Assembly (NCBI GenBank): GCA_015057375.1
Contig: SVEM01000008.1
Location: 1-58,586 of the forward strand
Direction: 5' to 3'
Source of the DNA: Lachnospiraceae bacterium
GTDB taxonomy: Bacteria > Bacillota > Clostridia > Lachnospirales > Lachnospiraceae
Length of the DNA stretch: 58,586 bases
In this document: positions 1 to 58,586 of the stretch, one piece after another
Layout: each line of letters starts with the position of its first letter
How positions within the stretch are numbered: the stretch's first letter is position 1
Program-made: the position numbers and the translations under genes
Notes under the pieces: generated by a model
Database searches by the model: none
Seen by the model: only the letters and a program-made list of their open reading frames with translations
What the model was told of the DNA's origin: nothing

Positions 1-2
1 TT

Positions 3-50
3 GCAGTTGCAGTTTCTATTCAGGAAGCTGCTGATGCAGGTAAGTTCTAA
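3..50 (+). CDS. 3' end of a GGGtGRT-family-like protein (partial)
   Basis: Only the last 15 codons are in the window; they read AVAVSIQEAADAGKF and then TAA. The same C-terminal tail recurs at 8160-8204 inside a longer stretch (HSDAQFAG, then AHVEMMGLIGAGNNPMVG) that I recognise from memory as the end of the conserved GGGtGRT family of unknown function. A rho-independent terminator follows directly, so this is a true gene end. The body of the gene lies upstream of the window. A decayed copy of this tail and its terminator sits at 5216-5322. The family name is from memory; the repeated tail is seen directly. Confidence 0.6.
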   Translation, partial: AVAVSIQEAADAGKF

Positions 51-69
51 GAAATCTATTAATTTCAAG

Positions 70-108
70 GGCTTGTTAAGTCGTGAAAAGGCTTAACAAG
101 CCTTTTTT
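70..108 (+). terminator. Rho-independent terminator of the GGGtGRT-like gene
   Basis: An 11-bp perfect stem (GGCTTGTTAAG, 70-80, with CTTAACAAGCC, 92-102) is followed by six T. Sequence from the stop codon through this hairpin is repeated nearly unchanged at 5261-5322. Confidence 0.9.
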
Positions 109-251
109 ATGGTAGTCACTCTATTGAGCCCTTACATAAAAAACTGTGAAATTCGAGACTATTTAACAATTTATTTAGTATCAAACAAAAAGCCTTCTAT
201 GATAAAATTACAAATCATAGAAGGCTTATTTTGATTTTTGTTATTCAAATA

Positions 252-731
252 TTATGAGTATACTCCGCTTGGACTGCAGTGAAGTGAAACTTGTCTATTA
301 ATTGTTTGAACAACGGTTGATCCTGAATAACGTTTTGCAGTACATGAAGCATAGGCTGTACTGCCGCTTTTACTGGCACTGCGATTGGATATTTTCCAAT
401 TACTGTTGTTTGATGCTGCAACAACCTCAGAACTATTACATGTTGCTGTTGTGCCATTGTATGTAAAATTTCCTTTAACCTTTACATACCACAATAATTC
501 GTTGTTGCTGTCATAGTAATTTGAAGTTTTTGTTTTGTTCTCAGTAATTGTTAATTCGCGTGAATTCAAAGTGTAATCATCACAAGATTCAATAATGGTT
601 ACAAGATAGCTGCCATCTTCAAAGTATGTTATAGTAGAATTATCATTAGCATATGTAACATTGTGTGTTGAAAAAATAGATAGACACATTAATGAACATA
701 TTAATAAAACGCTCGTTATTTTAGTTTTCAT
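252..731 (-). CDS. Small secreted protein of unknown function (possibly DUF6147-like)
   Basis: The 159-residue protein starts MKTKITSVLLICSLMCLSIF, a short basic N-region and hydrophobic core typical of a Sec signal peptide, with cleavage probably near residues 25-29 (TYA-ND). The mature part is Ser/Thr/Asn/Tyr-rich, has four cysteines (two of them near TSNYY and the C-terminal HCSPSG) and no catalytic motif that I recognise. The start has a strong RBS (AAGGAGGG). It is the last gene of a minus-strand set with a PadR regulator and a DUF6120-like membrane protein. Such trios occur in Lachnospiraceae, but the DUF6147 label is only a weak recollection. Function is unknown. Confidence 0.7.
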   Translation of the reverse strand: MKTKITSVLLICSLMCLSIFSTHNVTYANDNSTITYFEDGSYLVTIIESCDDYTLNSRELTITENKTKTSNYYDSNNELLWYVKVKGNFTYNGTTATCNSSEVVAASNNSNWKISNRSASKSGSTAYASCTAKRYSGSTVVQTINRQVSLHCSPSGVYS

Positions 732-743
732 AGAAAACCCTCC

Positions 744-1118
744 TTATTCTATAATTATTATTTCTCTATTAATATATGCTTGTTTCCCTTCGTAGTATGA
801 CATTATATCTAAACATGATTTGACAGTAAAAGCCGATATAGCAAGAATTAGTATGATAAAAACAACTCCTCTTACAATTTTTGTCGTATGTAATCTTTTG
901 AGTAAATATTCTGTATCAACATTTGTATAATAGTCATTAAGTAGCTCTGTAGGAGAACCGAGTATATCTTCCAGAGTGCTATAAGTGATATTTTCATCTG
1001 TTGCTTCGAGTTCAATAATACGGGACTTTATATTCTTTAACAAATCTCGTTCGTATTTGCCCTTTGATGGAATAAGTGTCTTAATATCACTATAATATCT
1101 TTTGGATGCCTTAGTCAT
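744..1118 (-). CDS. DUF6120-like single-pass membrane protein
   Basis: This is a 124-residue protein with a soluble N-terminal part rich in charged residues and one membrane segment at about residues 83-105 (VVFIILILAISAF). The start MTKASKRYY at 1118 was chosen over an upstream ATG at 1151 because GAAAGGGGTGA lies at the right distance. It overlaps the end of the PadR gene by 8 bases, which indicates translational coupling. The N-terminal half (KSRIIELEA, LEDILGSPTELLNDYY) resembles the small membrane proteins encoded next to PadR repressors, such as DUF1700/HAAS-type proteins and DUF6120. It may sense or relay a membrane signal. Family assignment is from memory and moderate. Confidence 0.7.
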   Translation of the reverse strand: MTKASKRYYSDIKTLIPSKGKYERDLLKNIKSRIIELEATDENITYSTLEDILGSPTELLNDYYTNVDTEYLLKRLHTTKIVRGVVFIILILAISAFTVKSCLDIMSYYEGKQAYINREIIIIE

Positions 1119-1479
1119 TACATGCGTCACCCCTTTCGCTTGAAAAGTCATGATTTAATATCATATTAATGCTGTTTATAGTACTGTAATATTCTTCTAA
1201 CAGATGTTCCAGATACTGTTCACCCTTAGGTTCGAGATGATAATAAACCCTGATAAGTCTTTTTCCCACCTGCTTTTTGTAATCCGACACATATTCATTG
1301 TCAATAAGTCGGTAAAAGGCAGGATATAAAGAACCCTCCGGAAAAGAGATATCATCATCTGATAATTGTCTTATTAGCTGCGATAGCTGGTAAGCATAAC
1401 AATCACCATGATGCTTTAATATAAAGAGTATTAACATTTCACATGAACCTGTTTTGAAGCTATTGCGTGATGATGCCAT
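1111..1479 (-). CDS. PadR family transcriptional regulator
   Basis: The 122-residue protein has the PadR winged-helix pattern: LILFILKHHGDCYAYQLSQL, then the wing FPEGSLYPAFYRLIDNEYVS and RVYYHLEPKGEQYL, with a short C-terminal dimerisation helix. The start at 1479 is set by the RBS GAAAGGGTGAG; the frame stays open 16 codons further up with no RBS. PadR proteins usually repress their own operon and are relieved by envelope or small-molecule signals. A near-perfect 19-bp palindrome overlaps its own promoter just upstream. It is the first gene of the operon with the DUF6120-like and secreted proteins. Confidence 0.9.
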   Translation of the reverse strand: MASSRNSFKTGSCEMLILFILKHHGDCYAYQLSQLIRQLSDDDISFPEGSLYPAFYRLIDNEYVSDYKKQVGKRLIRVYYHLEPKGEQYLEHLLEEYYSTINSINMILNHDFSSERGDACND

Positions 1480-1495
1480 TTTTCTCACCCTTTCG

Positions 1496-1534
1496 TGATA
1501 TATAATATATATCATGATTGCATGCAAAAGTAAA
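1496..1534 (-). promoter_or_regulatory. Promoter and probable PadR operator
   Basis: On the minus strand TTTACT (1534-1529) is 17 nt from TATATA (1511-1506). The -10 lies inside the 19-bp palindrome TGATATATAATATATATCA (1496-1514), symmetric apart from its central base. A repressor bound there would block initiation, which fits PadR autoregulation. Binding is inferred. Confidence 0.5.
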
Positions 1535-1763
1535 CACCTAGATAAAATAAATTGTTATTGACAAAGTATATTAAAACGATTATAGTAAAGATAAATAAAA
1601 TCAAAATATTTACTTAAAAGCAATTATAAAAATATAAAAAAGAAACTCTTATGTAACTGATAATTATTAATTGTAATTTGAGAAAGGCGTGATGGAGATG
1701 TACACGAATATGTAAAAGGGAGAATATAAGTAAAGCAGGTTGCGTAAGGGACTTATATTTTAA

Positions 1764-1880
1764 TAAAGCCCCACTCAAAAAATTGGATGCTTCATAATTC
1801 TATAACTTTGAAAAAATATCTAAAGTTAAAAACCTAAAGTTATATACATTGCAAACGGATATGACTATAGAATTGTAAAG
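1764..1880 (+). pseudogene. Relic of the 3' end of an LRR protein gene
   Basis: Read in frame, this stretch gives KAPLKKLDAS, stop, FYNFEKISKV, KNLKLYTLQTDMTIEL. It aligns with the last 40 residues of the LRR protein at 3950-5074 (KTPLKKLDASKFYNLERIS and onward), with one nonsense codon and scattered substitutions. No RBS or start precedes it. It is a decayed duplicate lying between the PadR operon and the subtilase. The rest of the 1535-1925 gap is AT-rich and holds nothing I can identify besides the subtilase RBS. Confidence 0.75.
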
Positions 1881-1925
1881 CTATAAAATAATTAATAATA
1901 AAAGTTTTGAAAGGAGAAAAATAAT

Positions 1926-3872
1926 ATGATAAAATAATTCAAACAGTCTATAGCATTTATTTTATGTATTACATTGATATTATCAGGCTTATCCCCTTTA
2001 GGGACATTTCGTGCATCGACATATATTGACAATAATATTATAGTTTATGCTGCAGATGCAGAAAGTATACAAGATACTACTACCAATGATGTGGATGATT
2101 CTGATAATTGGAATTTAAAAATGATTAACGCAGATTGCATTAATGATTTGGATGTAGAGCAAACCGAAACTGCTACGGAGGGCGTGCTGAACAGCACGGC
2201 AGAATTAGATACTGTTAAAGTTGCAATAATTGATTCCGGAATAGATTTTATAGATAAAGTGAATGTATCAAAAAGGATAAATCTTATTCCGGAAGAAGAA
2301 GGTGTAAATCCTTTGTGCGATGATACAACAGGACACGGCACATTAGTTGCAGGAATAATAGCAGCACAACAAACAGCAGATAGCAATTTAATTGGAATAA
2401 CTGATAATGTTGAATTAATATCAATAAAAGTTCTTGATGAAAATAATCAGGCTCCTTTAGGAAGACTTATAGAAGCTATTAATATAGCAATTGAACATGA
2501 TGTTGATATAATAAATATCAGTATGGGGACAACAATATATTCAAGGGTTTTTGAAAATGTAATAAAAACAGCACAAGAGAATGATATACTTATAGTTGCG
2601 TCAACAGGAAATGACGGTGAAGATGGTAATGTACAATATCCTGCAGCATTTAAAGATGTAATATCTGTTGGTGCGGTGGATTCTAATGCTACTATAAGTG
2701 ATTTTACCTCTTTGGATGGAAAGGTCGACATTGTTGCTCCTGGGGAGTCAGTCAAGTCTACATATTTTTTAGATAACGAGGCAATTTCTTCCGGGTCAAG
2801 CTTTGCTGCTCCTCATATTACCGGAATAGCAAGTATACTTTGGGGTATTGATACTAGCAAATCACCGGATTTTATTAGGGAACTGATATATGCTTCAGCA
2901 AATGAAACCATCGATGGATATAAAATTGCAGATTTAGAATATGCCATTGATATATATAATGATTTTGAAGATGCTTATTATACAGGAGTGAATACAGATT
3001 CAATAGAAGAGGAATTTAATAATACAAATACAATAGAAACAACAGAACTTGATGATATTGTAATTGGTTGTTGGCATAGAAATGATCATGCCGGAGCCGT
3101 ACAAGTGACAGTAAATGATACTGATATGAATGGGAACACATATACACAAGTGGCAATAGATTTGATAAAAAGAGGCCTTAGACAAAATGATATTAGTGCT
3201 AATTTGGATAGCGACTCCAATGATGAAATGTTACATCGTTCATGGCATTCCTTGGCTTATAAGAGTACATCAGGTGCAAAAACTTATATAAACTATATTG
3301 CTGCTGCTAAATTTATGCAACAGATTATTAGTACACCAAATTGTGCTACTACAAACATTAGTGCAATACAAGGACTTCCTGCAAGTATAGTAAATGCAAT
3401 GAAAACGGAGATAAATGCATTTAGGAATACAGAAGCTAATACTGTCGCGAATAACGCAGGATATACACTTTCTGACAAAAATTTAAGGTATATATACATA
3501 GGAATAATGTTACACATCATTATGGATGCATATGCACACAGAGCATATGAACCGTCAGGCTCTTCATGGGTACATATAGATAGTCCGTATACTGATGAAC
3601 TGGGACATATCGAGTCAAGATATAATGCTGCAAAACGATTTGTAAAACGAGTGTTGGAAAATCGTGTTGATGTGAATTCTCCGATAAATACTGTCATGTT
3701 TACATATGCAGATGTAAATAATGACATAATATCCGGGTTTAAGTTGCAGAATCTGGCTGATTTTGGAATTGAAGCAGGGCTCATTAGCTCAAAAACACCA
3801 GCGAACTCAGCGAACTCGTACACAGATGGATTTATAATATATTGGGATATAAATATTACACCTTCATCATAA
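1926..3872 (+). CDS. Subtilisin-like serine protease with C-terminal HxxxD/H domain; stop at codon 4
   Basis: The RBS AAAGGAGAAAA precedes ATG at 1926, but the frame reads MIK, TAA (1935-1937), then FKQSIAFILCITLILSG, plainly the rest of a signal peptide. The open part begins at codon 5; an internal TTG at 1974 lacks an RBS. Counting from 1974, the peptidase S8 triad is intact: D87 (VAIIDSGID), H121 (GHGTLVAG), S276 (GSSFAAP), with oxyanion N213. After about residue 300 there is a second domain with HRNDHAG, LHRSWHS and GIMLHIIMDAYAHRAY, a pattern reminiscent of zinc-dependent phospholipase C-like proteins. A surface or secreted protease is inferred. The stop probably prevents normal export unless it is suppressed, bypassed or a sequence error. 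Confidence 0.8.
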
Positions 3873-3949
3873 AATAATTAAAAACGTAAAAACATAATTT
3901 GTCTTCAATAAATAGTCATTATATGAATAAAAAAAGGAGCTGACTTCTC

Positions 3950-5074
3950 ATGAAAAAAACATATTTTTTATCAATAGCGCTAATTGCATTTGCTCTTATA
4001 TTTATTTCGAATCCTGCAATGGCAAATGCAAAAAACACAGGTATAAAAATCGACAAGAGTAACTTCCCTAACAGAAGCATTCGTCATTATGTTAAGGATG
4101 CTGACAAAAATGGCGATGGTATATTACAGGAGAAAGAAAATCGCGAATTGAAACAAGTTGGAATTACTTGTCCGAACGATTGGAAACCTTACAAAAAAGT
4201 AGACTTAAAAGGATTATCACTTCTGAAACATGTTGAGTCATTTTATTTTGGTCTAGATAAAGAAGATTCAGAAAAAGTTGTAAACTTTAACGAACTTTAT
4301 AAACTTAAAAAACTAAAAAGATTAACTCTTTCCTGTGCTAAATTAAATATTGAGACTATCGATATTAGTAAATTTCCAAATTTAGAATTTCTTTGTTTAG
4401 GAAGCTTGAATGAACTTAGAAATATCACTTTTGGAGGTAATGACAATCTTAAAGAAGTAGAAATAAGGTATACAAAAAACTTAAAAAAACTTGATTTTTC
4501 TAAGCTAACAAATTTACGAAAATTGACAATGGAGGATGTTGCAGCTGAAGATATAAAATTCGATAAGAATAATAGGACAATTAGAAGATTGTCTATATTT
4601 ACTTTTTATAAAAGAAATACTCATTATAGTGAACTTGATTTGTCAAAGCTAAAAAAGTTAAAAAAACTTTATCTCCAAGATTGTAATAAAATAACTTCAT
4701 TAGACTTGTCCGGAAACACAAATTTGGAAGAATTAATACTTGATGGCGCCGACAAAATACAAAAGATAGACTTTACCCATAATAACAAGCTTAAAATATT
4801 ATGTCTGGCTAAAACAGGCATACATAATAGTAATATTGCGATTCCGGATGACAATTGCTTAGAGTCTGTCAAGATTTTTGAGAGTAAAAATATAACAGAA
4901 TTCGATACAGATGTATTAAAAGCAGACTTAATAACGGATTTATATTTTGACAAAACTCCACTTAAAAAACTAGATGCTTCAAAATTCTATAACCTGGAAA
5001 GAATATCTACAGCTAAAAAAACTAAAGTTATATACCCTGCAGACGGTCATGATTATAAAATTGTAAATCCATAA
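3950..5074 (+). CDS. Secreted EF-hand and leucine-rich-repeat protein
   Basis: The 374-residue protein has a signal peptide (MKKTYFLSIALIAFALIFI, cleavage near ANA-KN). A canonical EF-hand loop follows at about residues 50-62 (DADKNGDGILQE, with ligands at positions 1, 3, 5, 7 and 12). From about residue 85 to the end there are irregular leucine-rich repeats of the form LxxLxxLxLxxC/N (LKKLKKLYLQDCNKITSL, TNLEELILDGADKI). There is no LPxTG motif or sortase tail, so it is released or held non-covalently. The RBS AAAAGGAGCTGAC is strong. LRR proteins of gut Clostridia often bind host or polymer ligands, but that role is inferred. A decayed duplicate of its 3' end lies at 1764-1880. Confidence 0.85.
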   Translation: MKKTYFLSIALIAFALIFISNPAMANAKNTGIKIDKSNFPNRSIRHYVKDADKNGDGILQEKENRELKQVGITCPNDWKPYKKVDLKGLSLLKHVESFYFGLDKEDSEKVVNFNELYKLKKLKRLTLSCAKLNIETIDISKFPNLEFLCLGSLNELRNITFGGNDNLKEVEIRYTKNLKKLDFSKLTNLRKLTMEDVAAEDIKFDKNNRTIRRLSIFTFYKRNTHYSELDLSKLKKLKKLYLQDCNKITSLDLSGNTNLEELILDGADKIQKIDFTHNNKLKILCLAKTGIHNSNIAIPDDNCLESVKIFESKNITEFDTDVLKADLITDLYFDKTPLKKLDASKFYNLERISTAKKTKVIYPADGHDYKIVNP

Positions 5075-5215
5075 AACGGTTTTCATAGAGGTATGCCTAT
5101 ACAAGAAAAATTAGCATACAAGATTTATTATCAAAGAATAGGCTACAAGTTTGTGTTGTAAGGTGTGAGTTATACACAAGTGATACGCATTTTAAGTAAA
5201 AATACCGTAAATTCG

Positions 5216-5263
5216 TTGGTTGTAGTTAGTATTGAAGAAGCAGCTATAGCCGGTAAGTTCTAG
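5216..5263 (+). pseudogene. Decayed copy of the GGGtGRT-like 3' end
   Basis: The frame reads LVVVSIEEAAIAGKF and then TAG, against VAVSIQEAADAGKF at the window start and at 8160-8204. No start codon, RBS or upstream homology is visible before about 5205. Sequence after the stop is almost identical to 49-108, including the terminator. This is a truncated duplicate, not a functional gene. The 140 bases between the LRR gene and this relic hold nothing recognisable. Confidence 0.7.
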
Positions 5264-5281
5264 GAAATCTATTAATTTCAA

Positions 5282-5322
5282 GGGCTTGTTAAGTTGTAAA
5301 AAGGCTAGACAAGCCCTTTTTT
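5282..5322 (+). terminator. Duplicated terminator
   Basis: Stem GGGCTTGT (5282-5289) pairs with ACAAGCCC (5309-5316) and is followed by six T. It is a slightly degraded copy of the hairpin at 70-108. It could also stop transcripts from the LRR gene. Confidence 0.75.
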
Positions 5323-5334
5323 GTGTAGGATATA

Positions 5335-5769
5335 TCATCCCTGTCCCTGTTTCTCTTTAATTATTTTATTAATTTTTGCTGTATTTCTTTTAGTTAATAT
5401 GCAAATTATAATCCATATTGCAATATAACCAACAACAAAAATAACTGTAAAAACCACGATAGGAACAAATCCCGCCTGCAGCCAGTCGTTAAGCAGATAA
5501 GTAGCCAGATAGCTGATGTATAAAACTGTGCCGTGAATTAAAATTGCTATCATCAGAGGTAATCTTTCAATCTGATAGATAATGTTCATGCCGCCTACGA
5601 TAAAAGCCAGAGCGGTTAAAGTAAAAATTCCCATGCAGACCTGATCTACTGTAAGTGTCTCTATTACACCGTTATGTTTTAAAATAAGATATATGACCGC
5701 TAAAACGAGTGGCCCGAACCCACATGCAACCAATCCACGGTTGATAAATTCTAAAATAATTTTTTTCAT
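5335..5769 (-). CDS. DUF3021 family membrane protein
   Basis: The 144-residue protein has four hydrophobic segments (GLVACGFGPLVLAVIYLIL, GIFTLTALAFIVGG, PLMIAILIHGTVLYISYLA, VPIVVFTVIFVVGYIAIW) and a Lys-rich cytoplasmic tail. DUF3021 proteins are typically encoded right after a LytTR regulator, and some such pairs (HdrRM and BrsRM in streptococci) act as regulator plus membrane inhibitor. Here its ATG overlaps the LytTR gene by four bases (ATGA), so translation is coupled. It is the last gene of the ABC/LytTR operon. A role as membrane inhibitor or sensor of the LytTR protein is inferred. Confidence 0.85.
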   Translation of the reverse strand: MKKIILEFINRGLVACGFGPLVLAVIYLILKHNGVIETLTVDQVCMGIFTLTALAFIVGGMNIIYQIERLPLMIAILIHGTVLYISYLATYLLNDWLQAGFVPIVVFTVIFVVGYIAIWIIICILTKRNTAKINKIIKEKQGQG

Positions 5770-6209
5770 ATTCCTTCGTACCTCCTTTTGATTTCTGCGA
5801 AGCAGCGTCTGGAAACATACTCCCGATACCCACATTTGAACAAAGCATCTATACCGCCGCTGAATGCCGCATCGAAGCGCATAATACAATGCTCATTTGC
5901 GAGGGATGATTTGTTGATTCGTATAAAATAAGAAGGCAATATGGCCTCTAAGTCGCGAAGTCTTTCTTGAAGGCGATATTGGTTATTGCCGGTGTCAATG
6001 GCAATTACTTTTCTGTCAATAATGGTAATACATTCTATTTCGTGAAAATCCAGTTTTCTGATTTCATCATTCCGATAGCCCATAATGTATTTTGTGCCGG
6101 AAAAACTGCATACAAGATTTTCTATTTGTTGCGTCAGAGAAGAGGGAGCATGAACAATTGCAATTATCTCTTCTTCAGCATTTTTGTCGATAATGAGTTT
6201 ATATTTCAT
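5766..6209 (-). CDS. LytTR-family DNA-binding regulator
   Basis: The 147-residue protein lacks a receiver domain. After a short N-terminal alpha/beta part (about residues 1-45), the LytTR domain follows: IRKLDFHEIECITIIDRKVIAI, the RLRDLEAILP helix, and FIRINKSSLANEHCIMRF. The C-terminal CGYREYVSRR is the usual end of the fold. LytTR domains bind pairs of direct repeats spaced two helical turns apart. Such a pair is found upstream of the operon at 7751-7783. The gene lies 12 bases after the ABC permease and overlaps the DUF3021 gene, matching the LytTR regulatory system layout. Confidence 0.9.
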   Translation of the reverse strand: MKYKLIIDKNAEEEIIAIVHAPSSLTQQIENLVCSFSGTKYIMGYRNDEIRKLDFHEIECITIIDRKVIAIDTGNNQYRLQERLRDLEAILPSYFIRINKSSLANEHCIMRFDAAFSGGIDALFKCGYREYVSRRCFAEIKRRYEGI

Positions 6210-6221
6210 TGTCTCAAGTCC

Positions 6222-6947
6222 TTATTGTTTTTTTATTTGACCAAGGAAACACAGCACAGCAATCACAGTTGTAAATACACTGTATAAAACAATCGGCAGA
6301 AGATGTGAAGCTGCAGCCTCAAAATTTCCATTGCATAAAGCTCTTTCCATTTCCACTGCGTGAACAAATGGCAGTAGGTTGGCTATTTTCTTGAAAAATC
6401 CTCCCACAAGGTCAAGATCAAACCACACTCCTGAAAGCCATGCGGAAAGATTGGTGAGCAGTGCACCGCAAATGCCGCCAACCTGTTTGACACTGAAAAT
6501 ACTGCCGCATAAAATTCCTAACGCGATATTGAAAATGGCCATAGGGATTATTCCTATAATAGCATAAATAATATTTATTCCAATAGTCATTCCCATAGGA
6601 ATTGCAAACAGATAACAGATAATTGTTTGTCCGAGAGCAATTGGCACAATCGGGAGCATATATCCAAGGATAAAATCAAGACCGGTAAGTGGCGTTGTGT
6701 ATAACCTCTGCAGGAATGCACTTTCGCGATCTTTGGAAACAAGAGTTGCTGAAAATAAGGTTATAAATGACAGGCCGAATATAGTAATTCCGGGAGTCAA
6801 GGTGTTGATTTCAAAAAGGCTTACCGGAATATTTGCCTGTATGGCACTGAGAAGTAATAGCAAGATTAATGGAAATCCCAGACCAAAAGCAAGATTGAGT
6901 GGATCGCGTAATATTTCTTTTATACATCTTTTTGCAAATGGCTTCAT
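6222..6947 (-). CDS. ABC-2 type transporter permease
   Basis: This 241-residue protein has about six membrane segments: LAFGLGFPLILLLLL, ITIFGLSFITLFSATLV, MLPIVPIALGQTIICYLFAI, INIIYAIIGIIPMAIFNIAL, GGICGALLTNLSAWLSGVW, IVLYSVFTTVIAVLCFLG. The ESAFLQRLYTTP stretch after the second segment is typical of the ABC-2/DrrB-type permeases that export drugs or lipids. It starts one base after the ATPase stop. With the ATPase it should form an exporter whose substrate cannot be read from sequence; an antimicrobial or envelope stress substrate is plausible because a LytTR/DUF3021 pair is co-transcribed. Confidence 0.88.
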   Translation of the reverse strand: MKPFAKRCIKEILRDPLNLAFGLGFPLILLLLLSAIQANIPVSLFEINTLTPGITIFGLSFITLFSATLVSKDRESAFLQRLYTTPLTGLDFILGYMLPIVPIALGQTIICYLFAIPMGMTIGINIIYAIIGIIPMAIFNIALGILCGSIFSVKQVGGICGALLTNLSAWLSGVWFDLDLVGGFFKKIANLLPFVHAVEMERALCNGNFEAAASHLLPIVLYSVFTTVIAVLCFLGQIKKQ

Positions 6948-6948
6948 T

Positions 6949-7677
6949 TTACAGAGTCGCCTCCTTTACAATAGAAACAAATGCTGTTTCAAAATCGTCG
7001 GTTCCGGCTTTTTCTTTCAATTCTTCTGCAGTTCCTACCGCAAGAAGCAGGCCGTTTTTCATAATGCCAATACGATCAGAAAGCTTTTCTGCTTCTTCCA
7101 TGTAATGTGTCGTCAGGATGATAGTCGCATTGCCTTTCAAAGAGCGAATTATATTCCAAAGCTCATGCTTTGCAATGACATCCAAGCCGAGAGTCGGTTC
7201 GTCTAAAAATAATATTTGAGGCTCGCTAATCAGTGCCATTGCGATGCTTACTCGGCGCTTAAAGCCTCCGGATAATTTGCCGGCTTTTTTTTGCAAAACC
7301 GCCTCCAGATCAAATTGCATGGAGAGTTCGTTAATTTTTTGCATAGTTTTTTGTTTGGAAAAACCATGGATGCCGCAAATAAGCTCTAGATTTTCTTTTG
7401 CAGAAAGATTAGGTGCGACAGCGGTTTCCTGGGGAGATACCCCAATTAGCGGCTTTACCTGCTCGGCTTGTTTTACAATACTATATCCGCCTACTAATGC
7501 GTCGCCTTCTGATGGATTTGTCAGGCAGGTTAACATTTTTATGGTAGTTGTCTTTCCGGCACCGTTTACGCCTAACAGTGAAAATAGCTCGCCCTTCTGG
7601 ATTTCCAGGTTTAGATTATCCACAGCAGTCAGACTTTTATACCGTTTGGTAAGGTTTGTTGTTTTGATTGCATGCAT
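6949..7677 (-). CDS. ABC transporter ATP-binding protein
   Basis: The 242-residue ATPase has Walker A GVNGAGKTT (about residues 36-44), Q-loop SPQE, signature LSGGFKRR (F replaces the usual Q), Walker B ILFLDEPTLGLD and switch His in TTHYMEEAEKL. The class is the DrrA/CcmA-like single-domain group that pairs with ABC-2 permeases. It is the first gene of the four-gene operon that also encodes the permease, LytTR and DUF3021 proteins. The RBS is a moderate GAGGAAT. Confidence 0.92.
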   Translation of the reverse strand: MHAIKTTNLTKRYKSLTAVDNLNLEIQKGELFSLLGVNGAGKTTTIKMLTCLTNPSEGDALVGGYSIVKQAEQVKPLIGVSPQETAVAPNLSAKENLELICGIHGFSKQKTMQKINELSMQFDLEAVLQKKAGKLSGGFKRRVSIAMALISEPQILFLDEPTLGLDVIAKHELWNIIRSLKGNATIILTTHYMEEAEKLSDRIGIMKNGLLLAVGTAEELKEKAGTDDFETAFVSIVKEATL

Positions 7678-7750
7678 TTATATTATTCCTCATATTCATT
7701 TTATTTGTGAGCATTATCATAGCAGATAAAAATATTGAAATGTGGATTCA

Positions 7751-7783
7751 TGTCTATTCGGTCAAATTCCGTGTCTAATCGGT
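7751..7783 (-). promoter_or_regulatory. Candidate LytTR binding direct repeats
   Basis: TGTCTATTCGGT (7751-7762) and TGTCTAATCGGT (7772-7783) differ at one of 12 bases and are exactly 21 bases apart, two helical turns on one DNA face. This is the known geometry of LytTR sites. They lie about 75-105 bases upstream of the ATPase start in an otherwise non-coding gap. Binding is inferred. Confidence 0.55.
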
Positions 7784-7844
7784 TTTCACCAAAGTAGATG
7801 TAAGCATTTATCCTATTGTGTGAGGCATGGAAGAAATATTATTA

Positions 7845-7873
7845 TTGCCCGAAGACAAAAACAAATGTATAAT
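7845..7873 (+). promoter_or_regulatory. Promoter of the chimeric ORF (duplicated nitroreductase promoter)
   Basis: TTGCCC (7845-7850), a 17-base spacer, then TATAAT (7868-7873). The same arrangement precedes the intact nitroreductase (11905-11933), and ACAAATGTATAATTTT is common to both, so the promoter was duplicated with the gene start. Confidence 0.6.
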
Positions 7874-7916
7874 TTTATTATTGAGAAATATGTGTAATGG
7901 GAAGGAGCAAAACAAT

Positions 7917-8204
7917 ATGAATGAAACAATAAAAAACCTTACAAGCAGAAGAAGCTGCAGAAGTTTTTTGGACGAACATGTGGACAGAGAAGTTATCGAT
8001 GCTATTGTGGCAGCAGGTCTTAATGCACCATCGGGTATGACAGATACTATGGGACGTATGCACAGTGATGCTCAGTTCGCTGGTTCTTCATCAGTTCCTG
8101 CTCACGTTGAGATGATGGGTCTTATCGGTGCAGGTAACAACCCAATGGTTGGTATGACTGTAGCTGTAAGTATCCAGGAAGCCGCTGACGCTGGTAAGTT
8201 CTAA
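7917..8204 (+). CDS. Chimeric ORF: nitroreductase N-terminus fused to GGGtGRT-like C-terminus
   Basis: The 95-residue ORF has a good RBS (GGGAAGGAGC). Residues 1-41 (MNETIKNLTSRRSCRSF to LNAPSGM) match the N-terminus of the nitroreductase at 11975. Residues 41-95 (TDTMGRMHSDAQFAGSS, AHVEMMGLIGAG, VAVSIQEAADAGKF) are the tail seen at the window start. The join is at Gly-Met, shared by both parents, so a short homology (GGTATGA) could have mediated it. A promoter, intact frame and terminator suggest it is expressed. It lacks most of the FMN-binding nitroreductase fold and is unlikely to be an oxidoreductase. It may be a transcribed relic. Confidence 0.75.
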   Translation: MNETIKNLTSRRSCRSFLDEHVDREVIDAIVAAGLNAPSGMTDTMGRMHSDAQFAGSSSVPAHVEMMGLIGAGNNPMVGMTVAVSIQEAADAGKF

Positions 8205-8317
8205 TAAATGCCGTAAAATCGGTACTTGTGTTAGTGTGAAAACGTATGAAAAAATATGCGTAAGACACAGGTAAGACACAAGTAACTAACAGACGTAACT
8301 AACAAATTTTTTATAAG

Positions 8318-8352
8318 AGACAGGAGCTATATTATTGGTTCCTGTCTTTTTT
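8318..8352 (+). terminator. Rho-independent terminator
   Basis: AGACAGGA (8318-8325) pairs with TCCTGTCT (8340-8347) and a T run follows. It ends the chimeric ORF transcript. Between the ORF and the hairpin are two short tandem repeats, GTAAGACACA and GTAACTAACA, each present twice. Confidence 0.8.
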
Positions 8353-8461
8353 ATTTTGAAGTAGATGTTATATCAGTAATGGAATGTTTAACAATCGTTT
8401 TGAGGTTGTATTCGTTCATATTTTTTTATAGATGATTTGGATTTGTTTGTGAAATATAAAC

Positions 8462-8489
8462 TTGAATCAATGCTCGGTTATGGTAAAAT
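8462..8489 (+). promoter_or_regulatory. Possible promoter for small ORFs
   Basis: TTGAAT (8462-8467), 16 bases, TAAAAT (8484-8489), about 45 bases before the ATG at 8535. This is moderate sequence support only. Confidence 0.35.
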
Positions 8490-8534
8490 ATGTACATATG
8501 AATTAGAAAAAAAATAAGTATAGGCGATAGAAAA

Positions 8535-8702
8535 ATGAATATAAAACAAGCTAATGAGGAAGCTAGAGAAAAAATTGAAAAACTAAAGTCTATGATTGAT
8601 GAATAATATAATTAATGTTTTTTAGAAAAAGTTGTATACGAAAGAGGTTGCTCTTTCCTAATAAAATATATTGTTGAAAATAATGGAAATATTACATTTT
8701 GA
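8535..8702 (+). pseudogene. Decayed small ORF of unknown origin
   Basis: An ATG at 8535 opens 23 codons (MNIKQANEEAREKIEKLKS and on) ending in TAA at 8604. After a second stop (8613) the same frame continues for 30 codons with protein-like composition (FLEKVVYERGCSFLIKYIVE). Without the stops this would be one polypeptide of about 55 residues, so I read it as a small gene broken by nonsense changes. The RBS is weak. No family is recognised. Confidence 0.25.
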
Positions 8703-8714
8703 TGGAGAAAGATA

Positions 8715-8864
8715 ATGAGTGAAGAACTAAAAAAAGGCATACCAAAAGCAATTTTTAAGGGAATGGTGAAGCCTACGAAAGAAGAAAGGCAAAAAGATGA
8801 TGAGGATTTTGATATAATTTTGAAACAATATGGCGTTTTAAAAGAAAATGAATCCACGTATTAG
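8715..8864 (+). CDS. Small charged protein, 49 residues, unknown function
   Basis: ATG at 8715 has a good RBS (GGAGAAAG at 5-6 bases). The product starts MSEELKKGIPKAIFKGMVKP and continues with an acidic KDDEDFDIILKQYGVL segment; it is strongly charged and lacks a membrane segment. No family is recognised; small proteins like this often sit next to toxin genes in such islands. The 370 bases that follow (8865-9233) hold no gene: an AT-rich stretch with the repeat ACGTATTAGT (twice) and then the structured leader at 9081-9212. Confidence 0.4.
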   Translation: MSEELKKGIPKAIFKGMVKPTKEERQKDDEDFDIILKQYGVLKENESTY

Positions 8865-9080
8865 TAATATAGACGTATTAGTTAAATAATGTTTAATGTA
8901 TTATCAATAGAAAATATTTATAGAACATAATCTTAAATCGAGTCCAGTATCAGATTGTTTGTATGATGCAACCAAGTAAAACAAAAGAAAAGCTGAATAA
9001 GATATTTAAAAATATCAAAATAATTTAAAAAGCTATTGTAATATATCTGAGTATAGTATATTATAATATTAACCAGAGAT

Positions 9081-9212
9081 GATTATGATTTGTCGGATTC
9101 ATAATCGGAGGTTCAGTCGTAAGTTTGGTTCACTTACACCGAATAGGCGATGCCGAAAAAAAGAGAACCATTATAAAGTGGATAAATGCTTCTGGTGTGA
9201 GCCGGAAGCATT
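9081..9212 (+). promoter_or_regulatory. Structured 5' leader of the PBECR4-like gene
   Basis: Several hairpins follow one another: GATTATGA/TCATAATC (9081-9088 with 9099-9106), GTAAGT/ACTTAC (9119-9124 with 9132-9137) enclosed by GGTTC/GAACC (9110-9114 with 9165-9169), then an 11-bp stem AATGCTTCTGG/CCGGAAGCATT (9185-9195 with 9202-9212) ending 10 bases before the RBS. The last stem has only a short T run, so it may attenuate or control translation. It matches no riboswitch class that I recognise. Confidence 0.45.
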
Positions 9213-9233
9213 TTCTGTACATAGGAGAAATGC

Positions 9234-9821
9234 GTGAATCAATTACTTGAGAAATATAACGACTATAAGTCGATTGTTAATAATAAAATTGTTTATGAAT
9301 TTGAAGATGGCAATATTATCGAATTTGCACCTAAACAAACAGAATTTCCGCACCTGATAGGTTTGCACAAACTTGTGGATATTCCTATTATAAGACAGTT
9401 TAATGATAAAACTAATCAAACTGTAAGTGCAAAGTTTCTTATTTCTAAAATCAAACAGGAGAGATTTCTTACAGAAGATATTATAAAGAGTAGTAGGTAT
9501 TTTTCTGAAATCGAAGATAGATTTAATAGATTTAATAAGGATAATATATTGTTATTATCATATACGGATGTCATTTTAGATTTTAATCCAATTCTGATAG
9601 GTTCTGATTTAAAAGCAAAATATATTTTATTTGAGGAAACTGAACAGGGATGTTATAGCCATCTTTGTGTGGCAGAAACAAATGAGAATATATGTTATTT
9701 GGAATCATTTTTTTATGAACCAAGCGATCTTTATATAAGAAATCAAAAAAGAATTAAAATTAGAAATGTAAAAATGTTTGATAACAAAGGAAAGTTGTTT
9801 TTGGAAGATAATTTGTTATAA
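9234..9821 (+). CDS. PBECR4-like (RelE/Barnase-type nuclease) protein, toxin candidate
   Basis: The 195-residue protein starts at GTG 9234 with AGGAG six bases upstream. An N-terminal FPHLIGLHKL motif, a central charged region with KQERFL and SRYFSEIEDRFNRF, and a beta-rich end (KAKYILFEE, SHLCVAETNENICYLESFF) fit the PBECR4 family of phage and polymorphic-toxin nucleases related to RelE, as I recall it. These act on RNA. The gene following it by 33 bases encodes a HigA-like antitoxin fragment, which supports a type II toxin-antitoxin origin. No active-site residue can be assigned with certainty. It could be inactive now that its partner is truncated. Confidence 0.6.
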   Translation: MNQLLEKYNDYKSIVNNKIVYEFEDGNIIEFAPKQTEFPHLIGLHKLVDIPIIRQFNDKTNQTVSAKFLISKIKQERFLTEDIIKSSRYFSEIEDRFNRFNKDNILLLSYTDVILDFNPILIGSDLKAKYILFEETEQGCYSHLCVAETNENICYLESFFYEPSDLYIRNQKRIKIRNVKMFDNKGKLFLEDNLL

Positions 9822-9854
9822 AAAATTTTTTGAATTTCAAAAGGAGTACTAGAC

Positions 9855-10001
9855 ATGAGTAAGGCGAGCATATCATTTGATGAATTTGAAAAAGAACTGC
9901 TTAAAGATACAGAAGTTAGAATTGAATATGAAAATTTAAAACAGAGATACGACCATATTTCACATATGATTAATATAAGAGATGAAGAAGGTATTAAATA
10001 A
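9855..10001 (+). pseudogene. Truncated HigA/XRE-type antitoxin lacking its HTH
   Basis: The 48-residue ORF has a strong RBS (AAGGAG). MSKASISFDEFEKELLKDTE, then EYENLKQRYDHISHMINIRDEEGIK, matches the N-terminal part common to HigA-type antitoxins, in which this helix pair runs straight into the helix-turn-helix (usually xxIRxxxGLTQxxLA). Here TAA comes at exactly that point and no HTH codons are found downstream in any frame. The dimerisation and toxin-binding part may remain, but DNA binding should be lost. It could also be a short solo antidote. Confidence 0.6.
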
Positions 10002-10030
10002 TAAATACTTTGATTATAAGGTGATAAAAC

Positions 10031-10264
10031 ATGTATGATTACACTATTTTCCCGGACAATAGTCCTAAGGAATTTAAAAAGGTATGTAAAATGATTCAAA
10101 GTGTATTTCCAAATGCTACGGTACACGAATTACTTGTTGATGTAGATGGCTCAACAATACAAACTTTTACACAAGATGGGAAGGATATTGATGTATACGA
10201 TGATTATGATGTTGGTGCTGTATATGTAAAATCAGAAGTAGATTTGGGTAATATATTTTTGTAA
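10031..10264 (+). CDS. Small acidic protein, 77 residues, unknown function
   Basis: ATG at 10031 has RBS AAGGTGAT. The product is acidic, alpha/beta in look (KEFKKVCKMIQSVFPNATVH, then VDVDGSTIQTFTQDGK and DIDVYDDYDVGAVYVKSEVD), and lacks a membrane segment or signal peptide. Size and charge resemble immunity proteins of polymorphic toxins, but no family is recognised. It lies 29 bases after the antitoxin fragment and before another small ORF, probably in one transcript. Confidence 0.55.
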   Translation: MYDYTIFPDNSPKEFKKVCKMIQSVFPNATVHELLVDVDGSTIQTFTQDGKDIDVYDDYDVGAVYVKSEVDLGNIFL

Positions 10265-10296
10265 GAAATGCTTTTGTGAAATGTGTGGTGATTAAA

Positions 10297-10551
10297 ATGA
10301 AAAATTTTTTTATGGAACATATAGATAAAATATTTGAATATTGTAATCATAATGGTTTGTCCATTGAAAAAATCAGGAAATCTCCTAAATGTTATTCACA
10401 TGACACAATGTATATTCAGTATGTTGATGATAGCAAGATGGGAGAAGTGTTAAGAGATAATAAGCCTGCAAAAGTGTTGTTGATTATTAGGAAAACCAAT
10501 GAAGGTATCATGTTTGAACCATCAGAAGATATAAGAGAATATTTGTCTTAA
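10297..10551 (+). CDS. Small protein, 84 residues, unknown function
   Basis: The start at 10297 is supported by GGTGATT; an in-frame GTG at 10276 is the alternative. The product (MKNFFMEHIDKIFEYCNHNG, KVLLIIRKTNEGIMFEPSED) is mixed alpha/beta and soluble, and I recognise no family. Together with the 77-residue protein it ends the transcript that starts upstream of the PBECR4-like gene; its stop codon runs into a terminator. Confidence 0.55.
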   Translation: MKNFFMEHIDKIFEYCNHNGLSIEKIRKSPKCYSHDTMYIQYVDDSKMGEVLRDNKPAKVLLIIRKTNEGIMFEPSEDIREYLS

Positions 10552-10574
10552 AAGCATCCACTAGGGTGCTTTTT
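10551..10574 (+). terminator. Rho-independent terminator, copy 1 of a repeated sequence
   Basis: AAAGCATCC (10551-10559) pairs with GGGTGCTTT (10564-10572) around an ACTA loop and is followed by T. The same sequence with one base changed lies at 11877-11900. Confidence 0.85.
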
Positions 10575-10587
10575 CTTACGATAAGTT

Positions 10588-10726
10588 AAAAAAAGAAGTC
10601 ACGATACATGCTCAATCCCTAGGGTCCAATTCCCTAGCAACATCAAATATCTTGACTTCGTTTTATATGTCGGCAGACTATGACTCCCAGCTCCCGAAGG
10701 CTAGCAACCAATCACCATCTACCGAT
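10588..10726 (-). ncRNA. Orphan structured small RNA, about 140 nt
   Basis: The minus strand has a strong promoter (10733-10761) and ends in GAAGTCA/TGACTTC (closing stem, 10653-10659 with 10595-10601) followed by seven T (10594-10588). Inside that stem, CTAGGG pairs with CCCTAG (10632-10637 with 10619-10624). The 5' part holds GCTAGCCTTCGGGAGCTGGG and GTCTGCCGAC. There is no RBS-led ORF, and the RNA is not antisense to a gene. It differs from all neighbours in being G+C richer. No RNA family is recognised. It could be a regulatory sRNA or a piece of a mobile island. Confidence 0.55.
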
Positions 10727-10732
10727 TACATT

Positions 10733-10761
10733 ATGATATCATAGTGGGATAATATTGTCAA
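10733..10761 (-). promoter_or_regulatory. Promoter of the orphan small RNA
   Basis: On the minus strand TTGACA (10761-10756), 17 bases, TATCAT (10738-10733). The -35 is perfect and the -10 has five of six consensus bases. Nothing on this strand downstream is coding. Confidence 0.6.
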
Positions 10762-10843
10762 TATTTTATATTACAGCATAAAAAATAAAGACAACAAACA
10801 TTTAATTGATAAAATTCTTATATGTATAATAATAAAAAGGATA

Positions 10844-10872
10844 TTGACACATATTGTCGTATAGGCTAACGT
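10844..10872 (+). promoter_or_regulatory. Promoter of the unknown gene at 10950
   Basis: TTGACA (10844-10849), 17 bases, TAACGT (10867-10872). The -35 is perfect and the -10 moderate. Confidence 0.45.
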
Positions 10873-10949
10873 GTAAACACAAAGATAGATAAGCATAGAA
10901 GAAAAAAGTCATGTTAAATACTTGTTTAACAAAAAGGTGGGTTGATATT

Positions 10950-11843
10950 TTGAAAACCAAACTTGAATTATTGAAAGTGATTTATGAACATCTTGAGACA
11001 ATTGGTTTTGGATATGAAAATGGTACATTTGATAGTTTGTTTACGAATTTGTCAAAGAACTGTGTACTAACTTCTCAAATAGATAATACTACATACAATG
11101 GATATGAAGAGGTTGTATCCTGTTTTGCGAAAATAAGTGAATTAATAAAAGAGTCTGGCTCGAATTACTATTATGACTTTGGACATGATGCTAATTATTA
11201 TATTGGCGATTATGATTATTGGTGTATGATGCATGAAACATTTATTGATTCAGAAGAAAATGCAGATGAAAAAACTCTAGGCTATCCGTGTCTGGTGATA
11301 GAGCCACAAAAACACAAGGATGAGAAAAGAATTATTATTTGTCTTGATATAAATGAAGAAGAAAAAATTTCGCGTATAGACTTTTACTTGACTGATTATT
11401 TGAATCATTGGGATTTTGATTGTATTGGTGAAATAATTCCTTGTATTGGAGATAAGGAAATAGATGAGGGTGAAATTTTTATAAGTGAAAATTATTATCA
11501 TGAATTTCAGCTGTTTTTAGGTAAAATCAATAAAGATTTTTATACACATGATTACGAACGTGTACCTATAAAAAAATGGATTGAGTTTTTGGAGAATTGG
11601 AGACGTTTTTATTCCTTTAATACTTATGAGGACGCATATGAAAATGCATGTGGTATAAATCACGAAGATAATACTGTAGGTGATGAGTTGGCAAAAACTC
11701 GCTTGGATTGGTATGGAAAAGATTATATATGGGATAAGCGAGAATATCATTCGGCTATGTTAGAAGCATTGACAGAATGGACAGACAAATATAAGGAAAT
11801 GTGTGATTATATTGATTTGTACGGATTTCCTGAAGATTATTAA
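10950..11843 (+). CDS. Acidic cytoplasmic protein of unknown function
   Basis: I place the start at TTG 10950, because AAGGTGGG lies eight bases upstream; an ATG at 10911 without an RBS would add 13 residues. The product has about 297 residues, is very acidic and Tyr/Trp-rich, and has neither signal peptide nor membrane segment. Its first 70 residues (FDSLFTNLSKNCVLTSQ, YNGYEEVVSCFAKISELI) have the look of an NTF2/SnoaL-like fold, a weak impression. No catalytic motif is seen. It is a single-gene unit with its own promoter and terminator inside the island. Confidence 0.65.
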   Translation: MKTKLELLKVIYEHLETIGFGYENGTFDSLFTNLSKNCVLTSQIDNTTYNGYEEVVSCFAKISELIKESGSNYYYDFGHDANYYIGDYDYWCMMHETFIDSEENADEKTLGYPCLVIEPQKHKDEKRIIICLDINEEEKISRIDFYLTDYLNHWDFDCIGEIIPCIGDKEIDEGEIFISENYYHEFQLFLGKINKDFYTHDYERVPIKKWIEFLENWRRFYSFNTYEDAYENACGINHEDNTVGDELAKTRLDWYGKDYIWDKREYHSAMLEALTEWTDKYKEMCDYIDLYGFPEDY

Positions 11844-11876
11844 AATTCGGTATACTAAACTAAAAAAAGTAATTTA

Positions 11877-11900
11877 AAAGCATCCACGAGGGTGCTTTTT
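11877..11900 (+). terminator. Rho-independent terminator, copy 2 of a repeated sequence
   Basis: AAAGCATCC (11877-11885) pairs with GGGTGCTTT (11890-11898) around an ACGA loop and is followed by T. The repeat with 10551-10574 extends a few bases beyond the hairpin on both sides. Confidence 0.85.
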
Positions 11901-11904
11901 CTTA

Positions 11905-11933
11905 TTGCCTCAACCCCCAAACAAATGTATAAT
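11905..11933 (+). promoter_or_regulatory. Nitroreductase promoter
   Basis: TTGCCT (11905-11910), 17 bases, TATAAT (11928-11933). It is homologous to the promoter of the chimeric ORF. Confidence 0.6.
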
Positions 11934-11974
11934 TTTCATATAACCAAACATGGTAATGGGAAGGAGCAAATACT

Positions 11975-12487
11975 ATGAATGAAACAATCAAAAACCTTAC
12001 AAGCAGAAAAAGTTGCAGAAGTTTTAAAGATAATCATATAGATAAGGAGATTCTTGATTCCATAGTAGCGGCAGGGCTTAACGCACCATCCGGAATGAAC
12101 AGACAGACGCCTTTATTTGTCGTAGTGACAGATGATGACATGGTAGCAAAATTGTCTAAGATGAATGCAGCAGTTATGGGTGCAGACAGCGATCCGTTTT
12201 ACGGTGCAAAAGATATGATTATCGTTCTTGCTAAAAAAGAGGGGACATATATATACGATGGAAGCCTTGCGATGGGCAACCTGTTAAATGCAGCATGGTC
12301 TGCAGACGTGGGTGCTATATGGATTCACCGTGCGAAGGAAGTATTTGAGAGCGAAGAAGGTAAGGTGCTTCTTAAAGAATGGGGTATTACCGACGACGTA
12401 GAAGGAATCGGTTTCTGTATGCTCGGATATACCAAAGATGAAAAAGCTAAGACTGATATCAAGGACGGAAGAGTATTTTATGTGTAA
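11975..12487 (+). CDS. Nitroreductase family protein
   Basis: The 170-residue protein has the FMN-binding nitroreductase pattern: SRKSCRSF near the N-terminus (phosphate-binding Arg and Ser), LNAPSGMNRQ, and the C-terminal EGIGFCMLGYTK. It is at the short end for the family. Members reduce flavins, quinones or nitro-compounds with NAD(P)H; the physiological substrate is unknown. RBS GGGAAGGAGC is strong. Its promoter, RBS and first 41 codons are duplicated at 7845-8040, where they are fused to another gene's end. The next gene starts inside its last codons. Confidence 0.9.
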   Translation: MNETIKNLTSRKSCRSFKDNHIDKEILDSIVAAGLNAPSGMNRQTPLFVVVTDDDMVAKLSKMNAAVMGADSDPFYGAKDMIIVLAKKEGTYIYDGSLAMGNLLNAAWSADVGAIWIHRAKEVFESEEGKVLLKEWGITDDVEGIGFCMLGYTKDEKAKTDIKDGRVFYV

Positions 12488-12929
12488 ACAGAATTTGAAA
12501 GAATACAATTTTTATGGCTGGGAGAATGCCGAATGTCAGGCGGTTACTGATGAATTTAAAAATGTAAAAACACCAAAAGACTTGTATGACTGCCTGTCTA
12601 ACATTTGGTGTGCCGAAACATGTGCGCCAAGACTCAGGGCATCATGGAAAGAAGAAAATAAGACGCATGGACAGTGCAGTATCACGTCATTTCTTGTGCA
12701 GGATATTTTTGGCGGGGAAGTCCGCGGCATTTTAAGAAAAGGCGGTACTTATCATTGTTTTAATGTGGTAGGCGATATTGAATTTGATTTGACCAGTGAG
12801 CAGTTTGGCGACGAAAAGCTTGATTATACCGTGTATGAGGTGCAGAGCAGAGAAGAGCATTTTTCTGATGCTGACAAATACAGCAGATATTTGTTGTTGA
12901 AAGAAAAATTATCAAATTATTGTAAATGA
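12480..12929 (+). CDS. YunG-like small protein
   Basis: The start at 12480 overlaps the nitroreductase end by eight bases, so the two are coupled. The 149-residue protein has LYDCLSNIWCAETCAPRLR, GQCSITSFLVQDIFGGEV and HCFNVVGDIEFDLTSEQF; this pattern (Trp-Cys-x-Glu-Thr-Cys, Gly-Gln-Cys, His near a beta-strand) matches the YunG-like family of uncharacterised Firmicutes proteins. The conserved Cys, His and Asp suggest a papain-like fold, which is inference. It is cytoplasmic. Confidence 0.7.
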   Translation: MCKQNLKEYNFYGWENAECQAVTDEFKNVKTPKDLYDCLSNIWCAETCAPRLRASWKEENKTHGQCSITSFLVQDIFGGEVRGILRKGGTYHCFNVVGDIEFDLTSEQFGDEKLDYTVYEVQSREEHFSDADKYSRYLLLKEKLSNYCK

Positions 12930-12939
12930 GGAGAGCAAA

Positions 12940-14469
12940 ATGCAATATAAGAATCCTATTATTCCGGGATTTTATCCGGATCCGAGCATTTGTACAGACG
13001 GGAAAAGTTACTATCTGGTTTGCAGCTCATTTAATTATTTTCCGGGAGTGCCGTTGTTTAAAAGTGATGACCTGATTAACTGGGAGGCGATTGGAAGTGT
13101 GCTGACGAGAAACAGCCAGCTTCCGCTTCGTGGTGTCGGAAACGGCGGCGGTATATATGCGCCGACAATTCGTTATAATGAAGGCAGATTTTATATGGTA
13201 ACGACAAATGTATCGTCGGGTGGCAATTTTTATGTGTGCACGGACGATATCTATGGTGAGTGGTCGGAGCCGATTTGGGTAGAGCAGGGCGGCATCGACC
13301 CGTCGTTATATTTTGAAGACGGAAAAGCATATTTTATGAGCAATGGCGCTGATGATGACGGAGTTGAGGGGATAACCCAGTGCGAGATAGATATTGAAAC
13401 GGGTGAGAAGCTTTCAAAAAGCAAATGCATCTGGAAGGGCGCAGGCGGAAGGTATCTTGAAAGTCCCCATTTGTACAAGATAAATGGTACATATTATCTG
13501 ATGGCTGCGGAAGGTGGCACGGAATACGGTCACATGGTTGTGTGTGCAAGAAGCAACTCGATTTACGGACCGTATGAAAATAATCCTGCAAACCCTATTC
13601 TTACAAACCGTAATCTTGGCGGATACAGAATACAGGGATGCGGTCACGCAGATCTTATACAGGATAAAAACGGAAACTGGTGGATGGTGCATCTTGCTTT
13701 CAGACAGACGGGACTTTGGAGTATGTATCACACGACAGGCCGAGAGGTGTATATGGTGCCGGTAACATTTACTGACGACGGATGGTTTGTTGCCGGAGAA
13801 AATGGAACGACACCTGAGATTGTCACGACTGACCGGCTACCAAAAATCAATCAGCAGAATGAGATTGAATATACATTTGAAAATGCAAAGCCGGGAAAAG
13901 AATTTGTATTTGTCAGAAATCCTAACATGGAGAATTATACGTTTTCAGATAAAAAAATATGTATAAAAGCAGGACAGACTACACTTAGTGATGCAGAAGG
14001 TTCGCCGGGTTTTGTAGCAATAAGACAGCAGCATATGGGTGGAGTTGTGTCGTGTTTAGTTAATCTTACAGCTGTAGAAGATAATTCCGAGGGAACTTCC
14101 GAAGCAGGATTGTCGGTATATATGAACGAGTGGCATCATTATGATCTTGCAGTTGTGCGTAAAGGCGAAAGTACAAAAGTTATAAAGCGACTTTGCGTAG
14201 GCGATATACAATATGTTCAGGAAAGCATAGATATCGAAAGCCCTGAAAAAGACATTAGACTTGATATCTCATTTACGCCTGATTACTATTCATTTAATAT
14301 GATAAATGATGGCAAAGAGTACAATCTTGGTACAGCTCAGAGCAAATATGTGTCTACGGAAGTTGCCGGAGGATTTACGGGGGTTATGATTGGACTTTAT
14401 GCAGTTTCGGAACAGAAAAATGTAACGGCAGAATTTAGTGAATTTAAGGCTGTTTTTAGGGAGGATTAG
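12940..14469 (+). CDS. GH43 beta-xylosidase (or arabinofuranosidase), intracellular
   Basis: The 509-residue enzyme starts with the family's NPIIPGFYPDPS motif. Catalytic residues fit GH43: base D14 (YPDPS), pKa modulator D120 (GGIDPSLYF) and acid E174 (YLESPHLY) on a five-bladed propeller. The C-terminal 190 residues form the beta-sandwich typical of subfamilies 10-12 (XynB-type xylosidases). With no signal peptide it acts on imported xylo- or arabinoxylo-oligosaccharides. RBS GGAGAG precedes it by a normal spacing. The next gene is also GH43-like and starts five bases after its stop, so both are one operon. Exact substrate is inferred. Confidence 0.88.
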   Translation: MQYKNPIIPGFYPDPSICTDGKSYYLVCSSFNYFPGVPLFKSDDLINWEAIGSVLTRNSQLPLRGVGNGGGIYAPTIRYNEGRFYMVTTNVSSGGNFYVCTDDIYGEWSEPIWVEQGGIDPSLYFEDGKAYFMSNGADDDGVEGITQCEIDIETGEKLSKSKCIWKGAGGRYLESPHLYKINGTYYLMAAEGGTEYGHMVVCARSNSIYGPYENNPANPILTNRNLGGYRIQGCGHADLIQDKNGNWWMVHLAFRQTGLWSMYHTTGREVYMVPVTFTDDGWFVAGENGTTPEIVTTDRLPKINQQNEIEYTFENAKPGKEFVFVRNPNMENYTFSDKKICIKAGQTTLSDAEGSPGFVAIRQQHMGGVVSCLVNLTAVEDNSEGTSEAGLSVYMNEWHHYDLAVVRKGESTKVIKRLCVGDIQYVQESIDIESPEKDIRLDISFTPDYYSFNMINDGKEYNLGTAQSKYVSTEVAGGFTGVMIGLYAVSEQKNVTAEFSEFKAVFRED

Positions 14470-14473
14470 TATA

Positions 14474-15886
14474 GTGAAAAAGCAATGTTTTAACCCATAT
14501 TTACCATCTTGGGAGTATATCCCGGACGGAGAACCTTATGTATTTGGTGACAGGGTTTATGTTTATGGCTCACATGACAGATTTAACGGCTATACATATT
14601 GTCTGAATGACTATGTATGTTGGTCGGCACCGGTTTCTGATCTTTCTGACTGGAGATATGAGGGAGTTATTTATAAGAAAAATGATGATCCGAAAAATCC
14701 GGATGGAGAAATGTGCCTTTATGCGCCGGATGTAACCGTTGGACCGGATGGAAGGTACTATCTTTATTATGTGCTTGATCATATGTGCATAGTGTCTGTT
14801 GCAGTATGTGACGAACCGGCAGGCAAATATGAGTTTTACGGATATGTACATTATGAAGACGGAACATTGTTGGGAATGAAAGAGGGAGACCAGCCTCAGT
14901 TTGATCCGGGAGTTCATACTGAAGGCGATACAACATATCTTTACACAGGATTTTGTATGGCAAATGATGACTCAAGAAACGGCCCAATGGTAACCGTGTT
15001 AGAGAAAGATATGCTTACAATAAAAGAAGCCCCAAGATTTATTGCACCAAGCAAGCCATACAGCGCAGGAAGTGGCTACGAAGGACACGAGTTTTTTGAA
15101 GCACCTTCCATGCGTAAAGTTGGAAATACATATTATTTTATATATTCGTCGATTAATTTCCATGAACTTTGTTATGCAACAAGCAGTTCGCCTGTAGAGG
15201 GATTTGTTTTTAGGGGAACTATCGTGAGCAACAATGACGTTGGAATTGATACATATAAGCCGGCAAATAAGCCAATGTTTTACGGTGGAAATAATCACGG
15301 AAGCATAGTTTTAATAAATGATCAGTGGTACATTTTTTATCACAGACATACTAACGGAACAAATTTCAGCAGACAGGCCTGCATAGAGAGAATAAGTATT
15401 GATGAGAACGGCCGCATAGATCAGGCTGAGATGACTTCCTGTGGTGCATCGGGTGTGCCGCTTGAAGGAAAGGGAGAATATCCTGCATATATCGCATGTA
15501 ATCTTTTCTGCAGTGTGGAAGAAGCTTATACAGCCGGCCCTGGAGACTGGATGGATTGTCGTTTTCCGAAACTTACGCAGGATGGCAGCGATGGCGAAGA
15601 GTGTGAAAGCTACATAGCAAATATGCGTGACGGTGCTGTTGCGGGATTTAAGTATTTTGATTGCAAAGGCATAAACAAAATGTCTGTAACATGCAGAGGC
15701 GGTGGCGGAAGTTTTCTTGTAAAAACAAGCTGGGACGGAGAGGCCGTTGGTGAAATTGCCATACACGGAAGTAATGAATGGAAGACTTACACAGAACAGA
15801 TATCATTTCCTGATGGAGTAAATGCTATTTATTTTGAATACAAAGGTTATGGAAGAGCAAGTCTTTTATCATTTGTTTTGGAGTAA
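14474..15886 (+). CDS. GH43-like glycosidase with C-terminal CBM6-like domain
   Basis: I chose GTG 14474 (VKKQCFNPYLPSWEY), with GGGAGG 10 bases upstream; an earlier ATG at 14438 would overlap the previous gene. The 470-residue product is a five-bladed propeller protein (FGDRVYVYGSHDRF, MCLYAPDVTVGPDG, FDPGVHTEGD, HEFFEAPSMRK with the probable general acid Glu). A carbohydrate-binding module follows at about residues 350-470 (ESYIANMRDGAVAGFKYFD, KTSWDGEAVG). It lacks a signal peptide. An arabinofuranosidase or related exo-activity on imported side-chain oligosaccharides is likely but unproven. Confidence 0.82.
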   Translation: MKKQCFNPYLPSWEYIPDGEPYVFGDRVYVYGSHDRFNGYTYCLNDYVCWSAPVSDLSDWRYEGVIYKKNDDPKNPDGEMCLYAPDVTVGPDGRYYLYYVLDHMCIVSVAVCDEPAGKYEFYGYVHYEDGTLLGMKEGDQPQFDPGVHTEGDTTYLYTGFCMANDDSRNGPMVTVLEKDMLTIKEAPRFIAPSKPYSAGSGYEGHEFFEAPSMRKVGNTYYFIYSSINFHELCYATSSSPVEGFVFRGTIVSNNDVGIDTYKPANKPMFYGGNNHGSIVLINDQWYIFYHRHTNGTNFSRQACIERISIDENGRIDQAEMTSCGASGVPLEGKGEYPAYIACNLFCSVEEAYTAGPGDWMDCRFPKLTQDGSDGEECESYIANMRDGAVAGFKYFDCKGINKMSVTCRGGGGSFLVKTSWDGEAVGEIAIHGSNEWKTYTEQISFPDGVNAIYFEYKGYGRASLLSFVLE

Positions 15887-15914
15887 ATATGGAAGATGAA
15901 GGGATTATCATATT

Positions 15915-16754
15915 ATGATATCGAGATATTTTTTGAAGTTTAAAACAAGTTTTTTACTGTTAATCTCAGTCCTGTTTTTGTTGTGTGCATGTTCCGAAAA
16001 TAATTTAGTTCCGGAACAAACAGAGGAACCATATGGTTCTACTCGAGTAGAACCATCAGCGCCTAGTTCGTCTTTGCAAGATATTGCAGAACTTGAGACA
16101 CCGGAACCGGATAATACATTTCAGCCGGATCCTTCTCCTGAAAATACGGATGAAAACGGGGATGTTTATATTCCGGAAGCATCGGGTGATGAGCCTTATA
16201 TAGTTGTAAATGATAACATTCCGTATTTTTCAGAAAAAGAACTTGAGCTTGCAACAGATTCATATGAGACATATTCAGAGCTGGATGGGCTTGGACGATG
16301 TGGAGTGTGTATGGCAAGTGTGGGTCCGGATATTATGCCGACAGAAGAGAGAGGTTCGATAGGTCACATAAAACCTACCGGCTGGCAAACCGTGAAATAT
16401 AACGGAATAGTAGATGGAAATTATTTGTATAACCGTTGCCATCTTATCGGATTTCAGCTTACAGGTGAAAATGCAAACGAAAAGAACCTTATAACAGGAA
16501 CAAGATATATGAATGTAGACGGCATGCTTCCGTTTGAAAATGAAATTGCCGACTATGTACACGACACCGGAAATCATGTGTTATATCGTGTGACACCTGT
16601 ATTTGATGGTGACAATCTTGTTGCAAACGGTGTTCTTATGGAAGCCTGCTCTGTTGAAGATGACGGAGAGGGAGTAAGGTTTAATGTTTTCTGCTATAAT
16701 ATCCAGCCCGGTATAAGCATAGATTATACAGATGGAAACAGTTCCCTTGAATAA
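15915..16754 (+). CDS. Secreted lipoprotein DNA/RNA non-specific endonuclease
   Basis: The 279-residue protein has a lipobox (LLISVLFLLCAC, Cys at about residue 25) and a Pro/Glu/Ser-rich linker to residue 95. The nuclease domain follows: GRCGVCMASVGPDIMP, YNRCHLIGFQLTGENANEKN, NLITGTRYMNVDGM. This is the EndA/NucA-like beta-beta-alpha-metal type; the His in NRCHLIG is the likely general base and the Asn of ANEKN the metal ligand. It should degrade extracellular nucleic acid, for nutrition or DNA uptake. A perfect 24-bp palindrome lies in the linker codons (16033-16056). Confidence 0.88.
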   Translation: MISRYFLKFKTSFLLLISVLFLLCACSENNLVPEQTEEPYGSTRVEPSAPSSSLQDIAELETPEPDNTFQPDPSPENTDENGDVYIPEASGDEPYIVVNDNIPYFSEKELELATDSYETYSELDGLGRCGVCMASVGPDIMPTEERGSIGHIKPTGWQTVKYNGIVDGNYLYNRCHLIGFQLTGENANEKNLITGTRYMNVDGMLPFENEIADYVHDTGNHVLYRVTPVFDGDNLVANGVLMEACSVEDDGEGVRFNVFCYNIQPGISIDYTDGNSSLE

Positions 16755-16852
16755 ATCGACATTTTGTTGCGGAAAAGACATTTTCACGACAAAAAATATA
16801 TGTTATTATAGTCGATGATATTACAGACAAATATTAATAAAGGAGAGATAAA

Positions 16853-18298
16853 ATGTTTGCTGATGAAAATGTGATTAGAATCAAACATGACGTACTCTAT
16901 GAAGTAGCAAAGTTAGCTTTTGAAGGTACTTTGGAGGAGGAAAGAGATCATCTTCCGCGTAAGATGATTCCGGGACCGACTCCTCAGTTTCGTTGTTGTA
17001 TATATAAAGAGCGTGAGATAATCCGCCAGCGCATAAGACTTGCAGAAGGAAAAGCACCGGGTCCGGAAGATGACGGCAACATAATTCAGGTTATTTCATC
17101 TGCATGCGAGGACTGCCCTATATCTTCTTATACAGTTACTGATAACTGTCAGAACTGTATTGGTAAGGCATGTATTAATGCATGTAAGTTTGATGCGATA
17201 TCCATTGGTGAGAAACGTTCTCGTATTGATCCTAATAAGTGTAAGGAATGCGGTATGTGTGCAAAGGCTTGTCCTTATAATGCAATTGCACATCTTAAGC
17301 GTCCTTGTAAATTCTCATGTCCTGTAGATGCAATTCATTACAATGATCTTGGAATTTCGGTTATAGACGAGAAAAAATGTATCCGTTGCGGACACTGTAT
17401 TCACAAGTGTCCATTTGGCGCAATCGGCTCAAAGACATACATTCTTGATGTTATCAAAGCGTTGAAGACAGGTAAGAAAGTTTACGGTCTTATGGCACCT
17501 GCTACTGAAGGACAGTTTGGTACACACAGACCTATGGCAAGCTGGAAGGTAGCTCTAAAGAAGGTTGGTTTCGCAGATATGATAGAGGTAGGACTTGGTG
17601 GAGACATGACTACCCAGAGTGAAGCAGAAGAGTGGCTTGAGGCATATAAGAATGGCGAAAAGAAAACAACATCATGTTGTCCGGCATTTGTTAATATGAT
17701 ACGTAAGCATTACCCGGAACTTTCGGATAATATATCTACAACGGTATCACCTATGTGTATGATTTCGCGTATGCTTAAGGTAAAAGAGCCTGATTGTTTT
17801 ACAGTATTTATCGGTCCATGTATTGCTAAGAAGTCAGAAATTCAGGATCAGAAAATCGACGGCAATGCGGATGCAGTTCTTACATATAGTGAGCTTCGTG
17901 CGATTTTTAGAGCTAAAAATGTTACGCTTGATGCTGCTGAAAATGATTATCAGGAATCATCATCTTATGGTAAGCGCTATGGCAATGCCGGTGGTGTTAC
18001 AAATGCAGTTCTTCAGTATATGAAAGAAACTGATCAGGAAGCAGATGTTAAGGTGTGTAAAGCAAATGGTTCTGCTGAATGTAAAAAAGCGCTTCTTCTT
18101 ATGAAAGCCGGAAGACTTCCGGAAGACTTTATAGAAGGTATGATATGTGAAGGCGGATGCGTTGGCGGTCCTAGTGGTTTTGAAGATAAGATGAAAGCCA
18201 AGAAAGATCGTGATGCGCTTATTGATGCAGCAGATGCCAGAACGATTACGGAAAATCTCAAGAATTATGATATAAGTTCATTTAAAAAGCACAGATAA
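16853..18298 (+). CDS. [FeFe]-hydrogenase, group B-like, monomeric
   Basis: The 481-residue enzyme has an N-terminal ferredoxin-like region with many cysteines (CEDCPISSY, CKECGMCAKACPYNAI, CIRCGHCIHKCPFGAI), binding several [4Fe4S] clusters. The H-cluster domain shows TSCCPAFV, GPCIAKKSE and EGGCVGGPSG in place of the canonical TSCCPGW, MPCxxKxxE and EGMACxGGC; these variants recall group B hydrogenases. It should couple reduced ferredoxin and H2, the natural outlet for the pyruvate:ferredoxin oxidoreductase at the window end. No partner subunits are adjacent. RBS AAAGGAGAG is strong. Whether it evolves or senses H2 is open. Confidence 0.9.
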   Translation: MFADENVIRIKHDVLYEVAKLAFEGTLEEERDHLPRKMIPGPTPQFRCCIYKEREIIRQRIRLAEGKAPGPEDDGNIIQVISSACEDCPISSYTVTDNCQNCIGKACINACKFDAISIGEKRSRIDPNKCKECGMCAKACPYNAIAHLKRPCKFSCPVDAIHYNDLGISVIDEKKCIRCGHCIHKCPFGAIGSKTYILDVIKALKTGKKVYGLMAPATEGQFGTHRPMASWKVALKKVGFADMIEVGLGGDMTTQSEAEEWLEAYKNGEKKTTSCCPAFVNMIRKHYPELSDNISTTVSPMCMISRMLKVKEPDCFTVFIGPCIAKKSEIQDQKIDGNADAVLTYSELRAIFRAKNVTLDAAENDYQESSSYGKRYGNAGGVTNAVLQYMKETDQEADVKVCKANGSAECKKALLLMKAGRLPEDFIEGMICEGGCVGGPSGFEDKMKAKKDRDALIDAADARTITENLKNYDISSFKKHR

Positions 18299-18318
18299 AT
18301 AATAAATTGGGATAATTA

Positions 18319-18353
18319 AAACGGCACGTCACGATGTGATAGTGCCGTTTTTT
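18319..18353 (+). terminator. Hydrogenase gene terminator
   Basis: AAACGGCAC (18319-18327) pairs with GTGCCGTTT (18342-18350), with a further short TCAC/GTGA pairing inside, then T. Confidence 0.9.
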
Positions 18354-18474
18354 GTATAATAAAAGAAACATTTTGTCATTCATTTCCAAAAAGAAAGAAA
18401 GTATAATATGCTCAAAATAGAGAGTTATATATGAATAATAATAACTATCAAATAAATTTAGATATCCCCCCCAA

Positions 18475-18522
18475 AACCCCGTTAGGAATGTATTTAATAC
18501 TACATTCCCCAACGGGGTTTTT
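18475..18522. terminator. Bidirectional terminator before the AraC gene
   Basis: AACCCCGTT pairs with AACGGGGTT, continued by GGAATGTA/TACATTCC. The hairpin has T after it on the plus strand and A before it, so it can end the minus-strand AraC gene (stop at 18537) as well. Confidence 0.8.
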
Positions 18523-18536
18523 ATTTCACGTATATA

Positions 18537-19418
18537 TTATCTCGGTCTAGGCGGATAATAGTTCATTTCCTTTCTTTTTTCATTCGGACTGATTCCGAAA
18601 TAGGTTTTAAAAGCTTTAGAGAATGTAAGCGAGTTAGAATATCCGACTGCATCTGCAATCTCGGTAATGTTCTTGTTGCTTTTTTTCAGCAATTCACACG
18701 CCTTGTCCATTCTGTACTTAATAATAAACTGCTTTGGTGACATCTTAAGTGTTGCGTTAAAGCATTTTGAAAGGTATGAACGAGTTATACCTATCTTTTC
18801 TGCTATACCAACAACAGATATATCATTCATATATTCTTTTGTAATATAATGAACAGCCTGTTCTGTATACACTGCACATGGGTATGTATATACCGAATCC
18901 GGACCCTCTTGAACTTTACGAAATGCTATGATTGTAGCCAAAAGTTCAAGCAGATATGACTGTCTCAGAAGTTCATTTGCATAAGTTAATGAATTAGAGT
19001 TCAGCATCTTCTGTATAATAAATGGTATGTTAGCAGCTTCCGGAAAATCAATAACATCTGTATCAATCAAAATACCCGCACGCTGAAGATAGGTTTCTGC
19101 CATAGTACCATGAAAACCAACCCATGTATAAGTCCATGGATCTTCCTCATCTGCGACATATTTTACTGTGACATCAGGGAAAAAGATAAATGCTTGTCCG
19201 GCATGAAGTTTGTACTCTTTGCCATGAGCATAAAAAGTACCTTGTCCTGATATAACAAAATGTATCAGAAACTTGTCACGAAATCCCGGGCCAAAACAAT
19301 GTCCCGGAGTACAAGGCTCCAATCCGCATGAAATAAGATATAATTCAATATTATCATGCTTAAGCCCCCTAAGTGCGCGTAAATCAGCGTAATCATAATA
19401 AGTTGCTTCAGGCAACAT
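18537..19418 (-). CDS. AraC family transcriptional regulator
   Basis: The start at 19418 is set by the RBS GGAGGGG; residues upstream in frame have none. The 293-residue protein has an N-terminal cupin-like sugar-sensing domain (FVISGQGTFYAHGKEYKLHAG, AFIFFPDVTVKYVADEEDPW) and C-terminal double HTH (ISVVGIAEKIGITRSYLSKCF and ITEIADAVGYSNSLTFSKAF, YFGISPNEKR). Regulators of this build control sugar utilisation genes. The target is unknown; it diverges from alr and is not next to a sugar operon, though GH43 genes are 3 kb away. Confidence 0.92.
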   Translation of the reverse strand: MLPEATYYDYADLRALRGLKHDNIELYLISCGLEPCTPGHCFGPGFRDKFLIHFVISGQGTFYAHGKEYKLHAGQAFIFFPDVTVKYVADEEDPWTYTWVGFHGTMAETYLQRAGILIDTDVIDFPEAANIPFIIQKMLNSNSLTYANELLRQSYLLELLATIIAFRKVQEGPDSVYTYPCAVYTEQAVHYITKEYMNDISVVGIAEKIGITRSYLSKCFNATLKMSPKQFIIKYRMDKACELLKKSNKNITEIADAVGYSNSLTFSKAFKTYFGISPNEKRKEMNYYPPRPR

Positions 19419-19587
19419 AGAACATCCCCTCCAATTTGTTGTAAAGCAAATAATAAATATATTATAATTCATTTTTATATTATAATCAATAATTATAATG
19501 GAAAATATGCTTGCAAGATAATATATATCTGTGGCATTATAAAAAAAAGGAAAAATAGATGTTTATTAATAGCTCAAAGGGGTAAAA

Positions 19588-20727
19588 ATGAAGAATAATA
19601 GTAGGGTATGTGCATATATTGATTTGGATGCTATGATTGATAATGTCAAAAACATGCATGATAAGACACAAGAAGGTACGAAGATACTGGCTGTCATCAA
19701 AGCTGACGGATATGGTCATGGTGCCGTTCAGATAGCAAAAGAGCTGGAATTAGTTGAATATATATATGGATATGCGGTTGCAACAATAGAAGAAGGAATT
19801 GAATTAAGGAAAAATGGAATAATAAAACCTATACTTGTGCTTGGACATGTTTTTTCTGAAAATTATGAGGAGGCCATAGAAGAAGATATTATTCTTACGA
19901 TATTTACAAAGGAAGCAGCCGAGAGTTTGTCTTTGGTCGCACAGAAACTGGAAAAAAAGTGTAGAGTTCATATAGCTATAGATACCGGAATGGGAAGAAT
20001 AGGATATTTTGTGAGTGAAGAATCGGCAGATGAGATAGCATATATTTCAAAACTTCCTGGTTTGTCTGTAGAAGGATGTTTTACACATTTTGCAAAGGCA
20101 GATGAGTATGATAAGACTCCAACTTATGAGCAGATACGATTGTATAAGCAGATGATAAACCTGCTTAATGACCGAGGAATAAATATTTCTATTAAACATT
20201 GCTCTAACAGCGCCGGTATTATTGAGATACCGGAGGCAAATATGGATATGGTAAGAGCAGGCATTTCTCTTTACGGATTGTGGCCTTCAGATGAGATTGA
20301 TAGAGAAATGATAACTCTTTCCCCGGTAATGTCGCTTGTTTCTCATGTTGCATATGTAAAGACAATTAATAAAGGTCAGACGGTAAGCTACGGAGGTACC
20401 TATGTTGCAGATAAAGAGAGAATTATTGCAACAATACCTGTAGGATATGGAGACGGCTATCCGCGTAGTTTATCCGGTAAGGGAAAAGTTCTTATACATG
20501 GACAATATGCACCGATATGTGGAAGGGTGTGTATGGACCAGTTTATGGTTGATGTAACGGATATTAAAGAAGTTAATGAAGGAGACAGGGTTACATTAGT
20601 CGGAACGGACGGAGAAGAAACAATAACCGTAGAAGAATTATCAGAATTATCCGGCAGATTCAATTACGAATTTGTGTGTGATATAAATAAAAGAGTACCA
20701 AGATATTATATAAGAAATAATCAATAA
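19588..20727 (+). CDS. alr: Alanine racemase
   Basis: The 379-residue PLP enzyme interconverts L- and D-alanine for peptidoglycan and, in Gram-positives, teichoic acid D-alanylation. The N-terminal barrel has AVIKADGYGHGAVQIAKE, with the PLP-binding Lys. The C-terminal beta domain has PVMSLVSHVAYVK and the catalytic Tyr region VSYGGTYVADKERIATIP, then VCMDQFMVDVT. Length is normal. The RBS AAAGGGG is strong. It is followed by rubrerythrin and is divergent from the AraC gene. Confidence 0.95.
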   Translation: MKNNSRVCAYIDLDAMIDNVKNMHDKTQEGTKILAVIKADGYGHGAVQIAKELELVEYIYGYAVATIEEGIELRKNGIIKPILVLGHVFSENYEEAIEEDIILTIFTKEAAESLSLVAQKLEKKCRVHIAIDTGMGRIGYFVSEESADEIAYISKLPGLSVEGCFTHFAKADEYDKTPTYEQIRLYKQMINLLNDRGINISIKHCSNSAGIIEIPEANMDMVRAGISLYGLWPSDEIDREMITLSPVMSLVSHVAYVKTINKGQTVSYGGTYVADKERIIATIPVGYGDGYPRSLSGKGKVLIHGQYAPICGRVCMDQFMVDVTDIKEVNEGDRVTLVGTDGEETITVEELSELSGRFNYEFVCDINKRVPRYYIRNNQ

Positions 20728-20745
20728 GAAAGGCAGGTTATAATT

Positions 20746-21282
20746 ATGAACAATTACAAGGGAACACAGACAGAACTGAATCTTCGTGCAGCATTTTCAG
20801 GAGAATCAGAGGCAAGAAACAAGTATACTTACTTTGCATCAGTAGCAAAGAAGCAGGGATTTGAACAGATAGCAGCTTTGTTTCTCAAGACAGCAGAAAA
20901 TGAGAAAGAGCATGCTAAGATGTGGTTTAAGGAATTAAACGGAATCGGTGACACAGCAGAGAATCTTCTTAATGCTGCAGAAGGCGAGAACTACGAATGG
21001 ACAGATATGTATGACGGATTTGCTAAGACGGCAGAGGAAGAAGGCTTCCATGATCTTGCAAGAAAATTCCGTATGGTAGCAGCGATTGAGAAACATCACG
21101 AAGAACGCTATCGTGCACTCCTTAAAAATGTAGAGATGAAGGAAGTATTTGCAAAGAGCGATGTTCAGGTATGGGAATGCCGCAACTGCGGACATATCGT
21201 GGTTGGTACAGAAGCGCCTGAAGTATGTCCTGTATGTAACCATCCACAGAGCTACTTCGAAATACATGCAGAGAATTACTAA
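20746..21282 (+). CDS. rbr: Rubrerythrin
   Basis: The 178-residue protein has the ferritin-like di-iron domain with ExxH motifs ([45 protein letters not shown]) and a C-terminal rubredoxin domain ([25 protein letters not shown]) with four cysteines. It reduces hydrogen peroxide using NADH-derived electrons and protects oxygen-sensitive enzymes such as the hydrogenase. It lies 18 bases after alr, probably in one transcript, and ends before a long bidirectional hairpin. Confidence 0.95.
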
Positions 21283-21299
21283 AAATTAATATTATAAAG

Positions 21300-21370
21300 A
21301 CAACCGGTATATTTTTACATACCTGTGAACGAAGTGAATATGAGGATGTAAAAATATACCGGTTGTTTTA
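21300..21370. terminator. 21-bp perfect hairpin between convergent genes
   Basis: Bases 21300-21320 (ACAACCGGTATATTTTTACA and T) are exactly complementary to 21346-21366 across a 25-base loop. It separates the convergent rubrerythrin and CoA-transferase genes and can stop both transcripts. The stem is longer than needed for termination. Confidence 0.8.
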
Positions 21371-22705
21371 CTTATTGCTTCTTCGCCAAATTTTCTTTTC
21401 TTCGGCTTCCTTTATAAGTTCATCCCTAAAATCAGGGTGTGCAATAGAAATAATCGCCTCGGCGCGTTCCCATGTGGAACGGCCTTCAAGATTGATAACA
21501 CCATATTCTGTTGCAAGGAAATATACCTGACTTCTCGGTGATGTAATTATATCACCGTTAAAGTGAGGCTTAACGCGAGAGTGAAGTTTCCCGTGGCGGT
21601 CCACATGGACAGAACTCATGCAGATAAAAGCTTTTCCTCCGCGTGAGGCAGAAGCACCCGTAAGGAAGTCAAGCTGGCCACCGGTACCACTTATCTGCCT
21701 TGTTCCAAAACTTTCGGCAGCAACCTGGCCATATAGGTCCACGGCAACACATGAATTTATGGAAACCATATTGTCAATCTGTGCAATGACACTTGGTTTG
21801 TTAACGTATTCAAGAGGATAAGCTGCGATTCCGTGGTTGTCATCGAGCCATTCATACAGTTTATTTGAACCTATGGCACAACCGAATACTCCTTTTCCTC
21901 TGTTTATCGTTTTTTTGTCATTTGTCAGTTTTCCGGCGAGATACATGGATAAAAATGCATCTGAACATAACTCAGTATGCATACCAAGGTCGGTAAGATC
22001 TGATTTTGCAATGATTTCTCCGATAGCATTTGGCATACTTCCTATACCAAGCTGGAATGTTGTTCCGGAAGAAAGATAAGGAAGAATGAGTTCGGCAATC
22101 TTCATGTCCTTTTCTTTAGGAACAATAACAGGAGTATCCTCAAATGGTTCATGATGTCCTTCGACAATATAATCTACTTGAGATATGTGAATACATTCAT
22201 CATAACCCCCATGAAGTTTAGGCATATTTTCATTTACTTCAACGATGACAATATCAGCGGCTCTTGCAATTGGTGCGGCAACTCCGGTATTAACCGAGAA
22301 GTTGAAAAAGCCGTGTTTATCCATTGGAGATACGCTGACCATAACAACATTTACGTCAAGAAAGAATTCATAATAGGCGGCATTATTCTGAAAGACCATA
22401 GGTATATAATAGCAAAGACCTCTGTCACAGAGCGTTCTTTCGTATGCAGAACAGTGCCAGCTGTGATATACAAAATGCTCCTGAGTCTCGTCGCACTCAG
22501 CAACCTCAATAGGACCGGCAATAAGATTGCCTCTGATTTTTACATCAAAAAGTTCGTCCTTGCGTTTTGCAAGAGCCCTGTCAAGTAATACAGGCTTGCC
22601 AAGAGAACTTGTATAATCAATCCAGTCACCGCTTTTTACAACAGCTACCGCGTCATCTGCAGTTCTGAGTTTTCTTTTATATTCTTGTGAAAAATCAACT
22701 ATCAT
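21368..22705 (-). CDS. Acetyl-CoA hydrolase/transferase family; butyryl- or 4-hydroxybutyrate-type CoA-transferase
   Basis: The 445-residue protein belongs to the family that contains butyryl-CoA:acetate CoA-transferase and 4-hydroxybutyrate CoA-transferase. Motifs: GIGSMPNAIGEII, GMHTELCSDAFL (probable catalytic Glu), and SGTGGQLDFLTGASASRGGKAF for CoA binding. The reaction moves CoA between butyryl-CoA (or a related acyl-CoA) and acetate in fermentation. The start at 22705 follows the RBS GGAGGTGT. A separate transcript diverges toward the alanine symporter. Acyl specificity cannot be told from sequence alone. Confidence 0.85.
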   Translation of the reverse strand: MIVDFSQEYKRKLRTADDAVAVVKSGDWIDYTSSLGKPVLLDRALAKRKDELFDVKIRGNLIAGPIEVAECDETQEHFVYHSWHCSAYERTLCDRGLCYYIPMVFQNNAAYYEFFLDVNVVMVSVSPMDKHGFFNFSVNTGVAAPIARAADIVIVEVNENMPKLHGGYDECIHISQVDYIVEGHHEPFEDTPVIVPKEKDMKIAELILPYLSSGTTFQLGIGSMPNAIGEIIAKSDLTDLGMHTELCSDAFLSMYLAGKLTNDKKTINRGKGVFGCAIGSNKLYEWLDDNHGIAAYPLEYVNKPSVIAQIDNMVSINSCVAVDLYGQVAAESFGTRQISGTGGQLDFLTGASASRGGKAFICMSSVHVDRHGKLHSRVKPHFNGDIITSPRSQVYFLATEYGVINLEGRSTWERAEAIISIAHPDFRDELIKEAEEKKIWRRSNK

Positions 22706-22733
22706 AAACGGACACCTCCTATTACTTATATAA

Positions 22734-22759
22734 TAACATTTGATAGGAACATATATCAA
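22734..22759 (-). promoter_or_regulatory. Promoter region of the CoA-transferase gene
   Basis: On the minus strand TTGATA (22759-22754) precedes a TATTAT -10 by about 18 bases. TTGATA (plus, 22740-22745) and TATCAA (22754-22759) form an inverted repeat over the same stretch and might be an operator. Confidence 0.35.
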
Positions 22760-22779
22760 TATGAATATTGTATATATAT

Positions 22780-22808
22780 TTGCAAAAAAACTGTAAAAAT
22801 GGTATTGT
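22780..22808 (+). promoter_or_regulatory. Promoter of the sodium:alanine symporter gene
   Basis: TTGCAA (22780-22785), 17 bases, TATTGT (22803-22808), 35 bases before the ATG. Confidence 0.4.
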
Positions 22809-22843
22809 ATTTTCGGATTATAATGAAGGAGAAGGGTTATATT

Positions 22844-24244
22844 ATGTTTGAAAAAGGTGTTGGGATTATTAATGATTTTATGTACAGTAAGCTTCTGATT
22901 GTGCTTTTGATAGTCGCAGGACTTTACTTTACAATTCGTTCCAGATTTATTCAGGTAAGACTTTTTAGATCTGCGTGCAAATCTATTATGGAGAAGCCTG
23001 AGGATGATAAGGCTTTTTCATCATTTCAGGCGCTTATGGTATCTACAGCATCGCGAGTTGGTACAGGTAACATTGTCGGCGTTTCGTCAGCGATATGTAT
23101 GGGTGGCTTTGGTTCAGTATTCTGGATGTGGGTTATAGCAATCATTGGTGGTGCATCTGCATTTATTGAGAGTACACTTGCACAGATATATAAGAAAAAA
23201 GCAAGAGACGGAAAATGTTATGGAGGTCCGGCATATTATATCGAGGCGGCACTTCACTGTAGACCACTTGCCATTCTTTTTTGTATTGCAATGATTCTTA
23301 CATACGGTTTTGGATTCAATATGCTGGCGTCTTATAATCTCCAGTCAACATTTTCATCATTTTCATTTTATGTGCAGGGAAATACTCCTTGGTTTATAGG
23401 TGGAGTGATTGCAGTTATTGCGGGCTGGTGTCTTCTTGGAGGAGCAAACAGAATAGTAAAGATTACATCAAGTGTAGTTCCTGTTATGGGAGTTTTATAT
23501 ATACTTGTTGCTCTTTTAAGTATTGTAATAAATATTGAAAATGTTCCTGCTGTATTTGCACAGATATTTGATGAAGCATTTGATTTTAAGGCTATCTTCG
23601 GAGGATTTGCAGGTTCAGCCATGATGTATGGTATAAAAAGAGGTCTTTTTTCTAATGAAGCCGGTATAGGTTCTGCGCCAAATGCGTCAGCATCAGCATC
23701 TGTTTCCCACCCTGTAAAACAGGGACTTGTTCAGATGATTTCTGTATTTATAGATACATTGTTAATATGTACTGCAACGGCAATGCTTTGTATGTGTTCC
23801 GGAGTAGCACCTTCCGGGGCACTTGAAGGTGCACCATGGGTACAGGAAGCTCTTAGGGCAACGTTCGGTATGATCGGGCCTGTATTTATAGCTTGTGCTA
23901 TGGTTCTGTTTGCGTTTACAACACTTCTTGGAAACTGTTTTTATTGTGATAATTTGCTTACCTATATATTCAAAAAGGAACCTGGTCAAAAATTTATGGT
24001 AGGTTTCCGTCTGGCATGTACCGCAGCCATATTTGTAGGTGCAGGTGTCAGCATGAATATGTTATGGAATATAGCGGATGTATGTATGGGACTTATGGCA
24101 ATTATAAATATACCGGTTATTCTTATATTGTCAGGGATTGCATTTAGAGCACTTTCTGATTACGAGAAACAGAAGAAAAGTGGCGTTAATCCTGTATTTA
24201 AAGCAGAGAATATTGGTATAAAGGGAGATAATTTCTGGAAGTAA
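22844..24244 (+). CDS. Sodium:alanine (AGCS family) amino-acid symporter
   Basis: The 466-residue membrane protein has about 11 hydrophobic segments and AGCS signatures: STASRVGTGNIVGVSSAICMGG, GFGSVFWMWV, CYGGPAYYIE and RGLFSNEAGIGSAPNA. The family takes up alanine or glycine with Na+ or H+. RBS GAAGGAGAA sets the start at 22844 rather than an upstream ATG. Alanine supply fits the nearby racemase, but that link is inference. The DUF4474 gene follows 79 bases later. Confidence 0.92.
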   Translation: MFEKGVGIINDFMYSKLLIVLLIVAGLYFTIRSRFIQVRLFRSACKSIMEKPEDDKAFSSFQALMVSTASRVGTGNIVGVSSAICMGGFGSVFWMWVIAIIGGASAFIESTLAQIYKKKARDGKCYGGPAYYIEAALHCRPLAILFCIAMILTYGFGFNMLASYNLQSTFSSFSFYVQGNTPWFIGGVIAVIAGWCLLGGANRIVKITSSVVPVMGVLYILVALLSIVINIENVPAVFAQIFDEAFDFKAIFGGFAGSAMMYGIKRGLFSNEAGIGSAPNASASASVSHPVKQGLVQMISVFIDTLLICTATAMLCMCSGVAPSGALEGAPWVQEALRATFGMIGPVFIACAMVLFAFTTLLGNCFYCDNLLTYIFKKEPGQKFMVGFRLACTAAIFVGAGVSMNMLWNIADVCMGLMAIINIPVILILSGIAFRALSDYEKQKKSGVNPVFKAENIGIKGDNFWK

Positions 24245-24323
24245 AGCCTGTATAATAATGAAACATTAGACTATGCCCCGGCATATAATAACAATAAGTA
24301 TGTTTTTATAAGGCTGTGTGATA

Positions 24324-25169
24324 ATGACAGAAACTGCTGTATTAGTTGTTATTTGTCTGTTGGTTGTCTATATATTTTACAGAATTCGAAGTTGCAAAAA
24401 AAAGATAAGTTCAATGGGACATTGCGAAAAGCTGAATATGCTTGATGGAATAGTTTCTTCTTTTGGCTTGTTTTATGATGAAAACAGAGAGGTTTTTTCG
24501 TCTAAACTTACTGCCCGGCAGAGGGGGAATGGGTACCTACAGCCTGACAATAACAGAGTTGATTCGTGTCCGGTTTATTTTGAGTTTGAAGGAAAAACGT
24601 GGTTGATTGAGTTTACTAAAGGTAATTACGGAGTGATGACCGGAGCAGAAACCGGTGTATATCATACAGAGGGAATTGTTGAACCGATGCTGTATGATTT
24701 TATACATTTTACTTCAGCATACGACTATGAGCTTTTGTATATCAGTAACCGTCTTATGAAGGATGGTAAGGTTATTTATGAAAATAATGCAAGGCACTGG
24801 TGGCTTGCCGGATTCAGACCGGAAGTGACTGAAGAAACTGAAAAATTACAGCTTTTTTCGACAGTTACATTTGGAACCGAGGTTGCAGCTGAAGTATTTT
24901 TCAAAGCTTTAGACAGCAAGGTAGAAGAGCGAAATGACGGTTCAACATGTGGGATTTGTGGAAACAAGGTATTCTTTATGATGTGTGGCAGTAAAAAAAC
25001 TGACACTGCTAAGAAAAAATTGCTATGCAGATGGAGCTATATAAAAGTGAAAATGTATTTGTGGTTATCAAAGCCATTTACATCCACAATGGACAGAATT
25101 CTTTACTTGTATTTTCTGATGCCGTCTTCTATAAACAGCATTTTTACAATCGACCGGGAATTTAAATAA
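24324..25169 (+). CDS. DUF4474-containing membrane-anchored protein
   Basis: The 281-residue protein has one N-terminal membrane segment (VLVVICLLVVYIFYRI) and a soluble domain with YFEFEGKTWLIEFTKGNYG and MTGAETGVYHTEG, the pattern I know as DUF4474 in Firmicutes. The C-terminus is basic with a final hydrophobic stretch (LYLYFLMPSSINSIF). Function unknown. The start at ATG 24324 has AAGG upstream; GTG 24318 is the alternative. Confidence 0.75.
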   Translation: MTETAVLVVICLLVVYIFYRIRSCKKKISSMGHCEKLNMLDGIVSSFGLFYDENREVFSSKLTARQRGNGYLQPDNNRVDSCPVYFEFEGKTWLIEFTKGNYGVMTGAETGVYHTEGIVEPMLYDFIHFTSAYDYELLYISNRLMKDGKVIYENNARHWWLAGFRPEVTEETEKLQLFSTVTFGTEVAAEVFFKALDSKVEERNDGSTCGICGNKVFFMMCGSKKTDTAKKKLLCRWSYIKVKMYLWLSKPFTSTMDRILYLYFLMPSSINSIFTIDREFK

Positions 25170-25237
25170 TTATGAATAATTGACAGATTGGTATATACGA
25201 AAGTATAATTAATGTAAAACAAAGGAGGAATATAACT

Positions 25238-25648
25238 ATGTCAAAGTTTTTTAAAGAGTTTAAAGAGTTTGTAAGCCGTGGAAATGTTATGGACATGGCA
25301 ATAGGTATTATTATCGGTGGTGCGTTTACAACAATAGTATCATCGCTTGTTGCGGATATCATTAATCCTTTACTCGGATTATTTGGTGGTATGAATTTTG
25401 ATCAGTACAGCGTAACTCTCTTGGGCAGTGCTACACTTAATTACGGAAAGTTTATAACTGCAGTTATTAATTTCCTTATCATGGCACTTGTTATATTTAC
25501 TATCGTAAAAGTTATGAATAGTGCATCATCAAAGCTTTCAAAGAAGAAGGAAGAGCCTGAAGAACCAAAAACAAAGAAATGTCCTTATTGTATAAGTGAG
25601 GTTCCGATTGAGGCTACTAAGTGTCCTCATTGTACTTCAGATATCTAA
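25238..25648 (+). CDS. mscL: Large-conductance mechanosensitive channel with C-terminal zinc ribbon
   Basis: The 136-residue protein is MscL: N-terminal amphipathic helix and pore segment (EFVSRGNVMDMAIGIIIGGAF, VADIINPLLGLF) and second membrane helix (FITAVINFLIMALVIFTIVK). MscL releases solutes on osmotic down-shock. Unlike the usual short charged C-terminal bundle, the last 25 residues hold a CPYC/CPHC zinc-ribbon pattern, a common addition in Clostridia. RBS AAAGGAGGA is strong. Confidence 0.95.
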   Translation: MSKFFKEFKEFVSRGNVMDMAIGIIIGGAFTTIVSSLVADIINPLLGLFGGMNFDQYSVTLLGSATLNYGKFITAVINFLIMALVIFTIVKVMNSASSKLSKKKEEPEEPKTKKCPYCISEVPIEATKCPHCTSDI

Positions 25649-25680
25649 TTGTTTTGCTTATTGTTTTCGGAGATGAGTTA

Positions 25681-26691
25681 ATGAAAAAACATATAAAAGT
25701 GACGGCATATCTTCTTGCAGCTGTGCTGATTGTATCGGGAGTGGCTGTTTGTTGTGATACCGAGAAAGCAGAAGCAAAAAAGGTACGTCTTAACAGAACT
25801 AAGCTTGCGATGTATGTTTCACAGAAATATAAGCTTGAGCTTATTGGGACAAAAAAGAATGTAAAGTGGACATCAGGTAAGAAAAAGGTTGCTTCTGTAA
25901 CAAAAAAGGGAGTCGTGCGTGCAAAAACTGTTGGAAAGACAAAGATAACAGCAAAAGCAGGAAAGAAGAAATATGTCTGTAAGGTTACGGTCAGAGTTGA
26001 TGCATCTGCCAAGCCTACTACAAAACCCACTACAAAACCCACGACAAAACCTACAATAAAACCTAAGCAATCACCTATACCTACACCGCAGGCGTCTAAT
26101 ATTAAAACATTAGCCACTACGGAAGTTGCTTCAAATATTGTTACTTTAGTTGAGATTATACCTGACAGCGATTACATAATTTTCAACGTAACTAACAATA
26201 ATAAAAAGCCGGTTTCGATGTATAAGATTAATTATCAGTTCTGTAATTCGGAAGGGACAATTGTAAAGACCGGTAATAAGTCCGGATATGCAATCGGAGC
26301 GGGAAACAAGCAGGTGCTTGTTGAATATATTGGGGCATCATATGCATCGCAGATATCTCTTGGTAAGTCAGTACTAAGCATAAGCGACAAAGAGAATGTG
26401 AATTATGTTGATGTGACGTCTCAATGTACTATAAGTCATTCAAAGACACTTGACGGAGATATTGCCATTACATTTGTAAATGATGACTCACAGACCGTAA
26501 GTATAGATACTTCTATAGTATTGTATAATGAAGCAGGAAATCCTGTGGGAGCAAGATATACATCCAGATCACTGGAGCCGGGTAAAACAGAGTTTGATAC
26601 TGTAATTGTTCCGTTTGATGAAGCAACGCATAATAAGATAACATACAGCTCTTATAAGGTATTTAATCATGCATATAAATATCAGAGTTAA
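25681..26691 (+). CDS. Secreted Big_2-type Ig-like protein with Thr/Lys/Pro linker
   Basis: The 336-residue protein has a signal peptide (MKKHIKVTAYLLAAVLIVSG), one bacterial Ig-like domain (about residues 35-105: VKWTSGKKKVASVTKKGVV, VGKTKITAKAGKKKY), a (TTKP) repeat linker and a C-terminal beta-rich domain of unknown type. It has no cell-wall anchor motif; Lys richness may bind anionic wall polymers such as the teichoic acid-like chain encoded at 38-53 kb (inference). It starts 32 bases after mscL with RBS GGAGATGAG. Confidence 0.8.
   Translation: MKKHIKVTAYLLAAVLIVSGVAVCCDTEKAEAKKVRLNRTKLAMYVSQKYKLELIGTKKNVKWTSGKKKVASVTKKGVVRAKTVGKTKITAKAGKKKYVCKVTVRVDASAKPTTKPTTKPTTKPTIKPKQSPIPTPQASNIKTLATTEVASNIVTLVEIIPDSDYIIFNVTNNNKKPVSMYKINYQFCNSEGTIVKTGNKSGYAIGAGNKQVLVEYIGASYASQISLGKSVLSISDKENVNYVDVTSQCTISHSKTLDGDIAITFVNDDSQTVSIDTSIVLYNEAGNPVGARYTSRSLEPGKTEFDTVIVPFDEATHNKITYSSYKVFNHAYKYQS
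26012..26063 (+). repeat. 12-bp in-frame tandem repeat coding TTKP linker
   Basis: About four copies of a 12-base unit like ACTACAAAACCC encode Thr-Thr-Lys-Pro; the last units have drifted (ACAATAAAACCT). Copy number may vary between strains. Confidence 0.75.
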
Positions 26692-26758
26692 AAGAGCATA
26701 AATGCAACTCGTGCCGTATATACTGATACTAATATATATTTCAGGTCGGTAGTTTGCA

Positions 26759-27613
26759 TTGAAAATAGTTTTTATTAATAAGAATAAGTTAAAGAGACGG
26801 GTTATGCCCTTTGTCCTGTTTGCGGCGATGTTTTTTGCAGGAGAAGGGTTTGGTATGATACAGGAGCGTGCCATACCAACCGGTCTCTTTTATAATGCGA
26901 CAAGCGATTGGGGACTTGGTTTTACGGAATCCGGAAAACAGCCAAATGGCAATGAGTCTGTTGATAACATGAGACAGTATGATGCATATTATATGGCAGA
27001 TGAGACGAGTAAAAAAATATATCTGACATTTGATTGTGGATACGAAAACGGAAATACTCCTGCAATACTTGATGCACTTAAAAAGCATAATGCACCGGCA
27101 ACATTTTTTGTCGTGGGACATTATCTTACATCTGCACCTGACATGGTAAAAAGAATGGTATCGGAAGGACATACGATTGGTAACCATACATATCATCATC
27201 CTGACATGTCTGAGATAACAGATAAGGAATCCTTTGCAAATGAGCTGGCTCTTACAGCACAAGAGTATAAGAATCTTATCGGAAGTGATATGCCGATGTA
27301 TTACAGACCACCACAAGGAAAGTATAATGCAGATAATCTTATAATGGCTAAAGAACTTGGTTATAAAACCTTTTTCTGGAGTCTTGCTTATGCAGATTGG
27401 AATCAGGATAGTCAGCCGGATGCAGCATCTTCATTAAAAAAACTTACGGAAAGAATACATCCCGGTGCCATAGTGCTTCTTCACAACACATCATCTACAA
27501 ATGCGCAGATTCTTGATGAACTGCTTACCACGTGGGAGGGTATGGGATACAGCTTTGGAAGGCTTGAGGAATTTGTGGATAATAACGAAATGTTTCACAG
27601 CATGAATCAATAA
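26759..27613 (+). CDS. pdaA: Polysaccharide deacetylase, PdaA-like (delta-lactam muramic acid de-N-acetylase)
   Basis: The 284-residue protein begins with a signal/anchor segment (VMPFVLFAAMFFAG) and a CE4 NodB domain: YLTFDCGYENGNTPAIL (motif 1 Asp), HTIGNHTYHHPDMS (metal His), YYRPPQGKYN, and HPGAIVLLHN. The DWGLGF and NTPAILDALKKH context matches PdaA, which makes muramic delta-lactam of spore cortex. The TTG start at 26759 has a weak RBS; an ATG at 26804 (AGAGACGG upstream) is possible. It suggests a spore-forming ancestry. Substrate is inferred. Confidence 0.8.
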   Translation: MKIVFINKNKLKRRVMPFVLFAAMFFAGEGFGMIQERAIPTGLFYNATSDWGLGFTESGKQPNGNESVDNMRQYDAYYMADETSKKIYLTFDCGYENGNTPAILDALKKHNAPATFFVVGHYLTSAPDMVKRMVSEGHTIGNHTYHHPDMSEITDKESFANELALTAQEYKNLIGSDMPMYYRPPQGKYNADNLIMAKELGYKTFFWSLAYADWNQDSQPDAASSLKKLTERIHPGAIVLLHNTSSTNAQILDELLTTWEGMGYSFGRLEEFVDNNEMFHSMNQ

Positions 27614-27683
27614 ACGGTTGTTTTTTTCATTTCATGATGATAGAATGATAACAATTATTAAGCATGAAAGGAAATTAACAAGT

Positions 27684-28571
27684 ATGAGTAATTTCGTTAT
27701 CAGTTGTTGTTCTACGGCAGATTTGTCAAAGGAGCATTTCGAAAAAAGAGATATTAAATATATATGTTTTCACTACGAGTTGGATGGAGTAGATTATAAG
27801 GATGACCTCGGTCAGACGATGTCATTTGAAGAATTTTATAAGGCGATGGAAAATGGTGCCGATACTAAAACCTCACAGGTCAATGCTGAGGAATATGAGC
27901 AGGAGTTTGAAAAGCACCTTAAAGAAGGAAAGGATATTTTACATCTTTGCCTTTCTTCAGGTTTATCAGGTTCCATTAATTCTGCAATGATTGCAAAAGA
28001 TATACTGTCTGAGAGATATCCGGACCGTAAGATATATATTGTTGATACGTTGGCAGCAAGTTCAGGTAAGGGCCTGCTTGTAGATAAAGTTGCCGATCTT
28101 AGGGATGAAGGTAAAACTATTGATGAGATATATGACTGGGTAATGGCTAACCGACTTAAGCTGCATCATTGGTTCTTTACATCTGACCTTACATTTTTTG
28201 TAAAGGGTGGAAGAGTTTCAAAGATAGCAGGATTTTTCGGCGGTGCGTTAAGTATATGTCCGCTTCTCAATGTAAGCAACGAAGGAAAGCTTATACCTCG
28301 TGAAAAGATTAGAACTAAGAAAAAGGTTATTCTTGCTGCAGTTGACAAGATGGAAGAGCTTGCGGAAGATGGTCTTGATTACTCAGGAAAGTGTTTTATA
28401 TCGTATTCAGCATGTTATGATGATGCGAGAGCAGTAGCAGACCTCGTAGAAGAAAGATTTCCAAAGCTTAACGGAAAGGTTCTGCTTAACAGTATTGGAA
28501 CAACAATTGGAAGTCATACAGGTCCTGGAACAGTTGCTCTGTTCTTCTGGGGTAAAGAAAGAACCGAATAA
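27684..28571 (+). CDS. DegV family fatty-acid-binding protein
   Basis: The 295-residue protein has the DegV pattern: CCSTADLSKE, TKTSQVNAEEYEQEF, LSSGLSGSINSAMIAK, VDTLAASSGKGLLVD, TFFVKGGRVSKIAGFFGGALSI. Members such as FakB bind a fatty acid for phosphorylation by FakA. The start MSNFVISC at 27684 has RBS AAAGGAAAT. No fakA is in the window. Confidence 0.92.
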   Translation: MSNFVISCCSTADLSKEHFEKRDIKYICFHYELDGVDYKDDLGQTMSFEEFYKAMENGADTKTSQVNAEEYEQEFEKHLKEGKDILHLCLSSGLSGSINSAMIAKDILSERYPDRKIYIVDTLAASSGKGLLVDKVADLRDEGKTIDEIYDWVMANRLKLHHWFFTSDLTFFVKGGRVSKIAGFFGGALSICPLLNVSNEGKLIPREKIRTKKKVILAAVDKMEELAEDGLDYSGKCFISYSACYDDARAVADLVEERFPKLNGKVLLNSIGTTIGSHTGPGTVALFFWGKERTE

Positions 28572-28589
28572 AGATTGGACAAAAAAAGC

Positions 28590-28634
28590 GGTGCTGCCAG
28601 ATACGATATAAGTCGTAAGTGACAGCACCTTTTT
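28590..28634 (+). terminator. DegV gene terminator
   Basis: GGTGCTG (28590-28596) pairs with CAGCACC (28623-28629), followed by five T; an inner TACGA/TCGTA pairing extends the hairpin. It lies between the DegV and DUF1540 genes, which converge. Confidence 0.85.
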
Positions 28635-28645
28635 CGGTTGATAAA

Positions 28646-28828
28646 TTATTTAGCTTTAAGGCTGAATGATTCACAATCTGTACATTCAACATTAGTTGGG
28701 TTGGCTTCGTGGGTGCCTACACGGATTGTATCGAGAGAACAGTAATTTTCAGTCTGGCAGTGGTGAACGCAGTTGTTTATTGTACACTCGATACAACTGT
28801 TTTTCTGTTTAGAAGAATTCATATTCAT
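28646..28828 (-). CDS. DUF1540 small Cys-rich protein
   Basis: This 60-residue protein has CIECTINNCVHHC, NYCSLDTIRVG and VECTDCESF, eight cysteines in the DUF1540 pattern of likely zinc- or iron-binding proteins in Clostridia. RBS AGAGGTGAC precedes the ATG. It forms a single-gene unit. Confidence 0.88.
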   Translation of the reverse strand: MNMNSSKQKNSCIECTINNCVHHCQTENYCSLDTIRVGTHEANPTNVECTDCESFSLKAK

Positions 28829-28928
28829 AATGTCACCTCTTTTCTTTTCAATATAAGTATTTCCAATGATTTTTTATTTATGCTATAATTATGTTTAATA
28901 ATGATTTACAAAAAGGATTTAACAGATT

Positions 28929-29423
28929 ATGATTGCGATTATTGCGGCATTTTCAAAAAACAGAATAATCGGCGATGGAGGAAGGATTCCATGGAATATT
29001 CCTCATGACATGCAGAGATTTAAGAAGCTTACAACCGGGAATATTGTGATTATGGGCCGAATTACTTATGAGGATATAGGTAAACCTTTGCCGGACAGAT
29101 ATAATATTATTGTCACATCTGACAGAGATTATGTGGCTGATGGATGTAAAGTCTGTACATCGTATGAGGAAGCTCTTAAGCATGCTCTGATAAAAGCAGA
29201 TAAGATCCACGCGGATATATTTATTTGCGGCGGAGCAAGTATTTACAAACAGGCTTTACCTGATGCCGATAAATTGTATCTTTCCATTATTGATGATGAA
29301 TATAAAGGGGACAGATATTTTCCGGAATATGATGAGTCTTCATTTGAATGCGTACACAAGGAGTATATAAGAGAAGGAACACCATATACTTATTATGAAT
29401 TTACTAAAACCTGTCCTAAATAA
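28929..29423 (+). CDS. folA: Dihydrofolate reductase
   Basis: The 164-residue enzyme reduces dihydrofolate with NADPH. Motifs: IIAAFSKNRIIGDGGRIPWNI, HDMQRFKKLTTGNIVIMGRITYE, and IFICGGASIYKQAL (NADPH-binding GG). Length is normal. The RBS AAAGGA is somewhat distant. No thymidylate synthase is adjacent. Confidence 0.93.
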   Translation: MIAIIAAFSKNRIIGDGGRIPWNIPHDMQRFKKLTTGNIVIMGRITYEDIGKPLPDRYNIIVTSDRDYVADGCKVCTSYEEALKHALIKADKIHADIFICGGASIYKQALPDADKLYLSIIDDEYKGDRYFPEYDESSFECVHKEYIREGTPYTYYEFTKTCPK

Positions 29424-29461
29424 CCATCTTAATGCATATAATGTATAGAGGTGGTTTTTTT

Positions 29462-31243
29462 ATGCGAAAATATATGCTTGTTTCTATATTTGTGTCGTTA
29501 ATTCTTGTGTCGATCGCGATTATGAGAATCATTAATATGGTAAATGTTATGCCGTATTATGAAACTGTATCGGAACCTGAAAGGATTATTCAGTTATCAA
29601 ATGTTTGGATATCGGAAGTGACTGAAAAAGGTGTGACAGTTTTTTGCGAGGGTATAAAAACAGAATTTGATACCAAACTTGAAATTACGGCAGGTACTGT
29701 TGCTGATATTGTGCTTTCAAATAAAGAAATCGTGAACATTTCATATAAAACAGACAGAAGAAATGAAACTATAATTGCAGTAAGAGATGATGGAATTGAG
29801 CTTTCATCTGGGGTGAACGCATCATTTGATGAGGAGTGCAGAATATATAGCGTATATGATGAACTTAAACAGATAAGTAAGGATGATTTGAGTGTAGGAT
29901 ATGCTGTGACCGATGTGGTTTATGATAATGAAAATGTATGTGCAATTTTAGTAACCGGTAAGGTTAATCCTGACAGAATACGTGTGGCACTTATGACTTC
30001 GGGCTATAAAAGTCATTTTCATCAGAATGTGGAGATAGCATCCGATGCCGGAATGAAGCTCGTGGCAGGAGGAAAGGAATATCCTTATGTGGCCGGAGAA
30101 GTTGCAGGCTTTGGTCTTGATAATTTTCTTCTTAAAGAGGGAAGAGTCACAGTAGTTCCGGATAACGGAGGAAGGCTTCTTGTAAAGAACATACTCCGTA
30201 ATAATGAAAACAGATATTACAGAGGGCAAATTGAACTTGCATTGACTAGTGAGGGAATAGTTATGATAAATGACCTTACGATAGATGAGTATCTTTATGC
30301 TGTAGTTCCGAGCGAGATGCCCGTTTCATACGGTATGGAGGCACTTAAAGCGCAGGCTGTATGTGCAAGAAGCTATGCTTATATGCAGATATTATCAGGG
30401 AAACTTGCAAATATAGGAGCTCATGTGGATGACAGCACATCATATCAGGTGTACAATAATTCGTCTGAGTGTGAACAATCGATACAGGCAGTAAATGAAA
30501 CGACAGGTCGGACATTAACATATAATGGCGAAGTGATAAGTGCGTATTATTTTTCGACATCATGTGGGCATACTGCATCAGGAAATGATGTATGGCTTGG
30601 TATGAAGAAGGTCGATTACCTTAGTGGCGGGCTTCAAAATGATACAAACACGGATACAACATATGATTTGACAAATGAAAAAACTTTTAAGGATTTTATA
30701 GACAACAAGCCTATAAGCACATATGACAGTTCGTTTCCGTGGTACAGATGGAATGTAACATTGCAGGGATCTCAGATAAAGGAATCCTTTGAAAAGAGGG
30801 TAGCCGCAAGAGTAAAGGCAAATCCTTCACTTATACTTGTAAAAGAAAAGGGAATGAGATATAAGGCTTCAACACCGAAAGATATCGGAGATATACAGAG
30901 TATTAAGGTTTCCAAAAGAGCTCCCGGAGGAATAGTTACGGAGCTTGTTATAAAGGGAAGTAAGGCTTCCGTTAAGATAAAGTCAGAATATAATATCAGG
31001 CTTCTTTTGGCACCCCATGAATCCGTTATACACAGAAATGATGGAAGTGTAGTAAACGGACTCTCACTTATGCCAAGTGCGTTTTTATACATAAAAAAAG
31101 ACGGAGACAGCTATACATTTTACGGAGGCGGTTACGGTCACGGGGTAGGAATGAGTCAGAACGGAGCCAGTAAAATGGCTGAAGCAGGAGCTACATATAT
31201 AGATATACTCACACATTATTATAAGGGGTGCGAGGTTTCTTAG
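29462..31243 (+). CDS. SpoIID/LytB domain protein, membrane-anchored
   Basis: The 593-residue protein has an N-terminal membrane segment (YMLVSIFVSLILVSIAI). The SpoIID domain follows at about residue 265: DEYLYAVVPSEMPVSYG (catalytic Glu), AVCARSYAYMQI, YFSTSCGHTASGNDVW and, near the end, GYGHGVGMSQNGASKMAE. SpoIID is a lytic transglycosylase that acts on denuded glycan strands in engulfment; this paralogue is larger than SpoIID, so a general wall role is possible. RBS GAGGTGG. Its 3' end overlaps the convergent YihY gene by 35 bases. Confidence 0.88.
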   Translation: MRKYMLVSIFVSLILVSIAIMRIINMVNVMPYYETVSEPERIIQLSNVWISEVTEKGVTVFCEGIKTEFDTKLEITAGTVADIVLSNKEIVNISYKTDRRNETIIAVRDDGIELSSGVNASFDEECRIYSVYDELKQISKDDLSVGYAVTDVVYDNENVCAILVTGKVNPDRIRVALMTSGYKSHFHQNVEIASDAGMKLVAGGKEYPYVAGEVAGFGLDNFLLKEGRVTVVPDNGGRLLVKNILRNNENRYYRGQIELALTSEGIVMINDLTIDEYLYAVVPSEMPVSYGMEALKAQAVCARSYAYMQILSGKLANIGAHVDDSTSYQVYNNSSECEQSIQAVNETTGRTLTYNGEVISAYYFSTSCGHTASGNDVWLGMKKVDYLSGGLQNDTNTDTTYDLTNEKTFKDFIDNKPISTYDSSFPWYRWNVTLQGSQIKESFEKRVAARVKANPSLILVKEKGMRYKASTPKDIGDIQSIKVSKRAPGGIVTELVIKGSKASVKIKSEYNIRLLLAPHESVIHRNDGSVVNGLSLMPSAFLYIKKDGDSYTFYGGGYGHGVGMSQNGASKMAEAGATYIDILTHYYKGCEVS

Positions 31244-32048
31244 AGGCTTTTTTCTGCATAAAATACACATTCAGTGAAGCACCGCAGAATAGGATATACA
31301 TACATGAATATAGCCATAGAAGCAGAAAAATGATGGCAGACAGACTTCCGTATATGGAGGTTGTCGGATCAATATAATCCATGTATATGGAATATGCGAA
31401 TGAAAAAACAAGACATCCACAGGTTGTAAGAATCACACCCGGGAGCTGTTCTTTAAGCTTTACTTTCTTATACGGAACATACGTGTAAATGATAAGAAAT
31501 ATAAAAAAGAACATAGCAAGTGCAATGATAAAATTATAGTCAAGAAATAAGTGGATATATTTTTCAAGCCACGCACCAATATAATTTCCGACATTTATCA
31601 GTATAAATGCAGCAATAATAATCGCAATAAGTACGAAGGTGTACAGAATTGAAAGAAGTCTTTTTATAACATACATATCTTTTTTATGGTCCGAAAACCC
31701 ATATATTTTATTAATGTTGTTGACTATGCCGAGAATCCCCTTGGATGCTGACCAAAGCACAATAACAATTGAAAATGACATGAAACCTATGTGTGAATCG
31801 TACAATTCATTTACCCATGAGGTCAGGGTGTCCTGTATCACACCGGTAGTTATTCCTGATATAAATGATAAAAGCATATCCTTTGTAAGAGGCGAGAATC
31901 TTATAATTGTCAGGAGTAGAAGCAGAAAAGGAAATGCTGAAATAAACAGAAAGAAAGCAGCCTGTGATGCATATGCAGAGACATTGTCAGCTTCCAGACG
32001 GTTAGCAATTTTATTAAACCAATTATATAATTTTTTTGTATAAATCAT
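31209..32048 (-). CDS. YihY/virulence factor BrkB family membrane protein
   Basis: The 279-residue protein has six membrane helices in the YihY/BrkB pattern: SAYASQAAFFLFISAFPFLL, FSIVIVLWSASKGILGI, LLSILYTFVLIAIIIAAFIL, VILTTCGCLVFSFAYSIYM, YGSLSAIIFLLLWLYSCMYI. It lacks the RNase BN activity once assigned to the family; function is unknown. It converges on the SpoIID-like gene with overlapping ends. Confidence 0.92.
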   Translation of the reverse strand: MIYTKKLYNWFNKIANRLEADNVSAYASQAAFFLFISAFPFLLLLLTIIRFSPLTKDMLLSFISGITTGVIQDTLTSWVNELYDSHIGFMSFSIVIVLWSASKGILGIVNNINKIYGFSDHKKDMYVIKRLLSILYTFVLIAIIIAAFILINVGNYIGAWLEKYIHLFLDYNFIIALAMFFFIFLIIYTYVPYKKVKLKEQLPGVILTTCGCLVFSFAYSIYMDYIDPTTSIYGSLSAIIFLLLWLYSCMYILFCGASLNVYFMQKKASKKPRTPYNNV

Positions 32049-32109
32049 ATGTGATTAATCCTTTATCTTTTTTTATATTATTGCCCGGGATGTGATGTAA
32101 AATTAATTC

Positions 32110-32139
32110 TTGACAGAAAAAAACATACCATGATATTAT
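32110..32139 (+). promoter_or_regulatory. Promoter of the pheST operon
   Basis: TTGACA (32110-32115), 18 bases, TATTAT (32134-32139), shortly before the T-box leader. Confidence 0.65.
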
Positions 32140-32149
32140 ATGCCAAGAG

Positions 32150-32396
32150 ACAATGAAGGTGCAAAAGGATTTTGCAGAAGCTACAGAGAGACGGGGTCAC
32201 CGGCTGTAAGCCCTGTCAGACGGAAGCTTAATCTTAATTTCACACCGGAGTCGTGACTTTGAAATTTTAGTAGGAGTCACCGTAGGCTGTTCGTTACACA
32301 GACCGAGAGTCGTAAGTCCCATGGATTTACGGAATAAGGGTGGTACCGCGATATAATTCGTCCCTTACAGAGTGTATATTCTGTAGGGGATTTTTT
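32150..32396 (+). promoter_or_regulatory. T-box riboswitch leader, tRNA-Phe
   Basis: The leader has stem I elements (ACAGAGAGACGGGG, GGCTGTAAGCC), a probable specifier TTC (32239-32241, Phe) followed by the usual A, and the T-box core GGGTGGTACCGCG (32338-32350). A terminator stem TCCCTTACAG/CTGTAGGGGA (32361-32370 with 32381-32390) with six T follows. Uncharged tRNA-Phe would stabilise the antiterminator and let pheST be read. The specifier agrees with the gene downstream. Confidence 0.93.
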
Positions 32397-32446
32397 ATAT
32401 TATTTATTGTTTCGCTTTGAATTATATTTTAAATGGAGGAATTTTC

Positions 32447-33466
32447 ATGAAAGACAAACTGGCTAAGATTGTAGAAGATGCACTGGCGCGTATAGAAAGC
32501 TCCGAGCAGCTTGATACGCTTAATGACATCAGAGTTTTTTATCTTGGTAAGAAGGGTGAGCTTACATCCGTACTTAAGTCAATGAAGGATGTGCTTCCTG
32601 AAGACAGACCAAAGGTAGGACAGATGGTAAATGATGCTAGAAGCATTATTGAGGAGAAGCTTGAAGAGAAAAAGACAGCATTTGAAAAGAAGCTTCGTGA
32701 GGAAAAGATTAAGAGTGAAACTATTGATGTTACACTTCCTGGGAAACTTCCTCAGATGGGACACAGACATCCTAATACAATAGCGCTTGAAGACCTTGAG
32801 CGTATATTTATCGGAATGGGATATGCTGTTGTTGAAGGTCCTGAAGTTGAATATGATTATTATAATTTTGAGGCGCTTAACATACCTGCAAATCACCCTG
32901 CAAAGGATGAGCAGGATACATTCTACATTTCAAACGACATACTCCTTAGAACCCAGACATCATCGGTTCAGGTTCATGTAATGGACAAAAAGGAACTTCC
33001 TATAAGAATGATTGCTCCGGGAAGAGTATTCCGTGCTGACGAAGTGGATGCAACACATTCACCTTCATTTAATCAGGTAGAAGGACTGGTTATTGATAAG
33101 AATATTACATTTGCGGATCTTAAAGGAACTCTTGCAGAGTTTGCAAAGAAGATGTTCGGCGAAGATACACAGGTAAGATTCAGACCTCATCATTTCCCAT
33201 TTACCGAACCTAGTGCAGAAGTTGATGTATCATGTTTTAAGTGCGGTGGTAAGGGATGCCGTTTCTGTAAGGGCGAAGGCTGGATTGAGATTCTCGGATG
33301 CGGTATGGTTCATCCGCACGTGCTTGAGATGAGAGGTATTGATCCGGATGAATATCAGGGATTTGCATTTGGTATCGGACTTGAAAGAATTGCTCTTCTT
33401 AAGTATGAAATTGATGATATGAGACTTCTTTATGAAAATGATATCCGTTTTCTTGAGCAGTTCTGA
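32447..33466 (+). CDS. pheS: Phenylalanyl-tRNA synthetase alpha subunit
   Basis: The 339-residue protein is PheS: N-terminal coiled coil (RSIIEEKLEEKKTAFEKKL), class II motifs (PGRVFRADEVDATHSPSFNQ, GFAFGIGLERIALLKY) and the Phe-binding C-terminal region. A CFKCGGKGCRFC zinc-knuckle-like insert is present. It charges tRNA-Phe together with PheT. The start at 32447 follows RBS GGAGGAA; an upstream in-frame start at 32417 has none. Confidence 0.96.
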   Translation: MKDKLAKIVEDALARIESSEQLDTLNDIRVFYLGKKGELTSVLKSMKDVLPEDRPKVGQMVNDARSIIEEKLEEKKTAFEKKLREEKIKSETIDVTLPGKLPQMGHRHPNTIALEDLERIFIGMGYAVVEGPEVEYDYYNFEALNIPANHPAKDEQDTFYISNDILLRTQTSSVQVHVMDKKELPIRMIAPGRVFRADEVDATHSPSFNQVEGLVIDKNITFADLKGTLAEFAKKMFGEDTQVRFRPHHFPFTEPSAEVDVSCFKCGGKGCRFCKGEGWIEILGCGMVHPHVLEMRGIDPDEYQGFAFGIGLERIALLKYEIDDMRLLYENDIRFLEQF

Positions 33467-33498
33467 TAACAGACAGATTATTTGATTGGAGGCTAATT

Positions 33499-35937
33499 AT
33501 GAATACACCATTATCATGGATTAAAGCATATGTTCCTGACCTTGATTGTACCGCAAAGGAGTATATGGATGCGCTTACTCTTACAGGTACTAAGGTTGAG
33601 GGTTATGAAAAGCTTGACGACGGACTTGAAAAAATAGTTGTCGGAAAGATTGTTAAGATAGACAGACATCCTGATGCTGATAAGCTTGTTGTATGTCAGG
33701 TTCAGGTAGATGAAGAAGGGACCGTTATTCAGATAGTAACAGGAGCTCCTAATGTATTTGAGGGCGCAATTATCCCTGTTGTACTTGACGGAGGACGTGT
33801 TGCAAAGGATCATTCAGGAAACCGTATTCCTGGTGGAGTAAAGATTAAGAAAGGCAAGCTCAGAGGTGTTGAGTCATTTGGTATGATGTGCTCAATAGAA
33901 GAGCTTGGTTCAAGCACTGACATGTATCCTGATGCATGTGCAGACGGTATTTACATTTTCAATGACAATCCTGAGTATGGAAAGACAAAGCTTGGAAGTG
34001 ATGTTCCTACGCTTCTCGGACTCAGGGATGTTAATTTTGAGTATGAGGTTACATCAAATCGTGTTGACTGTTTTTCAGTAACAGGCATTGCAAGAGAAGC
34101 AGCTGCTACATTTAGAAAACCATTTTGCCCACCACAGGTTAAGATGGTTGGAAATGATGAGAAGGCAGAAGATTATGTAAGCGTTGAAGTTGTTGATAAG
34201 GATCTTTGCCCAAGATATGTTGCAAGAGTAGTTAAGAATATAAGACTTGCACCATCACCTGAGTGGATGCAGAGAAGACTTGCGGCATGCGGAATAAGAC
34301 CAATCAATAACATTGTAGATATAACAAACTACGTAATGGAAGAGTACGGACAGCCAATGCATGCATTTGATCTTGATACTATTGCAGGTAATAAGATTAT
34401 AGTAAGACGTGCTGAGGCAGGCGAAAAATTCACAACTCTTGACGGGCAGGAAAGAGTTATGGATGAAAATGTTCTTATGATATGTGATGCTGAAAAACCG
34501 GTAGGTATAGCAGGTATCATGGGTGGTGAGAACTCTAAGATTACAGATGACGTTAAGACAATGCTTTTTGAAGCTGCTTGTTTTGATGGAACAAATATCA
34601 GACTTTCAGGAAAACGTCTCGGTATGCGTACTGATGCACAGGCAAAATTTGAAAAAGGACTTGATCCTGAAAATGCTATGGAAGCTATTAACCGTGCATG
34701 TCAGCTTATAGAAGAGCTTGATGCCGGTGATGTAGTCGGAGGTTGTGTTGACGTTTACAGCAGTAAACCTGAACCAAAAGTTGTTCCTTATGATGTAAAT
34801 AGAATTAACAGACTTCTCGGAACTGATATCAGCGAAGATGAGATGGTTTCGTATTTTGAGATGGTTGACCTTGTAGTTGACAGAGATAAGAAAGAAGTTA
34901 CTGTTCCTACCTGGAGACAGGACGTACTTCTTATGGCAGACCTTGCAGAAGAAGTGGCAAGATTCTATGGATATGACAAGATACCTACCACACTTCCTAC
35001 GGGCGAAGCAACTACAGGAGGACTTTCTTATAAGCTTACAATAGAAGCAAATGTAAGAAATACAGCTGAATATCTTGGATTTTCAGAAGCAAGCACATAC
35101 TCATTTGAGAGTCCTAAGGTGTTTGATAAGCTTCTTGTGGCAGAGGATGACAGTGTCCGTAATGCGATAACTATATCTAATCCACTTGGAGAAGATTACA
35201 GTATTATGAGAACACTTCCAATTAACGGACTTCTCACATCTCTTGCAACTAATTATAACAGAAGAAATAAAGATGTAAGGCTTTATGAGATGGCTAATAT
35301 ATACATTCCGAAGGAGCTTCCGCTTACAGAACTCCCTGATGAAAGAATGCAGATTGTACTCGGAATGTACGGAAAATGCGATTTCTATGATATGAAGGGT
35401 GTCGTAGAGACAATTCTTTACAAAACAAGACTTAGAAATAAGACTGTTTACAGTACAGAGAATAAGAAATCATTCCTTCATCCGGGACGTCAGGCAGAGG
35501 TTATTTATGACGGCGTAGTGCTCGGATATATCGGAGAAGTTCATCCGGAGGTTCTTGATAACTACGGTATTAAAGAGAAGACATATCTTGCAGTACTTGA
35601 TATAAAGAATGTTATGGAACATGCTGTATTTGATTTCAAATACAAAGGAATTCCAAAGTATCCTGCAGTTACAAGAGATATAAGTCTTGTAATGGATAAA
35701 GAAGTTCCTGCAGGTTCTGTTGAAGAAGTTATTGCAAAAAAAGGTGGAAAACTTCTTGAAAAATATGAGTTGTTTGACGTATATGAGGGCGACAGACTTG
35801 AAGCAGGAAAGAAGTCACTTGCATATTCAATCCGTTTCCGTGATGCAGAAAAAACACTTGAGGACGGAGAAGTTAATCTTGTAATGGATAAGATTCTTGC
35901 CGGACTTAAGGAAATTGGAGCAGAACTTCGTTCATAA
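33499..35937 (+). CDS. pheT: Phenylalanyl-tRNA synthetase beta subunit
   Basis: The 812-residue protein has the N-terminal tRNA-binding OB fold (KIVKIDRHPDADKLVVCQV), B3/B4 editing domain, B5 domain, catalytic-like core and the C-terminal anticodon-binding domain (FKYKGIPKYPAVTRDISLV). RBS TTGGAGG, 32 bases after pheS. It forms the alpha2-beta2 enzyme. Confidence 0.96.
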   Translation: MNTPLSWIKAYVPDLDCTAKEYMDALTLTGTKVEGYEKLDDGLEKIVVGKIVKIDRHPDADKLVVCQVQVDEEGTVIQIVTGAPNVFEGAIIPVVLDGGRVAKDHSGNRIPGGVKIKKGKLRGVESFGMMCSIEELGSSTDMYPDACADGIYIFNDNPEYGKTKLGSDVPTLLGLRDVNFEYEVTSNRVDCFSVTGIAREAAATFRKPFCPPQVKMVGNDEKAEDYVSVEVVDKDLCPRYVARVVKNIRLAPSPEWMQRRLAACGIRPINNIVDITNYVMEEYGQPMHAFDLDTIAGNKIIVRRAEAGEKFTTLDGQERVMDENVLMICDAEKPVGIAGIMGGENSKITDDVKTMLFEAACFDGTNIRLSGKRLGMRTDAQAKFEKGLDPENAMEAINRACQLIEELDAGDVVGGCVDVYSSKPEPKVVPYDVNRINRLLGTDISEDEMVSYFEMVDLVVDRDKKEVTVPTWRQDVLLMADLAEEVARFYGYDKIPTTLPTGEATTGGLSYKLTIEANVRNTAEYLGFSEASTYSFESPKVFDKLLVAEDDSVRNAITISNPLGEDYSIMRTLPINGLLTSLATNYNRRNKDVRLYEMANIYIPKELPLTELPDERMQIVLGMYGKCDFYDMKGVVETILYKTRLRNKTVYSTENKKSFLHPGRQAEVIYDGVVLGYIGEVHPEVLDNYGIKEKTYLAVLDIKNVMEHAVFDFKYKGIPKYPAVTRDISLVMDKEVPAGSVEEVIAKKGGKLLEKYELFDVYEGDRLEAGKKSLAYSIRFRDAEKTLEDGEVNLVMDKILAGLKEIGAELRS

Positions 35938-35979
35938 CACGCATGAAATGTAAACAAAAAATGATAAAGATAAAATAGT

Positions 35980-36061
35980 TATGAATCTTGACAAAAACAT
36001 TCAAAAAAAGTAGACTTAGTCTATGTGATTTTTTGATGAATTGTCAAGATTCATATTTTTT
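35980..36061 (+). terminator. Long hairpin with 15-bp perfect ends
   Basis: TATGAATCTTGACAA (35980-35994) is exactly complementary to TTGTCAAGATTCATA (36041-36055); ATTCAAAAAA/TTTTTTGAT and TAGAC/GTCTA continue the pairing inside. Six T follow. It probably ends pheST but lies only 20 bases before the esterase start region, and TTGACA plus TAGACT 17 bases on could also be the esterase promoter. Size is unusual for a terminator. Confidence 0.6.
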
Positions 36062-36080
36062 AAAAACAGGAGGTATTTAT

Positions 36081-38168
36081 ATGAGACGCACTACAAAGTG
36101 TATCGGGCTTTTGGTAGCAGCTGCATTAGTTCTTCAGGCAGCATTACCGGGAGCAGAGATATCTGCAGCAGCTAAACCTAAGCTTGCTAAGAAATCTGTA
36201 GAGGTTAAGGTTGGTGCAAAGAAGAAAGTAAAGGTTAAGAACGCAAAAGGATATAAGCTTAAAGTTAAGTCAAAGAAAAAGGCAGTTGTGACCGCCAAGA
36301 AAAAGGGCAAAGCTGCATTTGTTGTAAAAGGTGTAAAAGCCGGCAAAGCTAAGGTGGTTGCTACATTAAAGAAGGGTAGTAAAAAAGTGACATTAAAGTG
36401 TACCGTAAAAGTTATAAAGAGTGATAATGTTACACCGGATAATACTGTAGGACCTAATCCAACACAGGGAACTAATGTTACACCGATACCTACAGCTACA
36501 GTAGAGCCAACAGTAGCACCATTCCCAGTGCTTGATACATATGCGGATGTGCTTCCATATGGATATGATGTAGATAAGAGCTTTGTTACTAAAGGCGATG
36601 TTGAAGAGATGACCTACAAGTCAACAGCAACAGGTAAGGACGTTAAGGTTCTTGTACAGCTTCCGGCAGAATATTCAAAGGATGTAACATATCCTGTGCT
36701 TTATCTCATTCATGACGAAGAAGATACTGAGAAAGCATGGAAAGACATGGCAGCAGATCAGATTATATACAACTCAACAGCATTTAAGATGGCTAAAGAT
36801 ATGATCGTGGTTATGCCTAATGTTAATGGTGCTAAAGACGAAGACGTTATCAGTGACTTTAGCAAAGATTTAAAACCTGCAATCGAAGCCAAATATTCTG
36901 TTGCTAAAGATCGTCATACTACTGCTGTAGCAGGATATGGTACTGGCGGACGTATTGCACTTTGTATCGGTTTAACTATGGAAGACCAGGTTGCATATAC
37001 AGGTGCGCTTGCTCCTGTCGAGGGTGCACTTTCATATGTTGATAAAGCAAGCTTTGGTGTTCCGTCTGAGTATAGTGATAAATCATTCGTTATGATTCAG
37101 AAAGGAAAGAGTGATAATGTAGCAGGAAATGCTCCGGCTGATTATCAGAAAGCTCTTTCAGCTAACGGAACCGACTGTCTCTATCTTGAGATGGAAGGAA
37201 GCCATGATACTGCACTTTATAAAGATGGCTTATATAACCTTATTCGTCGTTTGTTTAAGAAAGGAACTGATGATGAGGGAGTTTCTAACGGATTTGTTAC
37301 AAAGGTGCCGGATGATGTTGACAGAGCACAGCCTAATCAAAGAGGTAGAATAGAAGTTATAACTTATGATACAGAGACATATGATGAGGGTAACTCAGTT
37401 AAGATGCAGAAGTGGGCTAACGTATTCCTTCCATATGATTATGATCCTGATAAGAAGTATAATGTTTTATACCTGATGCACGGTGGCGGAGAAAATGCTG
37501 ACACATGGATTAAAGGAGATAATATTTACGGTGATTATACACAGAATCAGAAAATGGTTAACTGGTTATTCCAGTCAGGATACTGTGATTCATGTATCAT
37601 CGTAAATCCTACATTCTATCGTCCTGACGGTATAGCTAATCCTGAAAATATACGTGACCTCACAGTTATATTCCAGCATGAGCTTCGTAACGACCTTATT
37701 CCTGCAGTTGAAGCTAAGTATTCTACATATGCAAATGGAGATGTATCTATCGAAAGCTTACAGGCAAGCCGTATGCATCGTGGATTTGCAGGACTTTCAA
37801 TGGGATCAAATACAACATATGAATCAGCATTTTTTGCAAACTATGATCTCTTTGCTTGGTTTGCTCCATATTCAGGAATATTCAGAGATGAAGATCAGTA
37901 TGTAGCAGAAAGAGACAGATTTATTAAGACAATAGTAGATGGTGAAGCAAATGGTATGCCACTTGGTTTCTTCTATTGCGGTAACGGAACAGACGATTTT
38001 GCTTTAACTGCACAGTATGCTATTATGGAAATGGCATTGGCTGAGTCTGATGCATTAGTTCAGGGTCGTAACTTTGAATTCGTTATGGTACCGGGCGGAG
38101 AACATAATATGTGGCAGTGGCACATACATCTCTACAATACTTTAAAGATATTCTTTACAAAGGAATAA
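36081..38168 (+). CDS. Secreted tandem esterase (CE1/esterase D-like) with Lys-rich Ig-like domain
   Basis: The 695-residue protein starts at 36081 (RBS ACAGGAGG). Order: signal peptide (CIGLLVAAALVLQAALPG), a Big_2-like Ig domain of very high Lys content (about 30-115), a Thr/Pro linker, a first alpha/beta-hydrolase domain and a second one. The first has GYGTGG where GxSxG is expected, so it lacks the Ser nucleophile. The second has HGGGENADTW, GLSMGSNT (Ser), and PGGEHNMWQWH (His) and should be active, resembling feruloyl or acetyl xylan esterases. This suits a xylan-using bacterium. The substrate is inferred. Confidence 0.85.
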   Translation: MRRTTKCIGLLVAAALVLQAALPGAEISAAAKPKLAKKSVEVKVGAKKKVKVKNAKGYKLKVKSKKKAVVTAKKKGKAAFVVKGVKAGKAKVVATLKKGSKKVTLKCTVKVIKSDNVTPDNTVGPNPTQGTNVTPIPTATVEPTVAPFPVLDTYADVLPYGYDVDKSFVTKGDVEEMTYKSTATGKDVKVLVQLPAEYSKDVTYPVLYLIHDEEDTEKAWKDMAADQIIYNSTAFKMAKDMIVVMPNVNGAKDEDVISDFSKDLKPAIEAKYSVAKDRHTTAVAGYGTGGRIALCIGLTMEDQVAYTGALAPVEGALSYVDKASFGVPSEYSDKSFVMIQKGKSDNVAGNAPADYQKALSANGTDCLYLEMEGSHDTALYKDGLYNLIRRLFKKGTDDEGVSNGFVTKVPDDVDRAQPNQRGRIEVITYDTETYDEGNSVKMQKWANVFLPYDYDPDKKYNVLYLMHGGGENADTWIKGDNIYGDYTQNQKMVNWLFQSGYCDSCIIVNPTFYRPDGIANPENIRDLTVIFQHELRNDLIPAVEAKYSTYANGDVSIESLQASRMHRGFAGLSMGSNTTYESAFFANYDLFAWFAPYSGIFRDEDQYVAERDRFIKTIVDGEANGMPLGFFYCGNGTDDFALTAQYAIMEMALAESDALVQGRNFEFVMVPGGEHNMWQWHIHLYNTLKIFFTKE

Positions 38169-38190
38169 AAACTATTCAGAAAAATAATTT

Positions 38191-38225
38191 AAAGGCCGTG
38201 GATATAATATCTGCGGTCTTTTTTT
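38191..38225 (+). terminator. Esterase gene terminator
   Basis: AAAGGCCG (38191-38198) pairs with CGGTCTTT (38214-38221) with one G-T pair; GATAT/ATATC pairs inside. T run follows. Confidence 0.8.
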
Positions 38226-38318
38226 GCAGAAATTAATATATCTGTTAGGAAGATATTATGGTTCTTTTTTTGATTTTGTGGTATGATAACATAAATATGA
38301 CCAAAGGATCTGAAATTG

Positions 38319-40769
38319 ATGGGTGCATTATTTACATGTATAGATTATAAAATTACTGATATGGTATTTTACGGAACGTTTAAGACAGACGTTTCTTTAA
38401 GTGTATCAGAATTATTTCTCAGAAATAAAAAGAATAACACAGAAGCCTGCATAGAGTACGGATATATAGAAGATGAAGGTGTCTATTATATTAAGGCAGA
38501 TATGTCGGATGCAAAGTTTGAGTTCGGTGCATGGTATCCTGTGTATAAAGATGCAGACGGAAACACCGGCTTCTGTAGTTTTTGCGGTATTCATAATGTT
38601 GATGAATATCTTCGTATGATAGAGCTTACGCCGGAAAGATTTTGTATAGATAATATGAGATGTTATTGCCTGGGTGTTGTTGATGGCGAATCTGCATTTG
38701 CAATAAGGAAAATTAAGGCTAGATCTAATTTTATATACAATACACCTGTTTATGTTAAAGGATATTCTGTATCCGGATATGATGTAAAGTTTGATCTGGA
38801 TAACAACTGCAATATGCTTTGTAATGAAGCAGAATTGTGGGTTGTATGCAGAGCTACAAAGCATGCGGAAAGAGTTGTGCTTGATGCCGAAAATATCAAT
38901 GCCGGACACATGAAGGTTGATTTTTCAAAATTTGTGATGGACAAGGCGTGTGATATATATGTGGCATGTAACAGAGAAGGCAGATTATATGTATCTAAGC
39001 TGATTCTTAAAAATGATAATTATGACGGAAGTTATGTTGTTCCAAGAAGTGACGACAGTGAAAGGTTTATTCTCAATATTACTGATGAGGATAAAGTATA
39101 CCAGCTGTTTTTCGACGATTATCTTGAGCTTTCCCAAAGATTTATTGACAGAGTTCATATGTACAGAGGTATATATAGAGGCTGTATAGATTATTTTTCT
39201 ATGAATGGCTCTATTCTTAAGCTGCGCATAAGTTTTGAAGTGGATATGTTTAATGATGTTAAACTTGTATTCCGTCACAGACGAGAAACAGGGGAAAAAA
39301 CTACGGGAGAATTCATATATCAGGGAAAATGTATAAAGGAAAACGGACACAAAAAGCAGTATGAGTATGTTATTGAATGCGATAAGATTGATTGGATTCC
39401 GCATAGATACGATTTGTTATTGATTGGAGAGCAGGATAATTACTCATATGAATTCAGACTTATTAAGAACGGAAATAAGATTAACAGAAAACTTGCAGAC
39501 ATATTCCGTTACGGATATACAACAGAAGATAACAGATTTGTTTTTATTACTGAAACCGTAAACGAAAATATTATAGTAGAGTGCCGCAATAAAACCGTAT
39601 ATGACGAAACGAAATACAGAAGCAATGAGAGATGGGCAAGGATTATATATCCGTTTGTAATGCCATTTCTTAAATTAAAGAAGACAGTTTTATTTTACGA
39701 AAAATTCTGTACGGCAGCTCAGGATAATTCTTATTATATGTTTGATTATGTTTACAAAAAGAATAATAAGAAAATCAGACCGCTTTATATACTAGAAAAA
39801 AGACAGCCTGTGTTTGAAAAACTGCAAGGTATGTATGGGAAAAATGTTGTTGACTTTATGAGTATAAAGCATCTTATATATTTGCAGGCAGCTGATTTGT
39901 TTGTGTCAACAGATTCTAAGCGTCATTGCTACAAATGGAGAGCAGGGAATACAAAGCTCATAAAGATGCTTGAGGATAAGCCGTTTATATTCCTCCAGCA
40001 CGGAGTGATTGGATTCAAAAAGGTTGATAATATATACGGAAAGAAGTTTGTTAACAGGGCAAATAAATTTGTTGTGTCATCTGAAGGGGAAAAGGAAATC
40101 GTGTCAAAGCACTTCGGTTATGATGATGAAGAGATAATAACTACCGGACTTGCAAGATGGGATGTTCTTGAATCAGAACCGGATGATCCGCCAATGATAT
40201 TTTACATGCCTACATGGCGTAACTGGATTTATGAAACAAATGAAGAGGAGTTTTTGGAAAGTGATTATTTCAAAGCCTTTTCGGAGATTCTTGGTTCGGA
40301 CAGGCTTAATGAGCTCCTTGTGAAAAATAATATTAATATGATATTTTGCTTCCATCCGAAGTTCAGACAGTTTCTGCATTGCATGAAAGTTGACAGTCCT
40401 AATATAAAAATGGCAAGTTATGATGACGGAATCAATGTAAATGAACTTCTTATGAGATGCAGCATGTTTATTACGGATTATTCAAGTGCATCATGGGATG
40501 TCGCATATATGGATAAGCCGGTTATTTTCTATCAGTTTGATTATGAAAAATATATGGAAAAACAAGGTTCATATATCGACATGGAAAACAATGTTTTCGG
40601 AAGAAGAGCTGTGGACTATAACGACTTTATTCAGGAAATTTCAGATGTTATTGAAAACGGATTTGAACTTTCGGAAGAAGAGAAAAATGCAAACATCTCT
40701 AACTTTAAATATAGAGATAAAAATAACCGAAAGAGAATTTATGAGCATATGCTGGAAATGCTTAAATAA
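38319..40769 (+). CDS. CDP-glycerol glycerophosphotransferase family protein with large N-terminal region
   Basis: The 816-residue protein carries the CDP-glycerol glycerophosphotransferase (TagB/TagF) domain in its C-terminal half: FLQHGVIGFKKVDN, GLARWDVL, FYMPTWRNW, ITDYSSASWDVAYMDKPVIFYQFD. The first 400 residues are beta-rich repeats with no family that I recognise. It should transfer glycerol-phosphate (or ribitol-phosphate) from the CDP form onto a lipid-linked chain at the membrane. RBS AAAGGA serves either ATG 38319 or TTG 38316. It opens the cell-surface polymer cluster. Confidence 0.85.
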   Translation: MGALFTCIDYKITDMVFYGTFKTDVSLSVSELFLRNKKNNTEACIEYGYIEDEGVYYIKADMSDAKFEFGAWYPVYKDADGNTGFCSFCGIHNVDEYLRMIELTPERFCIDNMRCYCLGVVDGESAFAIRKIKARSNFIYNTPVYVKGYSVSGYDVKFDLDNNCNMLCNEAELWVVCRATKHAERVVLDAENINAGHMKVDFSKFVMDKACDIYVACNREGRLYVSKLILKNDNYDGSYVVPRSDDSERFILNITDEDKVYQLFFDDYLELSQRFIDRVHMYRGIYRGCIDYFSMNGSILKLRISFEVDMFNDVKLVFRHRRETGEKTTGEFIYQGKCIKENGHKKQYEYVIECDKIDWIPHRYDLLLIGEQDNYSYEFRLIKNGNKINRKLADIFRYGYTTEDNRFVFITETVNENIIVECRNKTVYDETKYRSNERWARIIYPFVMPFLKLKKTVLFYEKFCTAAQDNSYYMFDYVYKKNNKKIRPLYILEKRQPVFEKLQGMYGKNVVDFMSIKHLIYLQAADLFVSTDSKRHCYKWRAGNTKLIKMLEDKPFIFLQHGVIGFKKVDNIYGKKFVNRANKFVVSSEGEKEIVSKHFGYDDEEIITTGLARWDVLESEPDDPPMIFYMPTWRNWIYETNEEEFLESDYFKAFSEILGSDRLNELLVKNNINMIFCFHPKFRQFLHCMKVDSPNIKMASYDDGINVNELLMRCSMFITDYSSASWDVAYMDKPVIFYQFDYEKYMEKQGSYIDMENNVFGRRAVDYNDFIQEISDVIENGFELSEEEKNANISNFKYRDKNNRKRIYEHMLEMLK

Positions 40770-40840
40770 GTTGCCTTATTTACACTTTGATGCTATAATA
40801 TAGCGTGTTTTATTATGCATCCCGTCAGGAGGAGAATGGA

Positions 40841-43099
40841 TTGGATATTAGTATTATAGTACCTTATCATGGTGAAGACATTTATGTCCGAGATTGCCTC
40901 GACAGTCTTTGCGAGCAAACATATGATAAGTTTGAAGTTATTTTTGTTGCTTCAGAAGTAGATATTCCTAATGAGATTATTGAATCATATAAAGACAAAC
41001 TTGACATAAAGGCATATCATACGGATGCTTCTCATGTATCAGCAGTAAGAAATGAAGGTCTGACATATGCAACAGGAGAGTATGTTGTATTCCTTGATTG
41101 TGATGATTATCTTGATGAATCATACATTTCAAGATTACACAGCCTGTGTGTATCAGAGGACCTTGATTTTGCGTTTGGATATATAGAGCATACATGGTAT
41201 AAGAGAAGCATTTTTATGGATAAAACAGCGGAGACTGTTTCGGATGAGGAAGAAAGTGATGAGGAAGAATCTGAAGAAACTGATGAAAATTTTCAGTTTG
41301 ATTTTGAAATAAATGATTCTGACAGTGATGAGGTTATAAGACAGAAGAAGCTTGCAGGTGCAGGAAAAGTTCTCATTTATAACAGAAAATCGATTCAGAG
41401 AATAACAGCTCTCGGTGTTATGTTTAACAAGAGTTTTATTGAGAAAAATGATATAACATTCCCTGAGAACCTTAAGTACTATTCTGACTGGGCATTTATA
41501 TGCAAAGCCGTTGATGTTGCAGAAAAATGTGATGGAGACAAACAGGCAAAATATATCAAGAGAATACACAATAACCCTATTCATTTTCCGTCCCTTGTAC
41601 AGGAAATAGGAAAAGATGATTTTGAACTTAGAGACAAAGCATATGCGGAAGTCAAAAGTGTTGTAAGAGATAACACATGTGATGCACGTGTGAAATTTGA
41701 TGTTAAACTTATTAATTATCTGGTATCAGAGGCAGCTCCGGCAGTTCGTAAAAATGAAGACAAGACATGGAGAAAGAAGCGACTTCCGGTTATGAGCAAC
41801 ATGTGCAAAGAGTTTTCTGGTAAGACGCTTAGGGAAATAAAATTTTATAAGAGACGTGTTATTAAGGCGATTGCAGCCGGTGATATTAAGAAAATATGTA
41901 AGCTGACAGGTAGAAAGAATCTCATAAACTGGGGAGTAAGAATATTATTAGGGCCTGACCGTCTTAAGATAATGAAGGAGTTTAATTACAAACACAGATA
42001 TCTTAAGCAGCCTATGCTTGATAATGTTGTTCTTTTGGAGAGCTTTTTTGGCAAGAGTTATTCGGACAGTCCTAAGTACATATTCGAAAAGCTGAATGAA
42101 TTATATCCGGGTAAGTACGAATATGTATGGATTCTTGATAAGAAGACTAAGCTGCCTTATCCTGCAAAACAGATAAAGAGATTTAGTTTTGCGTACTATA
42201 AGTATCTTGCCAGAGCAAAATATATTGTATTTAACAGTAGACAGCCTAAGTTTTTTGTGAAAAGAAAAGGCAACATTTTCCTTGAAACATGGCACGGAAC
42301 TCCGCTTAAAAAACTTGTTTTCGATATGGAAGAGGTAGTAAGTGCTTCTCCTATGTATAAGAAGACATTTTATATACAGTCGAGGTCCTGGGATTATCTT
42401 GTTGCTGCTAACGGATTTTCAGAGGAAGTATTTAAGAGAGCATTTGTATATGATAAGCCAATGTTAAAGTTCGGCTATCCTAGAAATGATATTCTGCATG
42501 CCGATGACCGTGAGATTATTGCAATGGATATCAAGAAGCGTGTAGGAATACCTAAAGATAAGAAAGTTATTCTTTATGCACCTACATGGCGTGATGATGA
42601 ATACTATGAGCAGGGTAAATACAAGTTTGACCTTAAGCTTGATTTAAGACAGATGCAGGAAAGATTATCAGATGAGTATGTTGTAATACTTAGAACACAT
42701 TATTTCATTGCAGATAATCTTGATGTTACCGGACTTGAAGGTTTTGTATATAACCTTAGTAAATATGACGATATTGCAGAACTCTATCTCATATCGGACA
42801 TATTAATAACAGATTATTCGTCAGTATTTTTTGATTATGCGAATCTTAAGAGACCTATGTTGTTCTTCACATATGATCTTGACAAATACAGAGATGTATT
42901 AAGAGGATTTTATATTGATATGGAAAAAGAGCTTCCGGGTCCGCTCGTATTTACTACAGATGAGATTATAGAGACCATAGAGAATATAGATTCCGTAAGT
43001 GCTAAATATGCAGCAGTTTATGATGAATTCTATGAAAGATTCTGTGGCTGGGAGGATGGACATGCCTCTGAGAATTGTATAAAAACAGTATTTAAATAA
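40841..43099 (+). CDS. GT2 glycosyltransferase fused to CDP-glycerol glycerophosphotransferase
   Basis: TTG 40841 has an excellent RBS (AGGAGGAGA) and gives 752 residues; GTG 40805 upstream has none. The N-terminal domain is a GT-A family 2 enzyme (SIIVPYHGEDIYVRDCLDSL, VVFLDCDDYLDES with the DxD motif). A highly acidic insert (SDEEESDEEESEETDE) follows at about 135-155. The C-terminal half is a TagB/TagF domain (FLETWHGTPLKKL, YAPTWRDDEYYE, ITDYSSVFFDYANLKRPM). The enzyme could add a sugar and then glycerol-phosphate in alternation, so the polymer may have a sugar-glycerol-phosphate repeat. That order is inference. Confidence 0.88.
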   Translation: MDISIIVPYHGEDIYVRDCLDSLCEQTYDKFEVIFVASEVDIPNEIIESYKDKLDIKAYHTDASHVSAVRNEGLTYATGEYVVFLDCDDYLDESYISRLHSLCVSEDLDFAFGYIEHTWYKRSIFMDKTAETVSDEEESDEEESEETDENFQFDFEINDSDSDEVIRQKKLAGAGKVLIYNRKSIQRITALGVMFNKSFIEKNDITFPENLKYYSDWAFICKAVDVAEKCDGDKQAKYIKRIHNNPIHFPSLVQEIGKDDFELRDKAYAEVKSVVRDNTCDARVKFDVKLINYLVSEAAPAVRKNEDKTWRKKRLPVMSNMCKEFSGKTLREIKFYKRRVIKAIAAGDIKKICKLTGRKNLINWGVRILLGPDRLKIMKEFNYKHRYLKQPMLDNVVLLESFFGKSYSDSPKYIFEKLNELYPGKYEYVWILDKKTKLPYPAKQIKRFSFAYYKYLARAKYIVFNSRQPKFFVKRKGNIFLETWHGTPLKKLVFDMEEVVSASPMYKKTFYIQSRSWDYLVAANGFSEEVFKRAFVYDKPMLKFGYPRNDILHADDREIIAMDIKKRVGIPKDKKVILYAPTWRDDEYYEQGKYKFDLKLDLRQMQERLSDEYVVILRTHYFIADNLDVTGLEGFVYNLSKYDDIAELYLISDILITDYSSVFFDYANLKRPMLFFTYDLDKYRDVLRGFYIDMEKELPGPLVFTTDEIIETIENIDSVSAKYAAVYDEFYERFCGWEDGHASENCIKTVFK

Positions 43100-43115
43100 T
43101 GCCGGGGAGAGTTTT

Positions 43116-43907
43116 ATGGCTAATAAGTTACACATAATTGCAAACTTTAAAAAATACAAATATCTTTTGTCGCAGCTTATCATTAAAGAAATAAAGCTTA
43201 AGTACAGAAGATCATATCTTGGAATTGTATGGACGCTTATAGAGCCGCTTCTTACAATGATAGTTCTTACCGTGGTTTTCTCAGCATTTCTTGGAAGAGA
43301 CGGAATTGCAGACGGATTACCATTCCCGGTATATATACTGGCAGGACGATTGTTGTACGCGTTTTTCAGTGGTTCAACAAAAGGTGCAATGAAGTCTGTG
43401 AGGACGAGTGCTCGTATGATAAAGAAGGTATATATACCAAAATATATGTATCCGCTTTCATCCATATTAGCTAACTTCCTTACATTCCTTATATCACTTA
43501 TAGTGCTTGTCGGAGTTGCAATTGTTATGAAAGTACAGCCTACCTGGTGGATGCTTGGTACGATTATTCCGATAATACAGCTGCTTATTATGTGTGTGGG
43601 AATGGGACTTTTGCTTGCTACCATATCAGTATTCTTCAGAGACTTTGAGTATCTGTGGGGTGTGGCACTCATGCTTATCATGTATACATGTGCTATATTC
43701 TACGAGACATCAAGACTCGGTGAGAGTGCATGGATTCTTGAAATAAATCCGGTATATGCGGTTATAAAGAATTTTAGAAATTGTATTTGTGGTGTTGGAT
43801 TTGATGCACCTTCAATGATATATGCAACCGTTTTTGGTGTTGTAACACTTATTTTAGGAGTAGTACTGTTTTATAAGAAGCAGGACGAGTTTATACTGCA
43901 CTTATAG
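43116..43907 (+). CDS. tagG: Polymer-export ABC permease, TagG-like
   Basis: The 263-residue protein has six membrane segments and the ABC-2 polysaccharide/teichoic acid pattern (EIKLKYRRSYLGIVWTLIEP, FVFPVYILAGRLLY-like middle, RDFEYLWGVALMLIMYTCAI, NPVYAVIKNFRNCI). It pairs with the ATPase that follows by 15 bases and flips the lipid-linked polymer outward. Confidence 0.88.
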   Translation: MANKLHIIANFKKYKYLLSQLIIKEIKLKYRRSYLGIVWTLIEPLLTMIVLTVVFSAFLGRDGIADGLPFPVYILAGRLLYAFFSGSTKGAMKSVRTSARMIKKVYIPKYMYPLSSILANFLTFLISLIVLVGVAIVMKVQPTWWMLGTIIPIIQLLIMCVGMGLLLATISVFFRDFEYLWGVALMLIMYTCAIFYETSRLGESAWILEINPVYAVIKNFRNCICGVGFDAPSMIYATVFGVVTLILGVVLFYKKQDEFILHL

Positions 43908-43922
43908 AAGGATGGAGATATC

Positions 43923-44759
43923 ATGGCAAAGAAAGTTGCAATTAAAGTTGAAAATGTCGGCATGAAATTTAATCTTAGTGCGGACAAGGTTGATAATATA
44001 AAAGAATATTTTATACGACTTATAAAGCGTAATATCACATACAAAGAGTTTTGGGCGCTTAAGGATGTTACTTTTTCAATAAACAAGGGTGACAGGGTTG
44101 CAATTCTTGGTTATAACGGAGCAGGAAAAAGTACACTTCTTAAGGTGATCTGTGGAGTTCTTAAACCTACGGAAGGTCATGTAAAAACCAATGGAAGAAT
44201 AGTTCCGCTTCTTGAACTTGGTGCAGGATTTGACCCACAGTATACCGGAGCAGAAAATATATATTTGTATGGTGCGGTGCTTGGATATACAAAAGAATTT
44301 ATTGATTCAAAATATGATGATATTGTTGAATTTTCAGAACTTGGCGATTTTATTCATATGCCGGTTAAAAATTATTCTTCAGGTATGAGGGCAAGACTTG
44401 GTTTTTCTATAGCATCGGTTGTTGATCCGGAGATTCTCATACTTGATGAAGTACTTTCTGTCGGAGACGTAATGTTTAGGAAAAAGAGTCTCAGACATAT
44501 TAACCAGATGATGAGTGAAGGCGTTACAGTTCTTTTTGTGTCGCATTCTGTGGCACAGATGAGGAAAATATGTAACAAGGGACTGTTCCTCGATTGCGGA
44601 ACTGTTAAGTTCTTTGGAGATCTTGAGGATGCCATAGAGCTTTATGAAAGTGATGAACAGTATCTTATGTCCAGAAAGAACAGAAGAAGGGCAAGAAGAA
44701 AACAGAGAAGATTAGAGAGATTACAGGCAGAAAAACAGGAAGGCGGTACAAATCAGTGA
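43923..44759 (+). CDS. tagH: Polymer-export ABC ATPase, TagH-like
   Basis: The 278-residue ATPase has Walker A GYNGAGKSTLLK, signature YSSGMRARLGFSI, Walker B ILILDEVLSVGD and switch His FVSHSVAQM. The LELGAGFDPQYTGAENIYLYG stretch is typical of teichoic acid and O-antigen exporters. A short basic tail replaces the sugar-binding domain. The stop overlaps the tagD start (GTGA). Confidence 0.9.
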   Translation: MAKKVAIKVENVGMKFNLSADKVDNIKEYFIRLIKRNITYKEFWALKDVTFSINKGDRVAILGYNGAGKSTLLKVICGVLKPTEGHVKTNGRIVPLLELGAGFDPQYTGAENIYLYGAVLGYTKEFIDSKYDDIVEFSELGDFIHMPVKNYSSGMRARLGFSIASVVDPEILILDEVLSVGDVMFRKKSLRHINQMMSEGVTVLFVSHSVAQMRKICNKGLFLDCGTVKFFGDLEDAIELYESDEQYLMSRKNRRRARRKQRRLERLQAEKQEGGTNQ

Positions 44760-45151
44760 AAAAAGTTATTACTTACGGAACTTATGATCTTTTACATGTA
44801 GGACATATCAATCTTTTAAGAAGGGCAAGAGAGCTTGGAGATTATCTTGTAGTTGTACTGTCTTCTGATGAGTTTAATGCTATTAAAAATAAAAAAGCAT
44901 ATCATCCTTATGAAGACAGAAAAATTATTCTCGAATCTATCAAGTATGTTGATGAGGTGCTTCCTGAATATACATGGGAGCAGAAGATTGATGATGTAAA
45001 GAACAACGACATCGATGTATTTGTTATGGGTGATGACTGGACAGGAAAGTTTGACTTCCTTAAGGATTATTGTGAGGTTGTATATCTTCCGAGAACAGAA
45101 GGCATATCTACAACTAAGATAAAGGAAGATCTTAATCTCAAAAAGGATTGA
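44756..45151 (+). CDS. tagD: Glycerol-3-phosphate cytidylyltransferase
   Basis: The 131-residue enzyme makes CDP-glycerol from CTP and glycerol-3-phosphate. Motifs: ITYGTYDLLHVGHINLLRRA (HxGH), GDDWTGKFDFL and RTEGISTTKI. Length and both nucleotidyl motifs are standard for TagD. The GTG start overlaps the TagH stop. It proves that the polymer contains glycerol-phosphate. Confidence 0.95.
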   Translation: MKKVITYGTYDLLHVGHINLLRRARELGDYLVVVLSSDEFNAIKNKKAYHPYEDRKIILESIKYVDEVLPEYTWEQKIDDVKNNDIDVFVMGDDWTGKFDFLKDYCEVVYLPRTEGISTTKIKEDLNLKKD

Positions 45152-45153
45152 TT

Positions 45154-46344
45154 ATGATTATCAAAGCATTTGCGAGAAAAACTGCTAAGGCAGCCTGTAT
45201 TGTATTATACAGAATAATGAATTTTGTATTGCCGGTAAACAGCCGCCTGATTGTCTTATCATCAAGTGTGGCAAAGAGTTATTCCGGCAATCCGAAAGCT
45301 TTGTATGAGGAGCTTGTAAGAGAAGGGCTCGACAACGAGTATCAGTGTGTATGGTTTTATGAAAAACATGCATTTGACATTCCGGGTCGACATATTCAGG
45401 TGAAATATGGCAGATTAAAGTACCTTTTCTACATGGCAACTGCAAAATTTTTGATTTTTGATGCAAGACAACCGGAGTTTCTGCGAAAGAGAAGTAAGAG
45501 CATATATTTGCAGACATGGCACGGAACTCCGCTTAAGAAGCTTGCGCTTGATATGGACACGGTCTTTATGGCAGGAGAGACTGATATAGAATCCTATAAG
45601 GAATCTTTCAGAAAGAATGCTTCCACGTGGGATTATCTTATTTCTCAGAATCCTTTTTCGACAGAAACTTTCAGAAGGGCATTTGACTTCAAAAAAGAAA
45701 TGCTTGAGACAGGATATCCGCGAAATGACAGCCTTTTCAGACATAATAACCCCGATGACATAAAAGAGATAAAGAATAAGCTCGGAATAGATGAGAATAA
45801 AAAAGTTATGCTGTATGCACCAACTTGGAGAGATGACAGTTCGTTTGGGTTGGGGAGATACCGCTATACGGCAGAGCTTAACATAGATGCTATGAAAGAA
45901 GCATTTTCCGATGAATATATTCTTATTATCAAGCATCATTATCTGGTTGAGGATAATACTGACTGGACGGTGTATGACGGATATGTGCGTGTGTTTGACC
46001 AGACTGTGGATATAGCACAGATGTATCTTATAGCGGACATACTTATAACGGATTACTCATCTGTTATGTTTGACTACAGTATTCTTAAGCGTCCGATGTA
46101 TTTTTACTGTTATGATCTTGAAAGGTATAAGGATGTACTTCGCGGATTTTATTTTGATTTTGAAAATAATGCTCCGGGACCGATATCACTTTCAACCACA
46201 GAGCTGATAGAGGATATTAAGAATGAGAAGCATGCTGCGTATTCAGATAAGTATGCAGAATTTGTTTCTTTATATAATCCGTGGGACAATATAAACAGCA
46301 GTAAAAATGTGCTGGATGTCATTTTTAAGAGAGATGGTCGTTAA
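45154..46344 (+). CDS. CDP-glycerol glycerophosphotransferase (TagB/TagF-like)
   Basis: The 396-residue protein has an N-terminal hydrophobic segment and the full TagB/TagF domain: LSSSVAKSYSGNPKALYEEL, LQTWHGTPLKKLALDMD, GYPRNDSLF, MLYAPTWRDDSSFG, ITDYSSVMFDYSILKRPMYF and PGPISLSTTE. It resembles its neighbour at 40841 in the C-terminal half. The start at 45154 follows AAAAGGA. Primase or polymerase activity cannot be separated by eye. Confidence 0.9.
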   Translation: MIIKAFARKTAKAACIVLYRIMNFVLPVNSRLIVLSSSVAKSYSGNPKALYEELVREGLDNEYQCVWFYEKHAFDIPGRHIQVKYGRLKYLFYMATAKFLIFDARQPEFLRKRSKSIYLQTWHGTPLKKLALDMDTVFMAGETDIESYKESFRKNASTWDYLISQNPFSTETFRRAFDFKKEMLETGYPRNDSLFRHNNPDDIKEIKNKLGIDENKKVMLYAPTWRDDSSFGLGRYRYTAELNIDAMKEAFSDEYILIIKHHYLVEDNTDWTVYDGYVRVFDQTVDIAQMYLIADILITDYSSVMFDYSILKRPMYFYCYDLERYKDVLRGFYFDFENNAPGPISLSTTELIEDIKNEKHAAYSDKYAEFVSLYNPWDNINSSKNVLDVIFKRDGR

Positions 46345-46349
46345 AACAT

Positions 46350-47462
46350 ATGAAAAGTATAGCTTATATTGCATTTGCGATAGTCTATTACTTGGCATGC
46401 ATCCTGCCTGTCAACAGAAACAGATTCTTCTGTGTGATGACGCACGATTCGAGTGAAGACAGTGGTGTAGGCGTTGTAATTAAAGAAATTAAATCGCGTA
46501 ATCCTTCGGCAGTATTTATTTATGTAACAAAGGAAGACAGGAAAATCTCATCACTTGTGAAGCTTATATTTGTAAAGTCTGTTATGCTTGCTACTTCACG
46601 TGTGGTGCTTATGGATAATGAATTTCTTCCGCTCGCATATGTAAAGAGACGAAAAAATGTACAGATAGTACAGTTGTGGCATGGTACCGGAACCATAAAA
46701 AAGTTCGGCCATGATGCAAACGAAGGAAGTATACTTAAACGAGTTATAAGAGCTGACAAGAAAATAACACATCTTATTGTTAATTCTGATTACACAAAAG
46801 AATTATATAAAGGTGCGTTTGGCGTAACGGATGACGTTGTATGTGTTACCGGAATTCCGAGAACCGATATGTTTTTTTCGGAAGAAGTTAAAGAAACGGC
46901 TATCAGTTCATTTTATAATGAATATCCTGAGTTAAAAGGAAGAAAACTTATATTATATGCGCCTACATTCAGGGATAATGAAGTTAAGAATCCAAGGTGT
47001 ATGCTTGACTTTGATAAGTGGGTTGAAAAAATGGGTGAGGATGTTGTTCTGCTTATAAGACTTCATCCACATGTTGCAGCTTTTTACAAAGAGGACACAA
47101 TTAGCTGTTATAATGGCAAAATTGTTAATGTTTCAGAATATAATGATGTTAATACATTGTTGTTTGTGTCGGATGCGCTTGTAACAGATTATTCATCCAT
47201 TATATTTGAGTATGTTGTTCTTGACAGGCCGATGTATTTTTACGCATATGACTTTGATTCGTTTGCTGATTCTGGCAGAGGATTCTATGAAGAATATACC
47301 GAATATGTTCCGGGAGAGGTTGTGTATACAACGGAAGAGCTTATTGCGGCCATACAGGGTGAAGACAGATACAGCAGTGTCAGAAAAGAGTTTGCAAACC
47401 ATGCATACAGATATATGGATGGATGCTCTACAAAACGTGTTGTAGATTTACTTGATATGTGA
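46350..47462 (+). CDS. CDP-glycerol glycerophosphotransferase, TagB primase-like
   Basis: The 370-residue protein is the shortest of the four: an N-terminal membrane segment (YIAFAIVYYLACILPV), then VQLWHGTGTIKKFG, GIPRTDMF, YAPTFRDNE, LLIRLHPHV and VTDYSSIIFEYVVLDRPMYFYAYD. Absence of extra domains makes a priming role, as in TagB, plausible. The RBS is weak and the gap to the previous gene is five bases, so coupling is likely. Confidence 0.88.
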   Translation: MKSIAYIAFAIVYYLACILPVNRNRFFCVMTHDSSEDSGVGVVIKEIKSRNPSAVFIYVTKEDRKISSLVKLIFVKSVMLATSRVVLMDNEFLPLAYVKRRKNVQIVQLWHGTGTIKKFGHDANEGSILKRVIRADKKITHLIVNSDYTKELYKGAFGVTDDVVCVTGIPRTDMFFSEEVKETAISSFYNEYPELKGRKLILYAPTFRDNEVKNPRCMLDFDKWVEKMGEDVVLLIRLHPHVAAFYKEDTISCYNGKIVNVSEYNDVNTLLFVSDALVTDYSSIIFEYVVLDRPMYFYAYDFDSFADSGRGFYEEYTEYVPGEVVYTTEELIAAIQGEDRYSSVRKEFANHAYRYMDGCSTKRVVDLLDM

Positions 47463-47476
47463 TTTTGGAGGTACTT

Positions 47477-48946
47477 ATGAAACAGTTAATGAGTAAGAAA
47501 ATAGGACTTATTTTTATTGCCATTCAGTTTTTATTAACAATAGGAATTATAGGAATTCTTTTATATGTGGATATGCTTCCTAACAAGTATCTTTTAGTTA
47601 TTGTGTTGGGACTTATCTTTGTTTTGTTATATACATTTTTCAGTCAGATGTCCAAGCGTCTTTATATACTGGGACGCGTGTTATCAGGTGTTTTTTGCGT
47701 GATGATGATATTTGCCGGCGGGTATATATTAAGAGGTTATATGGCGATTAACAATATGGCCAATTCCAATATAAGATACGATAAGCTTTCTGCAATAGTC
47801 CTTGTTGATGATAAGGCACAGACCATTAATGATGCTATTGACTATGAGTACGGAATCATATCTGCTATTGGCAGAGAACATACTGATGCTATGATTGATT
47901 CTATTCAGAAAGATTCAGGGAAGACTCTTGCTATAAATGAATATAATGATATCATGTCTCTCGTTGATGCATTGTATAATAAAGAGGTCGGTGTAATTAT
48001 ATTTAATGAAGCTTACAGAGAGACCATTATTGAGAACCGCAAAGGATTTGATACCGAGACAAGAGTACTTGGTAATTATCAGGTAGAGACAGTAGTTGAA
48101 GTTGAAGAAGAGGAAGATAAGACGGATGATCTTAAGAAACCTTTTGTTATGTATCTGAGTGGTATTGATACGAGAGGTTCCATAAGTCTTACAAGCCGAA
48201 GTGATGTTAATATACTTGCAGTAATTAATCCGGAAACGGCACAGATTCTTCTTATAAATACACCTCGTGATTACTATGTACCGCTTTCAATATCAAACGG
48301 TACATGTGATAAGCTGACGCATGCCGGAATATACGGTATTGACGTGTCTATTGAAACACTTGAGATGCTTTATGATGTTGATATCGATCATTATGTAAGA
48401 GTAAACTTCTCAGGTTTTGAAAAGGTTGTAAATGCACTGGGTGGTGTTGATGTATATTCAGATGTTTCGTTTACATCTGACTGGGGTCCAAGTTTTTCAA
48501 AGGGTTACAATCATGTTGATGGAAAACAGGCACTTGCATTCTGTCGTGAGAGACACCACTTTAGCGATGGTGACAGACAGAGAGGACGTAATCATCAGCA
48601 TATGATAGCTGCTATACTTGATAAGGCTACTTCACCGAAGATTATTACAAAGTATTCCAGCCTTCTTAAGAGTCTTGAGGATTCATTTGAGACTAATATG
48701 AAGACCAAAAGAATTACAAAATATGTGAAGTTGCAGATGGATGAAGGATTAAAGTGGAAGATTAATTCAATGAGCGTAGATGGTAAGGGCGGAAGCAATT
48801 ATACTTATTCCATACCATCACAGAAAGCTTATGTAATGTATCCTGATGAGGCAAGTATAGAGAATGCAAAAAAAGCAATCCAGAAAATACTTGACGGAAA
48901 GAAACTGAAGTCAGAAGAGGATTCCGGCATTAATAAAGAACAGTAA
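47477..48946 (+). CDS. LytR-CpsA-Psr (LCP) family polymer ligase
   Basis: The 489-residue protein has an N-terminal helical membrane region (three hydrophobic segments up to residue 85), a variable domain, and an LCP domain with ISLTSRSDVNILAVINPET, LLINTPRDYYVPL, GGVDVYSDVSF and CRERHHFSDGDRQRGRNHQ. The conserved arginines and aspartate for polyprenyl-pyrophosphate are present. LCP proteins attach teichoic acid-like polymers to peptidoglycan. RBS TTGGAGGT sets ATG 47477. It follows the transferases, so it is the probable attachment step of the cluster. Confidence 0.9.
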   Translation: MKQLMSKKIGLIFIAIQFLLTIGIIGILLYVDMLPNKYLLVIVLGLIFVLLYTFFSQMSKRLYILGRVLSGVFCVMMIFAGGYILRGYMAINNMANSNIRYDKLSAIVLVDDKAQTINDAIDYEYGIISAIGREHTDAMIDSIQKDSGKTLAINEYNDIMSLVDALYNKEVGVIIFNEAYRETIIENRKGFDTETRVLGNYQVETVVEVEEEEDKTDDLKKPFVMYLSGIDTRGSISLTSRSDVNILAVINPETAQILLINTPRDYYVPLSISNGTCDKLTHAGIYGIDVSIETLEMLYDVDIDHYVRVNFSGFEKVVNALGGVDVYSDVSFTSDWGPSFSKGYNHVDGKQALAFCRERHHFSDGDRQRGRNHQHMIAAILDKATSPKIITKYSSLLKSLEDSFETNMKTKRITKYVKLQMDEGLKWKINSMSVDGKGGSNYTYSIPSQKAYVMYPDEASIENAKKAIQKILDGKKLKSEEDSGINKEQ

Positions 48947-48977
48947 GGGTTTCTTCAGAAGTTTTGGAGGTAGTATA

Positions 48978-50957
48978 TTGATCAGCAGATGGATAAGGGA
49001 CGGGAGATTATCTGTATTTTTCAGAGTTCTCCTTGTCCTGCTTGATATAATAAGTATTAATCTTAGTTCATATCTGGCTCTTCTTATAAGATTCGAGCTT
49101 AAATGGACATCTATAGAAGCAGAATGTCTTATGGCGGTTAACAGAATGTGTTTGTTTAACACTATGATAACCGTGCTTATTTTTCTTGTATTCAGACTTT
49201 ATCACAGCTTATGGCGCTATGCCAGTGTAAGAGAAATGCTTAATATTATACTTGCATGTGTAACGTCAGCGTTCATTCATATAACATCGCTGTTTCTTTG
49301 TTATACCTATTTTACAAAAAGCTATATTGTAGTATATTCGCTTCTTTTGTTTGCATTTACTGTCATGATAAGATTTTCTTACAGAATATCCAGACACTTT
49401 TTCAGTCTGCACAGTCATGGTACTGAGACCAGAAGTACTATGATTATCGGTGCGGGTGAAGCCGGAAATATGCTTATGAATGAACTTGTCATGAGCAATC
49501 GTCTTGATGCACGTATAAGATGTTTTATAGATGATGACAAGGCAAAACATAACACATATATACATGGTGTTAAGGTGTATGGCGGCAGAGAAAGCATACT
49601 TGAAGCTGCAGCAAAATATTCGATTAACGAGATTATTATTGCCATTCCTACCGCATCTAAGAAAACCATCAGTGAGATTGTTGATATCTGTAAGCATACA
49701 AATGCAGAGCTTAAAACTCTTCCGGGTATGTATCAGCTTGTAAACGGAGAGGCAACTCTTGATAAACTGAGAAATGTTGAGATAGAGGATCTTCTCGGAA
49801 GAGATCCGGTAAAAGTAGATATAAAATCAATCATGGATTATGTGTGTGATAAGACCGTGCTTGTAACGGGTGGCGGAGGCTCTATAGGAAGTGAGCTTTG
49901 CCGTCAGATTGCAAAGCATGCACCAAAGAGACTTATTATTGTGGATATCTATGAAAATAATGCCTACGATATTGAACAGGAGCTTAAGCATGATTATCCG
50001 GGACTTAATCTTGTTGTACTTATTGCATCGGTAAGAAATACTGAAAGAATGGACAGTATATTTGCAAAGTACAGACCTGATATTGTTTATCACGCGGCAG
50101 CACATAAGCATGTTCCTCTTATGGAAGACAGTCCTAATGAGGCAATAAAAAATAATGTGTTCGGAACATATAAGACAGCCCTTGCTGCAGATAAATACGG
50201 CACGAAAAAATTTGTACTTATATCAACTGATAAGGCCGTTAACCCTACAAATATAATGGGAGCATCAAAGCGTATATGTGAAATGATTGTACAGATGTTT
50301 AGTAAACATTCTGATACTGAATTCTGTATAGTGCGTTTTGGAAATGTGCTGGGAAGTAATGGAAGTGTTATTCCGTTATTCAGAAAGCAGATAGAAGCAG
50401 GAGGACCCGTTACTGTTACACATCCTGATATAATCAGATATTTCATGACCATAGAAGAGGCGGTTTCTCTTGTGCTTCAGGCAGGAGCTTATGCAAAGGG
50501 CGGTGAGATATTTGTCCTTGACATGGGAAGACCGGTAAAGATAATCGATCTTGCACGAAATCTTATCAGATTGTCCGGATTTAAACCGGATGAAGATATT
50601 GAGATAAAGATAACGGGACTTCGTCCGGGTGAGAAACTCTATGAAGAAATGCTCATGGGAGAAGAAGGTTTACAGAGTACCGCGAACTCACTCATCCATA
50701 TCGGAAAACCAATTCTTTTTGATGAAGAAGAGTTTATTAAAAAGCTTGAATATTTATATGATCTTGCTTACAGCGAATCTGATAACATAAAGAGTGCTGT
50801 GGAGGAAATTGTTCCAACTTACAAGGAAAAAGATGAGGACAAGCTTAGGGATAAAAACCTTCAGGACGGTCAGTTTAAAAAGATTCAGGACAGAGAGATA
50901 ACTCATAAGAAACTTGTAAAAATGAGTGCTATGAGCAAACCGGAAGGAGACGAATGA
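48978..50957 (+). CDS. UDP-GlcNAc 4,6-dehydratase, membrane type (PglF/CapD/WbpM-like)
   Basis: The 659-residue protein starts at TTG 48978 (RBS GGAGG). Four membrane helices (about 15-125), a Rossmann-like domain with GAGEAGNML, then the SDR core: VTGGGGSIGSELCRQIAKH and LISTDKAVNPTNIMGASKR, where Met takes the place of Tyr, as in PglF-type dehydratases. It makes UDP-4-keto-6-deoxy sugar. With the aminotransferase and phosphosugar transferase that follow it would supply an amino-sugar starter. Regiochemistry is inferred. Confidence 0.9.
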   Translation: MISRWIRDGRLSVFFRVLLVLLDIISINLSSYLALLIRFELKWTSIEAECLMAVNRMCLFNTMITVLIFLVFRLYHSLWRYASVREMLNIILACVTSAFIHITSLFLCYTYFTKSYIVVYSLLLFAFTVMIRFSYRISRHFFSLHSHGTETRSTMIIGAGEAGNMLMNELVMSNRLDARIRCFIDDDKAKHNTYIHGVKVYGGRESILEAAAKYSINEIIIAIPTASKKTISEIVDICKHTNAELKTLPGMYQLVNGEATLDKLRNVEIEDLLGRDPVKVDIKSIMDYVCDKTVLVTGGGGSIGSELCRQIAKHAPKRLIIVDIYENNAYDIEQELKHDYPGLNLVVLIASVRNTERMDSIFAKYRPDIVYHAAAHKHVPLMEDSPNEAIKNNVFGTYKTALAADKYGTKKFVLISTDKAVNPTNIMGASKRICEMIVQMFSKHSDTEFCIVRFGNVLGSNGSVIPLFRKQIEAGGPVTVTHPDIIRYFMTIEEAVSLVLQAGAYAKGGEIFVLDMGRPVKIIDLARNLIRLSGFKPDEDIEIKITGLRPGEKLYEEMLMGEEGLQSTANSLIHIGKPILFDEEEFIKKLEYLYDLAYSESDNIKSAVEEIVPTYKEKDEDKLRDKNLQDGQFKKIQDREITHKKLVKMSAMSKPEGDE

Positions 50958-52186
50958 TGGATAATATTTTATTTTCTCCACCGGATATAACAGAAGAAGA
51001 AATAGAAGAAGTCGCAGAAGCGTTAAGAAGCGGATGGATTACCACAGGGCCGAGAACTAAGGAGCTTGAAAAAAGACTTCGTGGGTATTGTGGTGCGGAT
51101 GGATGTGTGTGTCTTAATTCTGCAACTGCTGCTATGGAGCTTACACTGAGACTTCTCGGAGTAGGAGAGGGAGACGAAGTAATAACAACCTCATATACTT
51201 ATACTGCAACCTGTAGTGTAATATGTCATGTTGGAGCAACCCCGGTTCTTGTTGATACCGGAAAAGATTCCTATGAGATTGATTATGATGCTATAGAAGC
51301 TGCCATAACAGAAAAGACTAAGGTTATTATGCCTGTTGATATTGCAGGTATTATGTGTGACTATGACAGAATAAAGGAAGTTTTGGAAAAGAAGAAGTCG
51401 CTATACAAGCCGGAAAACGATATGCAGGCAATGTATGACAGAGTGGTTATTCTTGCGGATTCGGCACACGGACTCGGAGCTTCGTATAAAGGACAGAAAA
51501 GCGGTTCCGTTGCTGATTTTACTGCGTTCTCATTTCATGCCGTAAAAAATCTTACAACGGCTGAGGGTGGTGCGATAACCTGGAAGCTTCCTTCATTTAC
51601 AGAAGATACGAATGAACATATATACAAACAGTATCAGCTTATGTCACTTCACGGACAGTCAAAGGATGCTCTTGCAAAAACAAAACTTGGCGGTTGGGAA
51701 TATGATATTGTTGCACCGTTATATAAGTGCAATATGACAGATATCATGGCAGCGATAGGGCTTGTACAGCTTAGCAGATATGAGTCATTGCTTGAAAGAA
51801 GAAAAGAAATAACCGATAGATATGATATAGGGTTTGCATCCATAACAGATAAAAAGATAAAAGTTTTATCACATGAAGATGATATGCGTATTGGAAGCAG
51901 GCACCTGTATTTGGTAAGAATAGAAGATGCGGACAGGGAATACTGCAACTGTGTTATAGAAGAAATGGCAAAAAGGGGAATACCGCTTAATGTACATTAC
52001 AAGCCTCTTCCAATGCTTACTGCATACAAAGATATGGGATATGATATTAACAACTATCCGAATGCATTCAATCAGTTTTGTAATGAGATAACCTTCCCGC
52101 TTCATACGAAGCTTACAAATGAACAGATTGAATATATAATAGACAATTTTAAAGAGGTTCTTGAAAATATATCAAAGGAGCTTTAA
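50954..52186 (+). CDS. DegT/DnrJ/EryC1 family sugar aminotransferase (PglE-like)
   Basis: The 410-residue PLP enzyme has the N-terminal SGWITTGPRTKELE, SATAAMELTLRLLGVGEGDE, the DSAHGLGASYKG region and the Schiff base Lys in FSFHAVKNLTTAEGGAI. It transfers amino from glutamate to the 4-keto sugar of the dehydratase. The start overlaps the dehydratase stop by four bases. The product is a UDP-2-acetamido-4-amino-2,4,6-trideoxyhexose if the inference holds. Confidence 0.92.
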   Translation: MMDNILFSPPDITEEEIEEVAEALRSGWITTGPRTKELEKRLRGYCGADGCVCLNSATAAMELTLRLLGVGEGDEVITTSYTYTATCSVICHVGATPVLVDTGKDSYEIDYDAIEAAITEKTKVIMPVDIAGIMCDYDRIKEVLEKKKSLYKPENDMQAMYDRVVILADSAHGLGASYKGQKSGSVADFTAFSFHAVKNLTTAEGGAITWKLPSFTEDTNEHIYKQYQLMSLHGQSKDALAKTKLGGWEYDIVAPLYKCNMTDIMAAIGLVQLSRYESLLERRKEITDRYDIGFASITDKKIKVLSHEDDMRIGSRHLYLVRIEDADREYCNCVIEEMAKRGIPLNVHYKPLPMLTAYKDMGYDINNYPNAFNQFCNEITFPLHTKLTNEQIEYIIDNFKEVLENISKEL

Positions 52187-52189
52187 TAA

Positions 52190-52888
52190 ATGTTAAATAT
52201 AGAAAACATTCTTATTTCATGGGAAGATTTGCCCGAAGAAATGAAAAATGACAAGGTAAAAATGTACTACGACATTCTTGATAAGAAGAGAAGCAGTCTT
52301 GTTATCAAGAGAGTATTTGATATTGTTGTATCATTATTTCTCATTGTTGTTTTATTACCTGTATTTGCAATTATTGCTTACATGATAAAGAAGGATTCAA
52401 AAGGACCGGTAATATTTCGTCAGACAAGAGTTACGGCGTATAATAGAGATTTTACAATATATAAGTTTCGTACAATGGTAAATGATGCTGACAGCCTTGG
52501 CAGCAGTGTAACAGTTCAGGGTGACAGCCGTATAACAGCCGTAGGAAATAAGCTTAGAAAATACAGACTTGATGAATTGCCACAGCTTGTAAATGTACTT
52601 TTCGGCGATATGAGTTTTGTAGGCACACGTCCTGAGGTAAGAAAGTATGTAGACCAATATTCTCAGTCAATGATGGCAACGCTTCTTATGCCTGCAGGGA
52701 TAACTTCCGAAGCAAGCATAGCTTATAAGGACGAAGATGAGCTTTTAAAAAATGCATTTGACTGTGATTATGTATATGTAAATAAGATTCTTCCTGAGAA
52801 AATGAAATATAATTTGCGAAGTATAAGAAAATTCAGTATAGAGCGTGATATACTGACCATGATAAAAACTGTGATTTCGGTAATATAG
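52190..52888 (+). CDS. Phosphoglycosyl transferase, PglC-like (bacterial sugar transferase)
   Basis: The 232-residue monotopic enzyme has a re-entrant hydrophobic segment (VVSLFLIVVLLPVFAIIAYM), then KDSKGPVIFRQTR, YKFRTMV, LRKYRLDELPQLVNVLFGDMSFVGTRPEV, with the Asp-Glu dyad (RLDELPQL). It loads a phospho-sugar onto undecaprenyl phosphate, the first membrane step. Four bases follow the aminotransferase stop. No TagO-type enzyme is in the window, so this may start the polymer. Confidence 0.92.
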   Translation: MLNIENILISWEDLPEEMKNDKVKMYYDILDKKRSSLVIKRVFDIVVSLFLIVVLLPVFAIIAYMIKKDSKGPVIFRQTRVTAYNRDFTIYKFRTMVNDADSLGSSVTVQGDSRITAVGNKLRKYRLDELPQLVNVLFGDMSFVGTRPEVRKYVDQYSQSMMATLLMPAGITSEASIAYKDEDELLKNAFDCDYVYVNKILPEKMKYNLRSIRKFSIERDILTMIKTVISVI

Positions 52889-52903
52889 AATGAAATAATT
52901 TTT

Positions 52904-52931
52904 AATCCCGGCAGATTGTTCCGCCGGGATT
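52904..52931. terminator. Terminator-like hairpin between convergent genes
   Basis: AATCCCGGC (52904-52912) pairs with GCCGGGATT (52923-52931) over a ten-base loop. The T runs on either side are short. Confidence 0.7.
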
Positions 52932-52937
52932 GCTATT

Positions 52938-54767
52938 TTAGCTATTTTTCTTTGCCCTATATCTGAGTGTAGGATCAAGTATTTTCTTTCTGATACGAAG
53001 TGACTGTGGAGTAACCTCTAAAAGCTCATCTGTATCTATATAATCAAGTGCCTGTTCAAGGCTGAGTATTCTTGGCGGTGTGAGTCGGAGAGCATCGTCC
53101 GAACCGGAAGCTCTTGTATTTGTAAGCTGTTTTTTCTTACATACATTTACTTCAATATCATCGCTCTTTCCATTTTCCCCGACAATCATTCCGGCATATA
53201 CTTTCTCTCCGGGTCCGATAAATAATGTGCCTCTTTCCTGTGCATTAAAGAGTCCGTATGTGATTGTTTCGCCGGATTCAAATGCTATGAGAGAACCGGA
53301 TTTACGATATGCTATGTCGCCCTTGTATGGCATGTAATCTTCAAATACGGTATTTATTACGCCATTACCTTTTGTATCGGTCATAAACTCACCACGATAA
53401 CCGATAAGTCCTCGTGAAGGTATAAGAAATTCAAGTCTTGTATATCCGGCGCCGATAGGGGTCATCCCTTGGAGCTCACCTTTTCTTTGGCTGAGTTTTT
53501 CTATGACGCTTCCCTGAAACTCATCAGGCACATCGATGTATGCGCGTTCAATAGGCTCAAGTTTTTTGCCACGCTCATCGTATTTGTAGAGGACCTCTGC
53601 TTTACTTACTGAAAATTCATATCCTTCGCGTCTCATATTTTCAATGAGGACGGAGAGATGAAGTTCGCCTCGACCGGACACTTTGAATGCTTCTGTTGTA
53701 TCTGTTTCTTCTACACGAAGAGAAACGTCAGTATTTAGCATCTTAAATAATCTGTCGCGCAGGTGTCTTGATGTAACATATTTTCCTTCAGTTCCGGCAA
53801 GCGGACTGTCATTTACAATAAAGTCGATGGCAATAGTAGGTTCAGATATTTTCTGAAATGGAATAGGTACAGGATTTTCGGTAGAGCATATAGTGTCACC
53901 GATATGAAGATCGGAAATACCTGTTACTGCAACTACTTCACCAATACCTGCCTCGTCAACTTCTATACGTTTTAATCCGTCAAATACGTATAATTTACTG
54001 ATTTTTACTTTGGCCTGTTTGCTTTCATCGTGAGCATTTGCAATAATAACGTCCTGATTGATGCGTAATTTGCCGTTATCTATTTTTCCGATTCCGATAC
54101 GTCCGACATAGTCGTTATAATCTATGGTGCTTATAAGCATCTGCACTCCAAGATCAGGATCTCCCTCGGGAGCAGGAATATAGTTTATGATTGCTTCGAA
54201 AAGATCAGTCATGTCTTCCTTAGGGTCATCAAGTGAGGTTGTGGCATAGCCGCCTTTTGCCGATGCAAATATAAATGGACAGTCAAGCTGTGAGTCGTCT
54301 GCATCAAGGTCAATGAACAGCTCGAGAACTTCATCGACAACTTCATCAGGTCTTGCATCCGGACGGTCTGTTTTATTGATACATACGATAACCGGAAGGG
54401 AAAGCTCAAGTGCTTTTTTCAAAACAAATTTTGTCTGAGGCATTGCACCTTCGTATGCGTCGACAACAAGTATTACACCGTTTACCATTTTAAGAACACG
54501 CTCAACTTCTCCGCCGAAGTCAGCATGTCCAGGAGTGTCAATGATGTTTATTTTAGTGTCTTTATAAAATACGGCGGTATTTTTTGAAAGAATAGTGATA
54601 CCGCGTTCGCGCTCTATATCGTTTGAATCCATAACACGTCTTTCGATAACCTGTCCGGCACGGAATACACCGCTTTGTTTTAACAGTTCGTCTACAAGAG
54701 TTGTTTTCCCATGATCGACATGGGCTATTATAGCAATGTTTCTTATGTCGTTTCTTTGTTCTTTCAT
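52938..54767 (-). CDS. typA: Ribosome-associated GTPase TypA/BipA
   Basis: The 609-residue GTPase has G1 [11 protein letters not shown]2 RERGITI, G3 [12 protein letters not shown]4 NKTDRPDA and the EF-G-like C-terminal domains ([19 protein letters not shown]). It acts in ribosome assembly and stress adaptation. RBS AAAGGAATT. Full length. Confidence 0.96.
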
Positions 54768-54795
54768 GAGGAATTCCTTTCTATGTTACGCAGTT

Positions 54796-55041
54796 AAGTT
54801 CCTATTCACACCAGTCACTTCCCTAGCATTCGCAAACGATTGCTGCGGGAAGTTCCTATTCACACCAGTCACTTCCCTAGCATTCGCAAACGATTGCTGC
54901 GCAATCTTTCTCGCTCCTTACGGAGCTAAGTTTGCTCATGTGAGGGCAGTGACTGCTTACACTCATATGAATTATAAAAGTTCTGCAAGCAAGCGAGCTT
55001 GATGCAGAACTTTATATTTCATATGGTGTGAATAGTAACTT
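54796..55041. repeat. Palindromic MITE-like element with internal 54-bp tandem duplication
   Basis: AAGTTCCTATTCACACCA (54796-54813) is inverted at 55024-55041 with 17 of 18 bases matching. CAGTCACT and AGTGACTG further in continue the symmetry, and CATATGAATTATAAAAGTTC (from 54964) pairs with its inverse ending near 55025. A 52-base unit is duplicated at 54796-54847 and 54850-54901. It contains no gene; an ORF in this stretch is repeat-derived. It fills the gap between typA and tRNA-Leu. Confidence 0.65.
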
Positions 55042-55046
55042 TGGAA

Positions 55047-55130
55047 TGCAGGAAATGGGACTTGAACCCACACGATGTTGCCACCACAGGCACCTGAAGC
55101 CTGCGCGTCTGCCAATTCCGCCATTCCTGC
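55047..55130 (-). tRNA. tRNA-Leu (anticodon CAG)
   Basis: The minus strand gives an 84-nt class II tRNA: acceptor GCAGGAA/TTCCTGC, D-arm AATTGGCAGACGC, anticodon stem CAGGC/GCCTG with loop TTCAGGT (anticodon CAG), a long variable arm and T-arm GGTTCAAGTCC. No CCA is encoded. It lies downstream of the ABC/GntR operon terminator. Confidence 0.95.
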
Positions 55131-55138
55131 ATATTAAA

Positions 55139-55179
55139 TTATGTGGTACCGAAAACTGTGTGTTTTCAGCACCACATAA
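55139..55179 (-). terminator. Hairpin after the ABC/GntR operon
   Basis: TTATGTGGT (55139-55147) pairs with ACCACATAA (55171-55179), with GAAAAC/GTTTTC inside. It separates the ABC permease from tRNA-Leu. The T tail on the minus strand is short. Confidence 0.6.
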
Positions 55180-55215
55180 TAATACATTGTAAATATTCGC
55201 TTGTCAACTTAAAAA

Positions 55216-56046
55216 TCAGATGTTGAGCTTCTTTTTGAACATATATACCGTAATGAAAGAGTATATAGCACAGAATATAAATTGTGTTATACATAATACT
55301 GTAAAAGGTGTGTTGACAATCTGACTAACCATTACCTGCTCTGTTTCGTTGATAGAATAAGCAGAAGGCATGAACATATAATCTATATAAAAGAACATAA
55401 ATATTGTTGATACTATCTGCATTATAAAATCAAATACAATATAAGTCAGTATTGAGCCGAGTATCGGATGGTTATTCATTCTGTGACCGATGGCTAGTGA
55501 GGCAGATAACTGAGTTATTTGCTGTATTATTGAAAGGAATATAGTCAGTATTAGGACAAATGCGGTAAATACAGTAAATCCGTCGTTTCTTAATGATTCT
55601 AATATAAAAGGAATGTCTATATCAGGTAATCCGACATTTATTATAGTAAATGTTATAATTGAGCAAATAACGAGTATCCCGCATACAAGTATCCATACAA
55701 ATGCTACAAACAACTTTGAAAATACTATAGAAGTAGTTGATACAGGAAGTGTATGTGTAAGATATCCTTCCCCGGTAACCATGCTTTTATAAAAACGATA
55801 CATAAGCAGTATAGCGGAAGCAACTACAACAGCGATAATTGTGCATGTATATGTTATTGTTACAATTGCCTGTATTATAGATAATATATCAAAGGAATCG
55901 GCAATGTAGAGTGAAGCATAATCATTTTCTGAATAAAATTTTGTGTACAGTGCAGAAACAGGAGTAACCACAACCAATGCAAGTAGCATCCATATTATAT
56001 ATCTTCCGGTATGTTTGAATTCATGTTTTATAAGTTTTCCTAACAT
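55216..56046 (-). CDS. ABC-2 type permease with six membrane helices
   Basis: The 276-residue protein has six hydrophobic segments (YIIWMLLALVVVTPVSALY, YTCTIIAVVVASAILLMYRFY, LFVAFVWILVCGILVICSII, VFTAFVLILTIFLSIIQQ, LGSILTYIVFDFIMQIVSTI, VLCITQFIFCAIYSFITVYM). TGEGYLTHTLPVSTTSI is typical of the YtrC/YtrD-like or bacitracin-type permeases in GntR-controlled operons. It works with the ATPase; substrate unknown. The start overlaps the ATPase end by seven bases. Confidence 0.88.
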   Translation of the reverse strand: MLGKLIKHEFKHTGRYIIWMLLALVVVTPVSALYTKFYSENDYASLYIADSFDILSIIQAIVTITYTCTIIAVVVASAILLMYRFYKSMVTGEGYLTHTLPVSTTSIVFSKLFVAFVWILVCGILVICSIITFTIINVGLPDIDIPFILESLRNDGFTVFTAFVLILTIFLSIIQQITQLSASLAIGHRMNNHPILGSILTYIVFDFIMQIVSTIFMFFYIDYMFMPSAYSINETEQVMVSQIVNTPFTVLCITQFIFCAIYSFITVYMFKKKLNI

Positions 56047-56738
56047 CTGAACACCTCCCTAAAATAACCGTCAACAGATATGCCATGTTCTTCACGGATC
56101 TCGTCTACGGATTTGTGTGCATACAAGTTTCCATACTGTATTAAAAGAACTTCGTCGAGTATCTGCTCAATGTCAGATATCAAATGAGTTGATATAAGTA
56201 TGGACCCCTCCTCATTGTAATTGTTTAGAATAGTATTTAATATATAATCTCTGGAAGCAGGATCTACGCCGCCGATAGGCTCGTCAAGACAATACAGATC
56301 CGCTTTTCTGCTCATGGTAAGTATAAGCTGAACTTTCTCTTTAGTTCCTTTAGACATTGCCTTAAGCTTCATATTCTCGGCAATGTTAAGGTGCTTAAGC
56401 ATGTCATATGCTTTTTCCTTTTCAAAATTACTGTAGAAATCCCCATAATAATTAATAAGTTGTTTGACATTCATAAAGTCACTTAAAAATGTCGTGTCCG
56501 GAAGATAAGCAATAGAAAGCTTACTTTTTACTCCCGGCTTTTCTCCATTAATAAGAACCTCACCGCTTGTTGGTGTGAGAAGCCCGTTTATTAATTTAAT
56601 AAGTGTAGTTTTTCCACTCGCGTTTGGGCCAAGGAGTCCGACAATGCGTCCTCTCTCAAGAGTAAATGATACATTGTTCAGGGCCAGGACGTTGCCATAT
56701 TTTTTTGTAAGATCCCGGCATTCCAGTAATTCTGACAT
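56040..56738 (-). CDS. ABC transporter ATP-binding protein (YtrB-like)
   Basis: The 232-residue ATPase has Walker A GPNASGKTTLIK, KGTKEKVQLIL in the signature area (degenerate), Walker B LYCLDEPIGGVDP and switch His ISTHLISDIEQI. The start at ATG 56738 is set by AAGGAGG eight bases upstream; TTG 56744 is too near. The second gene of the GntR operon. Confidence 0.9.
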   Translation of the reverse strand: MSELLECRDLTKKYGNVLALNNVSFTLERGRIVGLLGPNASGKTTLIKLINGLLTPTSGEVLINGEKPGVKSKLSIAYLPDTTFLSDFMNVKQLINYYGDFYSNFEKEKAYDMLKHLNIAENMKLKAMSKGTKEKVQLILTMSRKADLYCLDEPIGGVDPASRDYILNTILNNYNEEGSILISTHLISDIEQILDEVLLIQYGNLYAHKSVDEIREEHGISVDGYFREVFRC

Positions 56739-56757
56739 ATTCAAATCCTCCTTAATT

Positions 56758-57111
56758 TTATAAATGCTGTTTTAAAATATCTAATATAGAAGAATCATCT
56801 AAGCCTATATTTCTGACATTTTGTATGAAATCGTTGCAGTACTGTGATGCAAGTTCATTTTTCAATTCCTGTATCTTGCAGACGTCCTCTGTAATATACC
56901 GTCCGGAAGTACGGTTGGTATAAATAAGCTCAGTTGTTTCTAATGTAGATAGGGCCTTCTGCATGGTGTTGGGGTTTACTGCAGCTTCTGAAGCAAGCTC
57001 ACGTACTGAGGGAAGCTTGTCGCCCGGCTGGTAACGCCCGGAAATAATATCGAGTTTTATCCTGTCGATAATCTGCATATAAATGGGTGTAGAATTATTC
57101 ATTTCCCACAA
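56758..57111 (-). CDS. GntR family regulator, YtrA-like
   Basis: The product has about 117 residues with an N-terminal winged helix (IYMQIIDRIKLDIISGRY, GDKLPSVRELASEAAVNPNTMQKALSTLE) and a short C-terminal helical tail instead of a ligand domain, as in the YtrA subfamily. TTG 57111 has AAAGGTGG eight bases upstream; ATG 57102 (MNNSTPIYMQ) is the family-typical alternative. YtrA proteins repress their own ABC operons and are relieved by wall-active antibiotics in Bacillus. The same is likely here. Confidence 0.9.
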   Translation of the reverse strand: MWEMNNSTPIYMQIIDRIKLDIISGRYQPGDKLPSVRELASEAAVNPNTMQKALSTLETTELIYTNRTSGRYITEDVCKIQELKNELASQYCNDFIQNVRNIGLDDSSILDILKQHL

Positions 57112-57255
57112 AAAGCATACCACCTTTCATAAAATGATAAATAAACCAACTTGTATTACTGTATTAATTACATAATACAATAGTACAATAATGGAAAATA
57201 TTAAAAATGTCAATATGTTTATGCAAAAATTGTAATAACATGTAATTTTTACGGC

Positions 57256-57284
57256 TTTACAAGCATATTCAAAAGTGTTAGAAT
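57256..57284 (+). promoter_or_regulatory. Promoter of the pyruvate:ferredoxin oxidoreductase gene
   Basis: TTTACA (57256-57261), 17 bases, TAGAAT (57279-57284). A short hairpin ACGGATA/TATCCGT follows in the leader at about 57298-57328. Confidence 0.6.
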
Positions 57285-57344
57285 TAACCTCAGGTAACGG
57301 ATAGGTAAGTTTCTGGAAGTATCCGTTTGTATTATATTTATTAA

Positions 57345-58586
<1,242 letters not shown>

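Follow-up and report, generated by a model that had tools for sequence, protein, structure and literature searches.

Wall teichoic acid in Bacillus and Staphylococcus is made by the TagO-TagA-TagB-TagF-TagD-TagGH pathway, and a tagO homologue initiates all of the secondary wall polymers studied up to 2015 save that of S. pneumoniae (PMC4973711). Pneumococcal teichoic acid, as found in the mitis group, has no TagO start and depends on Spr0092, Spr1654 and Spr1655. Its 2-acetamido-4-amino-2,4,6-trideoxygalactose (AATGal) is joined to peptidoglycan without an intermediate, as AATGal-1-phosphate, probably by LCP proteins (PMC5727136), and the streptococcal polymer consists of ribitol-phosphate repeat units with phosphocholine (PMC4649388). 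A third relevant system comprises Bacteroides PSA, a Wzx/Wzy repeat-unit capsule, and putative zwitterionic polysaccharides with AATGal, and here a dehydratase together with WcfR and WcfS was reported to produce Und-PP-AATGal in E. coli (PMC13063421); wcfR homologues are known from diverse bacterial orders (PMC10167101). Among clostridia, the PSII wall polymer locus of Clostridioides difficile includes a homologue of CDP-glycerol glycerophosphotransferases, and TagO was not found for it; the text consulted leaves the initiating enzyme open and does not name AATGal enzymes (PMC4973711).

The window, a stretch of 58,586 nucleotides from a Lachnospiraceae bacterium, contains at 38,319-52,888 a cluster which, judged from its gene content, probably makes a glycerol-phosphate wall teichoic acid started on AATGal rather than on the GlcNAc-ManNAc linkage unit of TagO and TagA. 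It consists of 11 tightly packed genes running in one direction. In the following list the class names are to be read with the fact that the TagH-, TarF-, TarL- and Cps2A-type models all score under their curated cut-offs.

38319..40769, + strand: gptA, divergent CDP-glycerol glycerophosphotransferase (PF04464 9.5e-43, domain at residues 453-812)
40805..43099, + strand: GT2-glycerophosphotransferase fusion (PF00535 5.6e-19; PF04464 2.7e-116)
43116..43907, + strand: TagG-like ABC permease (PF01061 7.2e-16), adjoining the TagH-like ATPase
43923..44759, + strand: TagH-like ABC ATPase (NF010065 221.9 bits and NF010066 213.8 bits, both below cut-off)
44756..45151, + strand: TagD, glycerol-3-phosphate cytidylyltransferase (TIGR01518 197.3 bits, cut-off 165.4)
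45148..46344, + strand: gptC, TarF-like glycerophosphotransferase (NF041712 338 bits, below the cut-off of 550)
46350..47462, + strand: gptD, glycerophosphotransferase with the TarL model as best match (NF041713 187 bits, below the cut-off of 1000)
47459..48946, + strand: LCP glycopolymer-peptidoglycan ligase of Cps2A-type architecture (PF03816 1.7e-36; NF051849 339.6 bits over 13-480, cut-off 650)
48978..50957, + strand: UDP-GlcNAc 4,6-dehydratase of PglF type with an N-terminal CoA_binding_3 region (PF02719 2.8e-123; PF13727 4e-16)
50954..52186, + strand: Spr1654-type DegT aminotransferase, predicted UDP-AATGal maker (PF01041 1.7e-93; 6EWJ 1.9e-168)
52190..52888, + strand: Spr1655-type phosphoglycosyl transferase, predicted Und-PP-AATGal maker (PF02397 1.0e-55)

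The program-called start codons include GTG and TTG; counted from them, the intergenic gaps are in order 35, 16, 15, -4, -4, 5, -4, 31, -4 and 3, and this packing is operon-like; position 38,319 is an ATG, with a program-called TTG start three bases before it. Neither promoters (52 predicted, shuffle mean 63.7) nor terminators (5 predicted, shuffle mean 6.3) were found in excess of shuffled sequence. An earlier note on this DNA had listed TagD, TagG/H, four glycerophosphotransferase domains, an LCP protein and the dehydratase, aminotransferase and transferase that close the cluster, and profile searches found every one of them in place.

TagD exceeds its curated cut-off, and the four PF04464 domains (E = 9.5e-43, 2.7e-116, 9.6e-111 and 1.6e-78), one of which is fused to a GT2 domain, include those of gptA, with its HG and HP motif histidines at 562 and 680, and of gptC and gptD, both of which carry the two motif histidines; TagD together with glycerophosphotransferases having both histidines is, on the evidence of sequence, the equipment for a glycerol-phosphate polymer. 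Residues 197-757 of the fusion protein are TagF-like (match to TagF, 3L7I, at 5e-106 in the PDB profile search), and its DCDD motif is invariant in all seven aligned proteins, window included, making it a candidate for both the transferase of a second sugar and a primer or polymerase. The six gptA homologues from genus members are 38-45% identical to the window protein. Its N-terminal region of about 450 residues had no convincing match in the PDB profile search, where marginal matches to salivary proteins were put down to chance, and a single-sequence AF2 model of it was useless (pLDDT 34.5). A fifth glycerophosphotransferase of the genome lies on another contig.

Export and attachment resemble those of Bacillus and Staphylococcus wall teichoic acid, as TagD, TagF/TarF/TarL-like transferases, a TagGH-like exporter and an LCP protein are common to both. 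Teichoic acid exporter models are the best matches of the ATPase, neither reaching its cut-off (538 for NF010065, 320 for NF010066). A secreted or loosely held capsule, unlinked to peptidoglycan and comparable to those made by the TagF-like polymerase Cps3D, might look similar, given that Cps3D (8QOY) is one of the solved matches of the glycerophosphotransferase domains and that ABC export serves capsules too; this is nevertheless unlikely, since the LCP gene lies within the operon in all eight genus loci that are not cut by a contig end and is also part of the related clusters L109, L168 and L170. An LCP ligase encoded in the operon is the mark of a wall-linked glycopolymer, and we predict such a linkage here. 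The earlier note suggested that the polymer may end on peptidoglycan through the LCP protein; for a direct attachment by AATGal-1-phosphate there is a structural precedent in the pneumococcus (PMC5727136).

Where TagO and TagA would stand in the Bacillus and Staphylococcus pathway, the Lachnospiraceae cluster has a trio of the AATGal type. The dehydratase carries GGGGSIG and STDK motifs, and in the PDB search it scores 322 bits with WlaL (PglF, 5BJU) as against 146 bits with the UDP-GlcNAc C6 dehydratase 2GN4; by this resemblance, a UDP-GlcNAc 4,6-dehydratase of the PglF kind is available inside the operon. The aminotransferase matches Spr1654 (6EWJ) with 563.9 bits (1.9e-168), the next PDB aminotransferase reaching 208 bits, and it scores 86 bits with 4ZTC, which we take to be PglE of C. 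jejuni. It is 59-63% identical to Streptococcus homologues. All ten ligand-site residues named for Spr1654 (PMC5936713) are present, nine of them being invariant among 10 aligned sequences, window included. The transferase has an LDELPQ motif at 127. In each of the 14 Streptococcus loci retrieved, the gene adjoining the Spr1654 homologue codes for a protein 53-58% identical to this transferase over nearly the full length, and from adjacency and numbering we infer that gene to be the Spr1655 homologue. The transferase is paired with the aminotransferase in 52 of 80 named loci. Since the aminotransferase is nearest to Spr1654 and the transferase matches the gene beside its streptococcal homologue, AATGal is the likely starter. 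The AATGal product of Spr1654 has itself been assigned from homology and the composition of the pneumococcal polymer; the structural study had no UDP-sugar substrate at hand for co-crystals, and no product of the soluble Spr0092 dehydratase domain was detected (PMC5936713).

The same three enzymes might instead lead to UDP-4-amino-QuiNAc, the C4 epimer that precedes bacillosamine in the routes of Campylobacter PglFED and Bacillus EpsC/N/M/L, with acetylation supplied from elsewhere. The dehydratase step is common to both routes, WlaL/PglF is the nearest solved relative of that enzyme, and the genome has NeuD/PglD-like matches below cut-off. However, the later enzymes make this route improbable: 564 bits to Spr1654 stand against 86 to 4ZTC, leaving no aminotransferase of the PglE type, and the transferase has 83 bits with the diacetylbacillosaminyl-1-phosphate transferase 8E37, yet more than half of its residues are shared with the streptococcal partner. 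PglD/NeuD above cut-off was found neither in the cluster nor in its own genome, and in only one of 10 genus genomes. An amino-sugar starter like that of pneumococcal teichoic acid, as suggested earlier, is thus strengthened by the aminotransferase and transferase matches, while the label "Pgl-type" has to give way to a Spr1654/Spr1655 type. For the accompanying idea that a set of three enzymes can dispense with PglD there is an experimental precedent: pglF, wcfR and wcfS form Und-PP-AATGal in E. coli, the product of pglF with the B. fragilis enzymes having been seen at m/z 1111.5 [M-H]- (PMC13063421).

A starter on AATGal can be assembled into the following pathway. The PglF-type dehydratase would form UDP-4-keto-6-deoxy-GlcNAc (step 1), which the Spr1654-type aminotransferase would convert to UDP-AATGal (step 2), its 4-amine staying free and PglD therefore being unnecessary, and the Spr1655-type transferase would yield Und-PP-AATGal (step 3). 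The fusion protein may attach a second sugar through its GT2 domain (step 4), the glycerophosphotransferases would prime and lengthen a glycerol-phosphate chain with CDP-glycerol from TagD (step 5), the TagGH-like ABC transporter would export the completed chain (step 6), and the LCP protein would move it onto peptidoglycan via AATGal-1-phosphate (step 7). Genes with the corresponding homologies are present for steps 1-3 and 5-7. We infer the chemistry of all steps, as well as what the GT2 domain uses as donor and acceptor and how the four glycerophosphotransferases share their work. Unlike in pneumococcal teichoic acid, a single operon encodes the trio as well as TagD, the ABC exporter and the four glycerophosphotransferase domains, and unlike in Bacteroides PSA, export is predicted to be of the ABC type. 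Because the 11 genes include an ABC exporter but no flippase and polymerase pair, pathway logic predicts a single AATGal per chain. A zwitterionic polymer with AATGal in each repeat, as in pneumococcal teichoic acid or Bacteroides PSA, where a like enzyme pair serves repeat polymers (PMC13063421, PMC4649388), is very improbable, since none of the 11 cluster proteins matched a LicD/choline, flippase or repeat-unit (Wzy-type) polymerase family and the initiating sugar of an ABC-exported chain would, by pathway logic, be used once.

The absence of TagO and TagA, also claimed earlier, holds within the cluster, but for TagA it does not extend to the genome, which has two TagA/WecG-family (PF03808) proteins elsewhere. 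One is a canonical TagA-family gene inside another glycan cluster, and its presence weighs against the proposed reading. The other, divergent type was considered as the missing partner and rejected, as it lies away from glycerophosphotransferase genes (in four neighbourhoods, L043, L059, L060 and L061) and lacks the PDG motif, which presumably holds the catalytic Asp of the TagA family and is replaced by PAE or PGE in all four aligned proteins of this type; the divergent match occurs once in eight of nine congeners and twice in G007. For TagO, the window's assembly (86.85% complete) gave 0 matches to PF00953, and as even MraY is missing there, the absence of TagO rests on the congeners. Seven of the eight that are at least 90% complete have one PF00953 gene each, G002 has two, and the three genus proteins scanned are all MraY-like; TagO was thus found neither in the cluster nor in its own assembly nor among these scanned proteins. 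It was also considered that TagO and the AATGal starter might exclude each other, and the resulting prediction of TagO in starter-less relatives failed: among 12 family genomes, 11 have one PF00953 gene and G396 has two, while the Spr1655-type transferase occurs in only three. A single PF00953 gene being common in the family with or without this transferase, the argument was dropped.

The whole combined cluster is present in eight of 10 genus genomes, window included. Two genomes from a second genus, together with one MAG contig, have a related version with tagGHD, a glycerophosphotransferase, LCP, aminotransferase and transferase genes. The order tagG-tagH-tagD-gptD-LCP-aminotransferase-transferase is common to L109, L168 and L170, which have no dehydratase beside the aminotransferase-transferase pair. 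In a tree of aminotransferase-transferase pairs, the eight from the genus form one clade (100/100 support) and six from Bacteroidota a separate group. A single origin of the genus cluster with L109, L168 and L170 (AU p 0.057) and a grouping of the genus with Streptococcus (AU p 0.17) are each neither rejected nor demonstrated, the tested groups having been chosen after the tree had been viewed.

Among the matches listed in our search of the non-subscription literature, as far as their accessible text goes, none describes a glycerol-phosphate teichoic acid of Lachnospiraceae that starts on AATGal, and none gives the wall-polymer chemistry of the genus. We lean towards the view that the cluster stands for a class of wall teichoic acid that gut Lachnospiraceae make independently of TagO, conserved across at least one genus and present in a second. 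In this class an ABC-exported glycerol-phosphate chain would be linked directly to peptidoglycan through AATGal-1-phosphate with no GlcNAc-ManNAc unit. If true, this would be a second TagO-independent example, phylogenetically distant from S. pneumoniae and with another polymer and exporter, in which a pneumococcal starter is joined to chain building and export of the Bacillus type, and starter modules would be swappable between wall polymer pathways. Wall polymer synthesis in such gut bacteria would then be predicted to be insensitive to TagO inhibitors, and the question of how TagO-less clostridia start their wall polymers would have a testable answer.

The cluster consists of eleven genes at 38,319-52,888, all on the + strand, flanked by a putative esterase gene on one side and, on the other, by a convergent GTPase gene that we take to encode the translation factor BipA/TypA. 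Family searches gave the following order, which bears out the teichoic-acid-like gene set claimed in the earlier note:

38319-40769, + strand, gptA, glycerophosphotransferase
+ strand, fusion of a GT2 domain and a glycerophosphotransferase
+ strand, ABC permease
+ strand, ABC ATPase
+ strand, TagD
45148-46344, + strand, gptC, glycerophosphotransferase
+ strand, gptD, glycerophosphotransferase
+ strand, LCP protein
+ strand, PglF-type dehydratase
+ strand, DegT aminotransferase (Spr1654-type)
+ strand, phosphoglycosyl transferase (Spr1655-type)

With mechanically assigned start codons the intergenic gaps range from -4 to +35 bp, including four 4-bp overlaps, one of them at the dehydratase/aminotransferase junction, and because of this tight spacing the last three genes (the trio) are very likely on the same transcript as the polymer genes. 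Scans for promoters and terminators performed no better than on shuffled sequence.

For the dehydratase the best PDB match is WlaL/PglF (5BJU, 322 bits), against 146 bits for the UDP-GlcNAc C6 dehydratase 2GN4, presumably PseB. The aminotransferase scores highest with 6EWJ (563.9 bits, E 1.9e-168), followed by a second entry at 208 bits, and reaches 86 bits with 4ZTC, which we take to be C. jejuni PglE. The structures 6EWJ, 6EWQ and 6EWR are those of Spr1654, for which residues expected to hold UDP-AATGal (AATGal, 2-acetamido-4-amino-2,4,6-trideoxygalactose) have been named (PMC5936713). When the numbering is transferred by hand from the 6EWJ alignment, Tyr84, His196, Val198, Gln234, Lys236, Lys241, Tyr249, Asn342, His344 and Tyr345 correspond to positions 83, 195, 197, 235, 237, 242, 250, 346, 348 and 349 of the window protein, with all equivalents present; nine of these ten positions are invariant across ten aligned aminotransferases (the window's counted), and position 349 is Tyr or Phe. 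The transferase has a top PDB score of 85 bits (8T53), with 83 bits to the diacetylbacillosaminyl-1-phosphate transferase 8E37. The 80 named loci include 14 from Streptococcus, and in each of these the neighbour of the aminotransferase gene is 53-58% identical to the window's transferase over almost the full length. Spr0092, Spr1654 and Spr1655 have been assigned to AATGal synthesis and transfer (PMC4649388), and from adjacency and numbering we infer that the streptococcal neighbour is the Spr1655 homologue. The pneumococcal-type amino-sugar starter proposed earlier agrees with both comparisons. The companion claim, that the trio would be sufficient without PglD, has a precedent, since PglF together with WcfR and WcfS of B. 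fragilis yielded Und-PP-AATGal in E. coli (PMC13063421) and three enzymes can therefore suffice; a genome search found no NeuD/PglD above cut-off in G000, the window's own genome, and one in one of the ten genus genomes.

TagD scores above its curated cut-off, and all four glycerophosphotransferase domains keep the TDYSS motif and both motif histidines, whose role we take from work on TagF. Residues 197-757 of the fusion protein align with 3L7I (5e-106), presumably Staphylococcus epidermidis TagF, and its GT2 domain has DCDD in all seven aligned genus sequences. The nearest models of the exporter ATPase are teichoic acid exporters, with scores under the cut-offs. The least conserved gene is gptA, 38-45% identical to six genus members vs about 90% for TagD, and its N-terminal 450 aa match no recognisable family. 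A fifth glycerophosphotransferase (G000 contig C6:22248-23348; L046:9256-11358) is 40% identical to the cluster fusion and GT2-like at its N-terminus; the 20 kb retrieved around its gene contain no further homologue of the cluster.

The earlier note also held that TagO and TagA are absent, which stands for the cluster and fails for the genome as to TagA, as two PF03808 (TagA/WecG) proteins are encoded elsewhere. The one on contig C52 is canonical and sits in an apparent other glycan gene cluster. The one on contig C49 (L043:5983-7917) is divergent and without the PDG motif, as in three aligned congeners (L059, L060, L061), and is perhaps a non-catalytic family member; divergent matches occur in all nine congeners. 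In L043 this gene comes after one for a LytR_C-domain protein, near genes we assume to be FtsEX-like. PF00953 has no match in the G000 assembly (79 contigs, 86.85% complete), so MraY is missing too. Eight of the ten genus genomes have PF00953 genes, one each in seven (the G004 gene is truncated at a contig end) and two in G002. The three of these nine proteins that were scanned (one from G001, two from G002) are MraY-like, with 90-95 bits to TIGR00445 (cut-off 192) and at most 34 bits to the WecA model, and most of the remaining six genes have neighbours resembling those of the G001 gene; TagO is therefore probably absent. A single PF00953 gene is not specific to the AATGal-type cluster: of 12 further genomes of the family that encode related glycerophosphotransferases, 11 also have one, with or without a Spr1655-type transferase. 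Surroundings of up to 8 kb (L062-L070) show no mra cluster around the genus MraY-like gene, which mostly stands beside what we take to be ABC transporter genes and in L062 adjoins an LPG_synthase_TM/TIGR00374 family gene.

The trio, tagD and glycerophosphotransferases share one contig in eight of the ten genus genomes (the window's, G001-G006 and G009); the G008 contig ends just past the trio, and the G007 transferase is in two pieces on a 5.6-kb contig. Genus loci are also among the named loci, L071 and L072 (Lachnoclostridium sp. UBA2905 and an uncultured Lachnospiraceae MAG). Across the order, gptD matches at E 1e-40 or better in 15 of 392 genomes, G000 counted, five others among them showing 42-47% identity over almost the full length. 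Two of these five, G348 and G150, both of one genus, have tagG-tagH-tagD-gptD-LCP-aminotransferase-transferase with no dehydratase beside the last pair, an arrangement that L109, a named Clostridia MAG contig, shares with G348. In G373 and G377 tagD is accompanied by gptC and gptD and the trio is absent; a phosphoglycosyl transferase of another kind (473-490 aa) is encoded within the same 20 kb (L167, L171) and could be an alternative, TagO-free starter. G365 has gptD without adjoining tagD and a Spr1655-type transferase on a separate contig. For at least three of the 80 named loci (L071, L072, L109), a tagD of 86% identity or higher lies in the fetched flanks, many of which end at contig ends.

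In a tree of 56 joined aminotransferase-transferase pairs (11 of 67 left out as duplicates, near-copies or partial), the eight genus rows form one clade (support 100/100), as do L109/L168/L170 (100/100) and Streptococcus (100/99), and the backbone is unresolved. AU tests neither rejected nor showed a single clade of the genus with the L109 group (p 0.057) or with Streptococcus (p 0.17).

The window has the short gptC alone; at this place L047, L049, L051, L052 and L053 have an extra GT2-glycerophosphotransferase gene, and gptC is longer and fused to a GT2-like part in L048 and L050. Sugar decoration may therefore vary between species. In G002 (L049/L176) the front of the cluster is exchanged, gptA and the fusion giving way to a protein with weak PMT_2 similarity, under the cut-off, one of the Stealth family and a different glycerophosphotransferase.

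A screen of more than 8000 genomes found wcfR homologues, assigned to putative zwitterionic capsules, across diverse orders (PMC10167101), and thus the occurrence of AATGal enzymes in gut bacteria is not new by itself. The parts are known and the combination seems undescribed, in line with the earlier note, no AATGal-started glycerol-phosphate teichoic acid in Lachnospiraceae being described among the papers listed in the literature searches (mainly open-access work). In pneumococcus the wall polymer is attached to peptidoglycan directly via AATGal-alpha-1-phosphate, without a linkage unit (PMC5727136). For the window organism we infer a pathway in which dehydratase, aminotransferase and transferase would successively produce Und-PP-AATGal; the GT2 domain may attach a second sugar, comparable to the glucose that Spr0091 transfers in pneumococcus (PMC4649388); the glycerophosphotransferases would use CDP-glycerol to assemble the chain, which the ABC transporter would export and the LCP protein would attach. 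Flippases, Wzy-type polymerases and LicD family members are all missing from the matches of the eleven proteins, and under ABC export, by the logic of the pathway, the initiating sugar should occur once per chain.
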